Shown here piece after piece: positions 1 through 64,000 of a stretch of 64,000 bases of DNA. The first letter of the stretch is position 1; every line of letters begins with the position of its first letter. Made by a program: the position numbers and the translations under genes. Source of the DNA: Candidatus Cloacimonadota bacterium (lineage in GTDB: Bacteria; Muiribacteriota; UBA6191). The DNA is taken from assembly GCA_023954715.1 (NCBI GenBank), contig JAGSHD010000012.1, positions 1 to 64,000 on the forward strand. The letters run 5' to 3'. The notes under the pieces are model-generated. The model did no database searches. It was not told where the DNA came from and saw only the letters and a program-made list of their open reading frames with translations.

Positions 1-97
1 ACATGAGAGAAGCGTTAGTTAGTAGCTATTGCACTTTAGGATATGGTAAAACGCTAAGGCTCCGACTTGATTTCGGGACAGCTTTTCAAAAGCATTT
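1..97 (+). ncRNA. possible 3' end of an unidentified structured transcript, truncated by the window edge
   Basis: No ORF in the supplied track; complementary segments AGCGTT/AACGCT and CCGA/TCGG; directly followed by a strong terminator hairpin. Confidence 0.25.
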
Positions 98-132
98 AAA
101 ACCCCCTCAAATTCACGTTTGAGGGGGTTTTT
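98..132 (+). terminator. rho-independent terminator
   Basis: aaaaccccctcaaa ... tttgagggggtttttt perfect GC-rich stem followed by T-run. Confidence 0.8.
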
Positions 133-182
133 GCTGTTATTTTGAAAAATCGTTACTTTAGAACTGATGGTATAAAATTTGC

Positions 183-485
183 ATGAGTTTTGATGGTTCT
201 ATTGTAATTTGGCTGAGTTTTGTCATTTTTACAATTTGTCATATTTTTAGCAAAGATTGGGAGATTTACATGTTTCAAGATAAAAAAGAGATCGTAAGTA
301 AATTAAAGACAAGCAACAAACACTTCAGAAAAGTTTTTGATGAACATAATCGATTAGAAGATAAGATTAACGAGCTAGAGCTAGATGGTGTGGAGCATAT
401 CGAACATTTTGAATTAGAAAAAATGAAAAAAGAGAGACTTACATTAAAGGACGAGCTTTATAAGTTAGTCAGTGAAGCTGAATAG
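183..485 (+). CDS. small membrane-anchored coiled-coil protein, unknown function
   Basis: 100-aa ORF, hydrophobic N-terminus then charged helical region; stop abuts the convergent bioY stop. Confidence 0.55.
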   Translation: MSFDGSIVIWLSFVIFTICHIFSKDWEIYMFQDKKEIVSKLKTSNKHFRKVFDEHNRLEDKINELELDGVEHIEHFELEKMKKERLTLKDELYKLVSEAE

Positions 486-1061
486 TTAGAGAGCTTTATT
501 TAAATAACAAGACTTTAGACTTGGGTCCATACCTTTTCGAAGTATCGCTTTTATCAATGTTTCGACTGCAAACAAAGATATAAAACATTTGATAATGGCA
601 AATGGATAAAAGGCTAGCATGATGCTTGTGAATACAGTATATAAGTCTTTACCGGTTACATAAGAGAGATGTATTTCACCAAAGCTAAATAAGACTATGG
701 TGTGTATTGCTATGCCTAAAAATAGATGAAACCTACTTTTTAAAAATTGTAATCGAAAGATTTGAATCAGTATGGTAGCTATTAAAAAACCATATAAAAA
801 TCCACCTGTTGGTCCAAGAAAGTGACCTATCCCAGCTCCACCTTTTGAAAAAACAGGAAAACCAATTAAACCAAGCATTAAGTAAAGTATGATGCTTATA
901 ATGCCATAGGGTTTAGGTAGGGCAAATGCTCCGATTTGTATAGCTACGGTTTGCAAAGTAAAGGGGACAGCACCAAAAACCATGATTTGGAATTGAGTAC
1001 TTAAAACAATTAAACTACTCAGTAAAGCTGCTAGTATTTTCCAACGAAGACTTTGATTCAT
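486..1061 (-). CDS. bioY: BioY-family biotin transporter substrate-binding (S) component
   Basis: Motifs VPFTLQTVAIQIGAFALPK, GLIGFPVFSKGGAGIGHFLGPTGGFLYGF typical of BioY. Confidence 0.88.
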   Translation of the reverse strand: MNQSLRWKILAALLSSLIVLSTQFQIMVFGAVPFTLQTVAIQIGAFALPKPYGIISIILYLMLGLIGFPVFSKGGAGIGHFLGPTGGFLYGFLIATILIQIFRLQFLKSRFHLFLGIAIHTIVLFSFGEIHLSYVTGKDLYTVFTSIMLAFYPFAIIKCFISLFAVETLIKAILRKGMDPSLKSCYLNKAL

Positions 1062-1124
1062 GGGTTTGACAGTACAATAGTTTAACGAAAAAATCTAGTA
1101 GTAACTTTTGTTGATAAACAAAAA

Positions 1125-1157
1125 AAACCCCGCCAAAAAGTAATTTTGGCGGGGTTT
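1125..1157 (-). terminator. rho-independent terminator of the giant repeat-protein gene
   Basis: aaaccccgccaaaa-agtaa-ttttggcggggttt; T-run on the minus strand after the stop at 1168. Confidence 0.8.
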
Positions 1158-1167
1158 ATTTAATCAA

Positions 1168-4100
1168 CTATTGGTTTTGTATCACAAAGTTGAGTTGTTT
1201 TTTCATAGATTGAATCAAGTACATTTGAGTTTTTAGTAATTGCTTCATATCATCTACTTGTTTTTTCAAGTCATTGATCTCATTTGTATGAGACTTATTT
1301 GTACCAACAGAGATGTAAAAGTTACCGTTTTTTAATTGATAACCAATTCGTTTACCATCTCTTGTATATGCTTGATTATTTGAAAATATTATTTGAGACC
1401 TTGTAATCGGAACTTGCCCAACAAGTGCTACAGCAACCATATGGCCACCTCTTGCTGATGCATTTCCTAAAACACCTGGCTTTGTACTAACAACTCCAAG
1501 TAATTGATCACCTTTTACATATTGTCTAACTAACCCATTTTCAATATTTAGTCCAACTACAGTACCAGCACTTAAATCTTGCTCAGCTTCGAAGTACTCG
1601 GCATAATCAGCACCGTCATACACTGTGGTAGAAGCGTAGATGACACCAACAGAATTTGCTTTAGTAGCACAAAAAGAACTGCTACCGGAACAAATACTAC
1701 CCACACTTACTTGTAATGCATGTTGGGGAATTGCATGACCAATTCCAAACTTTTCAACCATAAAAACTGCTGCGTTTGTAACCAAAGAAGACACAGTAAC
1801 GGCATTGTCTGATCCATTAAATGCAAATACTCCTTCTCCATCTACTCTCATTCTTCTTCCACCTGCTATAGTAGAATAAGGACCACGGAGATCATTATTT
1901 GCGCCACCAGAAATAACTGAACCAACAGCAACCAACCCGATTTGATTGAATTGCCCTCCATTAATAACAGCATGATTTGTAGTAATGGAGTTATTTCCTC
2001 CACCAGAAATAACGGAACTGCCTCCACTGATGGTATTACCGTAACCGTTTACAATTGTTGAACCATCAGATGTAACATTATTGTTCATACCACCGCCAAT
2101 AGAAGAGTAACTACCTGATACAGAGTTGTTCCAGCCACCTAGGATTGAAGAGTGATTTGCAGAAGTAGAGTTGTCTTGCCCACCAGCAATTGTACTAGTG
2201 TCACCTGTGGCTGAATTATTTCCCCCACCACCAATAGTTGAACCACTACCAGATGTTATATTAGAGGATCCACCACTAATGGTTGAGGCTGAGCCTCGAG
2301 CAATATTTGACAGACCACCACCGATGTATGAGTATGAGCCAGTAGCTTTATTCATGGTTCCACCAGAAACAGCACTATACATTTTAGCTTCGTTCATGGT
2401 GCCACCAGAGATAGTAGATGAAGTCCATGCTTTGTTCATGTAACCACCACCAACGGAGTTATCATAACCTTCTGACCAGTTATTACGCCCTCCAGCGATT
2501 GTATTGTACCAAGCAGCAGATGTAACTATGTTTGACATACCACCACCGATAGCACTATATGCTCCAGTAGCCATGTTCATCATCCCGCCAGAAACTGCAC
2601 TATACATTTTAGCGTAGTTCATTGCTCCACCACTAATTGTAGATGAAGTCCAAGCTTTATTCATGTATCCACCACCAACGGAGTTATCATAACCTTCAGA
2701 CCAGTTATTGCGTCCCCCAGCAATTGTATTATACCAAGCCGCAGATGTAACGACATTTGACATACCACCACCGATTGTTGAATGAGGGCCAGTAGCCATG
2801 TTCATCATGCCTCCAGAAACAGCACTATACATTTTAGCGTAGTTCATTGCGCCACCACTAATTGTAGATGAAGTCCATGCCTTGTTCATGTAACCACCAC
2901 CAATGGATGAATCGTGTCCATCAATCCAGTTGCTTCGTCCACCACTGATGTTTGAATACATGCTAGTTGTTGTAATTTTATTAGACCATCCACCACCGAT
3001 AGATGTATACCAACCAGTAGCGTAGTTACTCTTTCCACCAGAGACAGTACTATAGTATTGAGCATTATTTAACTCACCACCAGAGATAACCCCTGTAGAC
3101 ATGGCCATATTAGAAAGTCCTCCACCAATGGTTGCATTATAACCGGTTGTTGCATTGGACATACCACCAGAAATTGTATTGGAGTTACCATAAGCGTTGT
3201 TACTCTTACCTCCACCAATAGTTACATAAGCTATAGTTGTAGTAGTCAAACCTGTTTCAGAGTTTAAGCCCCAGTTAGTATGTGTATGACTCATAATACC
3301 GTATTGAGTAGATGAGCTAGATCGTAATACAGATCCAGATAAAATAAAACCAGTTCCTTGGGATTCAATAGCCCATGCTTTAATTGTTCCTTTTACATCA
3401 AGAGCAGTCATTGGGTTGGTTGTACCGATTCCCATTTTGACTCCGAGAAAAGTAGCTACATTAGATTGAGTGACTGTGTATGGCGAAGATGTACCATTAA
3501 ATCCAATACTACGATCTCCTTGCAGGTCTAACCAATTGCCACCTAGGATACTAGAGTAGTTTGCAGTAGCCGTATTGTTTTTACCACCAAGCACTGAGGA
3601 GTACCAACCAGTAGATTTGTTCCAAGCACCCCCGGCAATCACACCGTAGTTTTTAGCGTAGTTCATCACTCCACCAGATATTGTAGATGATGTCCATGCT
3701 TTATTCATGTATCCACCACCAACAGAGTTGTCATAACCTTCTGACCAGTTATAGCGTCCCCCAGCGATTGTATTGTACCAAGCGTTAGTTGTAATTGAGT
3801 TAGAGTGACCTCCACCGATTGATGAGTACGCTCCAGTAGCCATGTTCATCATTCCACCAGAAACAGCACTATACATCTTAGCGTAGTTCATTGCTCCACC
3901 AGATATAGTAGATGTAGTCCATGCTTTGTTCATGTGTCCACCACCAACAGAGTTATCATAACCTTCAGACCAGTTATGACGTCCTCCAGCGATTGAATTG
4001 TACCAAGCGTTAGTTGTAATTGAGTTAGAGTGACCTCCACCGATTGATGAGTACGCTCCAGTAGCCATGTTCATCATTCCACCAGAAACAGCACTATACA

Positions 4101-7047
4101 TTTTAGCGTAGTTCATAGCTCCACCAGAGATTGTAGAAGTCGTCCATGCTTTGTTTAAGTGTCCGCCACCGATGGATGAATCATGTCCATCAATCCAGTT
4201 GCTTCGTCCACCACTTATGTTGGAGTACATACTAGTTGTAGTTATCTTGTTAGACCATCCACCACCGATAGATGTATACCATCCAGTTGCGTAGTTACTC
4301 TTACCACCAGATACTGTACTATGGTATTGAGCATGGTTTAGCTCTCCACCAGCAATTGCAGCTGAAGACATTGCCATATTAGAAAGCCCTCCACCTACAG
4401 TTGCATTTGCACCAGTAGTGGAGTTAGACATACCCCCAGAGATTGTATTTGAATCGCCAAAGGCGTGGTTATTAAGTCCTCCACCAATTGTTACATAAGA
4501 AATAGTAGTCGTATTTAAACCAGTAGCAGAATGTAAACCCCAGTTAGTATGAGTATGACTCATGATGCCGTGTTGAGTAGATGAGCTAGATCGCAATACA
4601 GAGCCAGACAATACAAAGCCTTTACCTTGTGACTCAATAGCCCAAGCTTTGATTACACCATTAACATCTAAAGCAACCATTGGGTTGGTAGTACCAATTC
4701 CCATTTTTACTCCAAGAAAAGTAGCTACATTAGATTGAGTCACCATTGTTGGTGTACTCCATGCACTAAAGCCAATACTATTGTCACCTTTTAGCTCTAA
4801 CCATGAGCCACCTAATACACTAGAGTAGTTTGCTGTAGCAGTATTATTTTTTCCACCTAGGACCGAAGAATACCAACCAGTAGATTTGTTCCATCCACCA
4901 CCAGTGATTGATCCGTAGTTTTTAGCATAGTTCATTACTCCACCAGATATTGTAGAAGATGTCCATGCTTTATTTTTATATCCACCACCAACAGAGTTGT
5001 CATAACCTTCTGACCAGTTATAGCGTCCCCCAGCGATTGTATTGTACCAAGCGTTAGTAGTAATAGAGTTAGAAGTTCCTCCACCAATTGACGAGTACGC
5101 TCCAGTAGCCATGTTCATCATTCCACCAGAAACAGCACTATACATTTTAGCGTAGTTCATAGCTCCACCACTAATTGTAGATGAAGTCCATGCCTTATTC
5201 ATGTATCCACCACCTACTGATGTGTCTGTATTGCTCGTCCAGTTATATCGTCCACCAGATATCGTGTTGTACCAAGATCCTATGGCAGCAGTATTTGACA
5301 TACCACCACTAATACTTGAATACCAACCACTAGCAATATTGGATTTACCACCACTAATTGTGCTGTATCCACGAGCTTCGTTCCATGCTCCACCACCAAT
5401 AGTTGTACCGGTTGTCCAAACTGTGTTGTTTGATCCTCCAGAAATTGTAGAGTGATCTCCTTCTGCTTTGTTAGTAGTACCACCACTTAGAGTGATATAA
5501 GATTGATTCATTCCTGATTTACCAGTCGTTGAAGCCATACCCCAGTTAATATGAGTTGCGGTAGTAGTGCCATGTAAATTTGAACTTGGGTCATGAGCCA
5601 TGCTTCCTACAACTAAAAATTGTGTTTTAGGAGCTGCTAAATGTCCAACAGCGAACTTATCTGTCACACTAGATAATCTTACAAAACCAGCTGCTGTTTC
5701 TTGAGTCATTCCTCCACCACTTGTGGAAGAAAGATCTAGTTTTTTCCAGATGGATCCATTAAAGCCCTCAAACTGCCCATTTTTATATTGAATCATTCCA
5801 GCTACATTAGTAGTTGCAGTAGTAGCAGAGACTTTGATTGCACCATGAACATCTAGTTTCGCAAGTGGATTTGTTGTTGCCACTCCAACATTTACACCAA
5901 GTAAACTAAATACATGGCTTCTTGAGATTGTGTATGTTTGAGAACTACCATTATACCCACCGGAGTATTCGTGATTTACATTGAGTTTGGAGCCACCTAA
6001 AATAGTTGCGTAATGTCCATTACTACCAATGGTGTTAGTTGAACCACCTAAAACAGCGGAATGATGTCCGGCTACATTATTTAAATATCCACCATTAACA
6101 TTTGAGTTTGTACCAGCAACGGTATTACTATCTCCCCCAGATATTGTAGCTCCATTTGCACTTGCAGAATGGTTTTTACCACCTGAAATAGTAACCCAAC
6201 TAAAATCAAGACCATTTTGTCCAGTACTAGAGTTTTTACCTAAATTGATATGAGTGCCAGCTTGAGTACCATATAAGTTATTAGCTGCATCAAAAGATAG
6301 ACCACTTGTAATTAAAACTCGTCCACTAGACTCTACAACAAAAGCAGCAGTTTGAGCAGGAGACATAACCACAATCTTACTTGTAACTACCGATCCACTG
6401 GCCGCTGTCATAATCAAACTTGCTGCATTTGCCGTTTGATTTGTATTTAAAAAACTTACTGTATTAACTAAACTTGTAAGATTAATACTATGGGTATTAA
6501 TATCCGTTTGGTTTTTAGAGATGTTTTGACGGTCAGTAAAATTAAAAGACTCTAAAGTAGCTATACGGCTGGTGTGAGATCCGATGGTTGAATCATTATT
6601 TGTAGATCGATTATCTATTGTAGCCAAATCGCTAGATGTATAGTTACCTACTTGGTAAGCTTCAAAAGCGGCCGGAACATAAGGGATTTCAACTCTTGGG
6701 CTCATTACTATTGGAGTTGATCCAGAAACTTTAGTAATGGTAATCTCTAAATAAGGGTTAGAAGCAATCAAAGTACCATCTGTTAAAGCTGGAAACAAGG
6801 ACATTTGCATGAAACCGTTTTGAATTGCAACATTACTAAGTACCATTGAAGCAGCGCTAGATCCACCAGTTAATGTAGGAAACAAGCGAACTTGTACTTC
6901 ATGAACATTACTTGTTAAGTTGAGAGGAGTTCCTGCTGCATTTGTTAGGGTCAAGCCATAAACAAAGGATTTATTATTAGCAGAAATACTTGCAACTACT
7001 GTAAGTAGAAGGGCAAATAAAATTAAAAAACTTTTTTGAAGATGCAT
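1168..7047 (-). CDS. giant secreted Hep/Hag (YadA-head-like) repeat protein with S74/G2-like C-terminal region
   Basis: 1959 aa; signal peptide; dozens of SGG.xN.AxGxxSxIGGG repeats; interspersed GIGTTNPxxALDVxGxIKA motifs; C-terminal DYAEYFEAEQDLSAGTVVGL...GDQLLGVVSTKPGVLGN and terminal coiled coil. Confidence 0.85.
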   Translation of the reverse strand: MHLQKSFLILFALLLTVVASISANNKSFVYGLTLTNAAGTPLNLTSNVHEVQVRLFPTLTGGSSAASMVLSNVAIQNGFMQMSLFPALTDGTLIASNPYLEITITKVSGSTPIVMSPRVEIPYVPAAFEAYQVGNYTSSDLATIDNRSTNNDSTIGSHTSRIATLESFNFTDRQNISKNQTDINTHSINLTSLVNTVSFLNTNQTANAASLIMTAASGSVVTSKIVVMSPAQTAAFVVESSGRVLITSGLSFDAANNLYGTQAGTHINLGKNSSTGQNGLDFSWVTISGGKNHSASANGATISGGDSNTVAGTNSNVNGGYLNNVAGHHSAVLGGSTNTIGSNGHYATILGGSKLNVNHEYSGGYNGSSQTYTISRSHVFSLLGVNVGVATTNPLAKLDVHGAIKVSATTATTNVAGMIQYKNGQFEGFNGSIWKKLDLSSTSGGGMTQETAAGFVRLSSVTDKFAVGHLAAPKTQFLVVGSMAHDPSSNLHGTTTATHINWGMASTTGKSGMNQSYITLSGGTTNKAEGDHSTISGGSNNTVWTTGTTIGGGAWNEARGYSTISGGKSNIASGWYSSISGGMSNTAAIGSWYNTISGGRYNWTSNTDTSVGGGYMNKAWTSSTISGGAMNYAKMYSAVSGGMMNMATGAYSSIGGGTSNSITTNAWYNTIAGGRYNWSEGYDNSVGGGYKNKAWTSSTISGGVMNYAKNYGSITGGGWNKSTGWYSSVLGGKNNTATANYSSVLGGSWLELKGDNSIGFSAWSTPTMVTQSNVATFLGVKMGIGTTNPMVALDVNGVIKAWAIESQGKGFVLSGSVLRSSSSTQHGIMSHTHTNWGLHSATGLNTTTISYVTIGGGLNNHAFGDSNTISGGMSNSTTGANATVGGGLSNMAMSSAAIAGGELNHAQYHSTVSGGKSNYATGWYTSIGGGWSNKITTTSMYSNISGGRSNWIDGHDSSIGGGHLNKAWTTSTISGGAMNYAKMYSAVSGGMMNMATGAYSSIGGGHSNSITTNAWYNSIAGGRHNWSEGYDNSVGGGHMNKAWTTSTISGGAMNYAKMYSAVSGGMMNMATGAYSSIGGGHSNSITTNAWYNTIAGGRYNWSEGYDNSVGGGYMNKAWTSSTISGGVMNYAKNYGVIAGGAWNKSTGWYSSVLGGKNNTATANYSSILGGNWLDLQGDRSIGFNGTSSPYTVTQSNVATFLGVKMGIGTTNPMTALDVKGTIKAWAIESQGTGFILSGSVLRSSSSTQYGIMSHTHTNWGLNSETGLTTTTIAYVTIGGGKSNNAYGNSNTISGGMSNATTGYNATIGGGLSNMAMSTGVISGGELNNAQYYSTVSGGKSNYATGWYTSIGGGWSNKITTTSMYSNISGGRSNWIDGHDSSIGGGYMNKAWTSSTISGGAMNYAKMYSAVSGGMMNMATGPHSTIGGGMSNVVTSAAWYNTIAGGRNNWSEGYDNSVGGGYMNKAWTSSTISGGAMNYAKMYSAVSGGMMNMATGAYSAIGGGMSNIVTSAAWYNTIAGGRNNWSEGYDNSVGGGYMNKAWTSSTISGGTMNEAKMYSAVSGGTMNKATGSYSYIGGGLSNIARGSASTISGGSSNITSGSGSTIGGGGNNSATGDTSTIAGGQDNSTSANHSSILGGWNNSVSGSYSSIGGGMNNNVTSDGSTIVNGYGNTISGGSSVISGGGNNSITTNHAVINGGQFNQIGLVAVGSVISGGANNDLRGPYSTIAGGRRMRVDGEGVFAFNGSDNAVTVSSLVTNAAVFMVEKFGIGHAIPQHALQVSVGSICSGSSSFCATKANSVGVIYASTTVYDGADYAEYFEAEQDLSAGTVVGLNIENGLVRQYVKGDQLLGVVSTKPGVLGNASARGGHMVAVALVGQVPITRSQIIFSNNQAYTRDGKRIGYQLKNGNFYISVGTNKSHTNEINDLKKQVDDMKQLLKTQMYLIQSMKKQLNFVIQNQ
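2500..5215 (-). repeat. near-identical coding tandem repeats (~225-bp units within ~1.27-kb super-repeats)
   Basis: The segment encoding AMNYAKMYSAVSGGMMNMATG occurs five times almost unchanged at DNA level (e.g. near 2563, 2789, 3834, 4060, 5100); agatgtatacc segment recurs at 3001 and 4270. Confidence 0.85.
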
Positions 7048-7061
7048 GATATGGCTCCTGA

Positions 7062-8246
7062 TTAATTTTCTGGGTAGACAATTGTTGAAATTGGCATTAC
7101 AGCTGTAGATTGGTAAAATTCAGCTGTTGGTGGGGTTCCTGCTTGAATTATTGATGAAGATACTTTTATATTTTTTAATTGAGGTCCACGAATGGATGTT
7201 GCTACTAGATCATCTAGTGTTGCTTGTGGATCTGAAAGTTCAATTTTATCATCCACTGAACTAGCCATATCCTCACTGCTTACTGTGGCTAGAGTGCTGG
7301 TAAAATCAGACCCACCCGTAGAGTCAAACAGTGGAGATGCAAACTCTGATGATTGTAAGTCTGTATTTACGTCTGCTTGCATTGCTGGCAAGATATTACT
7401 TTCAAAGCTAGGCTCTAATGTGGCTGTTTCGTTAGCAGCAATTTCAAAGAGAATTTGATCTGGGTCAGTAATGGATGCTGTTTGCCCCTGTAGAATTGTA
7501 GATACGTTTTGTTCGATGATGGCTTTTGTTGAAGCAGCGATTAGCTTAAATTTTCTAATAGTAGGAGTGTTTGGTTTTGCTATCTCGGATCGAAGAGTAG
7601 TTAAAACAGAAATTAAGGACTCATTGGTAGTGATAGAAGCAGATGGACTACTCGCAGAACTTAAAAGTCCTTTCTTTTTTAGCTCATTATCAAAAAGTAC
7701 GGCCTCAGCATTAGTAAAGTGCGACACAGTGGTTGACTTGTTTACTTGCGTATCGTCTTCTAATTTGTTTGGACTTGCTAGTACTGACTTTAAATAACTC
7801 GGTGCTGGTAAATAGGATCGAAGCTTTACCTGTCCTGCCTGTAGCCCTTGTGTAAAACCTTTTACATCAATAGTTGAGTTACTGGTTGACTCGCCATAAA
7901 CATAAACAAGGTCATTGGTTGCTAAACTATTTATGATTTCAGAGGGAATATTTAAAGTAGCTACACCTCCAAAGTCCGTTTCAGCAGTCACATTAAGACT
8001 CCCTTGAAGAAGAGAAGCTAATCGAACTGTGGCGTTTCGAACAATACCATCTTTTAATGTGATTCTTAGTGGTACTACGCTTTGTGAGGCATTTGGGTTG
8101 TTTGGAGTAGTAGAACCGCCACCACCAGTGTTTGTCCCTCCATTTACAACGGAGCCAACTCCACCACTATCTGTATTCCCTGCACCACAGCCAGGCAATA
8201 GTATTAAGCCAAGTGCGCTCAATACAAATAAGAAAACTTTCATCAT
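7062..8246 (-). CDS. secreted lipoprotein, unknown function
   Basis: MMKVFLFVLSALGLILLPGCGAG lipobox; ggag Shine-Dalgarno precedes ATG at 8246 (the track start at 8258 is an upstream TTG); 14 nt upstream of the giant repeat gene. Confidence 0.75.
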   Translation of the reverse strand: MMKVFLFVLSALGLILLPGCGAGNTDSGGVGSVVNGGTNTGGGGSTTPNNPNASQSVVPLRITLKDGIVRNATVRLASLLQGSLNVTAETDFGGVATLNIPSEIINSLATNDLVYVYGESTSNSTIDVKGFTQGLQAGQVKLRSYLPAPSYLKSVLASPNKLEDDTQVNKSTTVSHFTNAEAVLFDNELKKKGLLSSASSPSASITTNESLISVLTTLRSEIAKPNTPTIRKFKLIAASTKAIIEQNVSTILQGQTASITDPDQILFEIAANETATLEPSFESNILPAMQADVNTDLQSSEFASPLFDSTGGSDFTSTLATVSSEDMASSVDDKIELSDPQATLDDLVATSIRGPQLKNIKVSSSIIQAGTPPTAEFYQSTAVMPISTIVYPEN

Positions 8247-8718
8247 GTAACTCTCCAATTTCTAATGTAAACTTCGGAAGGAGGTTCAATTAATTTTAGT
8301 AAGGTGAAGCTAAAGCTTAAAGAATCAAAACAAATATACTGTTATTTAATATCATCCAATAATAATCTATTAGTACATATTTATAGCTGAAAGTTTGATG
8401 TTAGCTTTTGTAAATTAGAACCTAATTTTATAGGAATGCAAAAGGAATATCAATTAATTTTGATTCAAGTTTAAGACCTTCATATTATAATTATCTATTT
8501 CATACAAAAAATACCGTAATTTTGCTTTTTTTGTGTAATTAGGGCTAGCGTATTTATAAAAAGTAATTATAATCGCCTTATAAATGTCATCTATTATTTT
8601 AGTGATATTGAATGATACTAGTAAATTGGACTTGAATTGGTAGAAACTTAATTACAAAATCGGCTAGAATAAGTCGATCAGAGCTTGTCTTCAAAAGATA
8701 AACTCAGGATCCGTTTTA

Positions 8719-11172
8719 ATGAAGTTTGATAACTTTCATCAAAGAGTATTTTTTCTATTTTTAGTGGCCATTATAATAATAGCTGTATTTTTTTTACACT
8801 TTTTTAAAAGTAAGGAAACTTTAGTTAAAGAACTGTTATTCAAACAATTAGAGTTAACTTCATATCACTTTCAAACTCAAAGTTTAAAGGGAGCCTCTAA
8901 GACACACTTGCAGTTAGAACTATTAGAAGAAACAAAAGAGTTAAAAGTAAAAAACATGTTTTTGTTTAATAGCGTATCCGAGTTAGATTTTTTTACTGAA
9001 AATAAAAAATTAGAGATACCTACACCTAAAAGAAATCAGATTTTGTTAGATCTTTTGAAGTTTCAAGATGATGTAAGGACTCTTAGTTATAAACAAGATT
9101 CAGTTACAGCAGTTGGCCTTTATTGTAGTTCTAAAAAACAAGGTTTTGTTATTGAACTAGATATTTCTAAAAATGGGTTTTCTTGGTGGCACGAGTTGGA
9201 GCAGATTAAGTATACTGTTTTATTTTTATTATTTGTTTTTTTTGTTATTGTCCACTATTTATGGAAACTCTACTTGCAGACAAAAAACTTTTATTATAAA
9301 GAGGCTCTAAAAAACTTAAATCAACAAAAGTATCTTGCCCACTTAAGTCATGAGTTACGAACCCCCTTAAATGGAATCTTAGGGTTTATTCAGCTAATTT
9401 TAACTACCAAAGTTGATGAAACACAACGGCAATATTTAAACCAAGCAAAAAGTTCATCTGAAAACCTATTAAATATAGTAAATGAAGTTTTAGACTACTC
9501 TAAATTAGACTCTGGAAAATTTGTTATTAATAAGGGTAGCTTTGTACTAGAAGAATTATTTTCAGAAGTTTACCAATTGTTTTTTTTAGGAGCCTTGCAA
9601 AAAGGAGTCGATTTACTGTCTGACCTAGACTTATCTGTCTATGCAGTAATTGAGTCAGATAAAGTACGCTTAAGACAAATTTTGGTAAATTTAATAGGAA
9701 ACTCAATTAAGTTTACTAATAAAGGTAAAATAGTCATATCTGCTCAGATAAAAGATGAAAATTTGATAGTAGTTGTATCTGACACTGGAATAGGGATCGC
9801 TAAAGATCAAATCTTAAGTATTTTTGAACCCTATGTGCAAGAAAGTACCATACCCGATAGTGCCTTTGGTGGAACTGGCTTAGGATTGAGCATCACAAAA
9901 GAGTTGATTGAGTTGATGAGTGGAAAGCTTTCTATTCACAGTGAAGAAGGTGTTGGAACACAAATTAAAATAAGTCTACCTGTAAAAGTTAAGAAAAAAA
10001 ATCAAATTAGTTTAGAAAAGCATAGACCCTATGCATTAATTTGTGAGTCTCAAAATATTGCACAACATATCAAAGTTAACTTTATAAACTTGGGTATAGA
10101 TATAGACTTAAGAAAATCCTTTGAAGATTTACCAGAGAAGGATTATCAATCTGTTTGGGTCCACCTTTCACAAAGTAGTTATAATGATTGTGGAATGAAA
10201 ACGCTTGGTAAACAAATTAGTGAGTTAAAACGTCAGTATACTTGTGAAATCCATTTGCTTTCTTCTTTTGTATTGGATGATAGAAAACAGCTAATATTGC
10301 TTAAAAGTGGTTTAAGCAGCGTAGAAATGCTTCAATTCTTTACAAGAGATAGTTTATATAACTCGCTTAATAAAATAACTAAAGTAGATGTTGAAAATGT
10401 TCAAACCCCATCAGACTTGCATCTAAAAGGAAGGGTACTTTTAGTAGAAGATGATATGGTTTCACAGTTTTTAATGAAAGAATATTTTGCTCTACTCAAA
10501 GTAAATTATGATTTGGCTACTGATGGAGATGAGGCATTGTATCTCACACAAACCATACAATACGATTGTATATTACTCGATTTTAATCTACCAAAAATGA
10601 GTGGAATTGAACTTACAAAAAAAATAAGACAAAAAGATAATATAAACTCACAATCAGCTATTATCGGATTAACAGCAACTATTGGCTCAAAGCATAAAAA
10701 AGAAGCTACGGATGCTGGAATGGCTTTTGTGTTGAATAAGCCGATTCGTTATGAGAAATTAGTAGAATCTTTGGCCATATATTTAGAAAATATTGAAACT
10801 CTTCACTCAGAGTCTAAGACTAACTTTAGTGAGGCGGAGATATTTTCCTTGTTTGTAAATGATGCTCAAGGACTAAAGGAGATTATAGATCACTATTTGT
10901 TAGAAGGTAGCAAGGGATTAAAAGAGATGGAGCGCGGAATTGAGTCTTTAGATATAGACTTGTTAGAAAAGCGACTTCATAAATTAAAAGGTGCTAGTAC
11001 TCCCTTTGAGTTTCATGATTTTGTGTCCACTTGCGAAACAATGGAAGCAGACTTAGAAAATGATCGTTATCAAGGATTAAAGGCAAACTTACAAAATTTA
11101 AAAAAGCTATGGAAAACGATAGATAAAGATTTACAAAATAAAATAAAAGAAACAGAAAAGCGTTTTACATAA
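8719..11172 (+). CDS. hybrid sensor histidine kinase with receiver and Hpt domains
   Basis: Two TM segments; HisKA HLSHELRTPLNGILGF; HATPase DTGIGIAKDQ / GGTGLGLSITKEL; REC VLLVEDDMVSQFLMKEYF..DCILLDFNLPKMSG; Hpt EKRLHKLKGAS. Confidence 0.93.
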   Translation: MKFDNFHQRVFFLFLVAIIIIAVFFLHFFKSKETLVKELLFKQLELTSYHFQTQSLKGASKTHLQLELLEETKELKVKNMFLFNSVSELDFFTENKKLEIPTPKRNQILLDLLKFQDDVRTLSYKQDSVTAVGLYCSSKKQGFVIELDISKNGFSWWHELEQIKYTVLFLLFVFFVIVHYLWKLYLQTKNFYYKEALKNLNQQKYLAHLSHELRTPLNGILGFIQLILTTKVDETQRQYLNQAKSSSENLLNIVNEVLDYSKLDSGKFVINKGSFVLEELFSEVYQLFFLGALQKGVDLLSDLDLSVYAVIESDKVRLRQILVNLIGNSIKFTNKGKIVISAQIKDENLIVVVSDTGIGIAKDQILSIFEPYVQESTIPDSAFGGTGLGLSITKELIELMSGKLSIHSEEGVGTQIKISLPVKVKKKNQISLEKHRPYALICESQNIAQHIKVNFINLGIDIDLRKSFEDLPEKDYQSVWVHLSQSSYNDCGMKTLGKQISELKRQYTCEIHLLSSFVLDDRKQLILLKSGLSSVEMLQFFTRDSLYNSLNKITKVDVENVQTPSDLHLKGRVLLVEDDMVSQFLMKEYFALLKVNYDLATDGDEALYLTQTIQYDCILLDFNLPKMSGIELTKKIRQKDNINSQSAIIGLTATIGSKHKKEATDAGMAFVLNKPIRYEKLVESLAIYLENIETLHSESKTNFSEAEIFSLFVNDAQGLKEIIDHYLLEGSKGLKEMERGIESLDIDLLEKRLHKLKGASTPFEFHDFVSTCETMEADLENDRYQGLKANLQNLKKLWKTIDKDLQNKIKETEKRFT

Positions 11173-11180
11173 CTTGGTGT

Positions 11181-11603
11181 TTAGTTAGCCCAAAGAATCT
11201 TCCAGATACCACTAGAACTCATAATAATTCGGTTATTGAGAAATAAATCACATTCAACAAACAGTAAAGATGGAGTTCTTCTGACTATTCTGGGTTTGGC
11301 GATAATAAAAAAGTCGCTTTTTCCTCTTGAGATAAAGTTGGTGTTTAGTTGGATTGTGACAATACGAGCTTGTGGTTCTAGGGTTTTAAATATAGCCATA
11401 GCACATACATGATCGATATAAGTCACTAAGACTCCCCCATGTATAGATCCGCCTAAATTTTGATGACTTGCATCAAAGCATACAGCAAACTCTGGAGAAA
11501 TATCTTTTATATTACCGTCTTTTATATAAAGGTCAGTATGAGTAATTTGTGAAAAACCGTAATTGTTTTCCATCTTAATAAATCCATCTGGTATAGTTTG
11601 CAT
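11181..11603 (-). CDS. PaaI-type hotdog-fold thioesterase
   Basis: Motif HQNLGGSIHGGVLVTYIDHVCAMAIF and hotdog-length ORF. Confidence 0.75.
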   Translation of the reverse strand: MQTIPDGFIKMENNYGFSQITHTDLYIKDGNIKDISPEFAVCFDASHQNLGGSIHGGVLVTYIDHVCAMAIFKTLEPQARIVTIQLNTNFISRGKSDFFIIAKPRIVRRTPSLLFVECDLFLNNRIIMSSSGIWKILWAN

Positions 11604-11865
11604 AATATCCTCAGAATATAAATCTTAGTAAAAAAGTAGAGTTGTTTTGATCTAAGATATATAGCTTATTGTAAAAAAGCAATTTAGTAGCTGTTTTAAA
11701 TATAGCAACAAATGATGATGTAGAGAGATAATTTGATATTATCTAGGATTACTATAATTTTTTAGTTACTAAATTGCTGATGTTTTGCTAGGGATCATTC
11801 ATGTAGACCTCCTGTCCATTAGTGGATACATTTATAGGTCTAATGAAATAACTGTTCTTGAAATA

Positions 11866-11903
11866 AAAAATGCCCAGAGGTAGGGATTCCTCTAGGCACT
11901 TTT
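11866..11903 (-). terminator. rho-independent terminator
   Basis: tgcc(c)agagg / cctct(a)ggca stem with minus-strand T-run downstream of the 11918 stop. Confidence 0.65.
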
Positions 11904-11917
11904 GGTGGAAAATGGAG

Positions 11918-12103
11918 TTAGGAAAGTTCTTTGACCAACTTTCGGGTTATGGTTGAATTGCAACTATGACAATTTCTTAGTTCTAAATCTACATCAATAA
12001 ATTGCGGGGTATTCATGATGCCAACAAAGAGCGTTTTTTGTAAGAAATCAGCAAGTGAGCTAAATGTAAAACCACAACTACAAGTTTTAAAAGACTGTTT
12101 CAT
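11918..12103 (-). CDS. small zinc-ribbon-like CxC/CxxC protein
   Basis: 61 aa; CSCGFTF and NCHSC pairs; flanked by a terminator and a candidate promoter. Confidence 0.6.
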   Translation of the reverse strand: MKQSFKTCSCGFTFSSLADFLQKTLFVGIMNTPQFIDVDLELRNCHSCNSTITRKLVKELS

Positions 12104-12143
12104 TGTTACACCTTTTTAAAATAAAACACTTCCCTTATAAACA

Positions 12144-12171
12144 TTATCGACCGACCTTCATAATGACTTTA
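12144..12171 (-). promoter_or_regulatory. candidate sigma-28-like promoter
   Basis: Minus strand TAAAGTCA-N12-GTCGATAA about 40 nt upstream of the 12103 start codon. Confidence 0.4.
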
Positions 12172-12302
12172 GACAAAATTTAATTAAATTTTAAATTAAA
12201 TGTATTTTTATGAAATACTAATAAACTCGATATTTATGTTTTTGAATTTTATTTTGATAGAATGATAGGCACCGAATTGAACATTTAATCTAAAGGATAG
12301 CA

Positions 12303-12605
12303 ATGGGCTCAGAAAAAATAGAATTGATTAAAAATTTTTGGGAAGCCCATGAGGTCAATTTTTCTATTAATGAAACTCTTAAAGAAAACTCAGGTAGCTT
12401 AGATTTGGATAAATTAAATCAAATATATTCAAGTTGTGTAGAGGACCTAGTTAAAAAAGATGGAAATATTCGTCGTAAGTCACTAGCTGATTTACGTTCA
12501 TCTCAACAAGAAATTATGTTAATGAAAGAAGCGGTAGATGAGTCTTTAAAGGATCATCTATGCGAGTTAGAAAGAATAGGGCATTTAATTTTAGACTTGT
12601 TTTAG
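12303..12605 (+). CDS. hypothetical small helical protein
   Basis: 100-aa ORF, ATG preceded by aaagga. Confidence 0.55.
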   Translation: MGSEKIELIKNFWEAHEVNFSINETLKENSGSLDLDKLNQIYSSCVEDLVKKDGNIRRKSLADLRSSQQEIMLMKEAVDESLKDHLCELERIGHLILDLF

Positions 12606-13324
12606 AAGCTTATAATAACTTTTTTATCTAAAGTACTGTCAAAAGCTTCTAAGTGTTTCTCAAAAATTTCTTTTACTTGAAGATTTGCGTCTAAGTGACT
12701 ACCCACTTGGCAGAGTCTCTCTTCACCTTTATATCGGATAATAGCTGTATATTCACTTCCGGACTTTGTGGTCCCTAGAAGTTGAGTCTGTTTTACAAAG
12801 ACTGGTTTTTTGGCGATTTTTTTTGACTTAGGTGAAAACTCTTGTAATATTTTTTGTAGTTCTTGCTCTTCAGATTGAGATAAGGAAAGGTCTCGCTTAA
12901 TTTTTACACGTGGAGGAAAGGCGAAGGCTTTTTTTATTTTTTGTAATTGAGGGTCTTCAAACTGAGAAACTTGTACTTTTTTATTGGGGAGAGCCTTTGT
13001 TATAGGAGCTTTTTTTTGAATGGGTGTACTTTTTTCGGCTTTTGTTATCACTATAGCTCTACCCATGTATGAAATTTGTAGGTTGTGGAGTTTAGAGATA
13101 GTTTGTAGAGCTTGTTTAAAAGAAACTCTGTTTAGATTTAAGCTTGTTGTTCCTTTTAAATTTTGATCGATTAATGGTTGATACTTGGAGTAAGAAACAA
13201 TTGTTTCTAATACTTTGGTAAGAGGCGCCTTTTTGATGTTTAGGCGAGCAATAATTAACTGATCTAGCCCTCTAGAATAAGAAAAACAAGAGGATAAACA
13301 AAGCAAGTAGATTAAAATTTTCAT
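12602..13324 (-). CDS. exported protein with secretin/TonB short N-terminal (STN)-like domain
   Basis: Signal-like MKILIYLLCLSSCFS; LNIKKAPLTKVLETIVSYSKYQPLIDQNLKGTTSLNLNRVSFKQALQTISKLHNLQISYMGRAIVI resembles STN/PilQ-type repeats. Confidence 0.6.
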   Translation of the reverse strand: MKILIYLLCLSSCFSYSRGLDQLIIARLNIKKAPLTKVLETIVSYSKYQPLIDQNLKGTTSLNLNRVSFKQALQTISKLHNLQISYMGRAIVITKAEKSTPIQKKAPITKALPNKKVQVSQFEDPQLQKIKKAFAFPPRVKIKRDLSLSQSEEQELQKILQEFSPKSKKIAKKPVFVKQTQLLGTTKSGSEYTAIIRYKGEERLCQVGSHLDANLQVKEIFEKHLEAFDSTLDKKVIISF

Positions 13325-13453
13325 ATTTAATTTGATTAGATTAGTACACATACAAACAGCTATCGACAAAAAACAAACAAATTAGGACAAAATTAGAAAG
13401 CTTTCTTCTCATATTATTTATTTGTGTATACAATAGGTTCAAAGTATATTTGA

Positions 13454-13807
13454 ATGGATGAATTTGATCGTAAAAGGACTTATATGAATACTCTACAATG
13501 GGAATACTGTCAGCTTTGTGTGATTAACCCAATGACTCGAGAAACTAGTATTATGTTTAGTGAAACCAATGGCCGTGTCAGAGTTCATAAGTTTTCTAAG
13601 GGAGAAGTGAGTTTTGAAGTGTGCTTGGGTCTTTTAGGGGGAGCAGGTTGGGAGTTAGTGTCGACTAATATGATTCATGACTCTTATGGCGGTTTAAAAA
13701 GGCAGTATGCTCATTTTAAAAGACCAAAACAAGAGGGCCGTCAAATTGATGAACCAAGGATTATTATTCCTGATAGTAAACTGGATATAGGTGGGTTAAC
13801 AGGATAA
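13454..13807 (+). CDS. hypothetical protein, possibly DUF4177-like
   Basis: WEYCQL...LLGGAGWELVSTN...YAHFKRPK pattern. Confidence 0.5.
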   Translation: MDEFDRKRTYMNTLQWEYCQLCVINPMTRETSIMFSETNGRVRVHKFSKGEVSFEVCLGLLGGAGWELVSTNMIHDSYGGLKRQYAHFKRPKQEGRQIDEPRIIIPDSKLDIGGLTG

Positions 13808-13812
13808 AAAAC

Positions 13813-15300
13813 TTAATCTTCTTGAGATAGTTGTTCATACTCTTTGGTAGAGTTATATACTGTAAAAAACCAAAATGCAGACATTAAAATACCTACACTT
13901 GGGTATAAGATTAAATAGGTTTTTTCATCAAAAATAGCAAGTAAGATCATGGTGATTATCGATGCAGAAACATCACCAATTCTCATAATGGGGCCCTCTA
14001 TGATGGGTTTTACTTTTCCTTTAACAGTCGAAGAGGTGGGAGTATATAAAATCTCTTTAGTGGCATTGTTTAATGAGTAGTTAAATGCTCCCGCTAAAAT
14101 CATCAAAATTTGTACAAACTCTAAGGACCCAAAGAAAAATAACGAGACCAAAATAAATATAAATAATAGGGGAAGTAAACTAGCGGCAAATTGTACACCA
14201 AGTTTTGTAAAGATAAACTTAGAGAAAAACAATAGTAAAATTGTACCAACTAATGAGATAGCCCCATAAGTAAAACTTAAAAAATCAGTTATATTTTTTC
14301 CGAACTGTTCTTTAAACTCTTTTAATATTTTTTCACATCTAGCTTGATTCCAAGATATACCTAGAGCTTTGTTTATCTTAGGTAATTTCTGTAAAAATAA
14401 TTGCTCGTCTTTTTCATTTTTTAAAGAAACTAAAAACAAGGTTAAAGCTTGTAGATCTTTAACGTGACTCAGATCAGATTGAGACTTTAATATAGGCAGA
14501 ATAGTCCGAAGTGATAGCTCATGTTCGATTACTTTTTTTACTTGGAAGTTGGTAATGGTATTACACATTGCTAGTGAAAAAACCATGATGGCAATGGATC
14601 GAACATACTTATGTTTCATAATATAGATGAGTTCTCCAAAAACATCGATGCCTGGAGCAGGTGTATTTTCTTCAGGAGTCCAGAGCTTTTCACCCTTTGA
14701 TGCTTGCAAAATACAAGCTAAAGATCCACCCATAAATAAAGCAGAGCTAAGGAGTAAATATTGGTGAAACTGACTTTGAGATATCAGTTTTGTAAATAAA
14801 GAGCCAAAAAAGCTACCACTAATGGCACCAAGGGCAATAAAACCAAATACTCTTTTACTTTGTTCGGGAGTAAAAATAAAGTTGATTGAGCTCCATGTAA
14901 TAGCTAGACAAAGTAAAAAGTAGATAGCAGCCCAAAAGTAAAAAATAATAACAATAATTTTGGACTCATAAGGGAGAGTAAAATAGAAAAAAACTTTAGC
15001 CAGCATCATTATGATGAAAGTGGCAAATACACAGCGATAAAGGTCATATCGGTCGTAAAAGTAATTGAAAACCTTGGTAACAAATAAAGAGACAAAAGCA
15101 ATAATAGTAAAAAATAATGGTAATAAATCAGAAGGAAACTCTTTTAAAAACTCAGAGTCTCTAAGGGGCTTGATCATGTAGTAAGAAATCAATAGAAAAA
15201 ACACAGAAAAAAAACTATAGAGAACTTTTTGTAGCTCGTCCTCATTGGCACCTGTTATTTTAGTTAGGATTTTCATAGAAACCTTTAATTTTATAGTCAT
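13813..15300 (-). CDS. ATP/ADP translocase (NTT / Npt1-Npt2)-family transporter
   Basis: ~12 hydrophobic segments; SYYMIKPLRDSEFLKEFP near N-terminus; FYFWAAIYFLLCLAITWSSINFIFTPEQSKRVFGFIALGAISGSFFGS. Confidence 0.7.
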   Translation of the reverse strand: MTIKLKVSMKILTKITGANEDELQKVLYSFFSVFFLLISYYMIKPLRDSEFLKEFPSDLLPLFFTIIAFVSLFVTKVFNYFYDRYDLYRCVFATFIIMMLAKVFFYFTLPYESKIIVIIFYFWAAIYFLLCLAITWSSINFIFTPEQSKRVFGFIALGAISGSFFGSLFTKLISQSQFHQYLLLSSALFMGGSLACILQASKGEKLWTPEENTPAPGIDVFGELIYIMKHKYVRSIAIMVFSLAMCNTITNFQVKKVIEHELSLRTILPILKSQSDLSHVKDLQALTLFLVSLKNEKDEQLFLQKLPKINKALGISWNQARCEKILKEFKEQFGKNITDFLSFTYGAISLVGTILLLFFSKFIFTKLGVQFAASLLPLLFIFILVSLFFFGSLEFVQILMILAGAFNYSLNNATKEILYTPTSSTVKGKVKPIIEGPIMRIGDVSASIITMILLAIFDEKTYLILYPSVGILMSAFWFFTVYNSTKEYEQLSQED

Positions 15301-15524
15301 ATACTTTAGATAGATACGGCTTATAGGTCGTCAAAACTGCTGACTAAAGTTTATAGCATCCAGAGAATGGCATTTTGTTAAGAAAAAAATAGCTTAAAGC
15401 TTGAAAATATCTTTTTGACCAAAGAAAGTGCTTTTTAATTTGAAAAATAAAGCTGTATACACTGGCATTCATTCGTTAAACTACTATACTGTAAAATCGA
15501 TAAATGGATCGAAAGGAAATTTCA

Positions 15525-17003
15525 ATGAGAATGGAATTTGAAGAATTTGAAAAATTGGCTCAAGACTTTAATGTAGTTCCGGTATATCAAAAAGTACTAG
15601 CTGATTTAACAACTCCAGTGTCAGCATATTTAAGATTGGCTCAAGATTCCTCTTATAGCTTTTTGTTTGAATCAGTAGAAAAAGGTAAATATGCCAGATA
15701 TTCTATGATTGGTAAAAATCCAAGAAAGATTTTTGGACTGAAGGGTAAACAGTCTTTTATCTTAGATCGAGATAACAATTATCAAGCCATTCCAGTTGAA
15801 GATAATTACTTAGATCTTTTATCAAAAACCCAAGAAAAGTTTAATGGTCCTTTACTTGAAGAACTGCCAGAGTTCTATGGTGGTTTAGTTGGATATTTAT
15901 CTTATGAAACTGTAACTTTGGTTGAAAAAATTCCGGTTCATGAAAGACAAGATAAAGATCCTTGGGATGCAATGTATATGATGTTTGATGAAATCATTGC
16001 TTTTGATCATCTTAAAAATCAATTGATCGTTTTTTCAAATGTGCATGTGGACGATGAGACAGACTTAAAAAAATCTTTTATTGAAGCTCATGACAAGATT
16101 GATCAATGGGGAGATGATCTACATACTGAGATAGATTTTCAATTGGCAAAAAAAGTTACTCGCAGTGAGCTAAATTCTAATTTTGAAAAAGAAGACTTTA
16201 TTCAATCTGTAGAAAAGGCTAAAGAGTATATTGAGAGCGGAGATGTTTTTCAGTTAGTATTGTCCCAAAGATTTCACAGAAAGAGTCAGGTTCATCCAAG
16301 CAGTCTTTATCGAGCATTGCGAACAATAAACCCTTCCCCCTATATGTTTTTTATGGACTTTCCGGATTATCAACTGATTGGTGCTTCACCAGAGTTGTTA
16401 GTAAAGGTACATCAAAATGAAATGGAAGTTCGTCCTATAGCTGGCACTAGAAAACGTGGTAAAACTCAAAAAGAAGATGAAGATCTTGCTCAAGACTTGT
16501 TAGCAGATAAAAAAGAGTTAGCTGAGCATTTGATGCTAGTAGACTTAGGTCGTAATGATGTAGGTAAAGTCTGTGAATACGGCAGTGTAAAATTAAAAGA
16601 ATACATGATTATTGAGAAGTACTCTCATGTAATGCATATTGTTTCTGATGTTTTAGGTACTTTAAATAAAGACTCACGATTGATCGATGCGCTGTTTTCT
16701 GGTTTTCCGGCTGGTACTACTAGTGGGGCACCTAAAATTAGAGCGATGGAGATTATTCATGAGCTTGAACCTAGTAGGCGATCTATTTATTCTGGGTGTG
16801 TAGGTTACTTTGATTATGTGGGTAACTTAAATACATGTATCGCTATTAGAACATTGATTATGCAAGGTGACGATGTATACTTTCAAGCAGGAGCAGGAAT
16901 TGTGTATGATTCAGACCCTATCAAGGAGTTCGAAGAAACTCAAAATAAAGCCAAGGCGATTATGAAGGCGATAGATTTTGCTGAAGATGGACTAATTTCA
17001 TAG
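15525..17003 (+). CDS. trpE: anthranilate synthase component I
   Basis: VFQLVLSQRF, NPSPYMFFMDF, RPIAGTRKRGKT, DLGRNDVGKV, SGAPKIRAMEII; aagga Shine-Dalgarno before ATG 15525 (track start 15504). Confidence 0.96.
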   Translation: MRMEFEEFEKLAQDFNVVPVYQKVLADLTTPVSAYLRLAQDSSYSFLFESVEKGKYARYSMIGKNPRKIFGLKGKQSFILDRDNNYQAIPVEDNYLDLLSKTQEKFNGPLLEELPEFYGGLVGYLSYETVTLVEKIPVHERQDKDPWDAMYMMFDEIIAFDHLKNQLIVFSNVHVDDETDLKKSFIEAHDKIDQWGDDLHTEIDFQLAKKVTRSELNSNFEKEDFIQSVEKAKEYIESGDVFQLVLSQRFHRKSQVHPSSLYRALRTINPSPYMFFMDFPDYQLIGASPELLVKVHQNEMEVRPIAGTRKRGKTQKEDEDLAQDLLADKKELAEHLMLVDLGRNDVGKVCEYGSVKLKEYMIIEKYSHVMHIVSDVLGTLNKDSRLIDALFSGFPAGTTSGAPKIRAMEIIHELEPSRRSIYSGCVGYFDYVGNLNTCIAIRTLIMQGDDVYFQAGAGIVYDSDPIKEFEETQNKAKAIMKAIDFAEDGLIS

Positions 17004-17018
17004 ACGAAAGATAAATAG

Positions 17019-17603
17019 ATGATACTTATAATAGATAATTACGATTCATTTACCTATAACCTAGTGCAGTATTTTGGTGAGCTAGGGGCCATCATTAAGG
17101 TAATCAGAAATGATGAATACACTGTAGATCAAATCATAGACATGAAGCCAGAAAAGATCGTTATTTCTCCTGGGCCAAAAACTCCTAAAGATGCTGGTGT
17201 ATCTATAGAAATTATAAAACGTATGTCACACGACACTCCTATTTTAGGAATTTGTTTGGGGCATCAGTCTATTGGAGCAGCCTTTGGGGGAGATGTAGTT
17301 TCTGCAAAAGAGATTGTTCACGGAAAAGTTTATCCTATACAACATGATAGTAGTATATTATTTGATGGTATAAAATCTCCATTGTTAGTAACACGCTATC
17401 ACTCTTTAATTATAGATAAAAGCACTTTACCAGAGTGTTTAGAAGTTACAGCGCAGTTAGAGTCTGGGATGATTATGGCCGTGCAACATAAAAAACTCTT
17501 AGTTTTTGGTTTACAATTTCACCCAGAATCAATAGCATCAGAGTATGGCAAAGAAATATTAAATAATTTTTTAAAAGTAAAAACTACTAGAGGCTCAATT
17601 TAG
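17019..17603 (+). CDS. trpG: anthranilate synthase component II (glutamine amidotransferase)
   Basis: IDNYDSFTYNLVQYFGELG, ILGICLGHQSIG, GLQFHPESI. Confidence 0.96.
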   Translation: MILIIDNYDSFTYNLVQYFGELGAIIKVIRNDEYTVDQIIDMKPEKIVISPGPKTPKDAGVSIEIIKRMSHDTPILGICLGHQSIGAAFGGDVVSAKEIVHGKVYPIQHDSSILFDGIKSPLLVTRYHSLIIDKSTLPECLEVTAQLESGMIMAVQHKKLLVFGLQFHPESIASEYGKEILNNFLKVKTTRGSI

Positions 17604-17621
17604 GCTACAAACAGGTTAGAA

Positions 17622-18008
17622 ATGAAAATATTAGTGGTAGATGATTCACCAATTCAACAAAAAATAGCAGCATTTTGTTTATCAGAGCTTGGAGAGATTG
17701 TTAAATCGGACTCTGTAAAAGGTGCAACCTTACAATTAATGACTTCTTTAAAAAGCAAAGAACCCTTTAATCTAATTGCATTAGATTTTAACTTAGGTGA
17801 TGGCAATGGCTTTGATTTAGTTCATAAACTTCGAAATATGGAGAGTGCTTTTCATGCTAATCCATGCAGAGTAGTTTATATTACAGCGAGTTTAGACGGA
17901 GATTCGATACAAGATCAATGCTCAGAGTATGAAACCGTATTGGCAAAACCGATCAAGCTAGATAAGGTTTTAGAAAAGTTAAAAGAGCTTAACTTAGAAG
18001 TAAAATAA
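17622..18008 (+). CDS. stand-alone response-regulator receiver domain (CheY-like)
   Basis: MKILVVDDSPIQQKIA, ALDFNLGDGNGFDLV, VVYITAS, LAKPIKLDKV. Confidence 0.9.
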   Translation: MKILVVDDSPIQQKIAAFCLSELGEIVKSDSVKGATLQLMTSLKSKEPFNLIALDFNLGDGNGFDLVHKLRNMESAFHANPCRVVYITASLDGDSIQDQCSEYETVLAKPIKLDKVLEKLKELNLEVK

Positions 18009-18055
18009 ATTAATTGAAAATTCCTATAAAATCTTACGCAAGGTTATAGATCCCT

Positions 18056-19051
18056 ATGAAAACTATTCTAGAACAACTAATCGAAAAGGTATCTCTTACA
18101 CGAAGTGAATCTTATGACTTAATGATGAAGGTCATGAGTGGTGAGTATAGTGAAAGTGAGATTTCAGCATTATTGATCTCTTTAAGAATGAAGGGAGAGT
18201 CTGTTGATGAGTTAACAGGTTTTGTTCAAGCCATGCGTGAAAAAATGAATGACATTGAACTAAGTTGTGATGCCATTGATCTATGTGGTACTGGTGGCGA
18301 TGGCCTATCTACTTTTAACGTTTCTACATGTGCCTCATTTGTAGTCGCTGGCGCTGGTGTTCCTGTTGCAAAACATGGAAACCGATCCGTATCGTCTAAA
18401 AGTGGCTCTGCTGATGTGCTTGAAAAATTAGGAGTTAATGTTAGCCTTTCACAAAATCAAGTAAAATCTTGCATCGAAGAAATCGGTCTAGGCTTTTTAT
18501 TTGCTCCCAATTATCATCCAGCTATGAAACATGTTATGCCCGTTCGAAAGGCATTAAAACTTCGTACAGTGTTTAATATGTTGGGGCCTTTACTAAATCC
18601 ATGTAAGGTTAAGATGCAAGTTATTGGTGTGTATGACAAGAGCCTAACATCTTTAATGGCAGAAGTATTAAAATCACTTGGTACAAAACGTGCGATGATC
18701 GTACACGGAAAAGACGGTATGGACGAGTTTACGCCTTGTGATAATAGCTATGTTAGTTCACTACGTGATGGAGTGATTCAACATTTTGAGGTATCTCCAG
18801 ATGATCTATTGATCAAAAAAGCAAATAGCCAAGACTTATCTGGTGATGGGCCCATAGAAAATGCAAAAATTACTTTGGACATTCTATCTAATCAAGAAGG
18901 GGCAAAAAGTGATATTGTATGTATAAATGCCGCTAAAGCCTTAGAAGTAGCAAAAGATATTTCTTACCAAGAGGCTTACTTATTGGCAAAGCAATCAATT
19001 TCTAGTGGTCAAGCAATGAAAGTTCTAGAAAAACTAAGGAAAATATCGTGA
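18056..19051 (+). CDS. trpD: anthranilate phosphoribosyltransferase
   Basis: DLCGTGGDGLSTFNVST, KHGNRSVSSKSGSADVLE, GPLLNPCKV. Confidence 0.96.
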   Translation: MKTILEQLIEKVSLTRSESYDLMMKVMSGEYSESEISALLISLRMKGESVDELTGFVQAMREKMNDIELSCDAIDLCGTGGDGLSTFNVSTCASFVVAGAGVPVAKHGNRSVSSKSGSADVLEKLGVNVSLSQNQVKSCIEEIGLGFLFAPNYHPAMKHVMPVRKALKLRTVFNMLGPLLNPCKVKMQVIGVYDKSLTSLMAEVLKSLGTKRAMIVHGKDGMDEFTPCDNSYVSSLRDGVIQHFEVSPDDLLIKKANSQDLSGDGPIENAKITLDILSNQEGAKSDIVCINAAKALEVAKDISYQEAYLLAKQSISSGQAMKVLEKLRKIS

Positions 19052-19827
19052 ATATCCTAGAAGAAATTGTTCAACATAAAAAGCAAGAGATAGAAAAACT
19101 AAAGGCTATCACTTCTTTAGATCAGTTAAAAAAACAAAAGCGACGTGCCCCCCTTTATGATTTCGAAGCTGCACTAAAACAAGATCAGATTCAAGTAATA
19201 GCAGAAATTAAAAGACGTTCACCATCAGAAGGGGATTTATATAAAGAAATGGATTGTGTAGACATAGCGCAGCAGTATGAAAAAAGTGGTGCAGCTGCTA
19301 TTTCTGTTTTAACGGATAAAAAATATTTTAATGGACAATTAGATGATTTAAAATTGATAAAGTCCAAAGTAGATATCCCAATTTTACGAAAAGACTTTAT
19401 AGTGTCAGATTATCAAATCTATGAAAGTTATGTGTCAGGTGCAGATGCTATTCTACTCATAGCAGACGCCATATCTATGGATGATTTAAGCTCTTTTCAT
19501 AGTTTAGCAAAAAATCTAGGCTTAGGTGTATTAATCGAAACTCATCAAAAACAATACATTCGAAAAATATCTACCCTCAATCCAAGTGTTTTTGGAATTA
19601 ATTGTAGAGATCTTCGCAAGATGGAAACCAACTTAAAGTGGTTTGAAGAAGTGATTGACTCTATGCCAAACTGTGTACGTGTTGCAGAAAGTGGAATTCA
19701 TAGTATAGAAGACTTAAAGTATGTGAAAGACTTGAATTTTCAAGCCGCTTTGATTGGTACTGCTTTTATGAAAAACCATACACCTGGAGAGACTTTATCT
19801 AACTTTTTATGTGGAGCAAGAGCTTAG
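19048..19827 (+). CDS. trpC: indole-3-glycerol phosphate synthase
   Basis: [58 protein letters not shown]. Confidence 0.95.
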
Positions 19828-21641
19828 TGTTTTTAAAGGTTTGCGGAATAACAGAAGCCCATGTAGCGAATCACTTGGTTGATTGTGGAGTAGATGCTTT
19901 AGGGTTTATTTTTTATGAAAAAAGTAAACGCTATATTACTCCGCAAGAAGCAGATGAAATACAAAAATCAATTGGTCCTTCAATAAAAAAAATCGGTGTT
20001 TTTGTAAATGAGACTCTTGAAAATATTTTAGATATAGCAGAGTGTTGTCAATTAGATTATATACAATTACACGGAACCGAGTCTCCAGAGTTTTGCGCAA
20101 ATGTTCAAAAGTTTTATAAAGTTATAAAAGCATTTGGAATGCATGATGACTTTGATTTATCTCTTCTAAATCAATATAAAAATATAGATATTTGTTTGTT
20201 AGATACATATTTTAAAGGTGCTAGTGGCGGAACAGGAAAACAGTTTAATTGGCAAGTTTTAGAAAAGATAGAATTGCAAGTACCGATAATGGTTTCAGGT
20301 GGATTGAACTGCCAAAATGTATCTGATTTACTCCACAATTATGACGCTTGGGGGCTTGACTTTAACAGCGGTTTAGAGCTTAGTCCAGGAATAAAAGATA
20401 TCAATAAAATTACTCAATTATGTGAAATATTAAACATACAAAGGAAAGCTATGAATACCCCAGATCAATTTGGGCATTTTAATCAATATGGTGGGAAATA
20501 TGTTCCTGAAACTTTGATTCCGGCACTCACTGAACTAGAAGAAATGTACTTATCTTTAAAAGATGATCCTAGTTTTATAAAAGAGTACAAAGACTTGTTG
20601 AAGGACTATGTAGGAAGAGAAAACCCCTTAACTTATGCCAATCAGATTTCCAGTGAGCTTGGTTTTGATGTGTATTTAAAAAGAGAAGACTTAAATCATA
20701 CAGGGGCTCATAAAATCAATAATGCTATAGGTCAAATTTTATTAGCTAAAAAAATGGGCAAGACCAAAATCATTGCAGAAACGGGTGCTGGTCAACATGG
20801 AGTTGCCACGGCAACCGTAGCAGCTAAATTTGGTATGGAATGTATGATATACATGGGTGAAGAAGACATTCAAAGACAAAAATTAAATGTTTTTAGAATG
20901 GAGCTTTTAGGGGCAAAAGTAGTGCCTGTATCCTCTGGGAGTAAAACCCTAAAAGATGCCACAAATGAAGCCATTCGAGATTGGGTAGCGAGTGTTGAAG
21001 ATACTTATTATTTGATTGGTTCGGTAGTAGGTCCTCATCCATACCCTATGATTGTACGAGATTTTCAGTGTGTGATAGGTGATGAAACTCGTCGCCAGTT
21101 TAAAGAGCTATCAATGGGTGAGTTTCCGGATCATATCATAGCTTGTGTGGGGGGAGGCAGTAATGCCATTGGAATGTTTCACCCTTTTTTGAAAGATAAA
21201 GTACGATTGATTGGAGTGGAAGCAGCAGGTTTTGGTGTGGAGACAGATCAACATGCAGCAACTCTAACCAAAGGTCGTTTTGGAGTTTTGCATGGTTCAG
21301 CAACTTATGTTTTACAAGATCAACACGGGCAAATCCAGTTACCTCATTCTATATCTGCTGGATTAGACTATCCCGGAATCGGTCCAGAACACGCTTATTT
21401 AAAGGATACTAAGCGAGTAGAGTACAAATCTGTAACGGATCAAGAAGCGATTGATGCTTTAAAATGGCTCTGTGAAAAAGAGGGTATTTTACCGGCTTTG
21501 GAGTCTTCCCATGCTATAGCTTTATTGAGACAAGCAAACAATGGATTTAAGGCGGGAGATAAAGTTGTAGTATGTTTATCTGGTCGTGGAGATAAAGATG
21601 TTCATACAGTAGCGCAATATCTTGGAAAGGAAATATCATGA
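19827..21641 (+). CDS. trpF-trpB: fused phosphoribosylanthranilate isomerase / tryptophan synthase beta subunit
   Basis: N-terminal KVCGITE...[14 protein letters not shown]...[19 protein letters not shown] (TrpF); in frame C-terminal [13 protein letters not shown]...[19 protein letters not shown]...[13 protein letters not shown] (TrpB). GTG start overlaps the trpC TAG (tagtg). Confidence 0.93.
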
Positions 21642-22408
21642 ATCGAATTCAAAAGTTATTTTCGTCTAAATCAAAAAAAATAATTCCTTTTATTACAGCT
21701 GGGTTTCCAACAAAAGAAGCTACAAAAAATATGGTGCTAGCTTTTGAGGAATCGGGTGCATCTATGATAGAGCTAGGGATGCCTTATTCGGATCCTTTGG
21801 CTGATGGATTAGTGATTCAAAAAGCGTCTGATATAGCTCTAAAAAATGGTGTTAACCTCGGATGGATTATTGATACAGTCAGAGAAATACGACTAGAAAG
21901 CCAAATACCGATTATTTTAATGGGATATTTTAACCCTATTTTAAGTTATGGCTTAGAGCGCTTTATCAAAGATTGTAGCGAGGCTGGTGTAGATGGTTTT
22001 ATTTTACCAGATTTACCCCCTGAAGAAGCCTCCGAGTATGTGTTTTTATGTGAAGAGTATAATTTGTCCTCCATTTTTTTAGTGGCTCCAAATACTAGTA
22101 ATGAAAGAATTCAAAAAGTATCTGAGCTAGCTAAAGATTTGATTTATTGTGTTTCGATTTTAGGGATTACTGGTGGATCGGTTAGTACAGAAGATAATGT
22201 GGAAAGCTATTTAAAAAGGGTCAAAGACAATAGTAGTTGCTCTTTTGTAGTTGGTTTTGGGATCGATTGCCAAGAAAAGGTAGATTGGATAAATCAACAT
22301 TCAGATGGAGCTGTTATCGGTAGTCACTTTATAAAAAACTTGATGGACTGTGAAACAAGTTTTGATTGTATACGTAAAACAAAAGAACTAATGCAAAATT
22401 TAGTTTAG
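21638..22408 (+). CDS. trpA: tryptophan synthase alpha subunit
   Basis: [45 protein letters not shown]. Confidence 0.95.
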
Positions 22409-22511
22409 TTAGTATACTTAGCAAGATTTAATAAAATTAGATAAACTATAATATGGATAGCTACCTTTAATAGTAGTACCTGTATAAATACAATAAATAA
22501 AAGAGAGATAT

Positions 22512-23531
22512 ATGTTAGTGCTACTTAACTTAGACGTAACAAAAGAAGAAATAGATCATATATATGAAAGAATTACTGGATTTGGATTTGTTCCTCATAT
22601 GATTCCTGGTGAAACTAGAGATGCCATAGGTATTACCGGTAATCAAAATCCTGCTGCAAAAACTCAATTAGAAGTCCTTCCTGGAGTATGGAAAATAATG
22701 CCAGTTACAAAATCTTATAAACTATCAAGCAGAGAGTTTCATCCACAAAACCGAATCGTGAAGGTTGGAGATGTTTCGTTTGGCGATGGAAACGTAGTAA
22801 TGATTGCGGGTCCTTGTGCCGTAGAAAGTTTGGAGTCCACTGTAGGTATTGCAAAAATTGTTACTGCGCGTGGAGCACAACTAATTCGTGGAGGGGCATT
22901 TAAACCACGAACCTCTCCCTACTCTTTTCAAGGTTTAGGTGAGGATGGCTTGAAAATTTTGGCTACAGCTAGGCAAGAAACAGGTTTGAAATTTGTTACA
23001 GAAGTGGTGAGCCCTGATGATGCAGAGTTGGTTGCCTCCTATGCAGATATGTTGCAGATAGGCACTCGAAACATGCAAAATTTTCGTCTGCTGGAGTACG
23101 TAGGTAAACAAGGTAAACCCGTATTATTAAAAAGAGGAATGTCAGCTACATTAGATGAAACATTAATGTCCGCTGAATATTTGATGAAAAACGGTTGTAA
23201 CGATGTGGTGATTTGTGAGAGAGGGATTCGAACCTTCTCCGACCACTCACGAAATACATTAGACATAGCATTTATTCCTGCTATGAAAAAAGTAAGTTCT
23301 CTGCCAGTTATTGTAGATCCTTCTCACTCTGGTGGTAAACGATCTATGGTGATACCTCACTCTTTAGCCGGAATTGGAGCAGGGGCAGATGGTTTAATTG
23401 TTGATGTTCATGACAATCCAGAAGAAGCCTTATGCGATGGACCTCAAGCTTTGCTACCCCATGAGTTTGAAGAGCTAATGAAAATCTCTAAGGGAGTTTG
23501 CGCTGCTATGGGTAAGACCATCGGTAGATAA
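22512..23531 (+). CDS. aroF: 3-deoxy-7-phosphoheptulonate (DAHP) synthase, AroA-I-beta type
   Basis: N-terminal regulatory-like region; MIAGPCAVES, RGGAFKPRTSPYSFQGLG, LQIGTRNMQNF, KRGMSATLDE, VDPSHSGGKR. Confidence 0.94.
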   Translation: MLVLLNLDVTKEEIDHIYERITGFGFVPHMIPGETRDAIGITGNQNPAAKTQLEVLPGVWKIMPVTKSYKLSSREFHPQNRIVKVGDVSFGDGNVVMIAGPCAVESLESTVGIAKIVTARGAQLIRGGAFKPRTSPYSFQGLGEDGLKILATARQETGLKFVTEVVSPDDAELVASYADMLQIGTRNMQNFRLLEYVGKQGKPVLLKRGMSATLDETLMSAEYLMKNGCNDVVICERGIRTFSDHSRNTLDIAFIPAMKKVSSLPVIVDPSHSGGKRSMVIPHSLAGIGAGADGLIVDVHDNPEEALCDGPQALLPHEFEELMKISKGVCAAMGKTIGR

Positions 23532-23821
23532 TTTGAAGAGTTTGTTTCATTTAAACAATGTAATTATTCAGGTGATTTCTTCGGTAAAAATTACGAAATA
23601 TATAAGTTTTTCGTAGTTTTTGCTTTATTGATACGGTTTAGCTCATCATCATCTTTTGTATCTAAAGCTTTTTACGAGTAGTTCACTAAACTTCAAAAGC
23701 TGTAAATACAAAGTATAACAATGATCAAAAACCTAGTTGTAATCAACCTTTATAAAGAAATTTTTAAATTAAAGCTGAATATTTACTAAAAAACTTACAA
23801 TATTTTACATCAGGAAGAAAA

Positions 23822-25072
23822 ATGAAAATTAAAGGCGAAGTTTTATTACCAGGAGATAAATCCATATCCCATCGAAGTTTGATGTTTGCATCACTCTGTA
23901 AGGGTACCTCTCATATCACTAATCTTTCTAGTGGGCAAGACGTAGAGACAACTAGAAGCTGTTTAACACAGCTTGGTATAGTAAGCTCTAGGGTTGAAAA
24001 CTCTGTGGAGATTGCTGGAGGCGACTTTAAAGACCCTAGTAGTGATTTAGATTGTGGAAACTCAGGAACAACGACTCGTTTAATGATGGGTTTGTTAGCA
24101 GGCAAAAACATTAAAGCCAGATTTATAGGGGATCCATCATTGAGTTCAAGGCCAATGGCTAGGATCACCGATCCTTTATCTAGTATGGGGGCATCTTTTT
24201 CATCCAATAATAATTGTCTGCCGATACAAATTTTAGATGGTGCTAAAGATGCTATATCTTATACTCTACCCATGGGTTCTGCTCAAGTTAAATCAGCAGT
24301 ATTGTTGGCGGGTTTGTCTTTAGAAAATAAAACTAAAGTGAATGACCCTTTTAAAACACGGGATCATACCGAGTTAATGCTACAAGCCATAGGGGCGGAC
24401 TTACAAACAGATGGGATGAATATAAGCGTTTCTAATACAAATAATGATTTGAACTCGTTTACAATTGAAGTTCCTTCAGATCCATCTACTGCTGCTTTTT
24501 TTGCGGCAGCCGCGACTCTTTTAGAGGGGTCTAACCTTTTGTTAAAAAATCTACTTCTAAACCCTACCCGCATAGGCTTTTTTGATGTTTTACGATCTAT
24601 GGGTGGAGCAATAGACATCGAAAAAGAGTGGAGTGTAAATGGAGAGCGAGTAGGAGATGTTCGCATCCAATCGGCCTCTTTAAAAGCTTTTGAACTAAGC
24701 GAAAAAGATATTCCATCTTTAGTAGATGAGATCCCAATTTTGGCGATTTTAGCAACGCAAGCGAAAGGTGTTAGTAAGATTACTGGTGCTAAAGAGTTGA
24801 GAGTCAAAGAGTGTGACCGAATCCACGCTATATGTAAAAACCTCCAAGCTATGGGAGCACAAATACAAGAGCTTGAGGATGGGATGATTATACAAGGTGA
24901 GCAAACATTGCAAGGTGCTAGCTTATCATGTTTTGATGACCATCGAATTGCTATGAGTTTTACTATAGCTGGTCTAATTACTAGACGAGCGATTCAACTA
25001 GATGATCCCGGATGTGCTAAAATTTCTTTTCCGGAGTTTTATAAAATTTTGGATGAATTAATCTCCATTTGA
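23822..25072 (+). CDS. aroA: 3-phosphoshikimate 1-carboxyvinyltransferase (EPSP synthase)
   Basis: LPGDKSISHRSLMFASL, DCGNSGTTTRLMMGLLAG, SSRPMARITDPL, DDHRIAMSF. Confidence 0.96.
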   Translation: MKIKGEVLLPGDKSISHRSLMFASLCKGTSHITNLSSGQDVETTRSCLTQLGIVSSRVENSVEIAGGDFKDPSSDLDCGNSGTTTRLMMGLLAGKNIKARFIGDPSLSSRPMARITDPLSSMGASFSSNNNCLPIQILDGAKDAISYTLPMGSAQVKSAVLLAGLSLENKTKVNDPFKTRDHTELMLQAIGADLQTDGMNISVSNTNNDLNSFTIEVPSDPSTAAFFAAAATLLEGSNLLLKNLLLNPTRIGFFDVLRSMGGAIDIEKEWSVNGERVGDVRIQSASLKAFELSEKDIPSLVDEIPILAILATQAKGVSKITGAKELRVKECDRIHAICKNLQAMGAQIQELEDGMIIQGEQTLQGASLSCFDDHRIAMSFTIAGLITRRAIQLDDPGCAKISFPEFYKILDELISI

Positions 25073-25412
25073 AGTAGAGAGTTAGACTCTTATCATTGAT
25101 ATTTTAACTTTTACTTTCTGAAATAATAGTATAAAAAATAAAGGATTTTTATTCTTTAAGCAACTAACAAAACTTAAAACAGCATTTTCGATTTTTATTT
25201 CCCATACAGGTGCTTTAGCAAAAGGCTTTGTGTGACTTTTTCATGTAATATGGCAAACAAATATAAAGTCATTTTTCGTTAAAAACAGAAGTTTTTGTAA
25301 AAAATAAACCTATATTAAGATATATTAGATAGATATAGTTAGAAAACAGCAGTAATTAAAAATTAAGTAGTATTGATCATCAATTATCGAGCTAATTTAT
25401 ACTCTGACGTAA

Positions 25413-25420
25413 GCCGATAG
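25413..25420 (+). promoter_or_regulatory. sigma-28-like -10 element upstream of flagellin 1
   Basis: GCCGATAG, ~88-95 nt upstream of start; weak -35 (TAATTTAT). Confidence 0.45.
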
Positions 25421-25444
25421 CTAAGATAGCCCATATTATGTCTA

Positions 25445-25507
25445 TTCAAGGATGAGTAAATTAATATTTTTACGGGCATTTTGAAGTCATTAATCATGGA
25501 GGATTAA
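25445..25507 (+). promoter_or_regulatory. flagellin 1 leader with two GGA-loop hairpins (CsrA-like sites)
   Basis: TTCA-AGGA-TGAG (25445-25456) and TTAATC-ATGGAG-GATTAA (25490-25507, contains the SD). Confidence 0.55.
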
Positions 25508-28318
25508 GTGGGATTTCGTATAAATAATAATATTACCGCACTTACTACCCAAGGTAATTTAAACAAAAGTCAACTGGGAATGGCAAAGTCTATAGAAAGA
25601 CTATCTTCTGGTCTCCGAATTAATCGTGGGGCCGATGATGCAGCAGGCTTAACAATCTCAGAAAAACTACGGGGACAAATCCGTGGTTTAAATCGAGCCA
25701 CTGTAAATGCGCAAGATGGTATATCGTTAATTCAAACAGCCGAAGGCGCACTGAACGAAGATGCAGCTATGCTCAATCGTTTAAGAGAGCTAGCGATTCA
25801 ATCTCAAGATGATGCCTTGACCTCCGGGGACCGACTCGAGATTCAAAAAGAAGTGGATCAATTGGTTGATGAAATCGACCGAGTTGCCCAAACCACAGAG
25901 TTTAACACAAAAAAACTATTAGATGGCAGTGCTAGCTCACTAGTATCCTCAGATCATAAGGACTTAAAGGCCTTTCAAACAGGCTCTTCTGCAAATGTTG
26001 CTGGGGATTATAGAGTCAATGTTGATTTATCAACGGTGGGTGAAAAGCAAGTACAAAAATCAGCTATATTAACAAATAGTGACACAGGAAACAAAGCGGG
26101 CTTAGGTACAAAATTATCCGATCTAAGTTCGATGACAGATAGTTCCGGAAATCAAATACTAGAGACTCCAAAAACTGTGACTATTAGAGCAAATGGGGAA
26201 AAAGCAGATATCAGTATATCAGCGGATTTAACCATTGAGCAGTTTACAGATAAGATTGAAAGTGCTATCACATCTTCGGTTGAAGATGGTGGACTTGGTA
26301 TCACTGGATCAACTTTTGGTTTTGATATCACTAAAGCTCAAGTAGTTTTTGAATCCGGAATCAATGGGGTAAATGGAGAGTTATCTATAGCAGCTGATGA
26401 AAGCGTATTAAAGGCTCTAGGTATGCAAATTACCACAGAAGCTGAAAACTCTGCTTATAGAGTAAGTGCTACAAGCACTGGGGTTTCAAATCCTACAACT
26501 ACATCAGCAAATACGACAACTGGCTCAGCTGGTGGCGTAATAGAAGGCTTAAAACTAGACTTTCAATTAGCATCTGAAGCACGAATTGATGGTACGGTAG
26601 AAGCACAAGAAATGATTTCAGTACCGGGTGTCACTAGTATGGACCCTGCTGCAGGTACTCCTGCATTTACCGCAAATACAGATGTCATATTTCAAATACA
26701 CGATACAAATGCAAATACTTCGGAGCAAGCGAATGGAGCAGGTACGGTTAGTGCAGGAATAACTGTACGATTAACTGCCGGTCGATCATATACAATGAAC
26801 TCTATTTCTACCATAATCAATACCTTAGTTGCTGGTGCAAATAACCCCTCAAATTCACTTGCTAAAATTATTGAAAGACCAAGTGGTGCTGTAGAAAACC
26901 CAGATACTTCGTCAAATATGAAAATTCCAAGTTTTAGAGCATCCTTTGATGGTTATAATTTGAAAATTACTTCGGGAGTAACTGGATCCTCTGGATCTAT
27001 TTCAATACTGGCAAATCAAGCAGCTACAGATGTTTTAGGTTTGCAATCTGGTAAAGTACTAGGGACTGGCGGCACCTCTGCTGTGATTTCAGGTGGTACA
27101 GATATTAGTGGTGGAGTCACTTTAGCTGGAACTGGTGTTTTACGAATTCGAACTTTTGATGGAGATTTTAGAACAAATGCTGTTGGTGGAAACACTACTC
27201 CACAAGTAACAGATGATGTGACCTTTCAAAGAGGGGTGGCCATATCAGCTACATCTATAGTAGAGACTTTCAATAATCAATTTTCTACGGATGGTTTAGA
27301 TATTAAGGCATCCATTAATTCTTCTGGTCAGTTAGAGTTTCGTAGTGGTGAAACGGGAGGAGATGCAAAAATCTCTATTGCAGCTGTTACAACTGGAGTA
27401 GGTAGTGTAACTGCTGGTATGACAAATTTAGGCTTGGTATCCAATCAAAACTCTATTGGTAGTGGAGGCAGTGCCGCTGTTTTTACAGGTAATACAGCAT
27501 CGTCTTCAGCTACAACTGGATATGTTTTAAATGGTGGATTTCGTTTTAAAGTTACGGATGCCTATGGTTCGAGTTCTGGTCCGATTCATTTCGCATCAGA
27601 GTCAATTAATGGTCCATCAATTCCATTTGTAAATCCCAATTATACGGATAGTATGAATTATACCAATAAATCTTTTTCATTATCTAAAGAAAAAATTGTT
27701 TCTATCATGGGAGCAAGTAATCTATCAAGTACAGATATTGACTATTCATTTGATGCAGCTGGTAGATTAGACTTTACATCGAGATCTGTTGGTGAAGAGT
27801 CTCGGATTGTTTTGTCTCAAGTTACAGCGACGGATTCAGCTAACTCATTAGCAAGTTTTGGTTTTAGCGTAAATCAAGCTACTCAAGGCTCTGGTAAAAC
27901 AAGCTTTAACCTCCATGTAGCTGACAACAGCTTAAACTTTCAAATTGGTGCTAACCAAAAGCAAGCGATTCAGTTTGGTGTGATTAATACGAGTGCAGAA
28001 GCTTTAGGGTTAAAAGGACTTGATATTACTAATGTAAAATCAGCAACTAGAGCCTTAGGAGCTATTGATACTGCGGTTCAGATTATTTCATCAGAAAGAT
28101 CCAAACTTGGCTCTTTGCAAAATCGAATGACCTCTACTATTAATAACTTAACTGTAACAGCTACAAATTTACAGGCCACCGAGTCTAAGATTAGAGATGT
28201 AGATGTTGCTAAAGAAACGGTTGACTTTACTCGAAATCAAATCATGATTCAAGCAGGTACAGCACAATTAGCTCAGGCAAAAGGCTTAAACCAAAATGCT
28301 TTACAACTTTTGGGTTAA
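25508..28318 (+). CDS. flagellin 1 (936 aa, large central insertion)
   Basis: N-term GFRINNNITAL...IERLSSGLRINRGADDAAGLTISEKLRGQIRGL; C-term ESKIRDVDVAKETVDFTRNQIMIQAGTAQLAQA; GTG start. Confidence 0.95.
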   Translation: MGFRINNNITALTTQGNLNKSQLGMAKSIERLSSGLRINRGADDAAGLTISEKLRGQIRGLNRATVNAQDGISLIQTAEGALNEDAAMLNRLRELAIQSQDDALTSGDRLEIQKEVDQLVDEIDRVAQTTEFNTKKLLDGSASSLVSSDHKDLKAFQTGSSANVAGDYRVNVDLSTVGEKQVQKSAILTNSDTGNKAGLGTKLSDLSSMTDSSGNQILETPKTVTIRANGEKADISISADLTIEQFTDKIESAITSSVEDGGLGITGSTFGFDITKAQVVFESGINGVNGELSIAADESVLKALGMQITTEAENSAYRVSATSTGVSNPTTTSANTTTGSAGGVIEGLKLDFQLASEARIDGTVEAQEMISVPGVTSMDPAAGTPAFTANTDVIFQIHDTNANTSEQANGAGTVSAGITVRLTAGRSYTMNSISTIINTLVAGANNPSNSLAKIIERPSGAVENPDTSSNMKIPSFRASFDGYNLKITSGVTGSSGSISILANQAATDVLGLQSGKVLGTGGTSAVISGGTDISGGVTLAGTGVLRIRTFDGDFRTNAVGGNTTPQVTDDVTFQRGVAISATSIVETFNNQFSTDGLDIKASINSSGQLEFRSGETGGDAKISIAAVTTGVGSVTAGMTNLGLVSNQNSIGSGGSAAVFTGNTASSSATTGYVLNGGFRFKVTDAYGSSSGPIHFASESINGPSIPFVNPNYTDSMNYTNKSFSLSKEKIVSIMGASNLSSTDIDYSFDAAGRLDFTSRSVGEESRIVLSQVTATDSANSLASFGFSVNQATQGSGKTSFNLHVADNSLNFQIGANQKQAIQFGVINTSAEALGLKGLDITNVKSATRALGAIDTAVQIISSERSKLGSLQNRMTSTINNLTVTATNLQATESKIRDVDVAKETVDFTRNQIMIQAGTAQLAQAKGLNQNALQLLG

Positions 28319-28375
28319 AATTGAATCCTAGATTACTTTTTGATGAACTCAATTAGTTAATAATATATTGGCAAA

Positions 28376-28404
28376 CAAAAAAGACTTTTTTTAGGTCTTT
28401 TTTG
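28376..28404 (+). terminator. rho-independent terminator
   Basis: aaaaaagac-tttttttag-gtctttttt. Confidence 0.65.
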
Positions 28405-28457
28405 GCTTTATTCTCTCCAAAACTCATAAATGCTATATTATTTTGTCGTAGTTTATA

Positions 28458-28465
28458 GACGATAG
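28458..28465 (+). promoter_or_regulatory. sigma-28-like -10 element upstream of flagellin 2
   Basis: GACGATAG, ~90-97 nt upstream of GTG 28555; -35 poor. Confidence 0.35.
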
Positions 28466-28488
28466 AAAGACTGAGCTAAGTTAGAGCT

Positions 28489-28552
28489 TGTCAAGGAAGA
28501 CAGATAGTTTGATGATTAGCTTTTTAGATATACTTGCTAATCACGGAGGATT
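28489..28552 (+). promoter_or_regulatory. flagellin 2 leader with two GGA-loop hairpins (CsrA-like sites)
   Basis: TGTC-AAGGAA-GACA (28489-28502) and AATC-ACGGAG-GATT (28539-28552, contains the SD). Confidence 0.55.
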
Positions 28553-28554
28553 CA

Positions 28555-31251
28555 GTGGGATTTCGTATAAACAATAATATTACAGCTTTAGTAGCTCAGG
28601 GAAACTTGGGACAAACTCAAATGGGTATGTCACAGTCTATTGAGAGACTATCTTCCGGATTACGAATTAACCGTGGTGCTGATGATGCAGCAGGCTTAAC
28701 TATTTCAGAAAAGTTAAGGGGTCAGATTAGAGGTCTTAATCGTGCTACTGTAAATGCCCAAGATGGGATCTCTTTGATACAAACGGCAGAAGGCGCTTTG
28801 AATGAAGATGCATCCATGTTGAATCGACTAAGAGAGTTAGCAATTCAATCACAGGATGACGCACTAACATCAGGCGATCGATTAGAGATTCAAAAAGAAG
28901 TTGATCAGTTAGTTGATGAAATAGATCGAATCTCTGAAACGACTGAATTTAATACAAAAAAACTTTTGGATGGAAGCGCGAGCTCATTAGTTTCTACAGA
29001 TCACCAGGACCTTAGAGTCTTTCAAACAGGTTCGAGTAAAGATACAGCAGGAGATTATAAAGTAGATGTGGACTTGTCTTCTGTTGGAGTAAATCAGGTT
29101 CAAAAATCTGGGATACTGTCTAATGAAACATCTGGTAATGTAGCAGGCTTAGGGACTCAATTAGGTGATTTGTCATCAATGACTGATAACTCAGGGAATA
29201 AAATCCTATCTAGTCCTCAAAATATTACTATACGAGCAAATGGTGAATCATCAACGATTACTGTTTCTTCAGATTTAACTGTCGAACAGTTTACAGATAA
29301 GTTGGAAACAGCAATTACTTCTTCAGTCGAAAATGGGGGACTAGGAATCTCAGGTTCGACTTTTGGTTTTGATATAACAAAGGGTCAAATAATATTTGAA
29401 TCAGGAATAAAGGGCTCAAAGGGTGAGCTATCTATTGCAGCTGATGAAGATTTGTTAAAAGCATTTGCAATGCAAATAACTACAGAGGCGGTAGATTCAG
29501 CTTATAAGGTGAGTGCTACAACTACGGGAGTAACAAACCCTACGACTACATCAGCGAACACTACTACAGGTAGTGCAGGAGGAGTTATTGAAGGTTTAAA
29601 ATTAAACTTTGAACTAGCCTCAGAAGCGCGAATTGATGGTTCTATAGAGGCTCAAAAAGTTATACAAATTGGTACTTCTGATGTTGTTTTTACTATTTAT
29701 GATACAAATGGTGATCAGTCGCATCAAGCAAACGGAAATGGTGTAGCAAGTAATCCTATAAATATTTCCCTTACTGCTAATAGAACGTTTTCGCTTGCAT
29801 CAATTCCAGCAATTATCGATACTGCTGTACAAAATCACTTGTTTGGTATTTTTCCTGGATCAAAAGGAACATCTTCTAATTTAAAGCAAGCAGGAGTTAC
29901 TGCTTCTATGGATGGCTACAATTTGAAACTGACATCTTCAATTGGAGGTAGCTCAGGTGTATTGTCAATCTCTGCAAATCAAGCAGCTACTGATATTTTG
30001 GGGATTCAATCGGGGAGAACAGTAGGTGATGGTGGGACAGCTGCGATCATTTCAGGTTCTACAAATTTAAGCTCTGGTGTAACATTAGCTGGTACAGGAG
30101 TTCTTAGAATTCGTGTTCACGATGGTGACTTTCGTACTAACGCAGTTGGTGGCAATACAACATCCCAGGTTACCGATGATATTACTTTTAACAGAGGATC
30201 TGCAATTTCTGCAACTTCTATTGTAGATACTTTCAACAACCAGTTTTCAGCAGATGGCTTAGACATAAAGGCAACTTTAAACTCATCAGGACAATTAGAG
30301 TTTCGTAGTGGTGAAACAGGTGGTGATGCTAAGATATCTATTGCAGCAGTAACAACTGGTGTGGGAAGCGTAACAGCAGGGATGGCTAATTTAGGTTTAG
30401 TGTCTACTCAAAACTCTGTTGGGAGTGGTGGAAATGCAGCAGTGTATACTGGTGTAACAAATAGTAATTCATCAACTTTAGGTTATGTTTTAACTAGGGG
30501 GACTCGATTTACTGTACAAGATCAATATGGATCTAGCTCAGGACTAATTACTCTTGGAACTCCAGGAGTTTTTGATACGCAATCTAGTCGATTTAAGTCT
30601 GAGTCTCATTCAATTTCGCAAGGACAATTGACATCAATTATGGATGCATCAAATCTTTCTTCAACAGATATTTCGTACTCTTTTGATGCTGCTGGTAGAT
30701 TAGATTTTTCTTCTAGAAGTATCGGTGAGAGTGCACGAATAGTTTTGACAGAGTATTCAAGTGCTGATGGTAATGCTATGTTAAATAGTTTAGGAATTGA
30801 TTCGAATCAGTCTGTACAAGGGTCTGGTAAAACAAGTTTTAATTTGCATGTTGCAGATCGAAGTTTAAACTTTCAAATAGGGGCGAATCAAAAACAAGCG
30901 ATTCAATTTGGAGTGATAAATACAAGTGCCGAAGCTCTTGGTTTAAAAGGCTTAGATATAACAAATGTAAAATCAGCAACAAAGGCTTTAGGTGCTATAG
31001 ACTCTGCGGTACAAATTATATCTTCAGAGAGATCAAAACTTGGCTCTCTTCAAAATAGAATGAACTCTACTATAAATAATTTGACGGTTACTGCAACAAA
31101 TTTACAGGCAACAGAATCAAAAATTCGAGATGTAGATGTAGCCAAAGAAACAGTAAACTTCACTCGAAATCAAATTATGATGCAAGCAGGAACAGCTCAA
31201 TTAGCTCAAGCCAAAGGACTAAATCAAAATGCGATGCAATTATTAGGCTAA
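28555..31251 (+). CDS. flagellin 2 (898 aa, large central insertion)
   Basis: Same N- and C-terminal flagellin signatures; GTG start by alignment with flagellins 1 and 3 (track start 28534 is upstream). Confidence 0.95.
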   Translation: MGFRINNNITALVAQGNLGQTQMGMSQSIERLSSGLRINRGADDAAGLTISEKLRGQIRGLNRATVNAQDGISLIQTAEGALNEDASMLNRLRELAIQSQDDALTSGDRLEIQKEVDQLVDEIDRISETTEFNTKKLLDGSASSLVSTDHQDLRVFQTGSSKDTAGDYKVDVDLSSVGVNQVQKSGILSNETSGNVAGLGTQLGDLSSMTDNSGNKILSSPQNITIRANGESSTITVSSDLTVEQFTDKLETAITSSVENGGLGISGSTFGFDITKGQIIFESGIKGSKGELSIAADEDLLKAFAMQITTEAVDSAYKVSATTTGVTNPTTTSANTTTGSAGGVIEGLKLNFELASEARIDGSIEAQKVIQIGTSDVVFTIYDTNGDQSHQANGNGVASNPINISLTANRTFSLASIPAIIDTAVQNHLFGIFPGSKGTSSNLKQAGVTASMDGYNLKLTSSIGGSSGVLSISANQAATDILGIQSGRTVGDGGTAAIISGSTNLSSGVTLAGTGVLRIRVHDGDFRTNAVGGNTTSQVTDDITFNRGSAISATSIVDTFNNQFSADGLDIKATLNSSGQLEFRSGETGGDAKISIAAVTTGVGSVTAGMANLGLVSTQNSVGSGGNAAVYTGVTNSNSSTLGYVLTRGTRFTVQDQYGSSSGLITLGTPGVFDTQSSRFKSESHSISQGQLTSIMDASNLSSTDISYSFDAAGRLDFSSRSIGESARIVLTEYSSADGNAMLNSLGIDSNQSVQGSGKTSFNLHVADRSLNFQIGANQKQAIQFGVINTSAEALGLKGLDITNVKSATKALGAIDSAVQIISSERSKLGSLQNRMNSTINNLTVTATNLQATESKIRDVDVAKETVNFTRNQIMMQAGTAQLAQAKGLNQNAMQLLG

Positions 31252-31270
31252 TCCCTTAATAATCCTAAAT

Positions 31271-31307
31271 GAAAAAAGACTATCGTTTATCCATAGTCTT
31301 TTTTTAT
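31271..31307 (+). terminator. rho-independent terminator
   Basis: aaaaaagactat-cgtttatcc-atagtcttttttt. Confidence 0.75.
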
Positions 31308-31458
31308 ATAGACAAGAGTTATTAATACAAAAACCTTAGAAAAATTAAACCTTTTGTTAAAATATAACGAATACGACATATTAGAGTCAAGTTGCATATT
31401 AAACTAGCAAACTCCAACAAAGTAATGCAAATAAGTATTCAAGCATTCAGCGAAAGGT

Positions 31459-31466
31459 GCCGATAT
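31459..31466 (+). promoter_or_regulatory. sigma-28-like -10 element upstream of flagellin 3
   Basis: GCCGATAT, ~85-92 nt upstream of start; -35-like TCAAGCAT 12 nt upstream. Confidence 0.45.
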
Positions 31467-31489
31467 TATTAGATATTATTGTTTATGGA

Positions 31490-31551
31490 TTCAAGGATGA
31501 AAACTAATATAAGCAATTGAAGGATCGAAATATTAATCATGGAGGATTAAT
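31490..31551 (+). promoter_or_regulatory. flagellin 3 leader with two GGA-loop hairpins (CsrA-like sites)
   Basis: TTCA-AGGA-TGAA (31490-31501) and ATTAATC-ATGGAG-GATTAAT (31532-31551, contains the SD). Confidence 0.55.
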
Positions 31552-34343
31552 TGGGATTTCGAATTAATAATAATGTTACTGCTTTAGTTGCTCAAGGAAA
31601 CCTAGGAAAAACCCAGATGGGTTTATCAACATCTATTGAGAGGCTGTCTTCTGGACTACGAATCAATCGTGGTGCTGATGATGCAGCAGGTTTAACTATT
31701 TCTGAAAAGCTTAGAGGGCAGATAAGAGGCCTCAACAGAGCTACAGTAAACGCTCAAGATGGAATCTCATTAATTCAAACAGCTGAAGGTGCATTAAATG
31801 AAGATGCATCGATGCTAAACAGACTAAGAGAGCTAGCCATTCAATCTCAAGATGATGCTTTAACTTCAGGTGATCGCTTAGAAATTCAAAAAGAAGTAGA
31901 TCAATTAGTTGATGAGATTGATCGAATTGCTTTAACTACTGAATTTAACACAAAAAACTTATTGGATGGTTCGGCAAGCTCTTTGGTTTCTACGGATCAT
32001 ATAGATTTAAAGGCTTTTCAAACTGGTTCATCTAGTGAGGCTGCTGGAGATTATAAGGTTCAGATCGGGGTAAGTACAGTTGGTACGAAACAAGCTCAAA
32101 AATCAGCAATTTTAATTGACTCATTATCATCAGAAAAAGCTGGGTTAGGTACCAAGTTAGGCACTTTAGCATCTATGACGGATAACTCTGGAAATGAAAT
32201 TCTAGAGACCTCAAAAACAATTACACTTAGAGCAAATGGTGAAAAATCAGATGTAACAGTATCTTCGGATCTAACCATTGATCAGTTTACTGATATGATT
32301 GAGTCAGCAATTACGACTTCAGTTGAAGAAGGGGGACTAGGGCTCACTGGGTCCACTTTTGGCTTTGATATATCTACATCACAAATTGTGTTTGAGTCTG
32401 GTAGTTATGGACAAAACGGAGACCTATCAATTGCTGCCGACGAAAATGTACTCAAAGCTTTAGGAATGCAAATTACTGTTGAATCGGAAGACTCTGCGCA
32501 TACTGTTCAAGCAACATCGACGGGAGTATTAAACCCAGTATCTACTTCTGCAAATACTACAACAGGTACGGCACAAGGCGTCATTGATGGAATCAGTTTA
32601 AAGTTTGACCCTCCTTCTGAAGCTAGAATCGATGGAACCATCGAAGCGCAACAAATGATTACAATTCCAGGGCCATATAATTATATAAATGGCGGAGTTC
32701 CGGATTCAATTAATAATGATGTAATTTTTTATATTCATGACACAAATGCAGATGTATCTCACCAAGCAAATGGAAATAACACTGCTACGGCAGGGGTAAA
32801 GGTACGTTTGACAGCAGGTAGATCTTATACTATGAACTCAATTTCTAGTATAATTAATAATTTAACCCAAGCAGCAAATAATCCAAGGGACTCATTAGTT
32901 AAAATTACCAGGTTTCCTGGTGCAGGAATAAACCCAAATACCTCAACAAATATGCAAGTACCAGGTTTTCAGGCTTCATTTGATGGGTACAATTTACAAA
33001 TAACTTCATCTACAGGTGGTTCATCAGGATCAATTTCGATTTCAGCCAATCCAGCTGCAACAACTGTTTTAGGATTGCAATCAGGACGAGTATTAGGAGA
33101 TGGTGGCGAAGCGGCTAAGATAACAGGCACTACAGATGTTAGCTCAGGAGTTACTTTAGCTGGTACGGGAGTTTTGAGACTAAGAGTATTTGATGGAGAC
33201 TATCGAACTAACTCAGTTGGTGGTAATACAACGCCAAGAGTTATAGATGATGTTACATTTGAACGAGGAGTTGCCATATCAAGTACTTCTGTTGTTCAAA
33301 CATTCAATAATCGTTTTTCAAGTGACGGATTAGATATAACTGCATCCATAAACTCTGCTGGTCAATTAGAGTTTCGAAGCGGTGAAACAGGTGGAGATGC
33401 AAAAATCTCAATCGCTGCTGTTACTACAGGGGTTGGTAGTGTGACAGCAGGTATGGCAAACTTTGGTCTAGTGGCGAATCAAAATGCCGTTGGAAGCAAG
33501 GGAAATGCAGCAGTTTTTACTGGTCAGACTGCTAATAGTGCGGCAACTACGGGATATGTTATGAATGGGGGCTTTCGTTTTCAAGTTACTGATGCGTATG
33601 GAGCGAACTCTGGTACCATGCATTTTGCATCTGGTTCAATCAATGCTCCTAGCGGTATCGGTAACTATGAAGATAGTGCTGATTACACAACAAAGTCCTT
33701 TTCATTATCTAAAGGACAAATAACATCTATTGTTAGTGCTAGTAATTTATCTAGTACAGATGTGGATTACTCTTTTGATGCAGCAGGTAGATTGGACTTT
33801 CATTCAAGATCAGTTGGAGAGTCTTCAAGAATTACATTATCTCAAGTTGGTACTACTGATGCTATCAACTCTATAAACAGTCTAGGTTTTAGTGTAAATC
33901 AAGCTGTGCAAGGCTCAGGTCAAACTAGTTTTAATTTACATATTAGTGATCGAAGTTTAAATTTTCAAATTGGTGCGAACCAGCAACAAGCAATTCAGTT
34001 TGGTGTTATTAATACGAGTGCAGAAGCATTAGGACTCAAGGGGCTAGATATTACTAATGTAAAATCAGCAACACGAGCTTTAGGTGCTATTGATAATGCT
34101 GTTCAAGTTATTTCATCAGAAAGATCTAAACTGGGATCGTTACAAAATAGGCTTACATCAACCATTAATAACTTAACTGTGACTTCAACTAACTTGCAAG
34201 CCACGGAGTCTAAGATTAGAGATGTTGATGTTGCAAAAGAAACAGTAGAGTTCACTAGAAACCAAATTATGATACAAGCAGGTACAGCTCAACTAGCTCA
34301 AGCGAAAGCTTTACCTCAAAACGCTATGCAACTCTTAGGCTAA
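31551..34343 (+). CDS. flagellin 3 (930 aa, large central insertion)
   Basis: Same flagellin signatures; TTG start inferred by alignment with the other two leaders. Confidence 0.95.
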   Translation: MGFRINNNVTALVAQGNLGKTQMGLSTSIERLSSGLRINRGADDAAGLTISEKLRGQIRGLNRATVNAQDGISLIQTAEGALNEDASMLNRLRELAIQSQDDALTSGDRLEIQKEVDQLVDEIDRIALTTEFNTKNLLDGSASSLVSTDHIDLKAFQTGSSSEAAGDYKVQIGVSTVGTKQAQKSAILIDSLSSEKAGLGTKLGTLASMTDNSGNEILETSKTITLRANGEKSDVTVSSDLTIDQFTDMIESAITTSVEEGGLGLTGSTFGFDISTSQIVFESGSYGQNGDLSIAADENVLKALGMQITVESEDSAHTVQATSTGVLNPVSTSANTTTGTAQGVIDGISLKFDPPSEARIDGTIEAQQMITIPGPYNYINGGVPDSINNDVIFYIHDTNADVSHQANGNNTATAGVKVRLTAGRSYTMNSISSIINNLTQAANNPRDSLVKITRFPGAGINPNTSTNMQVPGFQASFDGYNLQITSSTGGSSGSISISANPAATTVLGLQSGRVLGDGGEAAKITGTTDVSSGVTLAGTGVLRLRVFDGDYRTNSVGGNTTPRVIDDVTFERGVAISSTSVVQTFNNRFSSDGLDITASINSAGQLEFRSGETGGDAKISIAAVTTGVGSVTAGMANFGLVANQNAVGSKGNAAVFTGQTANSAATTGYVMNGGFRFQVTDAYGANSGTMHFASGSINAPSGIGNYEDSADYTTKSFSLSKGQITSIVSASNLSSTDVDYSFDAAGRLDFHSRSVGESSRITLSQVGTTDAINSINSLGFSVNQAVQGSGQTSFNLHISDRSLNFQIGANQQQAIQFGVINTSAEALGLKGLDITNVKSATRALGAIDNAVQVISSERSKLGSLQNRLTSTINNLTVTSTNLQATESKIRDVDVAKETVEFTRNQIMIQAGTAQLAQAKALPQNAMQLLG

Positions 34344-34363
34344 AACCTTAGCTTTAATTTTTT

Positions 34364-34399
34364 CAAAAAAGCACTAGTTTCTAACTGGTGCTTTTTTGA
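34364..34399 (+). terminator. rho-independent terminator
   Basis: caaaaaagcactagttt-ct-aactggtgctttttt. Confidence 0.75.
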
Positions 34400-34913
34400 T
34401 TTTTGGCTAGTATTTAACTCAAGATATGGATTATTAAAATGAGTTTTTAGCATCACTCATAATTTTATATTACGATAATGAAAGCTAAAATCAAGGGTGT
34501 AAAGGGTCAGAACACTCCTAAATCTAATTTTCGGTCGCTAAATACAGACAAATTTGTCGTACTTTTATTTTATTTTAGATTTTATTTTGCGCATCAATTT
34601 AGCTAATGAAAACTCACTATAGCCACTTAAGGACATATTTAGTAGATATCTAGCGGTTACATAAAAATCTAGGGATTAAATAGTTCTAATATTCGTCAAG
34701 TCCTTTTATTAGCTAGAAATAGACTGAAGTTAAAAGATTGAGTTTTAAGAAATTTAAGTGATATAATATTTTATCGCCATGAAGGTTGGCATGTGGGAGC
34801 ACAAGTAAATTTAAAAGCAAACATCTCTAAGTAAGATTTTAGTTGACTGATTTGTCGATCCTATCAAAGCTTGTGTTTAAAATATAACTGAAATTGATGT
34901 ATTGGAGTAAAGT

Positions 34914-36128
34914 ATGTTTCGTTTGAGCATTATAGTATTTTTATCATTGAGTGTTTTCGTAAGCTCTCATTTTGCGAAGGATGACTCGGTATTATTTGGA
35001 GTGAATGTACCACTATCTGGATCTTATAAAGATCAAGGTGAAGATGAGTTAAGAGCTTACAAATTAGCAATCAAAACCCTAAATGATAATGGAGGGGTTT
35101 TAGGTAAACGAGTAGTCTACACAGTAAAAGATACTGAAACGAGTGCCAAAGTTGCTAAGAAAAATGCAGAAGATTTAATCAAAGAAGGAGCTGTTATGCT
35201 TACTGGTGGTTCTAGTTCTGCTGTTGCAATTGCTCAGGGAAAAGTATGCGAAAAAAATAAAAAAATATTTATGGCAGCTTTAACACACTCGAATGCTACA
35301 ACTGGTAAAGATGCTCAAAGACACTCATTTCGATGGTATAATAATGGGCATCAAACAGCAAAAGCAATGGCTGCAGGTTTAATAAAAAAATACGGAAAAG
35401 ATGCCAAGTATGCTTTTTTATATGCAGACTATACTTGGGGAAAAACAGTGATGGAGTCCATGAAAAATGTGGTAGAAGCAAGTGGAGCTTCTACAGTATT
35501 GGTACGACCAACAAAATTAGGAAAAAAGAGTTTTGTTCCGGATTTGTTAAAAGTTAAGCGTTCTAAGCCAGATGTATTGGTTTTAGTCCACTTTGGTAGA
35601 GATATGATTTTTGCACTAAAGCAAGCAAATCGAATGAAAATGAAAAAGAAAATGGGAATTGTAGTACCCTTAATGGAACTACACATGGCTCATGGAGTTG
35701 GTGCAGAAGTAATGCAAGGAGTTTTAACTTCTTTTTGTTGGTACCATGGCTTATCTGAAAAGTTTGAAGGTTCTAAGAAGTTTGTAGATGCCTTTGAAAA
35801 AGAATATTCAAAAAAGCCAGGAAATGCAGCAGCTGCAGCATGGACAGCAATTTTTCAATACGCTAATGCTGTAGAAAGAGCAAAGTCTTTTGACCATAAG
35901 GCTGTAATTTTAGCTTTAGAAGGTTTTAAATCTAAAGTCTTAGTAGGAGAAGAGTACTATCGATCTTGGGATCATCAAGGCATTCATCCAACGTATGTAG
36001 GAGAAGGAAAAACCCCTGAAGAGAGTAAAAACGAGTGGGACTTGTTTAACATTATTAGTATGAGTGAAGGCGAAGATGTTGCTAGAACTCGTGAAGAAAA
36101 TCCTGTACAACTTCAAAAACTGGACTAA
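34914..36128 (+). CDS. periplasmic substrate-binding protein, branched-chain amino acid/urea (LivK/UrtA) type
   Basis: Signal peptide; FGVNVPLSGSYKDQGEDELRAYKLAIKTLNDNGGVLGKRVVYTVKDTE; YADYTWGK; GNAAAAAWTA. Confidence 0.85.
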   Translation: MFRLSIIVFLSLSVFVSSHFAKDDSVLFGVNVPLSGSYKDQGEDELRAYKLAIKTLNDNGGVLGKRVVYTVKDTETSAKVAKKNAEDLIKEGAVMLTGGSSSAVAIAQGKVCEKNKKIFMAALTHSNATTGKDAQRHSFRWYNNGHQTAKAMAAGLIKKYGKDAKYAFLYADYTWGKTVMESMKNVVEASGASTVLVRPTKLGKKSFVPDLLKVKRSKPDVLVLVHFGRDMIFALKQANRMKMKKKMGIVVPLMELHMAHGVGAEVMQGVLTSFCWYHGLSEKFEGSKKFVDAFEKEYSKKPGNAAAAAWTAIFQYANAVERAKSFDHKAVILALEGFKSKVLVGEEYYRSWDHQGIHPTYVGEGKTPEESKNEWDLFNIISMSEGEDVARTREENPVQLQKLD

Positions 36129-36131
36129 GTT

Positions 36132-37070
36132 ATGAAACGAAACCAACTCTATTTCATCAGTTTGTTACTTATATCAACATTTCTTGGCAATTCAAAAGAA
36201 AAAATTGTCATTGGTTATATTCCTTTGATTTCTCAACTTCCTTTAGTAGTACAATATGAAAGTGAAAGAATTAACAGACACTCTTTTGAAATGGAGTTGG
36301 CTCAATATCGTTCTACTACTGCACTAGAAGCAGCCATACGAGTTGGAGCAGTTAATGTAGCTGTTCTACCTAGTCCTCAAGTGATATCTATTAGTGCTGA
36401 TGAAGTTGATGTAGTTGCGATAGCATCTATAGCAAAAGGTGGTAGTTCATTGTTTAGTCACTATGAGTCCATAGAAGACTTTAAGGGTAAAGTGATTGGA
36501 TTAACTGGTTTTGACTCTAGTGAAAACTTTGCTTTACAAAAAGTTTTCGCAAATTATGATCTTTTGGCGGGAGTAGACTTCAAAGTGATTGGTGTATCTT
36601 TGTCTACAGTAGTAGAAGATTTATCGAAAAAAACATTAGATGGCTTTTATTTACCAGAACCTTATGGCACTTTGGCTAAAAATCAAGAGTTAGGTCAATT
36701 TCTTAAAATAGATGGTTTGGGTGGGCTACAAAATGATCTATTAGTTACTCATAGGTCCTTTTTAAAAAAGAATGGAAAGATTTTCGAAGAGTGGCTAAAG
36801 CTACTAAAGAAGTCGATCCAATTTATAAATGCTGATATTACAAATGGAAACTCAAAAATTTTATCAAAATTACAAAAGCAGTATCTTGGTATTCCAGAAG
36901 ATTTGTTTTTAGATAGTATTAACAATAACATTGGTAAAATTAGTTTTTCTTTTGACTCTGTAGATGAAGATTTGTTAAATGAATACTACAGTAAAACACA
37001 AAGTTTAAAGTTAATTACTAGATCTTTAAATTTAGATAAATTAGTTCACAATAAACTAGGCTCGGAATAA
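36132..37070 (+). CDS. periplasmic substrate-binding protein, NitT/TauT/SsuA (NMT1-like) type
   Basis: KIVIGYIPLISQLPLVVQYES; EAAIRVGAVNVAVLPSPQVI; EDFKGKVIGLTGF; DGFYLPEPYGTLA. Confidence 0.8.
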   Translation: MKRNQLYFISLLLISTFLGNSKEKIVIGYIPLISQLPLVVQYESERINRHSFEMELAQYRSTTALEAAIRVGAVNVAVLPSPQVISISADEVDVVAIASIAKGGSSLFSHYESIEDFKGKVIGLTGFDSSENFALQKVFANYDLLAGVDFKVIGVSLSTVVEDLSKKTLDGFYLPEPYGTLAKNQELGQFLKIDGLGGLQNDLLVTHRSFLKKNGKIFEEWLKLLKKSIQFINADITNGNSKILSKLQKQYLGIPEDLFLDSINNNIGKISFSFDSVDEDLLNEYYSKTQSLKLITRSLNLDKLVHNKLGSE

Positions 37071-37079
37071 GGATAAAAT

Positions 37080-39425
37080 ATGAAATTTTCGAACCTCTCC
37101 ATAAAATGGAAGATAACTTTAGGCTTCATTATATTAGCATTTATTTCAAACTTTGTGATTGTTTTTAATGTAGACAAACAATCAAAAACGGGTAAAGACC
37201 AAATAGAAAAAAGTATTAAAACTAATTTTATGACATTGCAAGAAGATAGCAATAATAAGTTTAAACTGTTTTCTGAACTATCAAATGAAGGCTTAAAAAA
37301 GTCCAACGGTTTGGCAGCGATTAAAGAAGTCTCTGAAATATCCATAAAATCCCAAGAGCAAATTCAAAAAAGTATTTCAAAATCTATTGATGAGGTTTAT
37401 CACGAAGTTAATACAAATTTAGATAATCAAATAGAGAGTATTAATACCGGGATGGATGAAATTTTGTCTAATACTACTGAGTCGATTGAAAACGTAATGC
37501 TGTTTGGCGCAAATTCACAAAAGTTTTTAGCTAACATTTCTATTTTTAATTTAAACACTTTGCAACAATCTAGTTTAGATGGCTTACTTCGAATCGAATC
37601 AGTAATTAGAAAGTTAGACTCGAGCTTGCAAAATGCATCAAATGCCAATGAAGAAAAATTAGATAATATGGCGATAAATCTATTGAGTTTAGTAGATGAT
37701 GAAAATAAGAGTAAAGAAGATATTGTAGTTCAATTGATGACTGATTTAGAAGTAATTAATGAAGAAGCAAGAGTCAGTTTTCAAAATGCATATAAAAATG
37801 TACTCAAGCAATACCAGATACAAGGTGAAGTAATCACAGAAGAGTTAAGACTTGTAAAGAAAAAAGTACAATTTGGTTTAAAACAAGAGTTGGAAAGCGC
37901 AGACTTGGTTCGATCTGAAAAAATGGATGAAGTCGTTGAATTGTTATTAGAAAAACAAGAAACAATTACTGATAATATATCACAGTCGAGTGATGTTTTG
38001 AAAAAGCAAGTGAGAAAATTAAAAACAGAGATACCAGTTACATTAGCAAAGCTACGCGAAGACGCTCAAAAGCAGATGAGTGAAAAAACCAATAAAGCTA
38101 GCGAAAATGTAAAACAGATCTCGATTGAAGTTGCAGATAAAATGAAAAGTAACTCCGACTCAGCTTTAAAAGATTTAGAGTCTACTATGGACAAATCACA
38201 ATCAGAGATTACAAATATCTTGGCTAAGTCGAGTGCAAATATTTTGAATACTAGTACAGTAATTGGTGTGTTAGCAGTAATTTTTGGAATTATTTTAGGA
38301 TATATTGTAGCAAAAAAGATATCCAATCCTGTGGACAGTTTTATTAATATGCTAAGCCGTATATCACAAGGTGATCTATCTGGCAGAGTAGAAAAAGAAA
38401 GTGAAGATGAAATCGGACAAATGGCAGATAAGCTAAACTTTATGCTAGAAAGTCTCCAAGTTAAAGCAGAGATTGCAGACGCTATAGCAAATGGTGATCT
38501 AACTTTAGATGTAGATAAAGCATCTGAAAAAGATCAATTAGCCCAAAGCTTTCAAATGATGGTGGCAAACTTAAATGATGTTTTAGGTCAAGCAGTTAGT
38601 TTATCTAATCGTGTTGAAAGTCAAGCTACAGCAATAGCAACAGCGACGACAGAAATTTCTGAAGGAGCAAACTCCCAAGCAGCATCTTTAGAAGAAATTA
38701 GTGCATCTATGGTGGAGATGGAGTCTCAAATTAAGGCTACAGCAAATAACGTAAAAGAGGGAGATGTAGTTGCAAAAACGGTTGCTATACAAGCCAAAGA
38801 AGGTGAGGAGCAAATGAAAACCATGGAGACTTCTATGAATGACATTCAAAAGTCGTCTCAAGATATTGCAAAAATTATCAAGGTAATTGATGATATTGCT
38901 TTTCAAACAAATTTGTTAGCCTTAAATGCAGCAGTAGAAGCAGCAAGAGCAGGAGTTCATGGAAGAGGCTTTGCAGTAGTTGCTGAAGAAGTAAGAAATT
39001 TAGCAGGAAGATCAGCTGTAGCTGCAAAAGAAACATCTAATCTGATTGAAAATGCTATAACCAAAGTCTCGGTAGGAACAAAAACAGTAAATGAAACTTC
39101 TGAAGCACTTTCAGAGATAGTAAATGGGATTGACCAGGTTTCAACTTTGATAAATAAAATCAACTCAGCGTCAATGGATCAAGCAGAGGGAATACAACAA
39201 ATTAACATTGGTTTAAGGGTAATTGATGAAGTTACCCAAACTAATACCTTAAAAACATCAGAAACAGTAGAATCCGTGCATGAGCTATCAGGATACTCTT
39301 CAGATTTACGTCAAATGATGGGTACATTTGCTTTAAAGGACCATGACAGCTCAAAAATGATTGAAGATAATTCTACTCCGATATCAAATGTAGGATGGGA
39401 TCAATTAGAGCAAATAGAGCTATAA
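37080..39425 (+). CDS. methyl-accepting chemotaxis protein
   Basis: TM1, ~350-aa helical extracytoplasmic region, TM2, HAMP, and hairpin [46 protein letters not shown]. Confidence 0.95.
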
Positions 39426-39731
39426 TACCAAACTATAAAACAGCATAATTAGATGAGCACTTAGATATAATAGGTCTAATAGAAGTGCGAGAATCCATGA
39501 AAAAAATAGATAAAACAAATTATCTTCATGAAAGTTTCGGTAAGACCTAATTAGGAAAATTGTAGCAATTATTGCAATACAAAAAGAAACATATATTGGA
39601 TTAAAATTTAACAAGATAGATAAATTGATGATCCAATGGATAGCACTTCCAAAAAGAAAAATTAAAAATATTTTAGTGTATCGCCCTATGATTTTCCCCT
39701 GTAAGTGCTTATATTTTAGATTTTTGTCCAC
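39420..39731 (-). CDS. small integral membrane protein
   Basis: 103 aa, three hydrophobic segments; 6-nt convergent overlap with the MCP stop. Confidence 0.5.
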
Positions 39732-39876
39732 TTTGAATTAATCTAACACTATATATTTTAGCACTTTCCTTTTCAAATTAGTAATCAATCAATACTATAT
39801 ACTTGACGAAAGAAAATGACTTGATAAATGTGTAAAGCTTTATGCTATAGAGTCATCTGGTTTTTGAGGAGCAGTA

Positions 39877-41259
39877 ATGATTATAAAGTATATCACTTGT
39901 ATTGGTTTGAGTTTGTTATTATTACAAGGTTGTACCGAAAAACAAAAACCCGTCAATGAAACCATAAGTATTTCCCCTAAAGATAATGCGGAGTTTATAG
40001 AGCTGAGAGGTCTGGCTTTTTCAAATAAAGAAACGGGCTTAACTACTCCAAGAAGAGTCAATGGTACTGTCGAGTTTATTGTAGAAAGCGGTACTAAAGT
40101 AAAAAAAGGTGATTTACTAGTTAAAATTAAATCATCGAACCAAAGCAAACAGATGAAAAAATCTAAAAACCGATTATTTTACGCTAAACGCAAACTTAAA
40201 AATCAAAAAGAGCAAGCAGCCAAAGAACAATTGAAACTAGAGTTAGCTGTGTTAGAAAAACAGTTTGCTTACACTATTAAAAAAATAGAGATCGAGTATA
40301 AGTCGGGTGAAAAAGATAAGAGAGTTATACAGTCGCTCGACTTAAAGACAAAACTACTAGATGAAAAGTTGATTAATTTATCAGAAAAGATGGAGTCCTA
40401 CCAAAGTCTAGCAAAATTAAACTCTATTTCTGTAGACGAGATAGAAAAAATGAAAAAAGAGCTCGCTAGCACCAAACTAAATAGAGATCTACAAGAACTA
40501 GATAAAAAGGATCAAGTGCAAGGGGTCATCGGACAAGATAAAGATCAGCTACTACTAGAGCTTGATTTGCTCAATCATGACTTAAAAAAAGCTAAGCTAG
40601 CTTTAAGCGAAAAGATTAAATTGTTTCCTTTAGATATTGAAAAACGTGAATTAGTTGTAAAAAAGAGACAAGCAGGATTAAAGAAGATTGCTCAAACTAT
40701 CAAGCAGAGTAGTTTGCACTCAAAAGTAGATGGCGTTTTTGTAAGAGTAAAACACCCCTGGAACGGTAATTATATTGAGAAGGGAGTACAGGTATGGAGA
40801 GGGATGTCTGTTGGTAAGGTGCTTGACTATGTAAATATTTCAGTGAAGTTTCGTTTACCAGAAAAATTTGTAGACTTAGTTCAGCCTGGCATGAAACTCT
40901 CCTTTTATTCATTACAAAATCCAGATAAAATCCTTGAAGCTAAGGTGAAAAAAATTGACTCTATCGCCACCCCTTTAGATCCAGTCAATAGAAAGGCAAA
41001 TAAGTTTCATTGGATGTTTATAGAGTCTGAATTAAAAGATAGCAAGTTTTTACCTTCAGAAACTTTTGTTTGTAAAATTGAGTTAAATAACTATAAAAAC
41101 TCTATTTTTGTACCTAAAGAGTTTGCTAAAGTGGCTGACGGACAGCTTCATATAAATACTAAAAATGGCCTGATAAAGACGAAAGACTTTGTGAAAGGCT
41201 TAGACTATTTCATTTTAAAAGATCAAAACAAAACATTGGATATTGATTATGCTCTTTAA
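39877..41259 (+). CDS. HlyD/RND-type periplasmic adaptor lipoprotein
   Basis: Lipobox LLLLQGCTEK; barrel-sandwich halves VNGTVEFIVESGTKVKKGDLLVKIKS and VDGVFVRVKHPWNGNYIEKG; long helical hairpin. Confidence 0.8.
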   Translation: MIIKYITCIGLSLLLLQGCTEKQKPVNETISISPKDNAEFIELRGLAFSNKETGLTTPRRVNGTVEFIVESGTKVKKGDLLVKIKSSNQSKQMKKSKNRLFYAKRKLKNQKEQAAKEQLKLELAVLEKQFAYTIKKIEIEYKSGEKDKRVIQSLDLKTKLLDEKLINLSEKMESYQSLAKLNSISVDEIEKMKKELASTKLNRDLQELDKKDQVQGVIGQDKDQLLLELDLLNHDLKKAKLALSEKIKLFPLDIEKRELVVKKRQAGLKKIAQTIKQSSLHSKVDGVFVRVKHPWNGNYIEKGVQVWRGMSVGKVLDYVNISVKFRLPEKFVDLVQPGMKLSFYSLQNPDKILEAKVKKIDSIATPLDPVNRKANKFHWMFIESELKDSKFLPSETFVCKIELNNYKNSIFVPKEFAKVADGQLHINTKNGLIKTKDFVKGLDYFILKDQNKTLDIDYAL

Positions 41260-43939
41260 ACTACTTTTAACCATACTCTTATTACAATCCAAGCTTTTTT
41301 GTGTCGCTGTAGATGTAGGAGACGTTGCACGTCATATTATTTTAGACGGTGTAGTATCAGCTCATAAAAGCGTTTCTGTGACTTCACCTTTTACTGGCAA
41401 AGTCACTATGATTATTGAAGATGCGACGGTGGTAAAAAAGGGAGATGTACTTTTTGAACTAGATACATACCAAATTAAACAAGAACTGGAAATGTCTAAA
41501 ATACGCTTCTTTTTAAAAGAACTAGAAGAGAAAAAACTGAGAAACACACATAAAATTGCAGCGTTGACAGACTCAAATGCACTGATAGAATCTAAAAAAA
41601 ATTATGAAGTGGCCAAGGAGCAATTAGAAGTAGAGCTATATGCTAGAGGCGCTGTAGAAATGAAAAGAAAACAGCTGGGTATTTGGAAAAACAAACAAAT
41701 GATCGGCTTTTATAAAAATCATATTAAAGAGTTAGAAGGCTTAAGTAAGAAAGGGGCCTTGTCTACGATTCAGTTAAACGATGAAAAATTAAAATATAAA
41801 GAATTTCAAATTAACTTACAACAAATGGAATTAGACTTTGAAAAGCTAAAAGCCGGAGACTTGTTAAAAATTGAAAAGGCTAAGCGATCCTTAAAAAAAG
41901 CTCAAATGAAGTATGAACACTTAAAAAAGCAAAACTCAGACAAAGAGCAAGAGAGAAAGTCAGCTCTTGAAATTATTCAGATTGATATTGCTGACTTAAA
42001 AAGTGAGTATAAATTAAAAACATCTGCTTTAGAATCATCGAAAGTAAAAGCTAAGCATGATGGTATATTTTTGATAAAAAAACATTGGGTTGGCAATGGT
42101 AGAGATTTGTATAAAATAGGTCATCAAGCAGATGAAGGTGGAGTAATCGGCAAAATCAGTGTTAGTAAAGATCTAGATTTAACTTTTGAAGTGGATGAAA
42201 AGGATATGGCCAATATAAAGATGGGACAAAAGCTATCATTTCAAGCCACAGCTTTAGGAGAAAAAGACTTTAAAGCTCAGGTTTATAGTATCGATCAAAG
42301 TATTACAGAGGCTTCAGGTCGTTGGCAAAAAGACTATTATCATCTTAAAAACCTAAATGTTTCTGCTCTCATTGATATTCCTGATCTTCGTTTAAAGCCA
42401 CGAATGACAGCCTTGGCAAAACTATTAATAGAACGAAAGAAAGATGTTAAAAGGGTACCCATAAATTGCCTCAATGCTAGTAATGAATTGCAAACTATAG
42501 ACGGAACCATATTAAAAGATAAGGTCGTGTTTATTGGTGATGACTATGCGCAAGTCCATGAGGTGAATGATTCACTTCGATTAAAGTGCAAGCAAGCTTT
42601 AAATCTTCCAAAACAATTGCTAAACAAAGAGACAATAACTACGACCTCAGAGTTTATTGATCAAGTATCTGGAACAGGAGAGTTAAAAGTAAGAAATGAG
42701 ATTCTTTTAAGTCCATTTTTCTCGACTACAATTAAAAGTATTTTAAAATCTGGAAAAGAAGTAAAAAAAGGCGATATACTCATTTCACTAGATACAAAAG
42801 ACATTGATACAGACTTGCAAGCGAAAGAAGTGAGTGCCACAGAAAAAGCAGTAGATTTTAAAAGTACTGAGTTAAAGTCTCAACAAGGTTTTGATGGACT
42901 ACTAAGAGAGATTGAAGAATTAAATTTACAATTTAAAGTAGCAAATAAAAAATTAGAGATTTTAAATAGAGAGGGTACAGATATTGGAATACAAAAGGCA
43001 AAGTTAAACATGAAAAAATCGCAAGTAGAAAGTGATTATCAGCGTTTATATTTTGGTATTCAAACCGAGTTAAAAAATCAAGGATATATAAAGAGTCTAG
43101 ATTATCAAAAAAGTTTTGAGAGTTTGAAAAGCTCAGAAATTGAAATGGAAATCTCAAAATTAGAAGATTACTTAGAAAACTCACCAAAGTCTCGAAGTTC
43201 AAGAAAAATACAAGCTTTAGAAGTAGAGAGTATTGAGACTAAAATTAAAAACAAAAAAGAGCAGTTAGAGTCTGAAAAGGCTAACCTAGATTTAGACATT
43301 AAATTTGCAAAACTGCAGTTAGATTTAGCAAACTTCGATGTGGAGATTTTAAGAGACAAAAAGAAGAACTCAGAAATTAAAGCGGATAAAGATGGCTATT
43401 TTTTAATTTCTGATCATTGGGCTCAAGGTAAAATAGTACCATATAAAGTAGGAGACAATACCTCACCAGGGGGAGTGATAGGTCGACTAGTAGAGTTTGA
43501 AAACTTTTATATTAAAGGTTTATTAGAAGAAAATACTTATCATCGTCTTAGGGTTGGGCAAAAAATAAAATTTCATTTGAAGGGTCGTGCTGAGCAAAAG
43601 TTTGAAGGTATTTTAAATGAGATTAGTTCAGCACCACGACTAGATGGTACATTTAGTGGAGGAACCCCTCGGATCCATGTAAAAATATCTGTAGAAGCAA
43701 AGTCAAAATCCTTTCAACCAGGTTCTTCTGTACAGTATGAAGTTTTATTAACAAAAAAGAGACAACAGTTATCTATTCCTTTTAAAGCTTTATATCAAGA
43801 TAAAGACAAATACTTTGTATTTACGAGTTCATCTCATAAGAAGGTAGAAGTTTCGAAGGGAATTGTACAAAACCAAAAAGTAGAAATATTGAGTGGACTC
43901 GCTGAGGGTCAGAGTATATTTTGGCAGGAGCAAGAGTGA
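41249..43939 (+). CDS. internally duplicated HlyD-type periplasmic adaptor
   Basis: Two successive lipoyl/barrel-sandwich units: GKVTMIIEDATVVKKGDVLFELDTYQI...KHDGIFLIKKHW and TTIKSILKSGKEVKKGDILISLDTKDI...DKDGYFLISDHW. ATG 41249 follows the track start at 41243. Confidence 0.8.
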   Translation: MLFKLLLTILLLQSKLFCVAVDVGDVARHIILDGVVSAHKSVSVTSPFTGKVTMIIEDATVVKKGDVLFELDTYQIKQELEMSKIRFFLKELEEKKLRNTHKIAALTDSNALIESKKNYEVAKEQLEVELYARGAVEMKRKQLGIWKNKQMIGFYKNHIKELEGLSKKGALSTIQLNDEKLKYKEFQINLQQMELDFEKLKAGDLLKIEKAKRSLKKAQMKYEHLKKQNSDKEQERKSALEIIQIDIADLKSEYKLKTSALESSKVKAKHDGIFLIKKHWVGNGRDLYKIGHQADEGGVIGKISVSKDLDLTFEVDEKDMANIKMGQKLSFQATALGEKDFKAQVYSIDQSITEASGRWQKDYYHLKNLNVSALIDIPDLRLKPRMTALAKLLIERKKDVKRVPINCLNASNELQTIDGTILKDKVVFIGDDYAQVHEVNDSLRLKCKQALNLPKQLLNKETITTTSEFIDQVSGTGELKVRNEILLSPFFSTTIKSILKSGKEVKKGDILISLDTKDIDTDLQAKEVSATEKAVDFKSTELKSQQGFDGLLREIEELNLQFKVANKKLEILNREGTDIGIQKAKLNMKKSQVESDYQRLYFGIQTELKNQGYIKSLDYQKSFESLKSSEIEMEISKLEDYLENSPKSRSSRKIQALEVESIETKIKNKKEQLESEKANLDLDIKFAKLQLDLANFDVEILRDKKKNSEIKADKDGYFLISDHWAQGKIVPYKVGDNTSPGGVIGRLVEFENFYIKGLLEENTYHRLRVGQKIKFHLKGRAEQKFEGILNEISSAPRLDGTFSGGTPRIHVKISVEAKSKSFQPGSSVQYEVLLTKKRQQLSIPFKALYQDKDKYFVFTSSSHKKVEVSKGIVQNQKVEILSGLAEGQSIFWQEQE

Positions 43940-45213
43940 AATTTGGATTTTTATTTAAAGAGAGTTGGACTGCCCTAAAAAGTTCATTTATTCGTACGAT
44001 TTTAACTATGCTAGGGGTTATTATTGGTGTAGCTGCTGTAATTGCTATGATGAGTATCGGTGGTGGAGCACAAGAAGAGACAATTAAGCAGATTCGATCA
44101 CTTGGTGCCAATAATGTTTATGTAAAGAGTTCTAGATTATCTGGAGATGCTTTAAAAAATGCTAAAGAGCTTTTATCAGAAGGCTTAACCAGAAATGATT
44201 TGAGTACAATTTTAAAAAAGACTCCCTATTTATTAGGAGGGACATTTGAGGCAAAATTTAATGGTGTTTTAAAGTACCAAAAAAATGAGCCCAAGGTAAA
44301 CTTAATAGGGATTGGGGCAAATTACTTTGAACTTGTGCCAGCTGAGTTGCGCTTTGGTAGGTTATTTTCTTCTAGAGATTTTGAAGATGCTTACAAAGGT
44401 GTGATTTTAGGAGCTCAAGTTTCAACAGAGCTTTTTGGAAACTTAAACCCTGTTGGTAAGTTGATAACTATAAAAGGAAAGTCCTTTAAAATTATTGGAG
44501 TGATCTTAGGTAAACATAAGGCAGAAAGTGCAATTAAAAGCGGCGATATTAAAATTGGAGAGAGAGAAACATCTAGAGATGTATATTTTCCTTATTCAGT
44601 GATACAAAATCGTTTTCCATTAGTTTTAAGCGACAAAACAGATTCTGAAAATGATCCAACATATTCAGAGCTATCTACATTAATTATTAAGTTGAAGGAT
44701 CCAAATCAAATCGTACTAATTAAGTCAATGATTCAAAAGATTTTAGATTATCGCCATAAAGGTGTGGATGATTATCAAATTATCGCTCCTGTAGATTTAT
44801 TAGAGAAATCCAATAAGGTGCAAGATATCTTTAATTTGGTTATGATATTTATTGCAGGACTCTCTTTGTTAGTGGGTGGTATTGGGATCATGAACATCAT
44901 GTTGGCAAATATTCAGCAAAGAATAAAAGAGATAGGGATTCGTCGTGCTATTGGAGCAACCAAAGAAGATATCTTGGTGCAGTTTTTATTTGAAGCTGTA
45001 TTAATTTCTGTTGGCGGGGGAGTATTAGGTGTATTTTTTGGCATAGCTATTAGCTATGGAATTTCTATATTTACTGGTTGGAGTACTGTTTTATCAGTTA
45101 GCTCTATAGTTATATCTTTTATAGTTTCTGTTACTGTTGGATTGATCTTTGGGATATTTCCAGCAAGAAAAGCATCTGAGATGGATCCAATTACAGCACT
45201 TCGATACGAGTAA
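43936..45213 (+). CDS. MacB/FtsX-type ABC transporter permease
   Basis: FIRTILTMLGVIIGVAAVIAMMSIGGGAQEETIKQIRSLGANNVYV; GGIGIMNIMLANIQQRIKEIGIRRAIGATKEDIL; FPARKASEMDPITALRYE; GTG overlaps the upstream TGA (gtga). Confidence 0.9.
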   Translation: MKFGFLFKESWTALKSSFIRTILTMLGVIIGVAAVIAMMSIGGGAQEETIKQIRSLGANNVYVKSSRLSGDALKNAKELLSEGLTRNDLSTILKKTPYLLGGTFEAKFNGVLKYQKNEPKVNLIGIGANYFELVPAELRFGRLFSSRDFEDAYKGVILGAQVSTELFGNLNPVGKLITIKGKSFKIIGVILGKHKAESAIKSGDIKIGERETSRDVYFPYSVIQNRFPLVLSDKTDSENDPTYSELSTLIIKLKDPNQIVLIKSMIQKILDYRHKGVDDYQIIAPVDLLEKSNKVQDIFNLVMIFIAGLSLLVGGIGIMNIMLANIQQRIKEIGIRRAIGATKEDILVQFLFEAVLISVGGGVLGVFFGIAISYGISIFTGWSTVLSVSSIVISFIVSVTVGLIFGIFPARKASEMDPITALRYE

Positions 45214-45395
45214 TTTTTATTAGTTCATCAAAATTAGCGCCATAATAAAAACTTTTGTTTGCGTTGTATAGACCGTAGTTAAACGACACCTTGTTTTTCT
45301 GATAGTATATTTAGAACAACAATAAAAGGGACGTTTGATATGGTGTCAGACTCCAAAAAATTAGTGTGGATTAACAACACATTCAGGAGCAGAGT

Positions 45396-46730
45396 ATGAA
45401 AAGATTATTATTTCCAATGGCTATTTCTATGGCTATTTCAGTAACTTCAGCAGCAACACATCAAGACTTACAAAACGAAATTGCAGCATTAAGAGACATG
45501 GTTTTGGCCCAACAAGATCAAATTGCAGCATTAATATCACAAAAAGATAAAGCTCATAAAGCACATAAAAAAATGAGTAAAAAAAGTGGAGTTAAATCAA
45601 AGTTTAAATCAAAGGTTGGAGGATACGTAAAAGTAGCAACTCATTTTGATGACAATGGTAAAAACTTTACAACAGCAGCAAATGACGGTGTAATCGGTAT
45701 TGGACCTGTGGCTAATCATGCAGCTGGTACAGAAGAGCATACAAACTCATTCACAGCAGCAGAAACTAGATTAAACTATTCTGTTTGGGGACCTAAATGG
45801 AAGGGCTGGGATACAAAGGCTTTTATTGAAGGTCATTTCTATACAGGAAACTTTGGATTGCGACATGCATTTATCGACTTAAAAAAGGATGATAAAGAAA
45901 TCTTGTTTGGACAGTATTGGAGTTCATTTGGATCTGCAAAATATATCCCAGAGACAGCTGATTTTGCTGTTGGTATTCGATCTGGTGGATTATTCGCTAG
46001 AAACGAGCAGTTGAGATATAGCGATAGAATTGGTTCTTCAGATTTCAAATGGCAAGTAGCTATTGAGAGTGATGGAGCTACACAAACAGCAGCAACAAAA
46101 ACTTCAAACGGTCATGACTTACCATTTCAAGTATATAGCCTAGAGTATAACCCAAAAAGAAAAGACGCTAGAAAAGCTGTTTATTGGCATAAAGTAATTA
46201 ATACTAAAGCAGCTATTGATATCTTAGACGGTAGTAGAGAAGATAATACTCTTGGTGCAGCTAGTACACAAGAAATCGGTGGATGGGCATTTTCAACTGT
46301 TTTTGGGGTAATTGAGCCAAAAGACGGTAAAAAAGAAGGTGCATTAACTTTAGCTGGATCTGCATTTGATGGAAACGGTTTATCAAACTGGGGTCAGTTA
46401 GCATTTGGATCAACAATGGCAGCTGGAACTAAAAAGGCAGAAGCTAGTGAAGGTATGCATGTTCAATTAGATTACTATCCAAAAGAAAACTTACGTCTAG
46501 CAATTTCTCATGGAGAAGTAGAAGCATCTTTTGAAGACGGTTATAGCTTGACTTTAGGTCAAATGACTAAAAATGAGAGAGACGTATTCAGTGCTATTTG
46601 GCAAGACAATGCTAATTTGAAGTACGGAATCGAATATGCTAAAAGTTCAACTACTTATCAAACAGCAGCAACTACTGCAACTGATAAAGAAAACAACAGA
46701 ATATCATTGTTTGCACAATATTCATTCTAG
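45396..46730 (+). CDS. DcaP-like outer-membrane porin
   Basis: Signal peptide; N-terminal coiled coil LQNEIAALRDMVLAQQDQIAAL; SKVGGYVKVATHFDDNGKNF; alternating beta pattern, terminal aromatic FAQYSF. Confidence 0.75.
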   Translation: MKRLLFPMAISMAISVTSAATHQDLQNEIAALRDMVLAQQDQIAALISQKDKAHKAHKKMSKKSGVKSKFKSKVGGYVKVATHFDDNGKNFTTAANDGVIGIGPVANHAAGTEEHTNSFTAAETRLNYSVWGPKWKGWDTKAFIEGHFYTGNFGLRHAFIDLKKDDKEILFGQYWSSFGSAKYIPETADFAVGIRSGGLFARNEQLRYSDRIGSSDFKWQVAIESDGATQTAATKTSNGHDLPFQVYSLEYNPKRKDARKAVYWHKVINTKAAIDILDGSREDNTLGAASTQEIGGWAFSTVFGVIEPKDGKKEGALTLAGSAFDGNGLSNWGQLAFGSTMAAGTKKAEASEGMHVQLDYYPKENLRLAISHGEVEASFEDGYSLTLGQMTKNERDVFSAIWQDNANLKYGIEYAKSSTTYQTAATTATDKENNRISLFAQYSF

Positions 46731-46778
46731 TTAATACTTTAAAATCAATTGGAGTTGTATAGCTCCATAGTTTTTAAG

Positions 46779-46814
46779 CAAAAGATCATACTATATTTAG
46801 TGTGGTCTTTTTGT
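46779..46814 (+). terminator. rho-independent terminator after the porin gene
   Basis: aaaagatcatacta-tatt-tagtgtggtctttttg stem with G-U pairs and T-run. Confidence 0.6.
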
Positions 46815-46900
46815 TTATATCGGGACAGATAGAGTGTTTGAATAGAGGCATAAATTGATAAAAAATAGGGTATGAGAGCTAGAAATAAGGGTTTTGAGTT

Positions 46901-46916
46901 TGGCACGCTATCTGCT
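46901..46916 (+). promoter_or_regulatory. sigma-54 (RpoN) type -24/-12 promoter
   Basis: TGGCACGctatCTGCT versus TGGCACG-N4-TTGCW: one mismatch, with invariant GG and GC at correct spacing. Confidence 0.65.
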
Positions 46917-46926
46917 ATTAAACACC

Positions 46927-47067
46927 TGTAGCTTAGAACTTACTATACGAATGAACTTGCAATAAGCTATACATTAGTAGGAGCCTAGATTACGTCAATC
47001 CTTGCGCTCTCAATATTTGACTCTTCTGCTCCCAATCGAAGATAATCAGGCTCCTACTTATTTTTTT
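46927..47067 (+). ncRNA. candidate sigma-54-driven structured small RNA (5' hairpin + three-way junction + U-tract)
   Basis: TAGCTTA/TAAGCTA hairpin; P1 AGTAGGAGCCT+GATTA / TAATC+AGGCTCCTACT; P2 GTCAA/TTGAC; P3 TCTTC/GAAGA; followed by tattttttt; no ORF in the track. Confidence 0.55.
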
Positions 47068-47364
47068 CACAGTTCTGTGAATCTTCTTTTATTTATTAAA
47101 TTCAAATCATTTTATTTAAGCTTATCAATTTGATATCAACATTTATTAAAAGTTTTAGTTTGTGGAGTGTCATACTGTCGCTTGAAAAGCCAAAGCTTTT
47201 TATTTTTACTACTTAGGCGAAGTACAGGGTTTTATTGAAGTTCGATACGTATAAAGCCCGTCAAATTAAACTTATGATCACACATATAGGCTTAAGACCA
47301 TGGTTTAAATTGTTGTAGTGATTTTGATGATAGAGGATTTTAGATTAAAGTCATTACTTTGTGC

Positions 47365-47553
47365 TTATTTTGATTTGTAAGGGCTATTACTTTGGTTTAC
47401 TTGAATCAATACTTGATTTAAGTGGTGGCTCCATTCAAAAAATTGATCTACTTTTTTAAAGGTAGAAATGTTAGCGAAGCTTCCTAATAAAGTAAAACAA
47501 ATCATACAAATTAGGGCAAAAAGGGATAATAATAAACAAATAGATACATTCAT
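47365..47553 (-). CDS. possible small single-TM protein
   Basis: 62-aa ORF with N-terminal TM; no clear Shine-Dalgarno. Confidence 0.3.
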   Translation of the reverse strand: MNVSICLLLSLFALICMICFTLLGSFANISTFKKVDQFFEWSHHLNQVLIQVNQSNSPYKSK

Positions 47554-47614
47554 AATAGAGTTATCGACAAAACTTTATAGTTGATGAATGATATATTTTA
47601 ATGGTATTGAAAAA

Positions 47615-47785
47615 TTAGGAGAAGGTTCCAGTCAGTGGAGTATTGTCTATTTCAATAGCATACTCTTCAAAATCCTCTAATAAAGACATAACAAAAGCCT
47701 CTCCAAGAACTTCAGCTAGCTCTTGATTGATCTTTTTACTACTTGGTGTAGTTTGTTTATGTATGTAAGATATTTTGTTTTTCAT
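47615..47785 (-). CDS. possible 56-aa small protein (below the track size cutoff)
   Basis: ATG...TAA: MKNKISYIHKQTTPSSKKINQELAEVLGEAFVMSLLEDFEEYAIEIDNTPLTGTFS; no strong Shine-Dalgarno. Confidence 0.3.
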   Translation of the reverse strand: MKNKISYIHKQTTPSSKKINQELAEVLGEAFVMSLLEDFEEYAIEIDNTPLTGTFS

Positions 47786-47896
47786 AAATATGTCTTCGGC
47801 TAAGTAAGAGCTTCACTGAAGGATCTAATATTAGAATGTATACAAAATAAAGGGCTCAAAGCAGGGTTGTGTATATCTTATGGTTATCGTGAGCTT

Positions 47897-49429
47897 TTAT
47901 TCTAACCACACTCGAATGGTTTTATTATTTTCTTGTAGACTGAATAGATCGCCTGATGGGTAACCATTTAGATGAGTTTGATGAATAATGCTATCAATAT
48001 CAATGGATCTAGATTGAATAACAGTGAGTACATCTGGAGGTATTAAATGCTTCAATTGATTCACTAAATGTCGTTGGAAAGTAAGCTGTACTTTCTGAGT
48101 TGAGTTTTCAAATACTGAAATTTTTAGTGATTGAGCCATATCATCGTAACTATAGTTTTCACTATGAGCTACCTTTAGATTTGATAATTCTACTTCATAT
48201 GACTTCAATAAATTTTGTATATGAGGACGAAAGAAAAAAGAAGGGTTTAAAGTAGATAAAAAATGAAAAAGACCGATAAAAGATTTCATTAAAAAAATTA
48301 GTTCAGCTGGTGCGGCCAAGCGAAAATTCCATCTTTCATCTCCTAGAATTTGATTGGTTAAAGCTGTGCGGTTCCAGTTTTTGAATTCAAAGCGACCAAG
48401 AGAAGTAAAAGGAGCAAAAAAGACTTCATTTAAAGCAGGAAGCCTTTTTATGATTGGGTATAAATAATTTGGATTAAAGCCTAGTGATAAGTAATATGAA
48501 TAAGGACTAAAACTAGCTTTATTTAAGGTACCTTCTAATAGCTTTAAAATAGATAGTGATTTAGACTTTTCTAAAGTCCCCATAGATCCAAAGTCATAAA
48601 ATACAACTTGTAATTTTGTCCCTAGTTTTCTGAAGCCTAGATTACCTGGATGTGGATCAGCGTGATAAAACCCTTTGTGAAAAACAGAGTAAGCAAATAC
48701 ATTCATTAATATATTTTGTAGTTGAGTTTTGTCATTGGTAGAAAACGAGCTTAAGTCATTGAGGGGCTTGGACTCTTCAAATTGGCTTACTAAAACTTTT
48801 GAGGTAGAATGTTCAAGATAGACTTTAGGGACTATAAAACCCTCAATTTTTGATTCAAGGGCATCTTCTAAAAATCTTTTTTGATGCAGTGCTTCTTGTT
48901 TATAGTCTAGCTCTTGCTCTATGTTTTTCGAGATTTCATTTTGATAGTCTTCTAGTTGAAAATTAGCCCCCTTTTTAGAAAAAGGAGAAGCTACCCAACC
49001 CAACAAACTTAAGTCTGTTTGAATAGACTTTTTAATATTTGGGTATTGCACTTTTATAGCGACTGTATCTCCACTTTTTAGAGTAGCCTTATGAACCTGA
49101 CCTAAAGATGCGCAATATGGGTCGTCTGATAGGGAGTCTAATACATCATAGGGATCTTTTTGCCACTCATTGCTTAAAATAGATAAGATTACAGCTTTAC
49201 TAAGAGCTTTACCTTGGTTTTGTAGACTTTCGAACTCTTTGAATTGGGGATCGTCTGACATAGACATCCATTGTCCCATTTTTTGGGGAAGACCTTTTAA
49301 CTCTCCCATGCTTTCAATTAGGTAATTTCTAGCTTGAGATTTGACGTGATCATTTTCTTGTTGGTTTAGAGATTTAACTTGAAAGCTTGTTTGAACTATT
49401 TTAAAAACACGTTTTAGTTTTTCAAACAT
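47897..49429 (-). CDS. ABC1/AarF/UbiB-family kinase-like protein
   Basis: KGLPQKMGQWMSM-like KxGQ region; SLGQVHKATLKSGDTVAIKVQYPNI; HKGFYHADPHPGNLGF; VFYDFGSMG. Start at ATG 49429 rather than the track start. Confidence 0.85.
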   Translation of the reverse strand: MFEKLKRVFKIVQTSFQVKSLNQQENDHVKSQARNYLIESMGELKGLPQKMGQWMSMSDDPQFKEFESLQNQGKALSKAVILSILSNEWQKDPYDVLDSLSDDPYCASLGQVHKATLKSGDTVAIKVQYPNIKKSIQTDLSLLGWVASPFSKKGANFQLEDYQNEISKNIEQELDYKQEALHQKRFLEDALESKIEGFIVPKVYLEHSTSKVLVSQFEESKPLNDLSSFSTNDKTQLQNILMNVFAYSVFHKGFYHADPHPGNLGFRKLGTKLQVVFYDFGSMGTLEKSKSLSILKLLEGTLNKASFSPYSYYLSLGFNPNYLYPIIKRLPALNEVFFAPFTSLGRFEFKNWNRTALTNQILGDERWNFRLAAPAELIFLMKSFIGLFHFLSTLNPSFFFRPHIQNLLKSYEVELSNLKVAHSENYSYDDMAQSLKISVFENSTQKVQLTFQRHLVNQLKHLIPPDVLTVIQSRSIDIDSIIHQTHLNGYPSGDLFSLQENNKTIRVWLE

Positions 49430-49436
49430 GAGCAAC

Positions 49437-50033
49437 CTAGTAAAATCGATATCGACTGTGAGTTCTAGCTCTAGACTGTGTCCGAATTTTACGCTTTGGC
49501 AGAGGTTCTTCAAAGGCCCAAGCGACTTCGTCGTGTACATTTTTATTTTTCATAAAACTTGGATTCACCCCGAGTCTACGCCAGACTTCTTTTGATAATG
49601 CGATTCCGGCAGGATAAGTTATTTTTTCGCCAATATCATTAGTTGGTGATAGTTCAGCTCGCGGGTCTGTTTTACTTAGCCAATAAGGGTTTCTAGTGAA
49701 CCATGGCCCAATTTCTTTGACTCGTGCTTTAACAACTCGGTGAGTACGGGGATAAAAGATTTTAACAACTTTCCCAAGTGCAGAGGGATCCGGTAGGGCT
49801 ACAGCCAATTCTTTTCTTCCGATTCTTCCTTTTGATACAGAGCTTTGATATAAGGTCTCTGCATAGACATAGTTAAAATGTTGAAAGCGTCTCTTAAAAG
49901 GTTTTTGAAAATCGGTTTTTAGATGACCTAATACATGACCAAAAGGACGTAAGATACGCTTACTTTCACGTATAATATGCACATGGCAAAAAACATTGGA
50001 GATGGTGAATAAGAACAAGAATAATAATTTCAT
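49437..50033 (-). CDS. exported protein with RlpA-like double-psi beta-barrel-type domain
   Basis: Signal peptide; VVKARVKEIGPWFTRNPYWLS...TYPAGIALSKEVWRRLGV. Confidence 0.5.
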   Translation of the reverse strand: MKLLFLFLFTISNVFCHVHIIRESKRILRPFGHVLGHLKTDFQKPFKRRFQHFNYVYAETLYQSSVSKGRIGRKELAVALPDPSALGKVVKIFYPRTHRVVKARVKEIGPWFTRNPYWLSKTDPRAELSPTNDIGEKITYPAGIALSKEVWRRLGVNPSFMKNKNVHDEVAWAFEEPLPKRKIRTQSRARTHSRYRFY

Positions 50034-50323
50034 AAAAACTCTTTTGAAAGGAGTAAGTGATCATTTGTGTCTTACATCGACGATTTAATAGAAGGAATCA
50101 TTCATTTTTAGATAGTGCTTTCTAACTTAGCAAATTTTAATCATAGAAACATTCAAAAACATTATATTTTATACACATTTTGTTATATGCTATAAGCAAA
50201 ACTTAGTAGTAAAAATTTATTTAATGACTTACTACCAATTGCAATGAATGCTATAAATCAATCAATTTATAATTTGCATCAAGCTTTTCAAGCTGAGAAA
50301 AAGAAAGACAAGGGTAATTAGAC

Positions 50324-50950
50324 ATGTTTTGTGATGATTTAGAAGATCAATCAGATTTCAACACCATGTTATTTAATGAAGACTTTGAAGATTGTAGTCC
50401 TACGATTTTGAAGATGTTTTTTTATTTACTCAATGAAAATAAGCAATTAGTTCAACAAAAGTCAGACCTATTAGAAAAAAGCAATGATGTGCAGTCTCAA
50501 TTGTCTACTTTAAGAAATGAGCTTTACTCTAAACATAAAAATAGTTTGTTTCCTTCTAACAAGCTTTTTAAAGCTTGGGTATTAGATAAGTTTTTGGAGA
50601 TAGAGCAGGGACTTAACTTTATTGAAAGAAAATACCCAAAAGGTGGGTTATGTAGCAACAAAAAAGTATTTATTGATTATCTCTATCAAGATATTAATGA
50701 TCGATTTATCTTAGTTGAGGTTTTATACTTTTCAAAGGGTCTTAAAGATGACTTGATGACCTATATTGCTAGATTAGAACAAGCTAAAGATCACTTGTCT
50801 ACCACTAGAGCGGTTGCAAAACACAAAATTCGTAAATTGATAGTTAGCAATTTTATTGATCAATCTGTCGTTGATGGTTGTACTTTAAATCAAGTTGAGC
50901 TAGTACATGTAAAGGGTGTTTATGACTTCGAAAAAATTAAAACTGAATAG
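50324..50950 (+). CDS. hypothetical coiled-coil protein
   Basis: 208-aa ORF, gacaagggt upstream, helical charged sequence. Confidence 0.6.
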   Translation: MFCDDLEDQSDFNTMLFNEDFEDCSPTILKMFFYLLNENKQLVQQKSDLLEKSNDVQSQLSTLRNELYSKHKNSLFPSNKLFKAWVLDKFLEIEQGLNFIERKYPKGGLCSNKKVFIDYLYQDINDRFILVEVLYFSKGLKDDLMTYIARLEQAKDHLSTTRAVAKHKIRKLIVSNFIDQSVVDGCTLNQVELVHVKGVYDFEKIKTE

Positions 50951-51494
50951 TAATTTTGGGGGTATTTACCCCTATTTAGAAATAAGTCCTTCATTAAGCG
51001 AAGGAGTATTTATAGCCCCGGGCGCTCGCGTTATTGGTGATGTAACAATTGGTAAAGAAGTTGGTATTTGGTACAACACTGTAATTCGTGGTGATGTAAA
51101 CTCCATTCAAATCGGGGACCGTACCAATGTACAAGACAATAGTTTATTACACGTAGAGACAGATATTTGCCCTTTGAAGATTGGGGATGATGTGACGATT
51201 GGTCATCAAGTTATTTTACATGGCTGTACTATTGGTAACCGCTGTCTTATTGGAATGGGTGCATTGATCATGAATGATGCAGTGATTGGTGATGATTGTA
51301 TCATTGGAGCGGGAGCTTTAATTACAGAAAAGACGATTGTTCCAAACGGCTCAGTTGTTATAGGTAGACCCGGAAAAGTAGTACGAGACGTTAAAGAAAA
51401 AGAGTTAGCCATGTTGTTAAACTCAGCAAAAAGATATGTTGGGGTTGCTAAAAACCATATAGATTCATTACAAAAACATGGGGAGCAATCCTAA
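50922..51494 (+). CDS. gamma-carbonic anhydrase family (left-handed beta-helix) protein
   Basis: GARVIGDVTIGKEVGIWYNTVIRGDVNSIQIGDRTNVQDNSLLHV...IGHQVILHGCTIGNRCLIGMGA. Confidence 0.88.
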   Translation: MTSKKLKLNSNFGGIYPYLEISPSLSEGVFIAPGARVIGDVTIGKEVGIWYNTVIRGDVNSIQIGDRTNVQDNSLLHVETDICPLKIGDDVTIGHQVILHGCTIGNRCLIGMGALIMNDAVIGDDCIIGAGALITEKTIVPNGSVVIGRPGKVVRDVKEKELAMLLNSAKRYVGVAKNHIDSLQKHGEQS

Positions 51495-52424
51495 ATGAAA
51501 GACTTAATTGAAAAAAAGCATAAAATTCTCCAAACTATTGTAAAAGAAATTGCCCACGAAATTGTTGGCAAAGAAGAAGAAATTAAGTTAATTTTAACCG
51601 CTTTTTTTGCTCGTGGTCATGTCTTAATTGAGGACTTGCCAGGTCTTGGTAAAACCTCCTTAGCTAAAGCAATTTCAAAGGTAATACACTTAGATTTCAA
51701 TCGTATCCAAGGTTCTACAGATTTATTGCCATCAGATATTGTAGGTGTTAATATTTTCAATCCATCAGAGTCTAGCTTTGAACTCCATCGTGGCCCGATT
51801 TTTACTCAAATTTTATTGTTTGATGAAATGAACAGAACACCTCCAAAAACGCAGAGTGCACTACTCCAAGTAATGGCTGAAAACCAAGTAACTATTGACC
51901 AAGATACTTATGATGTTAAGACTCCATTTTTTGTAATTGGCACACAAAACCCAGTAAGTTCAGATGGTACTTATCGTTTACCAGACTCACAGTTAGATCG
52001 TTTTTCTATTCGTTTGTCTTTAGGATACCCAAAACAAGAACAAGAAAAAAATATCATTTTAGGCCTTTTTGAAGAACAAAGCTGCAATCAGATTTCGATA
52101 AATGAAATATTAGAGATTCAAACCTTAGCAGATAAAGTACATGTGGAGCCAGCCATAGTTGATTATCTACTTGAAATAGTAGAAATAACTAGGCAAGATA
52201 ACAGTTTGAGTCACGGAATCTCTGTTCGTGGATCCATTGAGATGATTAAATTGGCAAAGGTGAGAGCGATATTTGAAAATAGAGATTTTGTAATTCCAGA
52301 AGATATAAAAATACTAGCCCCAAATGTTTTAGCGCATCGAGTCTTGTCTTTGAAACTAGTAGATAGAGCAGCCCAAGAAAACTATATCAAGTCTATTTTA
52401 GAGCAAGTGACCATCCCAGCCTAG
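51495..52424 (+). CDS. MoxR-family AAA+ ATPase
   Basis: GHVLIEDLPGLGKTSLAKAI, FNRIQGSTDLLPSDIVG, LLFDEMNRTPPKTQSALLQVMAE, FVIGTQNPVSSDGTYRLPDSQLDRF. Confidence 0.93.
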   Translation: MKDLIEKKHKILQTIVKEIAHEIVGKEEEIKLILTAFFARGHVLIEDLPGLGKTSLAKAISKVIHLDFNRIQGSTDLLPSDIVGVNIFNPSESSFELHRGPIFTQILLFDEMNRTPPKTQSALLQVMAENQVTIDQDTYDVKTPFFVIGTQNPVSSDGTYRLPDSQLDRFSIRLSLGYPKQEQEKNIILGLFEEQSCNQISINEILEIQTLADKVHVEPAIVDYLLEIVEITRQDNSLSHGISVRGSIEMIKLAKVRAIFENRDFVIPEDIKILAPNVLAHRVLSLKLVDRAAQENYIKSILEQVTIPA

Positions 52425-52596
52425 AAAATGAAAGTGTTTGTTTCTGAATCGATAAAAGAAAAGTAAAAGTTAATTGAGTATAATCGTATGAAATCATATT
52501 TTGTTGATTTAAATTGTCTCAACATTTGAAAAACATATAGTTGTTGAGTTATCTTTTTGTACAATAACAGTTATTTTTGACAATCAAGGATTAAAG

Positions 52597-53358
52597 TTGA
52601 AAGAAAAAGTAGCATTAGAGCTAGAAAAAGAGCCACTTTTAAAAAAGGCTCGTTGGTATAATAGTAAAAATAGAACATACAAAGCTTGTGTGATTTATCA
52701 TAAAGTTTTACCAAAGCTAACAGGTGAGCCTTACCAAGAGGCTCTAGAAGAGCTTGCCTATCTTTATTTTGATCGCTTAGATTTTGATTTAGCCGCTATT
52801 TGTTTTGAGCATTTATGCTTAGTCAAACCAACTGTTTCTCAGTATGTATTAAAATTATCTAATTGTTATTTTCAATTGCAAAACTTTTATAAAGCGAAAA
52901 GTGTATTACATCGTTTTGATTTATGGAAAGAAGAAGAGGACGAAGAGAGGTTATTAGCCCTTTCTCAGTGCGAGCTTGCTTTAAATAGAAAATTAAAAGC
53001 TGTAGAAGTTTTACAAGTATTAATGAAACGATATTGTAATCCAGTATATTACCTTTTATTAGCAGAACTCTTTGAAAGCATGGAGCTTTATTCACTAGCT
53101 TTAGAAACCTGCAATAGAGGATTAAAGAGAGACTCTTATTTTGAAGACTTACTTGTAGTAAAAGCCAGACTTTTACTTGAGCAAAATGATTTTAAAAAAG
53201 CAAAGCAGATATATTTTAAAATGATTAAAAATCAGATGTATTTAGGTGAAGCTCATTTTGATCTTGAGATAATGATTGAAAAACGTGGCAATTTACCAGA
53301 GCTTTTAGAGATCCATCAATATTTTGATGATATTAATATAGATGATCTTTTAGAGTAA
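52597..53358 (+). CDS. TPR-repeat protein
   Basis: Successive helical TPR-like motifs (ALEELAYLYFDRLDFDLAAICFEHLCLVKP etc.); TTG start after caagga. Confidence 0.7.
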   Translation: MKEKVALELEKEPLLKKARWYNSKNRTYKACVIYHKVLPKLTGEPYQEALEELAYLYFDRLDFDLAAICFEHLCLVKPTVSQYVLKLSNCYFQLQNFYKAKSVLHRFDLWKEEEDEERLLALSQCELALNRKLKAVEVLQVLMKRYCNPVYYLLLAELFESMELYSLALETCNRGLKRDSYFEDLLVVKARLLLEQNDFKKAKQIYFKMIKNQMYLGEAHFDLEIMIEKRGNLPELLEIHQYFDDINIDDLLE

Positions 53359-53643
53359 TTTTATCTCTTCTAACACAAAAGTGATCATAACTATTTTTTT
53401 GTTAGTTTCGAAAAACTAATCAGTGACAAAAGACCAAATAATGATTGTTACTTGTATTAACAATATGCCAAACCCCTATGTTTGCTAGCTAAATCGCTTC
53501 ATTAATTTTTTATCAAAATTCATCGAAAAGATCTTTGTGCTTCGTAAATTGAAGTTAGTGAGCTTCTTTCACTAAATCAACCAATTTAACTTATTGCGCA
53601 TGGTTCAAATGACTTTACATGACTTGCTTTTGCAGGAGTTAAT

Positions 53644-53862
53644 ATGGATGAATTAAATAATCAAGATTGGTATTTTCAATTTTTAAAAGAAGAGTTAAAA
53701 CACTTAGATACTACAAGTACAAAGAAAAAAAACACTTTTCAAAAGGAGTTTTTTGACTCTAGTGATCCAATGACTGACATGATGTTACAGATTCAAGAAG
53801 GTCGATATATCCGCTTAGGAAATAAAGATTTTGAAGATAAAGATTATATGCTAGTAAATTAA
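53644..53862 (+). CDS. hypothetical small acidic protein
   Basis: 72-aa ORF with caggag Shine-Dalgarno. Confidence 0.5.
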   Translation: MDELNNQDWYFQFLKEELKHLDTTSTKKKNTFQKEFFDSSDPMTDMMLQIQEGRYIRLGNKDFEDKDYMLVN

Positions 53863-53904
53863 TTTTACCCTTGCAAGTCCTACTTTATAATTGTATAAAT
53901 AGGC

Positions 53905-54267
53905 ATGAACTTAAACTTGAATAAATATAGGCACAGAAAAAAGATCTTCTTTTTACAGTCTTTACTTGTTTGTGTCTATTTTTTAAGTCCTTTTTTTCAT
54001 ACCCATCAATTAGAGTTTGAAACTCACTGTGAAACAACTCATAAGTTTCAACAAGCTCATTGGCATGCTGATTTTATTAAACCAGCAGATGACCATGATG
54101 ATGACTGTTTAGAATGTAGTGTATTAACTCAGTTTAACTATGCTAGCTTAAATGCTGGTATGCTATTGAGCTTGGATACACAAATTTTAGCTACAAGTAG
54201 CTTGGATCAATGGCAAAAAATTGATCAAGATAGCTACGTTAAAGCCCGAGCCCCTCCCATTTCCTAA
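53905..54267 (+). CDS. small exported His/Cys-containing protein, putative metal-associated
   Basis: Signal-like N-terminus; FFHTHQLEFETHCETTHKFQQAHWHADFIKPADDHDDDCLEC; upstream of the metal-uptake operon. Confidence 0.5.
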   Translation: MNLNLNKYRHRKKIFFLQSLLVCVYFLSPFFHTHQLEFETHCETTHKFQQAHWHADFIKPADDHDDDCLECSVLTQFNYASLNAGMLLSLDTQILATSSLDQWQKIDQDSYVKARAPPIS

Positions 54268-54420
54268 AATGCTAAAAACTTAAAATTATCTAAGGTATCT
54301 TTTGAATAAAAAAGATGTCTTTATAGTCTTTTCCCATAGTTTTTGGCATACATTTTTAAGTTCAACGGACTCAAAGTACTAATCGTAACTTGAGTTTAAA
54401 TAGAGCAATTATTGGCCATT

Positions 54421-54450
54421 TGTTAAAGTCATTTAACATGGGCCCATGTT
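54421..54450 (+). promoter_or_regulatory. two overlapping palindromes, candidate metalloregulator operator
   Basis: TGTTAAA-gtca-TTTAACA (54421-54438) overlapping the perfect 16-bp palindrome AACATGGGCCCATGTT (54435-54450), ~115 nt before the 54565 start. Confidence 0.45.
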
Positions 54451-54564
54451 GTAAATTCTTATTAAATGTTCATCTAAATTTTGATGTATAAGCTCAAAAT
54501 TATTAGATGATTGGAACTCCAAGACCAAAAGTTATAGCGTCTTGGATAAAAAGCTGGAGTAACC

Positions 54565-55995
54565 ATGAATATTAAGGTTCATATATTATTTTTGCTATTA
54601 GTTAACTCTTGTATAGCAAAAGATCAAACAGAGGTTTTAAAAGAAGTAGAAAAGATTAGGGCAATGATGGAGTTTCATCAAAACGCCCTAAATGATCTAA
54701 AGAAAAAAGTACTAATCATTAGTGAAAAACTAGGAGTTGCTAAAGAGCAAGGTTCAGATGATATCGATGCATTTTTGTCACAAGAGTTACCCATAGAAAG
54801 TAAAAGTAAAAGTGTAGTAAAACTAAGTAAAACGGAGTGGATTAAAACAGGAGTCAGTACTAGTTTGACCCTAGGAAAATCAAATCTAAATGATAGTGAA
54901 CTAAAAGAGTTACAAGCAGGTGGCCATGATCCAAACAAAAATGGTTTTTCTGCAAGAGCTGTTGAAATGTCACTTTCTGGTGACATTGATCATATTTTTG
55001 ATGCTAAGTTAAACTTAAACTTTCATAGTGATAACTCAAAAGGTAGCTCCGAGTTTGAAATTGAAGAGGCGATAATTCACTCTAACAATTTTATTAAGGA
55101 TTTAGATTTTGAACTAGGGATTTTGAAAACAAACTTTGGTAATCAAAATAGAAAACATGCTCATAATTGGACTTTTGTGGATCAACCAATTATCTCAAAT
55201 AGAATTTTTGGTAGTGAAGGCTTAAGCTCGGGAGGGGTTAATTTATCAAAGGAACTAAAGGACCGTAATTCATCAAAGTTATATTTTGGAGTGCAAAATG
55301 CGAGTGGAGAGAAAGTAAGTAGTTTTCAAAGTACAGGGGCTCACTCCCATGATGAAGAACATGATGAAGATGGGGATGAAGACGAGCACGAGCATGGCGA
55401 TAGCTTTGTGTTAGCAGATGAGAAAAGAACAAACTTTTTAAGTGGATTAAATGATATTTTGTATAGTTTTAGATATGAAAAAGTAGTTTCTAAAGACAAT
55501 AATCAAGATATTAAATTTGGAGCATCTTATTTGATGGGCCCAAACAATCATTTGGATAAAAAAACATTTATTGGAGGTTTAGACTTAGCAATTAGAAAAG
55601 AGTGGCTTAGAGATAGTGGAGAGTTTTCATCGTATTTGATAGAAGCAGAATACATTCATAGAAACTATCAAGCTATTGATGAAGGAGTTCATGGGTCTTT
55701 AAGAGATATGGGTTATTTTGTTCAAGGTTTATATAAACCAAATAAAGGTTTTGGTTATGGACTTAGATATGAAAAAGCTTGGTCAGGTGGAGATTTCGCA
55801 GAAGCTTTTACTTTGCCAAAACATGATGATCGGGAGAGGTTTTCGGCTCTTTTAGAATGGGATCAATCAGAGTTTTCTAAAATTAGACTACAGGTCAATC
55901 AAGATAAATGGAGCCATTTAGGGACAAAAGATGCTCACTCAGTATGGTTGGCATTTGATGTATTTTTTGGTGATCACCCAGCTCATAAATTTTAA
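54565..55995 (+). CDS. zinc-linked outer-membrane beta-barrel protein with His/Asp/Glu-rich loop
   Basis: Signal peptide, coiled coil, beta-rich body, loop HSHDEEHDEDGDEDEHEHGD; first gene of the metal ABC operon. Confidence 0.7.
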   Translation: MNIKVHILFLLLVNSCIAKDQTEVLKEVEKIRAMMEFHQNALNDLKKKVLIISEKLGVAKEQGSDDIDAFLSQELPIESKSKSVVKLSKTEWIKTGVSTSLTLGKSNLNDSELKELQAGGHDPNKNGFSARAVEMSLSGDIDHIFDAKLNLNFHSDNSKGSSEFEIEEAIIHSNNFIKDLDFELGILKTNFGNQNRKHAHNWTFVDQPIISNRIFGSEGLSSGGVNLSKELKDRNSSKLYFGVQNASGEKVSSFQSTGAHSHDEEHDEDGDEDEHEHGDSFVLADEKRTNFLSGLNDILYSFRYEKVVSKDNNQDIKFGASYLMGPNNHLDKKTFIGGLDLAIRKEWLRDSGEFSSYLIEAEYIHRNYQAIDEGVHGSLRDMGYFVQGLYKPNKGFGYGLRYEKAWSGGDFAEAFTLPKHDDRERFSALLEWDQSEFSKIRLQVNQDKWSHLGTKDAHSVWLAFDVFFGDHPAHKF

Positions 55996-56007
55996 TAGGA
56001 GAGACAA

Positions 56008-57027
56008 ATGAAATATATATTACTCACTCTGATATTGGCTCAAAACTTATGGACCAAAGACACTATAAATGTAGTTACGAGTATTCCTTCTATTAAAAGT
56101 ATAGTAGAAGAAATAGGCGGGAATTATGTAAAAGTAAACTCTATTGGCAAAGCCAAACAAAACCCTCACTATGTATCTGTTAAGCCAAGTTTTGTAAAAC
56201 TTGTTAAAAGAGCTGATTTAGTGGTTGTATCTGGATTAGACCTTGAGGTAGCTTGGATGCCACTATTGATTAAGAAATCTAATAATAGGAGGGTTTTTAA
56301 AGGGACAAGTGGCTATTTAGACCTATCTATTGGTATTGAGCCTTTACAAGTTATTGGCGGTGTTATAACAAGAAAGATGGGAGATGTACACGGAAGTGGT
56401 AATCCTCATTACTTTGTTTCCCCCTTTCAAGTGTTGGGATTGATACCATTGGTTACAAAGTCTCTGATTGCAATTAAACCCAATCTAAAGAAGGAGCTTT
56501 TGATCAATTCAAAACAGTTTCAAGAGAAACTAGGACATAAGATTTTTGGAAGAGAATTAGCTACAAAATATAATGTTGATAAATTATTGAAACTGCATAA
56601 GATTAAAAAGTTGGATAAATTTTTGTCTCAAAGTAATCAAAAGGGCTTACTTGGAGGATGGGTTAAGTTATTGAAACCATTTCAAAATTTAAACTTTTGG
56701 GAGGATCACAGTAGTTATAGTTATTTTATGGAAGACTTTTCATTAAATAGGGTGGGAGCATTAGAGCCAAAACCTGGTATTATGCCTTCTTTTAGGAGTC
56801 TTTCCAAGTTGATTTTAAAAATGAAAAAGACAAAATCTTTGGCTGTATTATCTTCTAGCTTTTTTCCTAAAAAGTTTTTAGACTTTGTGAAATCAAACTC
56901 CAGTTTAAAAGTGATTCAGCTATCACATCAATTAGGATCTAGATCAGCATCAGGCTCATATATTTCTTGGATTGATTATAATGTGAATCAAATGGTAAAT
57001 ACACTAGGAAGTAAAAGTGCAAAATAA
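56008..57027 (+). CDS. metal ABC transporter substrate-binding protein (ZnuA/TroA family)
   Basis: NVVTSIPSIKSIVEEIGGNYVKVNSIGKAKQNPHYVSVKPSFVKLVKRADLVVVSGLDLEVAW; HGSGNPHYFVSP. Confidence 0.88.
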   Translation: MKYILLTLILAQNLWTKDTINVVTSIPSIKSIVEEIGGNYVKVNSIGKAKQNPHYVSVKPSFVKLVKRADLVVVSGLDLEVAWMPLLIKKSNNRRVFKGTSGYLDLSIGIEPLQVIGGVITRKMGDVHGSGNPHYFVSPFQVLGLIPLVTKSLIAIKPNLKKELLINSKQFQEKLGHKIFGRELATKYNVDKLLKLHKIKKLDKFLSQSNQKGLLGGWVKLLKPFQNLNFWEDHSSYSYFMEDFSLNRVGALEPKPGIMPSFRSLSKLILKMKKTKSLAVLSSSFFPKKFLDFVKSNSSLKVIQLSHQLGSRSASGSYISWIDYNVNQMVNTLGSKSAK

Positions 57028-57730
57028 CTCTTTGATTGAATTTAGTGACCTGAGTCTTTCGTATGGAGATGCTTTAGTTTTAAAGAATGTATCTTTTAAA
57101 GTAGATGTAGGTGACTATGTGTTTTTTCTTGGTAAAAATGGATCGGGTAAAAGCACTTTGGTTAAATCTATTTTTAGTAAAACTAATCACAAAAGGGGGG
57201 CAGTTAAAAAATGTCCCTCGTTGATGGATAACTCTTATATATCTTATGTACCTCAATTGACTCGCATCAATAATGAGTTACCTATAACAGTAGAAGAGTT
57301 TGTGGATTTAGGTAGATTAAATAGCAAAAGTACTTATACAGTTCAAGATGTTTTAGAGATGGTCTCTATGTCAGATTATAAAGACTCTAGCATTTGGGCT
57401 TTGTCTGGTGGTCAAAGACAAAGAGTTTTGTTGGCTCGCTCCTTTATAAGGGATGCAAAGCTGTATATTTTTGATGAGCCAACAAATGGTGTTGATATAG
57501 AGAGTAAACAAGATTTTTATAACTTGATTAATGAGTTTTCGAAAGAAAAGATGATTAGTAAGATCGTTGTAACACATGATGTGAGCATGGCTGTTAAGTA
57601 TGGTCAAAAAGTTGCTTATTTTAATAATAAGTCTGTTCAGGTTAGTGATGTGGATGTAAAGATAAAGAGCAGGTTTTCTGAGATGATTCATTTACAAGAT
57701 CAGTTTTTCAAGGGATTGAATAATGATTGA
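57017..57730 (+). CDS. metal ABC transporter ATP-binding protein (ZnuC-like)
   Basis: Walker A GKNGSGKST, LSGGQRQRVLLAR, Walker B LYIFDEPTNGVD; GTG start overlaps the upstream stop. Confidence 0.92.
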   Translation: MQNNSLIEFSDLSLSYGDALVLKNVSFKVDVGDYVFFLGKNGSGKSTLVKSIFSKTNHKRGAVKKCPSLMDNSYISYVPQLTRINNELPITVEEFVDLGRLNSKSTYTVQDVLEMVSMSDYKDSSIWALSGGQRQRVLLARSFIRDAKLYIFDEPTNGVDIESKQDFYNLINEFSKEKMISKIVVTHDVSMAVKYGQKVAYFNNKSVQVSDVDVKIKSRFSEMIHLQDQFFKGLNND

Positions 57731-58580
57731 GACCTTTGGGGAAATCATAAACACTTGGCAAATGTTTCAGCATAGCTATTATGCTGGATTATTGTCAGCC
57801 GCATCATTGGCTTTAATCAGCTTGATCATAGTTGGAAAAAGAAGGGATTTTTTGGGTGCATCCTTGTCTCAAGTATCCTTAATGAGCATAGCATTGATTT
57901 TAAGTTTAGAGAGTTACTTAGTTCACTTGTCCATTGAATTGACGGAGTCTTTGTTTTTACAATACTTTTTATCTATTTTTGTGTCGATTGGCTTTGCATA
58001 TTTTATTTTAGAGTTTTTTCAACCCAAGAAGCTACACTCCCATTTGAGTGTAGTTGTTTATCTTTTAGGGGCTTGTTCTTCGGTGTTACTTGTAGTAAAT
58101 AGCCCACATGGTACAGAAGAAATTCATCAATTAAATAGTTCAAGTTTAATTGGCGCAAACTATTACGATGTCATTGTGTTGAGCATTGTCTTGATTTGTA
58201 GCTTGATATATTTTGAAAGAAATTATAAAAAATTATATCTCTTTTTATTGGACTCTGAAATGGCTTCTACTATAGGGATCTCTAGTAAAAAAACTCACTT
58301 AGAGTTTTCAATACTCATTGGGACAATAATTGGTGTTTCTTTAAAGGTAGTTGGCTTTTTGTTTTGTTTTGCATTTTCTGTGCTACCAGCTCTATGTGTA
58401 ATTCAACTAAGGACTTCTATGAAGAGTTTTCACTGGTTTGCAATGGCTTTAGCTAGTCTTTGTGTACTTATATCTTTTTACTTTTCAATGTACTGGGATA
58501 TGCCACTGACTCAGTTAGCTGTTTTGTTTGCTTTATTACAATACTTTTTTATAAGTATCTTACAGATGCAAAAGACTTGA
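57723..58580 (+). CDS. metal ABC transporter permease (ZnuB/TroC family)
   Basis: Multi-TM; RRDFLGASLSQVSLMSIAL; GTIIGVSLKVVGFLFCFAFSVLPA. Confidence 0.87.
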   Translation: MIETFGEIINTWQMFQHSYYAGLLSAASLALISLIIVGKRRDFLGASLSQVSLMSIALILSLESYLVHLSIELTESLFLQYFLSIFVSIGFAYFILEFFQPKKLHSHLSVVVYLLGACSSVLLVVNSPHGTEEIHQLNSSSLIGANYYDVIVLSIVLICSLIYFERNYKKLYLFLLDSEMASTIGISSKKTHLEFSILIGTIIGVSLKVVGFLFCFAFSVLPALCVIQLRTSMKSFHWFAMALASLCVLISFYFSMYWDMPLTQLAVLFALLQYFFISILQMQKT

Positions 58581-58593
58581 TTTACTAGTAAAT

Positions 58594-58628
58594 CAAAAAA
58601 AGGTGCATTTTTAATGCACCTTTTTTTG
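58594..58628 (+). terminator. rho-independent terminator of the metal-uptake operon
   Basis: aaaaaaaggtgcatt-ttt-aatgcacctttttttg. Confidence 0.85.
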
Positions 58629-58682
58629 TATGGATTTCAAAATCTAAAGTAGAGTAGTTTTTGAATGCTTTTAAACAGTTTT

Positions 58683-58967
58683 TTATAGATCAAAATCAAG
58701 ATCAAGCAATAGTTTAGCTGTCCCTCGATCGATATTTGCTTGAGTTAAAACAGAGCTTTCTGTGTTAGCTAGTAACATCGTTCTGATTAAATTGGCAGCT
58801 TGCATAACAGTTTGAGTCTCAACTGGTGAATTAACCGATAGTTTAGATTCCTGAACTTTTTTAGAAATAGAAATTCCCGCTTCTAATTTCACTTCAAAAG
58901 AAGGGACCTGGATTTGACTTAGTGCTACCTGATCGTTTGTATTTGTATTTTTTCTAGTAATTAACAT
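58683..58967 (-). CDS. hypothetical small protein
   Basis: Start at ATG 58967 with agggag Shine-Dalgarno (track start 59003 is upstream). Confidence 0.55.
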   Translation of the reverse strand: MLITRKNTNTNDQVALSQIQVPSFEVKLEAGISISKKVQESKLSVNSPVETQTVMQAANLIRTMLLANTESSVLTQANIDRGTAKLLLDLDFDL

Positions 58968-59240
58968 AATTTCTCCCTTTGACTTAACTATCGTCAAAGA
59001 CAAATCAATTCTTTAGTATTATTTGTTTATTTTTGTTTGAAAATTGATATTTTTGTAGTTTCAGTACAATTTTTAAGGTTCTATATTCAAATGCCAATAG
59101 TATTTCAGTTATGAATATATATTGTAAATTAAATTGAATAGCATTAAAAATAACAATTTTATCCCAAAGCATAATATGAATAGAAATAGAAAATTTTTTG
59201 TATGCTCTAAATAAAATCGAAGAAGCTAGCTTGCCTAATT

Positions 59241-60116
59241 TTATAAACCTTGTAAATAATAAGGAGCTTTAGAGTTTTTTTCTTTAGGTTGGTATGGCAA
59301 AAACTCAGGAAAATCCCTCAGTCTAGAGTCAAATTGAAAAGAGTTGGCCATTTTTGTGATCAAACTCTCTTTTGAGTACCCATATTTTTCAAATAGTTTT
59401 TCTCGTTTCTTATGAAAATCGTTAAAGTACTCCGGATGGTGAACTTTTGATAAATAGAAACTATAAAAGGACATTACTTTTTTAATGAAGTGCCTATGTA
59501 AGAAATATAAAGAGCTTTGATTTGTCATTTGTTCGGTCCAGAGGTCGAGTGATAGCTTTAATCTTTCTTTTTTGTTTTTCATGTTAATCTCTTGAGACAT
59601 CATTAGATCTAAAAAAGTCATACTTCGAAAATCAGAAGGAAGAAACTCTGGGATCTTTTGCTTCAAATGTTTATATAAGACAGCAAAAGAAGGGGGAGGT
59701 TTCATATCTATTGTGGAGTACCTATATAAAAACAAATTTAAAACATCAAGCTCATGATAATGATTGATTAAAAAGCGATCGATTAACTTTTGATGAGAGT
59801 AGTTTCTAGGGTCGTAAGGGTTAAATAAGAGCATTAAACTTAGTAAACGATATTGTTCTTCACTTTCTGTTTTATAATAATCCTTCATTATTTTCATGCG
59901 CTCAACAGACAAATCACTATCTTGATAGAGTTCAAGATATCGAAAAAATAGATAAGGGTCGTTTCTTTTGTCTTTATGTATTTCTTTAATGGTTCGAATA
60001 GGAGCTTTGTCACGATAGAGTCGGCGCACTCCTTTTGCAGAAAAATACAGAGGTCTAGCTGCATTGCTTATGCAATAGATAGAAGAGATAAATAGTATAA
60101 TTAAATTCTTTTTCAC
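59241..60116 (-). CDS. hypothetical exported protein
   Basis: GTG start gives signal peptide MKKNLIILFISSIYCISNA. Confidence 0.55.
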   Translation of the reverse strand: MKKNLIILFISSIYCISNAARPLYFSAKGVRRLYRDKAPIRTIKEIHKDKRNDPYLFFRYLELYQDSDLSVERMKIMKDYYKTESEEQYRLLSLMLLFNPYDPRNYSHQKLIDRFLINHYHELDVLNLFLYRYSTIDMKPPPSFAVLYKHLKQKIPEFLPSDFRSMTFLDLMMSQEINMKNKKERLKLSLDLWTEQMTNQSSLYFLHRHFIKKVMSFYSFYLSKVHHPEYFNDFHKKREKLFEKYGYSKESLITKMANSFQFDSRLRDFPEFLPYQPKEKNSKAPYYLQGL

Positions 60117-60305
60117 AAAAAAATTATCGACGAGAGACAATTTATAAATGAGGCACCTTTCATAAATAATAAGTGAGAATCAGGGAAAGTTTATTACTTT
60201 CAATAGTTTTTCGTTGAAAATAGCGATATCATAATCCAAACAGACAGTAATATAAGGTCACAGTTCAAATGATTGAAAATATAAAATTGTTATAAGGAAG
60301 CAGAG

Positions 60306-61382
60306 ATGACTAAGATAAAACTGTTGCCAAATCCTATTAATAGATTAAATACATTTTGCGTACATTTATTTTTAAGCTACTGTTTTTGCATTTTTTTACA
60401 GGGTCAATTTTTGTTTACCTTCCCAACTTTGTTTGTAGTTTGGTTGATCTTATCTGGAGTTATGACCCAATTGCATTATGGCCTGTCTCTTGTACTTAGA
60501 GCCAAATTTTTTCATGAAAATTATATAGTTGCTTTATGGATGCTACCTTTACTTTATATGTTAGGTGGAGTGTTAGCATTGTTGCTTCTTTTGTTAAACT
60601 TAGACATCTTTGAGCAAAATGGAGTAATCAGGCAGAGTTTACAATTAGATTTGCAGAGCTACTCTAAATCCATTTATCTTTATATATTGCTTTTAGTTAG
60701 TTCAGGGACTTTATTATTTGTGAAAATGACTCATGAGTCCATCCCCTTGTTTCAGGCTTTTCACCATAATAAAAAGTCACAAAGGATTACGAGACTTTCT
60801 TTAATATTTTTAGTGGGTTTTATCATATTCTCTTTGATCTACTTATTCTCATTTGCCAAAAATAACGTGACCTTTATACGAGCCTACTTCCAGAGTGTTT
60901 ACTCTAATGATTCTTATATTCCGTTGAATATGTATAAAATGATCAAAAAAGGAGATAGAAATCGGCTTTATTTTAATGCAAGACTCAGAATGGCTAGGAT
61001 GTCTTTTCGTCGATTCAGAAATTACAAACAGGCTATAAGTTATCTTGATGAAATTATAGACTCTGATAGCCCTCTAAAAGATGAAGCAATGCTTGAAAAA
61101 ATTCGTGTTTTTATGAGTATGCAGAACCAAAGAGCTAAAATAGAAAAAACCTTGAATGACCTAAGACTGTTAAACTCCTGTTTGTTAGATGAAGCCTTAT
61201 TTTTGTACGCAAGTGTTTTAGAAGGAGCACAAGAGTTTTCTAAAGCGAAAGAGGTGTACAAGGAGTTGATGACAATGAACTACTCATTAACCATTGTTTC
61301 ATTTATTAATTCGGAGCATTTAGATTTTGCTAGAACAAAAACTAGAGCAAAAAAGAAACTCAATGGAATCAAAGGGCTTTAA
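60306..61382 (+). CDS. membrane protein with C-terminal helical/TPR-like region
   Basis: Several N-terminal TM segments, then soluble repeats; 12 nt upstream of cheA. Confidence 0.6.
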   Translation: MTKIKLLPNPINRLNTFCVHLFLSYCFCIFLQGQFLFTFPTLFVVWLILSGVMTQLHYGLSLVLRAKFFHENYIVALWMLPLLYMLGGVLALLLLLLNLDIFEQNGVIRQSLQLDLQSYSKSIYLYILLLVSSGTLLFVKMTHESIPLFQAFHHNKKSQRITRLSLIFLVGFIIFSLIYLFSFAKNNVTFIRAYFQSVYSNDSYIPLNMYKMIKKGDRNRLYFNARLRMARMSFRRFRNYKQAISYLDEIIDSDSPLKDEAMLEKIRVFMSMQNQRAKIEKTLNDLRLLNSCLLDEALFLYASVLEGAQEFSKAKEVYKELMTMNYSLTIVSFINSEHLDFARTKTRAKKKLNGIKGL

Positions 61383-61394
61383 AAGGGGGTTGTA

Positions 61395-63416
61395 GTGAAT
61401 AAAACAGATCAGACTCTAGATAAGTTTCTAAACAACGCTCAAGAAGTGATTTCTGAAATATTGGCTAAAGAAGCAAAAGTAGATGAAAACATTGTAAACG
61501 ATGTATCCACTTTGATGTTTTTATATCATCAAGTTAAGGAGCTTTTATCGTATTGTGATGAATATGAGTCTTTGCGCACAATTTTAAAAAATCTCTATAA
61601 TAGCTTTGATCGCTTTACAATGATGGATGAAGAGCTTGTGCCCAAAGATGTTCAAGCATTTTTACAAAATTTAAGGGCTTTGTTTGCAGGACTAAGATAT
61701 ATCATAGAACAGAAAGAATACTTTGAGTTTTTTTGTGTGACGGGAGAACAAACATTTAAGAAAATTCAAGGGGTTTATGATTTGACTTTTGAACTTTTGT
61801 GCTCTCAATCAAACTCAGAGGATTTTTATGACTTCATAGAAGAAGCAAATCAGTTATTAGAAGAGTTGAATGATAGCAGCATAGATGAACTTGATTTGGA
61901 CTATGTGTTTCGAGTGATTCATACCATAAAAGGTACGAGCTCATTTTTGGATGAACTCCATGACACGATTCATCACTTGTGTCACGAGTTTGAGTCTTAT
62001 ATAGCTTTTGTGATTGAAAAGTCTATAGTTAAGATTGATCAAGCAGATGAATCTTGTATTCGTAGACTTTTAATGGTTTTAAGAATTATCCTCACCAACC
62101 TAAAGTCTAGGTTAGACCAGCAAAATAGTTTTAATGAATCCGTTGATTTAATCAAAATATTGACAGGATTACAGAACTTGATTCATGGAGAAAGTATATC
62201 AGCTGATGAATTGTATCAGGTGGAAGAGCTCAGTGTGTCAGTAGATCACAATATTCGTGTGTCCGCTTTATATATGGATCAACTATCGGGTGGAATGGAA
62301 GCATTTCAGATAAAACTTGGCCAATTTAGAAAACAACTAGAATCAGACTTATATCTATTTGAAGAATTTCAAAAGTTACAAAACAGTTTTTTTTCATTGC
62401 AAAGTAGGATTCTAGACTTAAGATTATTTGCTATTGAGCCTGTTTTTAAGAGATTTGCTAGACAAATTGAAGAGTATAGTAAAACTATTAATAAGTCGGT
62501 AGCTTTTCAACTATCGGGTTTAGAGACAAAAATTGATCGTAAGTTATCAGAAGTTTTGATTGCGCCTTTAACACATATTGTTAGAAATGCAATTTCTCAC
62601 GGTATTGAAGATAGTGATGAAAGAGTATTTATAGGAAAAGAAGCGCAAGGCAATATTGGATTAAGTGCAAGGTCAAACGGTAAAAACGTGGTGATCGAGA
62701 TTAGTGATGATGGACGAGGAATAGATTTAGATATAGTAAAACAACAAGCTATTCAAAGTAAGCTTGTAGAAAAAGATAGTAATATTAACGATCAGGATTT
62801 ATATAACTTATTATTCACGCCCGGTTTTTCAACGAGTGAAGTGCTTACAGAGGTTTCTGGTCGTGGAGTGGGATTAGATTCTGTAAAAGTAGATGTAGAA
62901 AGAATTGGAGGTAAGGTTGAACTGAGCTCCGTTTTAGGCGAAGGAACAACCTTTCGTTTAGTGCTTCCTTTAACAATAACCTCTGTTGATTGTTTGTTGT
63001 TTGAGGTAAATCAATTTGTCTTTACTATACCTATGGGTAACATATTAGCTGTATATGATTATGAGCAATACAATGAGAAAGTATTAGATCAAACTAAATT
63101 TAGATATCGATCGAAGGTGCTACGTTTGATAGATTTAGGCAAATTGTTGTTTAACAAAGGTGTAGAAGCTAAAGGTTCCCATGTTTTGATTTTAGAAGGA
63201 CTAAATAATTTAATGATAGCAGTAATCGTTTCTAAAATTGTTTCAAAAGATAATTTATTGTTGCGTCCCATTGATCACCCTTTACTCAAAGATATAAAGA
63301 TTGCTTCGTCTATGTCTATTTTAAAAACTGGGAGAGTTGCAACGGTTTTAGATGTGAGTTCCTTAGACAAAAAGGCATCTTCAATAGAGTTGAATAAGGA
63401 TAGAAAAAATGTGTAG
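61395..63416 (+). CDS. cheA: CheA-type chemotaxis histidine kinase
   Basis: Hpt YVFRVIHTIKGTSSFL; HATPase LTHIVRNAISHGIEDSDERVFIGKEAQGNIGLSARSNGKNVVIEISDDGRGID, LFTPGFSTSEVLTEVSGRGVGLDSVKVDVERIGG; CheW-like C-terminus. Confidence 0.92.
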   Translation: MNKTDQTLDKFLNNAQEVISEILAKEAKVDENIVNDVSTLMFLYHQVKELLSYCDEYESLRTILKNLYNSFDRFTMMDEELVPKDVQAFLQNLRALFAGLRYIIEQKEYFEFFCVTGEQTFKKIQGVYDLTFELLCSQSNSEDFYDFIEEANQLLEELNDSSIDELDLDYVFRVIHTIKGTSSFLDELHDTIHHLCHEFESYIAFVIEKSIVKIDQADESCIRRLLMVLRIILTNLKSRLDQQNSFNESVDLIKILTGLQNLIHGESISADELYQVEELSVSVDHNIRVSALYMDQLSGGMEAFQIKLGQFRKQLESDLYLFEEFQKLQNSFFSLQSRILDLRLFAIEPVFKRFARQIEEYSKTINKSVAFQLSGLETKIDRKLSEVLIAPLTHIVRNAISHGIEDSDERVFIGKEAQGNIGLSARSNGKNVVIEISDDGRGIDLDIVKQQAIQSKLVEKDSNINDQDLYNLLFTPGFSTSEVLTEVSGRGVGLDSVKVDVERIGGKVELSSVLGEGTTFRLVLPLTITSVDCLLFEVNQFVFTIPMGNILAVYDYEQYNEKVLDQTKFRYRSKVLRLIDLGKLLFNKGVEAKGSHVLILEGLNNLMIAVIVSKIVSKDNLLLRPIDHPLLKDIKIASSMSILKTGRVATVLDVSSLDKKASSIELNKDRKNV

Positions 63417-63813
63417 TGCACTGCATTTAATTTGCAATGAAACCTTCTTTGCTATACCTATTGATAGTCTAGTTGAGGTGATTGATCAAGTAGATATTGA
63501 CCCTATTCCTACTATGTCTTTAGATATTAAGGGCGTTTTTTACTATCGAGGAAAAATTGTTCCTTTAATTGATTTAAGATATAAATTGTTTCAAAGTAAA
63601 GAGTTATCGCAAAGTGCTCGAGTTGTGATCCTACAGCATAAAGGTTTTTTTACTGCCCTTTATGTGGATCAAATCCGAATGATAGTTGAATATGATAGGC
63701 TCAGAAGAGCAGAAAATATAGATGAAACCATAGAAAAGTATATTGATGGGGTGTTTCAAGAGAATAACTTGGATTATTTTCTTTTAAATATAGATCGATT
63801 GGTAGGAATATAA
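63409..63813 (+). CDS. cheW: CheW-like adaptor
   Basis: IPIDSLVEVIDQVDIDPIPTMSLDIKGVFYYRGKIVPLIDLRYKLF; overlaps the cheA stop. Confidence 0.88.
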   Translation: MCSALHLICNETFFAIPIDSLVEVIDQVDIDPIPTMSLDIKGVFYYRGKIVPLIDLRYKLFQSKELSQSARVVILQHKGFFTALYVDQIRMIVEYDRLRRAENIDETIEKYIDGVFQENNLDYFLLNIDRLVGI

Positions 63814-63921
63814 GTCTGTAATCTATGTGTAAGTACAATTTCTATTAGCTTTTGCTTTATGATCCATTGTATGGATAGTATACTATAAAGAGCTATAAAT
63901 TTGTTGAAAAGAGATGCCTAA

Positions 63922-64000
63922 GTGAATCAAATAAAAGGGTTACAATCAAGAATTATCACAGTAATGATTTGCTGTACTTTTTTGTTTGCCGCAAGTGTAT
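63922..64000 (+). CDS. 5' end of a membrane protein, plausibly a chemoreceptor (truncated by window)
   Basis: GTG start MNQIKGLQSRIITVMICCTFLFAASV: short basic N-terminus plus TM following cheA-cheW. Confidence 0.4.
   Translation, partial: MNQIKGLQSRIITVMICCTFLFAASV

Follow-up and report, generated by a model that had tools for sequence, protein, structure and literature searches.

Between the convergent porin (+) and ABC1-kinase (-) genes of the window (the whole 64,000-nt stretch of DNA analysed here) lies a small + strand element with a solidly terminator-like end. We tentatively propose that it specifies a lineage-specific, trans-acting orphan small RNA (sRNA) that ends in a terminator of its own and may repress the porin next to it, and we consider a stand-alone terminator about equally likely. 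The case is mainly of value as a caution, since a single strong stem carries the elaborate fold and neighbouring ordinary terminators reach equal scores. The features of the locus are the following.

45214-47430, no strand: segment with the porin gene and the candidate RNA, missing from the congener G001 locus (right edge approximate)
45386-45391, + strand: porin Shine-Dalgarno GGAGCA (sequence)
45396-46730, + strand: DcaP-like porin gene, 444 aa, proposed target (similarity via a G034 homologue and PDB 6eus)
46750-46811, + strand: the porin's own terminator hairpins (46750-46767 and 46780-46811), upstream of the candidate RNA
46894-46899, + strand: poor -35 TTGAGT, 16-nt spacer to the -10-like element
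46913-46921, + strand: putative weak extended -10-like TGcTATTAA (read in the sequence)
46927-46971, + strand: 5' hairpin, 9 pairs, 27-nt loop (RNAfold)
About 46928-47066, + strand: candidate RNA, ~139 nt (~140) (sequence and RNAfold)
46976-47058, + strand: P1, 16 pairs and one bulged A46987, enclosing P2 and P3 (sequence and RNAfold)
46994-47021, + strand: P2 hairpin GTCAA/TTGAC, loop containing UUGCGCUCUCAA (RNAfold)
47022-47042, + strand: P3 hairpin TCTTC/GAAGA, loop with the anti-Shine-Dalgarno-like UGCUCCC (47027-47033) (RNAfold)
47059-47067, + strand: U-tract TATTTTTTT directly after P1, an intrinsic terminator end (sequence)

The sequences and coordinates listed in the first-pass annotation were all correct on re-reading, and RNAfold reproduced the fold that it had proposed, namely the 5' hairpin, P1 with its bulged A, P2 and P3, followed by UAUUUUUUU. 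Both the minimum free energy and the centroid structure of 46920-47070 correspond to this fold, with a folding energy of -36.4 kcal/mol (z -4.40; 0 of 200 shuffles as good), and the UGCUCCC of the P3 loop is predicted to be unpaired in the ensemble. The assignment to the + strand holds, because a U-tract lies 3' of the stem on that strand only; no T-run adjoins P1 on the - strand, and a bidirectional terminator serving the - strand operon was rejected. A protein-coding reading was likewise dropped and the non-coding nature of the element borne out, the longest overlapping open reading frames reaching at most 43 aa.

The excess of folding over chance clearly resides almost wholly in P1. The P1-P3 domain (46976-47058) yielded a z of -5.26, unmatched in 500 shuffles, whereas 6-17% of shuffles equalled the 5' hairpin (z -1.6; 31/500), P2 (z -1.5; 44/500) or P3 (z -1.2; 84/500) when each was taken alone; for the inner P2+P3 domain z was -1.1 (67/500). 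In the same 144-nt test, terminator regions from other parts of the window scored from -5.3 to -5.8; in an intergenic scan of the window the best values, -5.8 to -5.3, fell at positions 73, 34348, 1066, 58561 and 46711, and the candidate, at -4.7 to -5.5, ranked among such ordinary terminator regions and not above them. Shuffling of a 700-nt intergenic region produced a U-tract after a fold within 5 kcal/mol of that of the element in ~3% of cases (47/1500). The first-pass statement that the element is too organised for a simple terminator is thus not established, since only P1 is clearly beyond chance and several ordinary terminators of the window fold as well or better. Nor is the three-way junction as a whole supported as exceeding chance, P2 and P3 lying within the shuffle range, and its organisation is not yet evidence for anything beyond the terminator-like end.

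The absence of a known RNA class was confirmed, as no Rfam 15 family (6S, SRP, tmRNA, riboswitches and known sRNAs included) reached its curated gathering threshold anywhere in the window; at relaxed E-values, the best overlapping match was mir-617, at a non-credible 24.1 bits (threshold, 80). The element also proved to be single-copy in its own 4.58-Mb genome, by blastn and by covariance model. DNA searches of 95 other genomes, 39 of them from the phylum and including one congener and two family members, returned no homologue and only chance matches of 15-30 bp. The paired matches (81%) on G001:C21 were rejected as homologues as they sit in repetitive coding DNA; positions 1400-2300 there (L010) belong to a long, repetitive stretch of cadherin- or RTX-like coding DNA, in which the NORP72 assembly has many ambiguous bases. 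When a covariance model was made from the single sequence, only the element itself scored credibly across 37 genomes (36 relatives and its own), and the same held on the window and the syntenic G001 locus. Plasmid and phage records contained chance matches only, and none of the viral contigs matching the P1 pattern, themselves chance matches, matched the covariance model. Scanning genome contigs with the porin as query found nothing, while the ABC1 alignment had NORP72 as its sole match.

The genomic context distinguishes the element from the end of a porin transcript. Given that the porin gene has its own terminator hairpins, the candidate RNA is not simply the porin 3' end. The next genes (47365-49540) are on the - strand, and a riboswitch or leader was therefore rejected, there being no downstream + strand gene. 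Two small - strand genes (47365-47785; 62 and 56 aa) lie downstream of the ABC1-kinase gene, and both are recognisable at the same place in G001.

In this congener (NORP72, contig NVVD01000013.1), HlyD-like and MacB-like genes directly precede the ABC1-kinase gene (452-bp gap), whereas the same MacB-like and ABC1-kinase neighbours are 2.7 kb apart in the window. Homology in the aligned gap begins only at about 47430, and 45214 to ~47430 (~2.2 kb) is therefore a segment that either the present genome has gained or the congener has lost, and which carries both the porin gene and the candidate RNA. Its ends have no repeats or shared words of 8 bases or more. On its left, the order of HlyD-like genes (460 and 898 aa; the longer one looks like a fusion of two adaptor units) and MacB-like permease gene (39877-45213) is conserved in G001. 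Further upstream lie three consecutive, unusually large flagellin genes (25508-34343; 936, 905 and 930 aa), with Flagellin_N and Flagellin_C at the ends of the proteins and ~700-aa inserts between them; in G001, too, a large flagellin (940 aa) is encoded upstream of the same HlyD/MacB genes.

The porin protein has no Pfam match. Its start resembles a signal peptide, a coiled coil is predicted at the N-terminus, and the last residue is Phe. It is distantly similar to a G034 protein (27%, E 7e-6), which itself matches the DcaP-like porin 6eus (E 1e-6). A single-sequence structure prediction (pLDDT 34) was left aside.

According to the porin-repression model, transcription would start at the extended -10 element of a stand-alone sRNA gene of ~139 nt and finish at the intrinsic terminator made up of P1 and the U-tract. 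The exposed UGCUCC of the P3 loop, or perhaps UCUGCUCC should two P3 pairs open, would then bind the porin Shine-Dalgarno region GGAGCA(GA), block the entry of ribosomes and lower porin synthesis. We infer a trans-acting, base-pairing mode for the RNA, probably with Hfq, for which the genome has a gene. The transcription signals are uneven: the terminator is good and the promoter weak, the promoter assumed behind the predicted +1 of the first-pass annotation being an extended -10 with a poor -35 that is absent from the list returned by a sigma-70 scan.

Judged from sequence, UGCUCC of the predicted P3 loop is the exact complement of the porin GGAGCA, and opening two P3 pairs extends the match to eight bases. 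When targets were scored as the hybrid energy plus the opening energies of both partners, the loop-to-Shine-Dalgarno contact placed the porin start first of the 46 gene starts of the window (-8.2 kcal/mol), and third of 230 in a 304-kb sample made of the window and 240 kb more of the genome, where other genes pair better. Five of 200 shuffled RNAs scored as well against the porin. This predicted pairing is suggestive at the 1-3% level, but it had been noticed by reading before it was put to the test, which counts against it. Moreover, the P3-loop seed is not porin-specific, because GGAGCA is common at Shine-Dalgarno distance genome-wide: GGAGCA-N4-10-ATG occurs 257 times, versus 56 for the reversed control, before roughly 200 genes (~5%). 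RNAcofold of the RNA with the porin leader favoured another contact, one made by the 5' arm.

The + oriented fold with its U-tract, the location in the same variable segment as the porin and the precedent of other sRNAs encoded next to porin genes, such as micC, favour the repression model, against which stand the lack of homologues and so of any covariation, the chance-level 5' hairpin, P2 and P3, and the weak promoter. We regard it as a possibility on a par with a free-standing long intrinsic terminator, in which the P1 stem and U-tract, around a weakly structured 50-nt interior, would end read-through or pervasive transcription between the convergent genes, the 5' hairpin, P2 and P3 being incidental. 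Such a terminator would account for the position between convergent genes, for the fact that P1 and the U-tract alone surpass chance, and for the equal or better z-scores of ordinary terminators in the window. Nevertheless, two terminator hairpins of the porin gene already lie ~250 nt upstream, and an interior of 50 nt is long for a terminator, the loop of which is usually 3-8 nt.

An sRNA directed at targets other than the adjacent porin, namely one that represses envelope genes of the resident genome as has been reported for IpeX, is a less likely explanation. The P2 loop UGCGCUCUC is perfectly complementary over 9 nt to GAGAGCGCA, the Shine-Dalgarno sequence of an exported 186-aa protein (L051 2303-2863, - strand; likely ATG internal), and this start has the best predicted pairing of the 304-kb sample (-11.8 kcal/mol). 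A precedent for a porin-borne sRNA exists in IpeX, located by the nmpC porin gene. IpeX has been named as an ompC-targeting sRNA (PMC5745476). By a rough estimate, however, one 9-nt match is expected by chance in ~230 gene starts, and there are no homologues in which target conservation could be seen. Least probable of all is a palindrome acting as DNA and not as RNA, such as a remnant (MITE, IS end or attachment site) of the arrival of the porin segment. The element does lie inside the congener-absent segment, but it is single-copy, whereas a MITE or dispersed palindromic repeat would be expected in several copies per genome, the segment ends share no word of 8 bases or more, and the polarity of the U-tract would be left unexplained. 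An attC site was rejected as well, the sequence having no attC core motif: the stem ends read AGTAGG... and ...CCTACT, which do not fit the core sites GTTRRRY (R') and RYYYAAC (R'').

If transcribed, the candidate would be an orphan among an already known kind of regulator, the trans-acting base-pairing sRNAs; it is currently a single-genome prediction. If expressed, it would be a lineage-specific regulatory RNA from a marine group that has been little studied, and one more instance of an sRNA gene next to a porin gene. A bolder extension of the porin-repression model, which we rate as quite improbable, is that the porin and a dedicated sRNA capping its translation constitute a two-part cassette, gained or lost as a unit, that would damp the cost of a new porin.

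Among known systems, the enterobacterial MicF and MicC offer the closest layout in this comparison, each being a trans-encoded RNA of ~100 nt beside a porin gene with an intrinsic terminator end; micC adjoins ompN, and ompC-micF has the same layout (PMC5745476). Both silence a porin by pairing around the translation start of its mRNA, and the candidate is proposed to do likewise. The candidate has no sequence similarity to them (no Rfam match), and it follows the porin on the same strand with that very porin as its putative target, whereas MicC and MicF target another porin. The alpha-r14 and NfeR1 'cuckoo' sRNAs occlude ribosome-binding sites through hairpin loops with an anti-Shine-Dalgarno sequence (PMC10746234), and the candidate is also predicted to present such a sequence in a loop. 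Membership in this group was nonetheless rejected on motif and on architecture, as the CCUCCUCCC anti-Shine-Dalgarno motif (PMC10746234) is absent from the candidate, which bears UGCUCCC and UGCGCUCUC in the loops of a three-way junction, and as three motif-bearing hairpins there contrast with one predicted hairpin and a three-way junction here. Finally, the ordinary Rho-independent terminators of the genome share with the candidate a G+C-richer stem followed by a U-tract and similar folding z-scores, and differ from it in its 50-nt interior with possible sub-hairpins.
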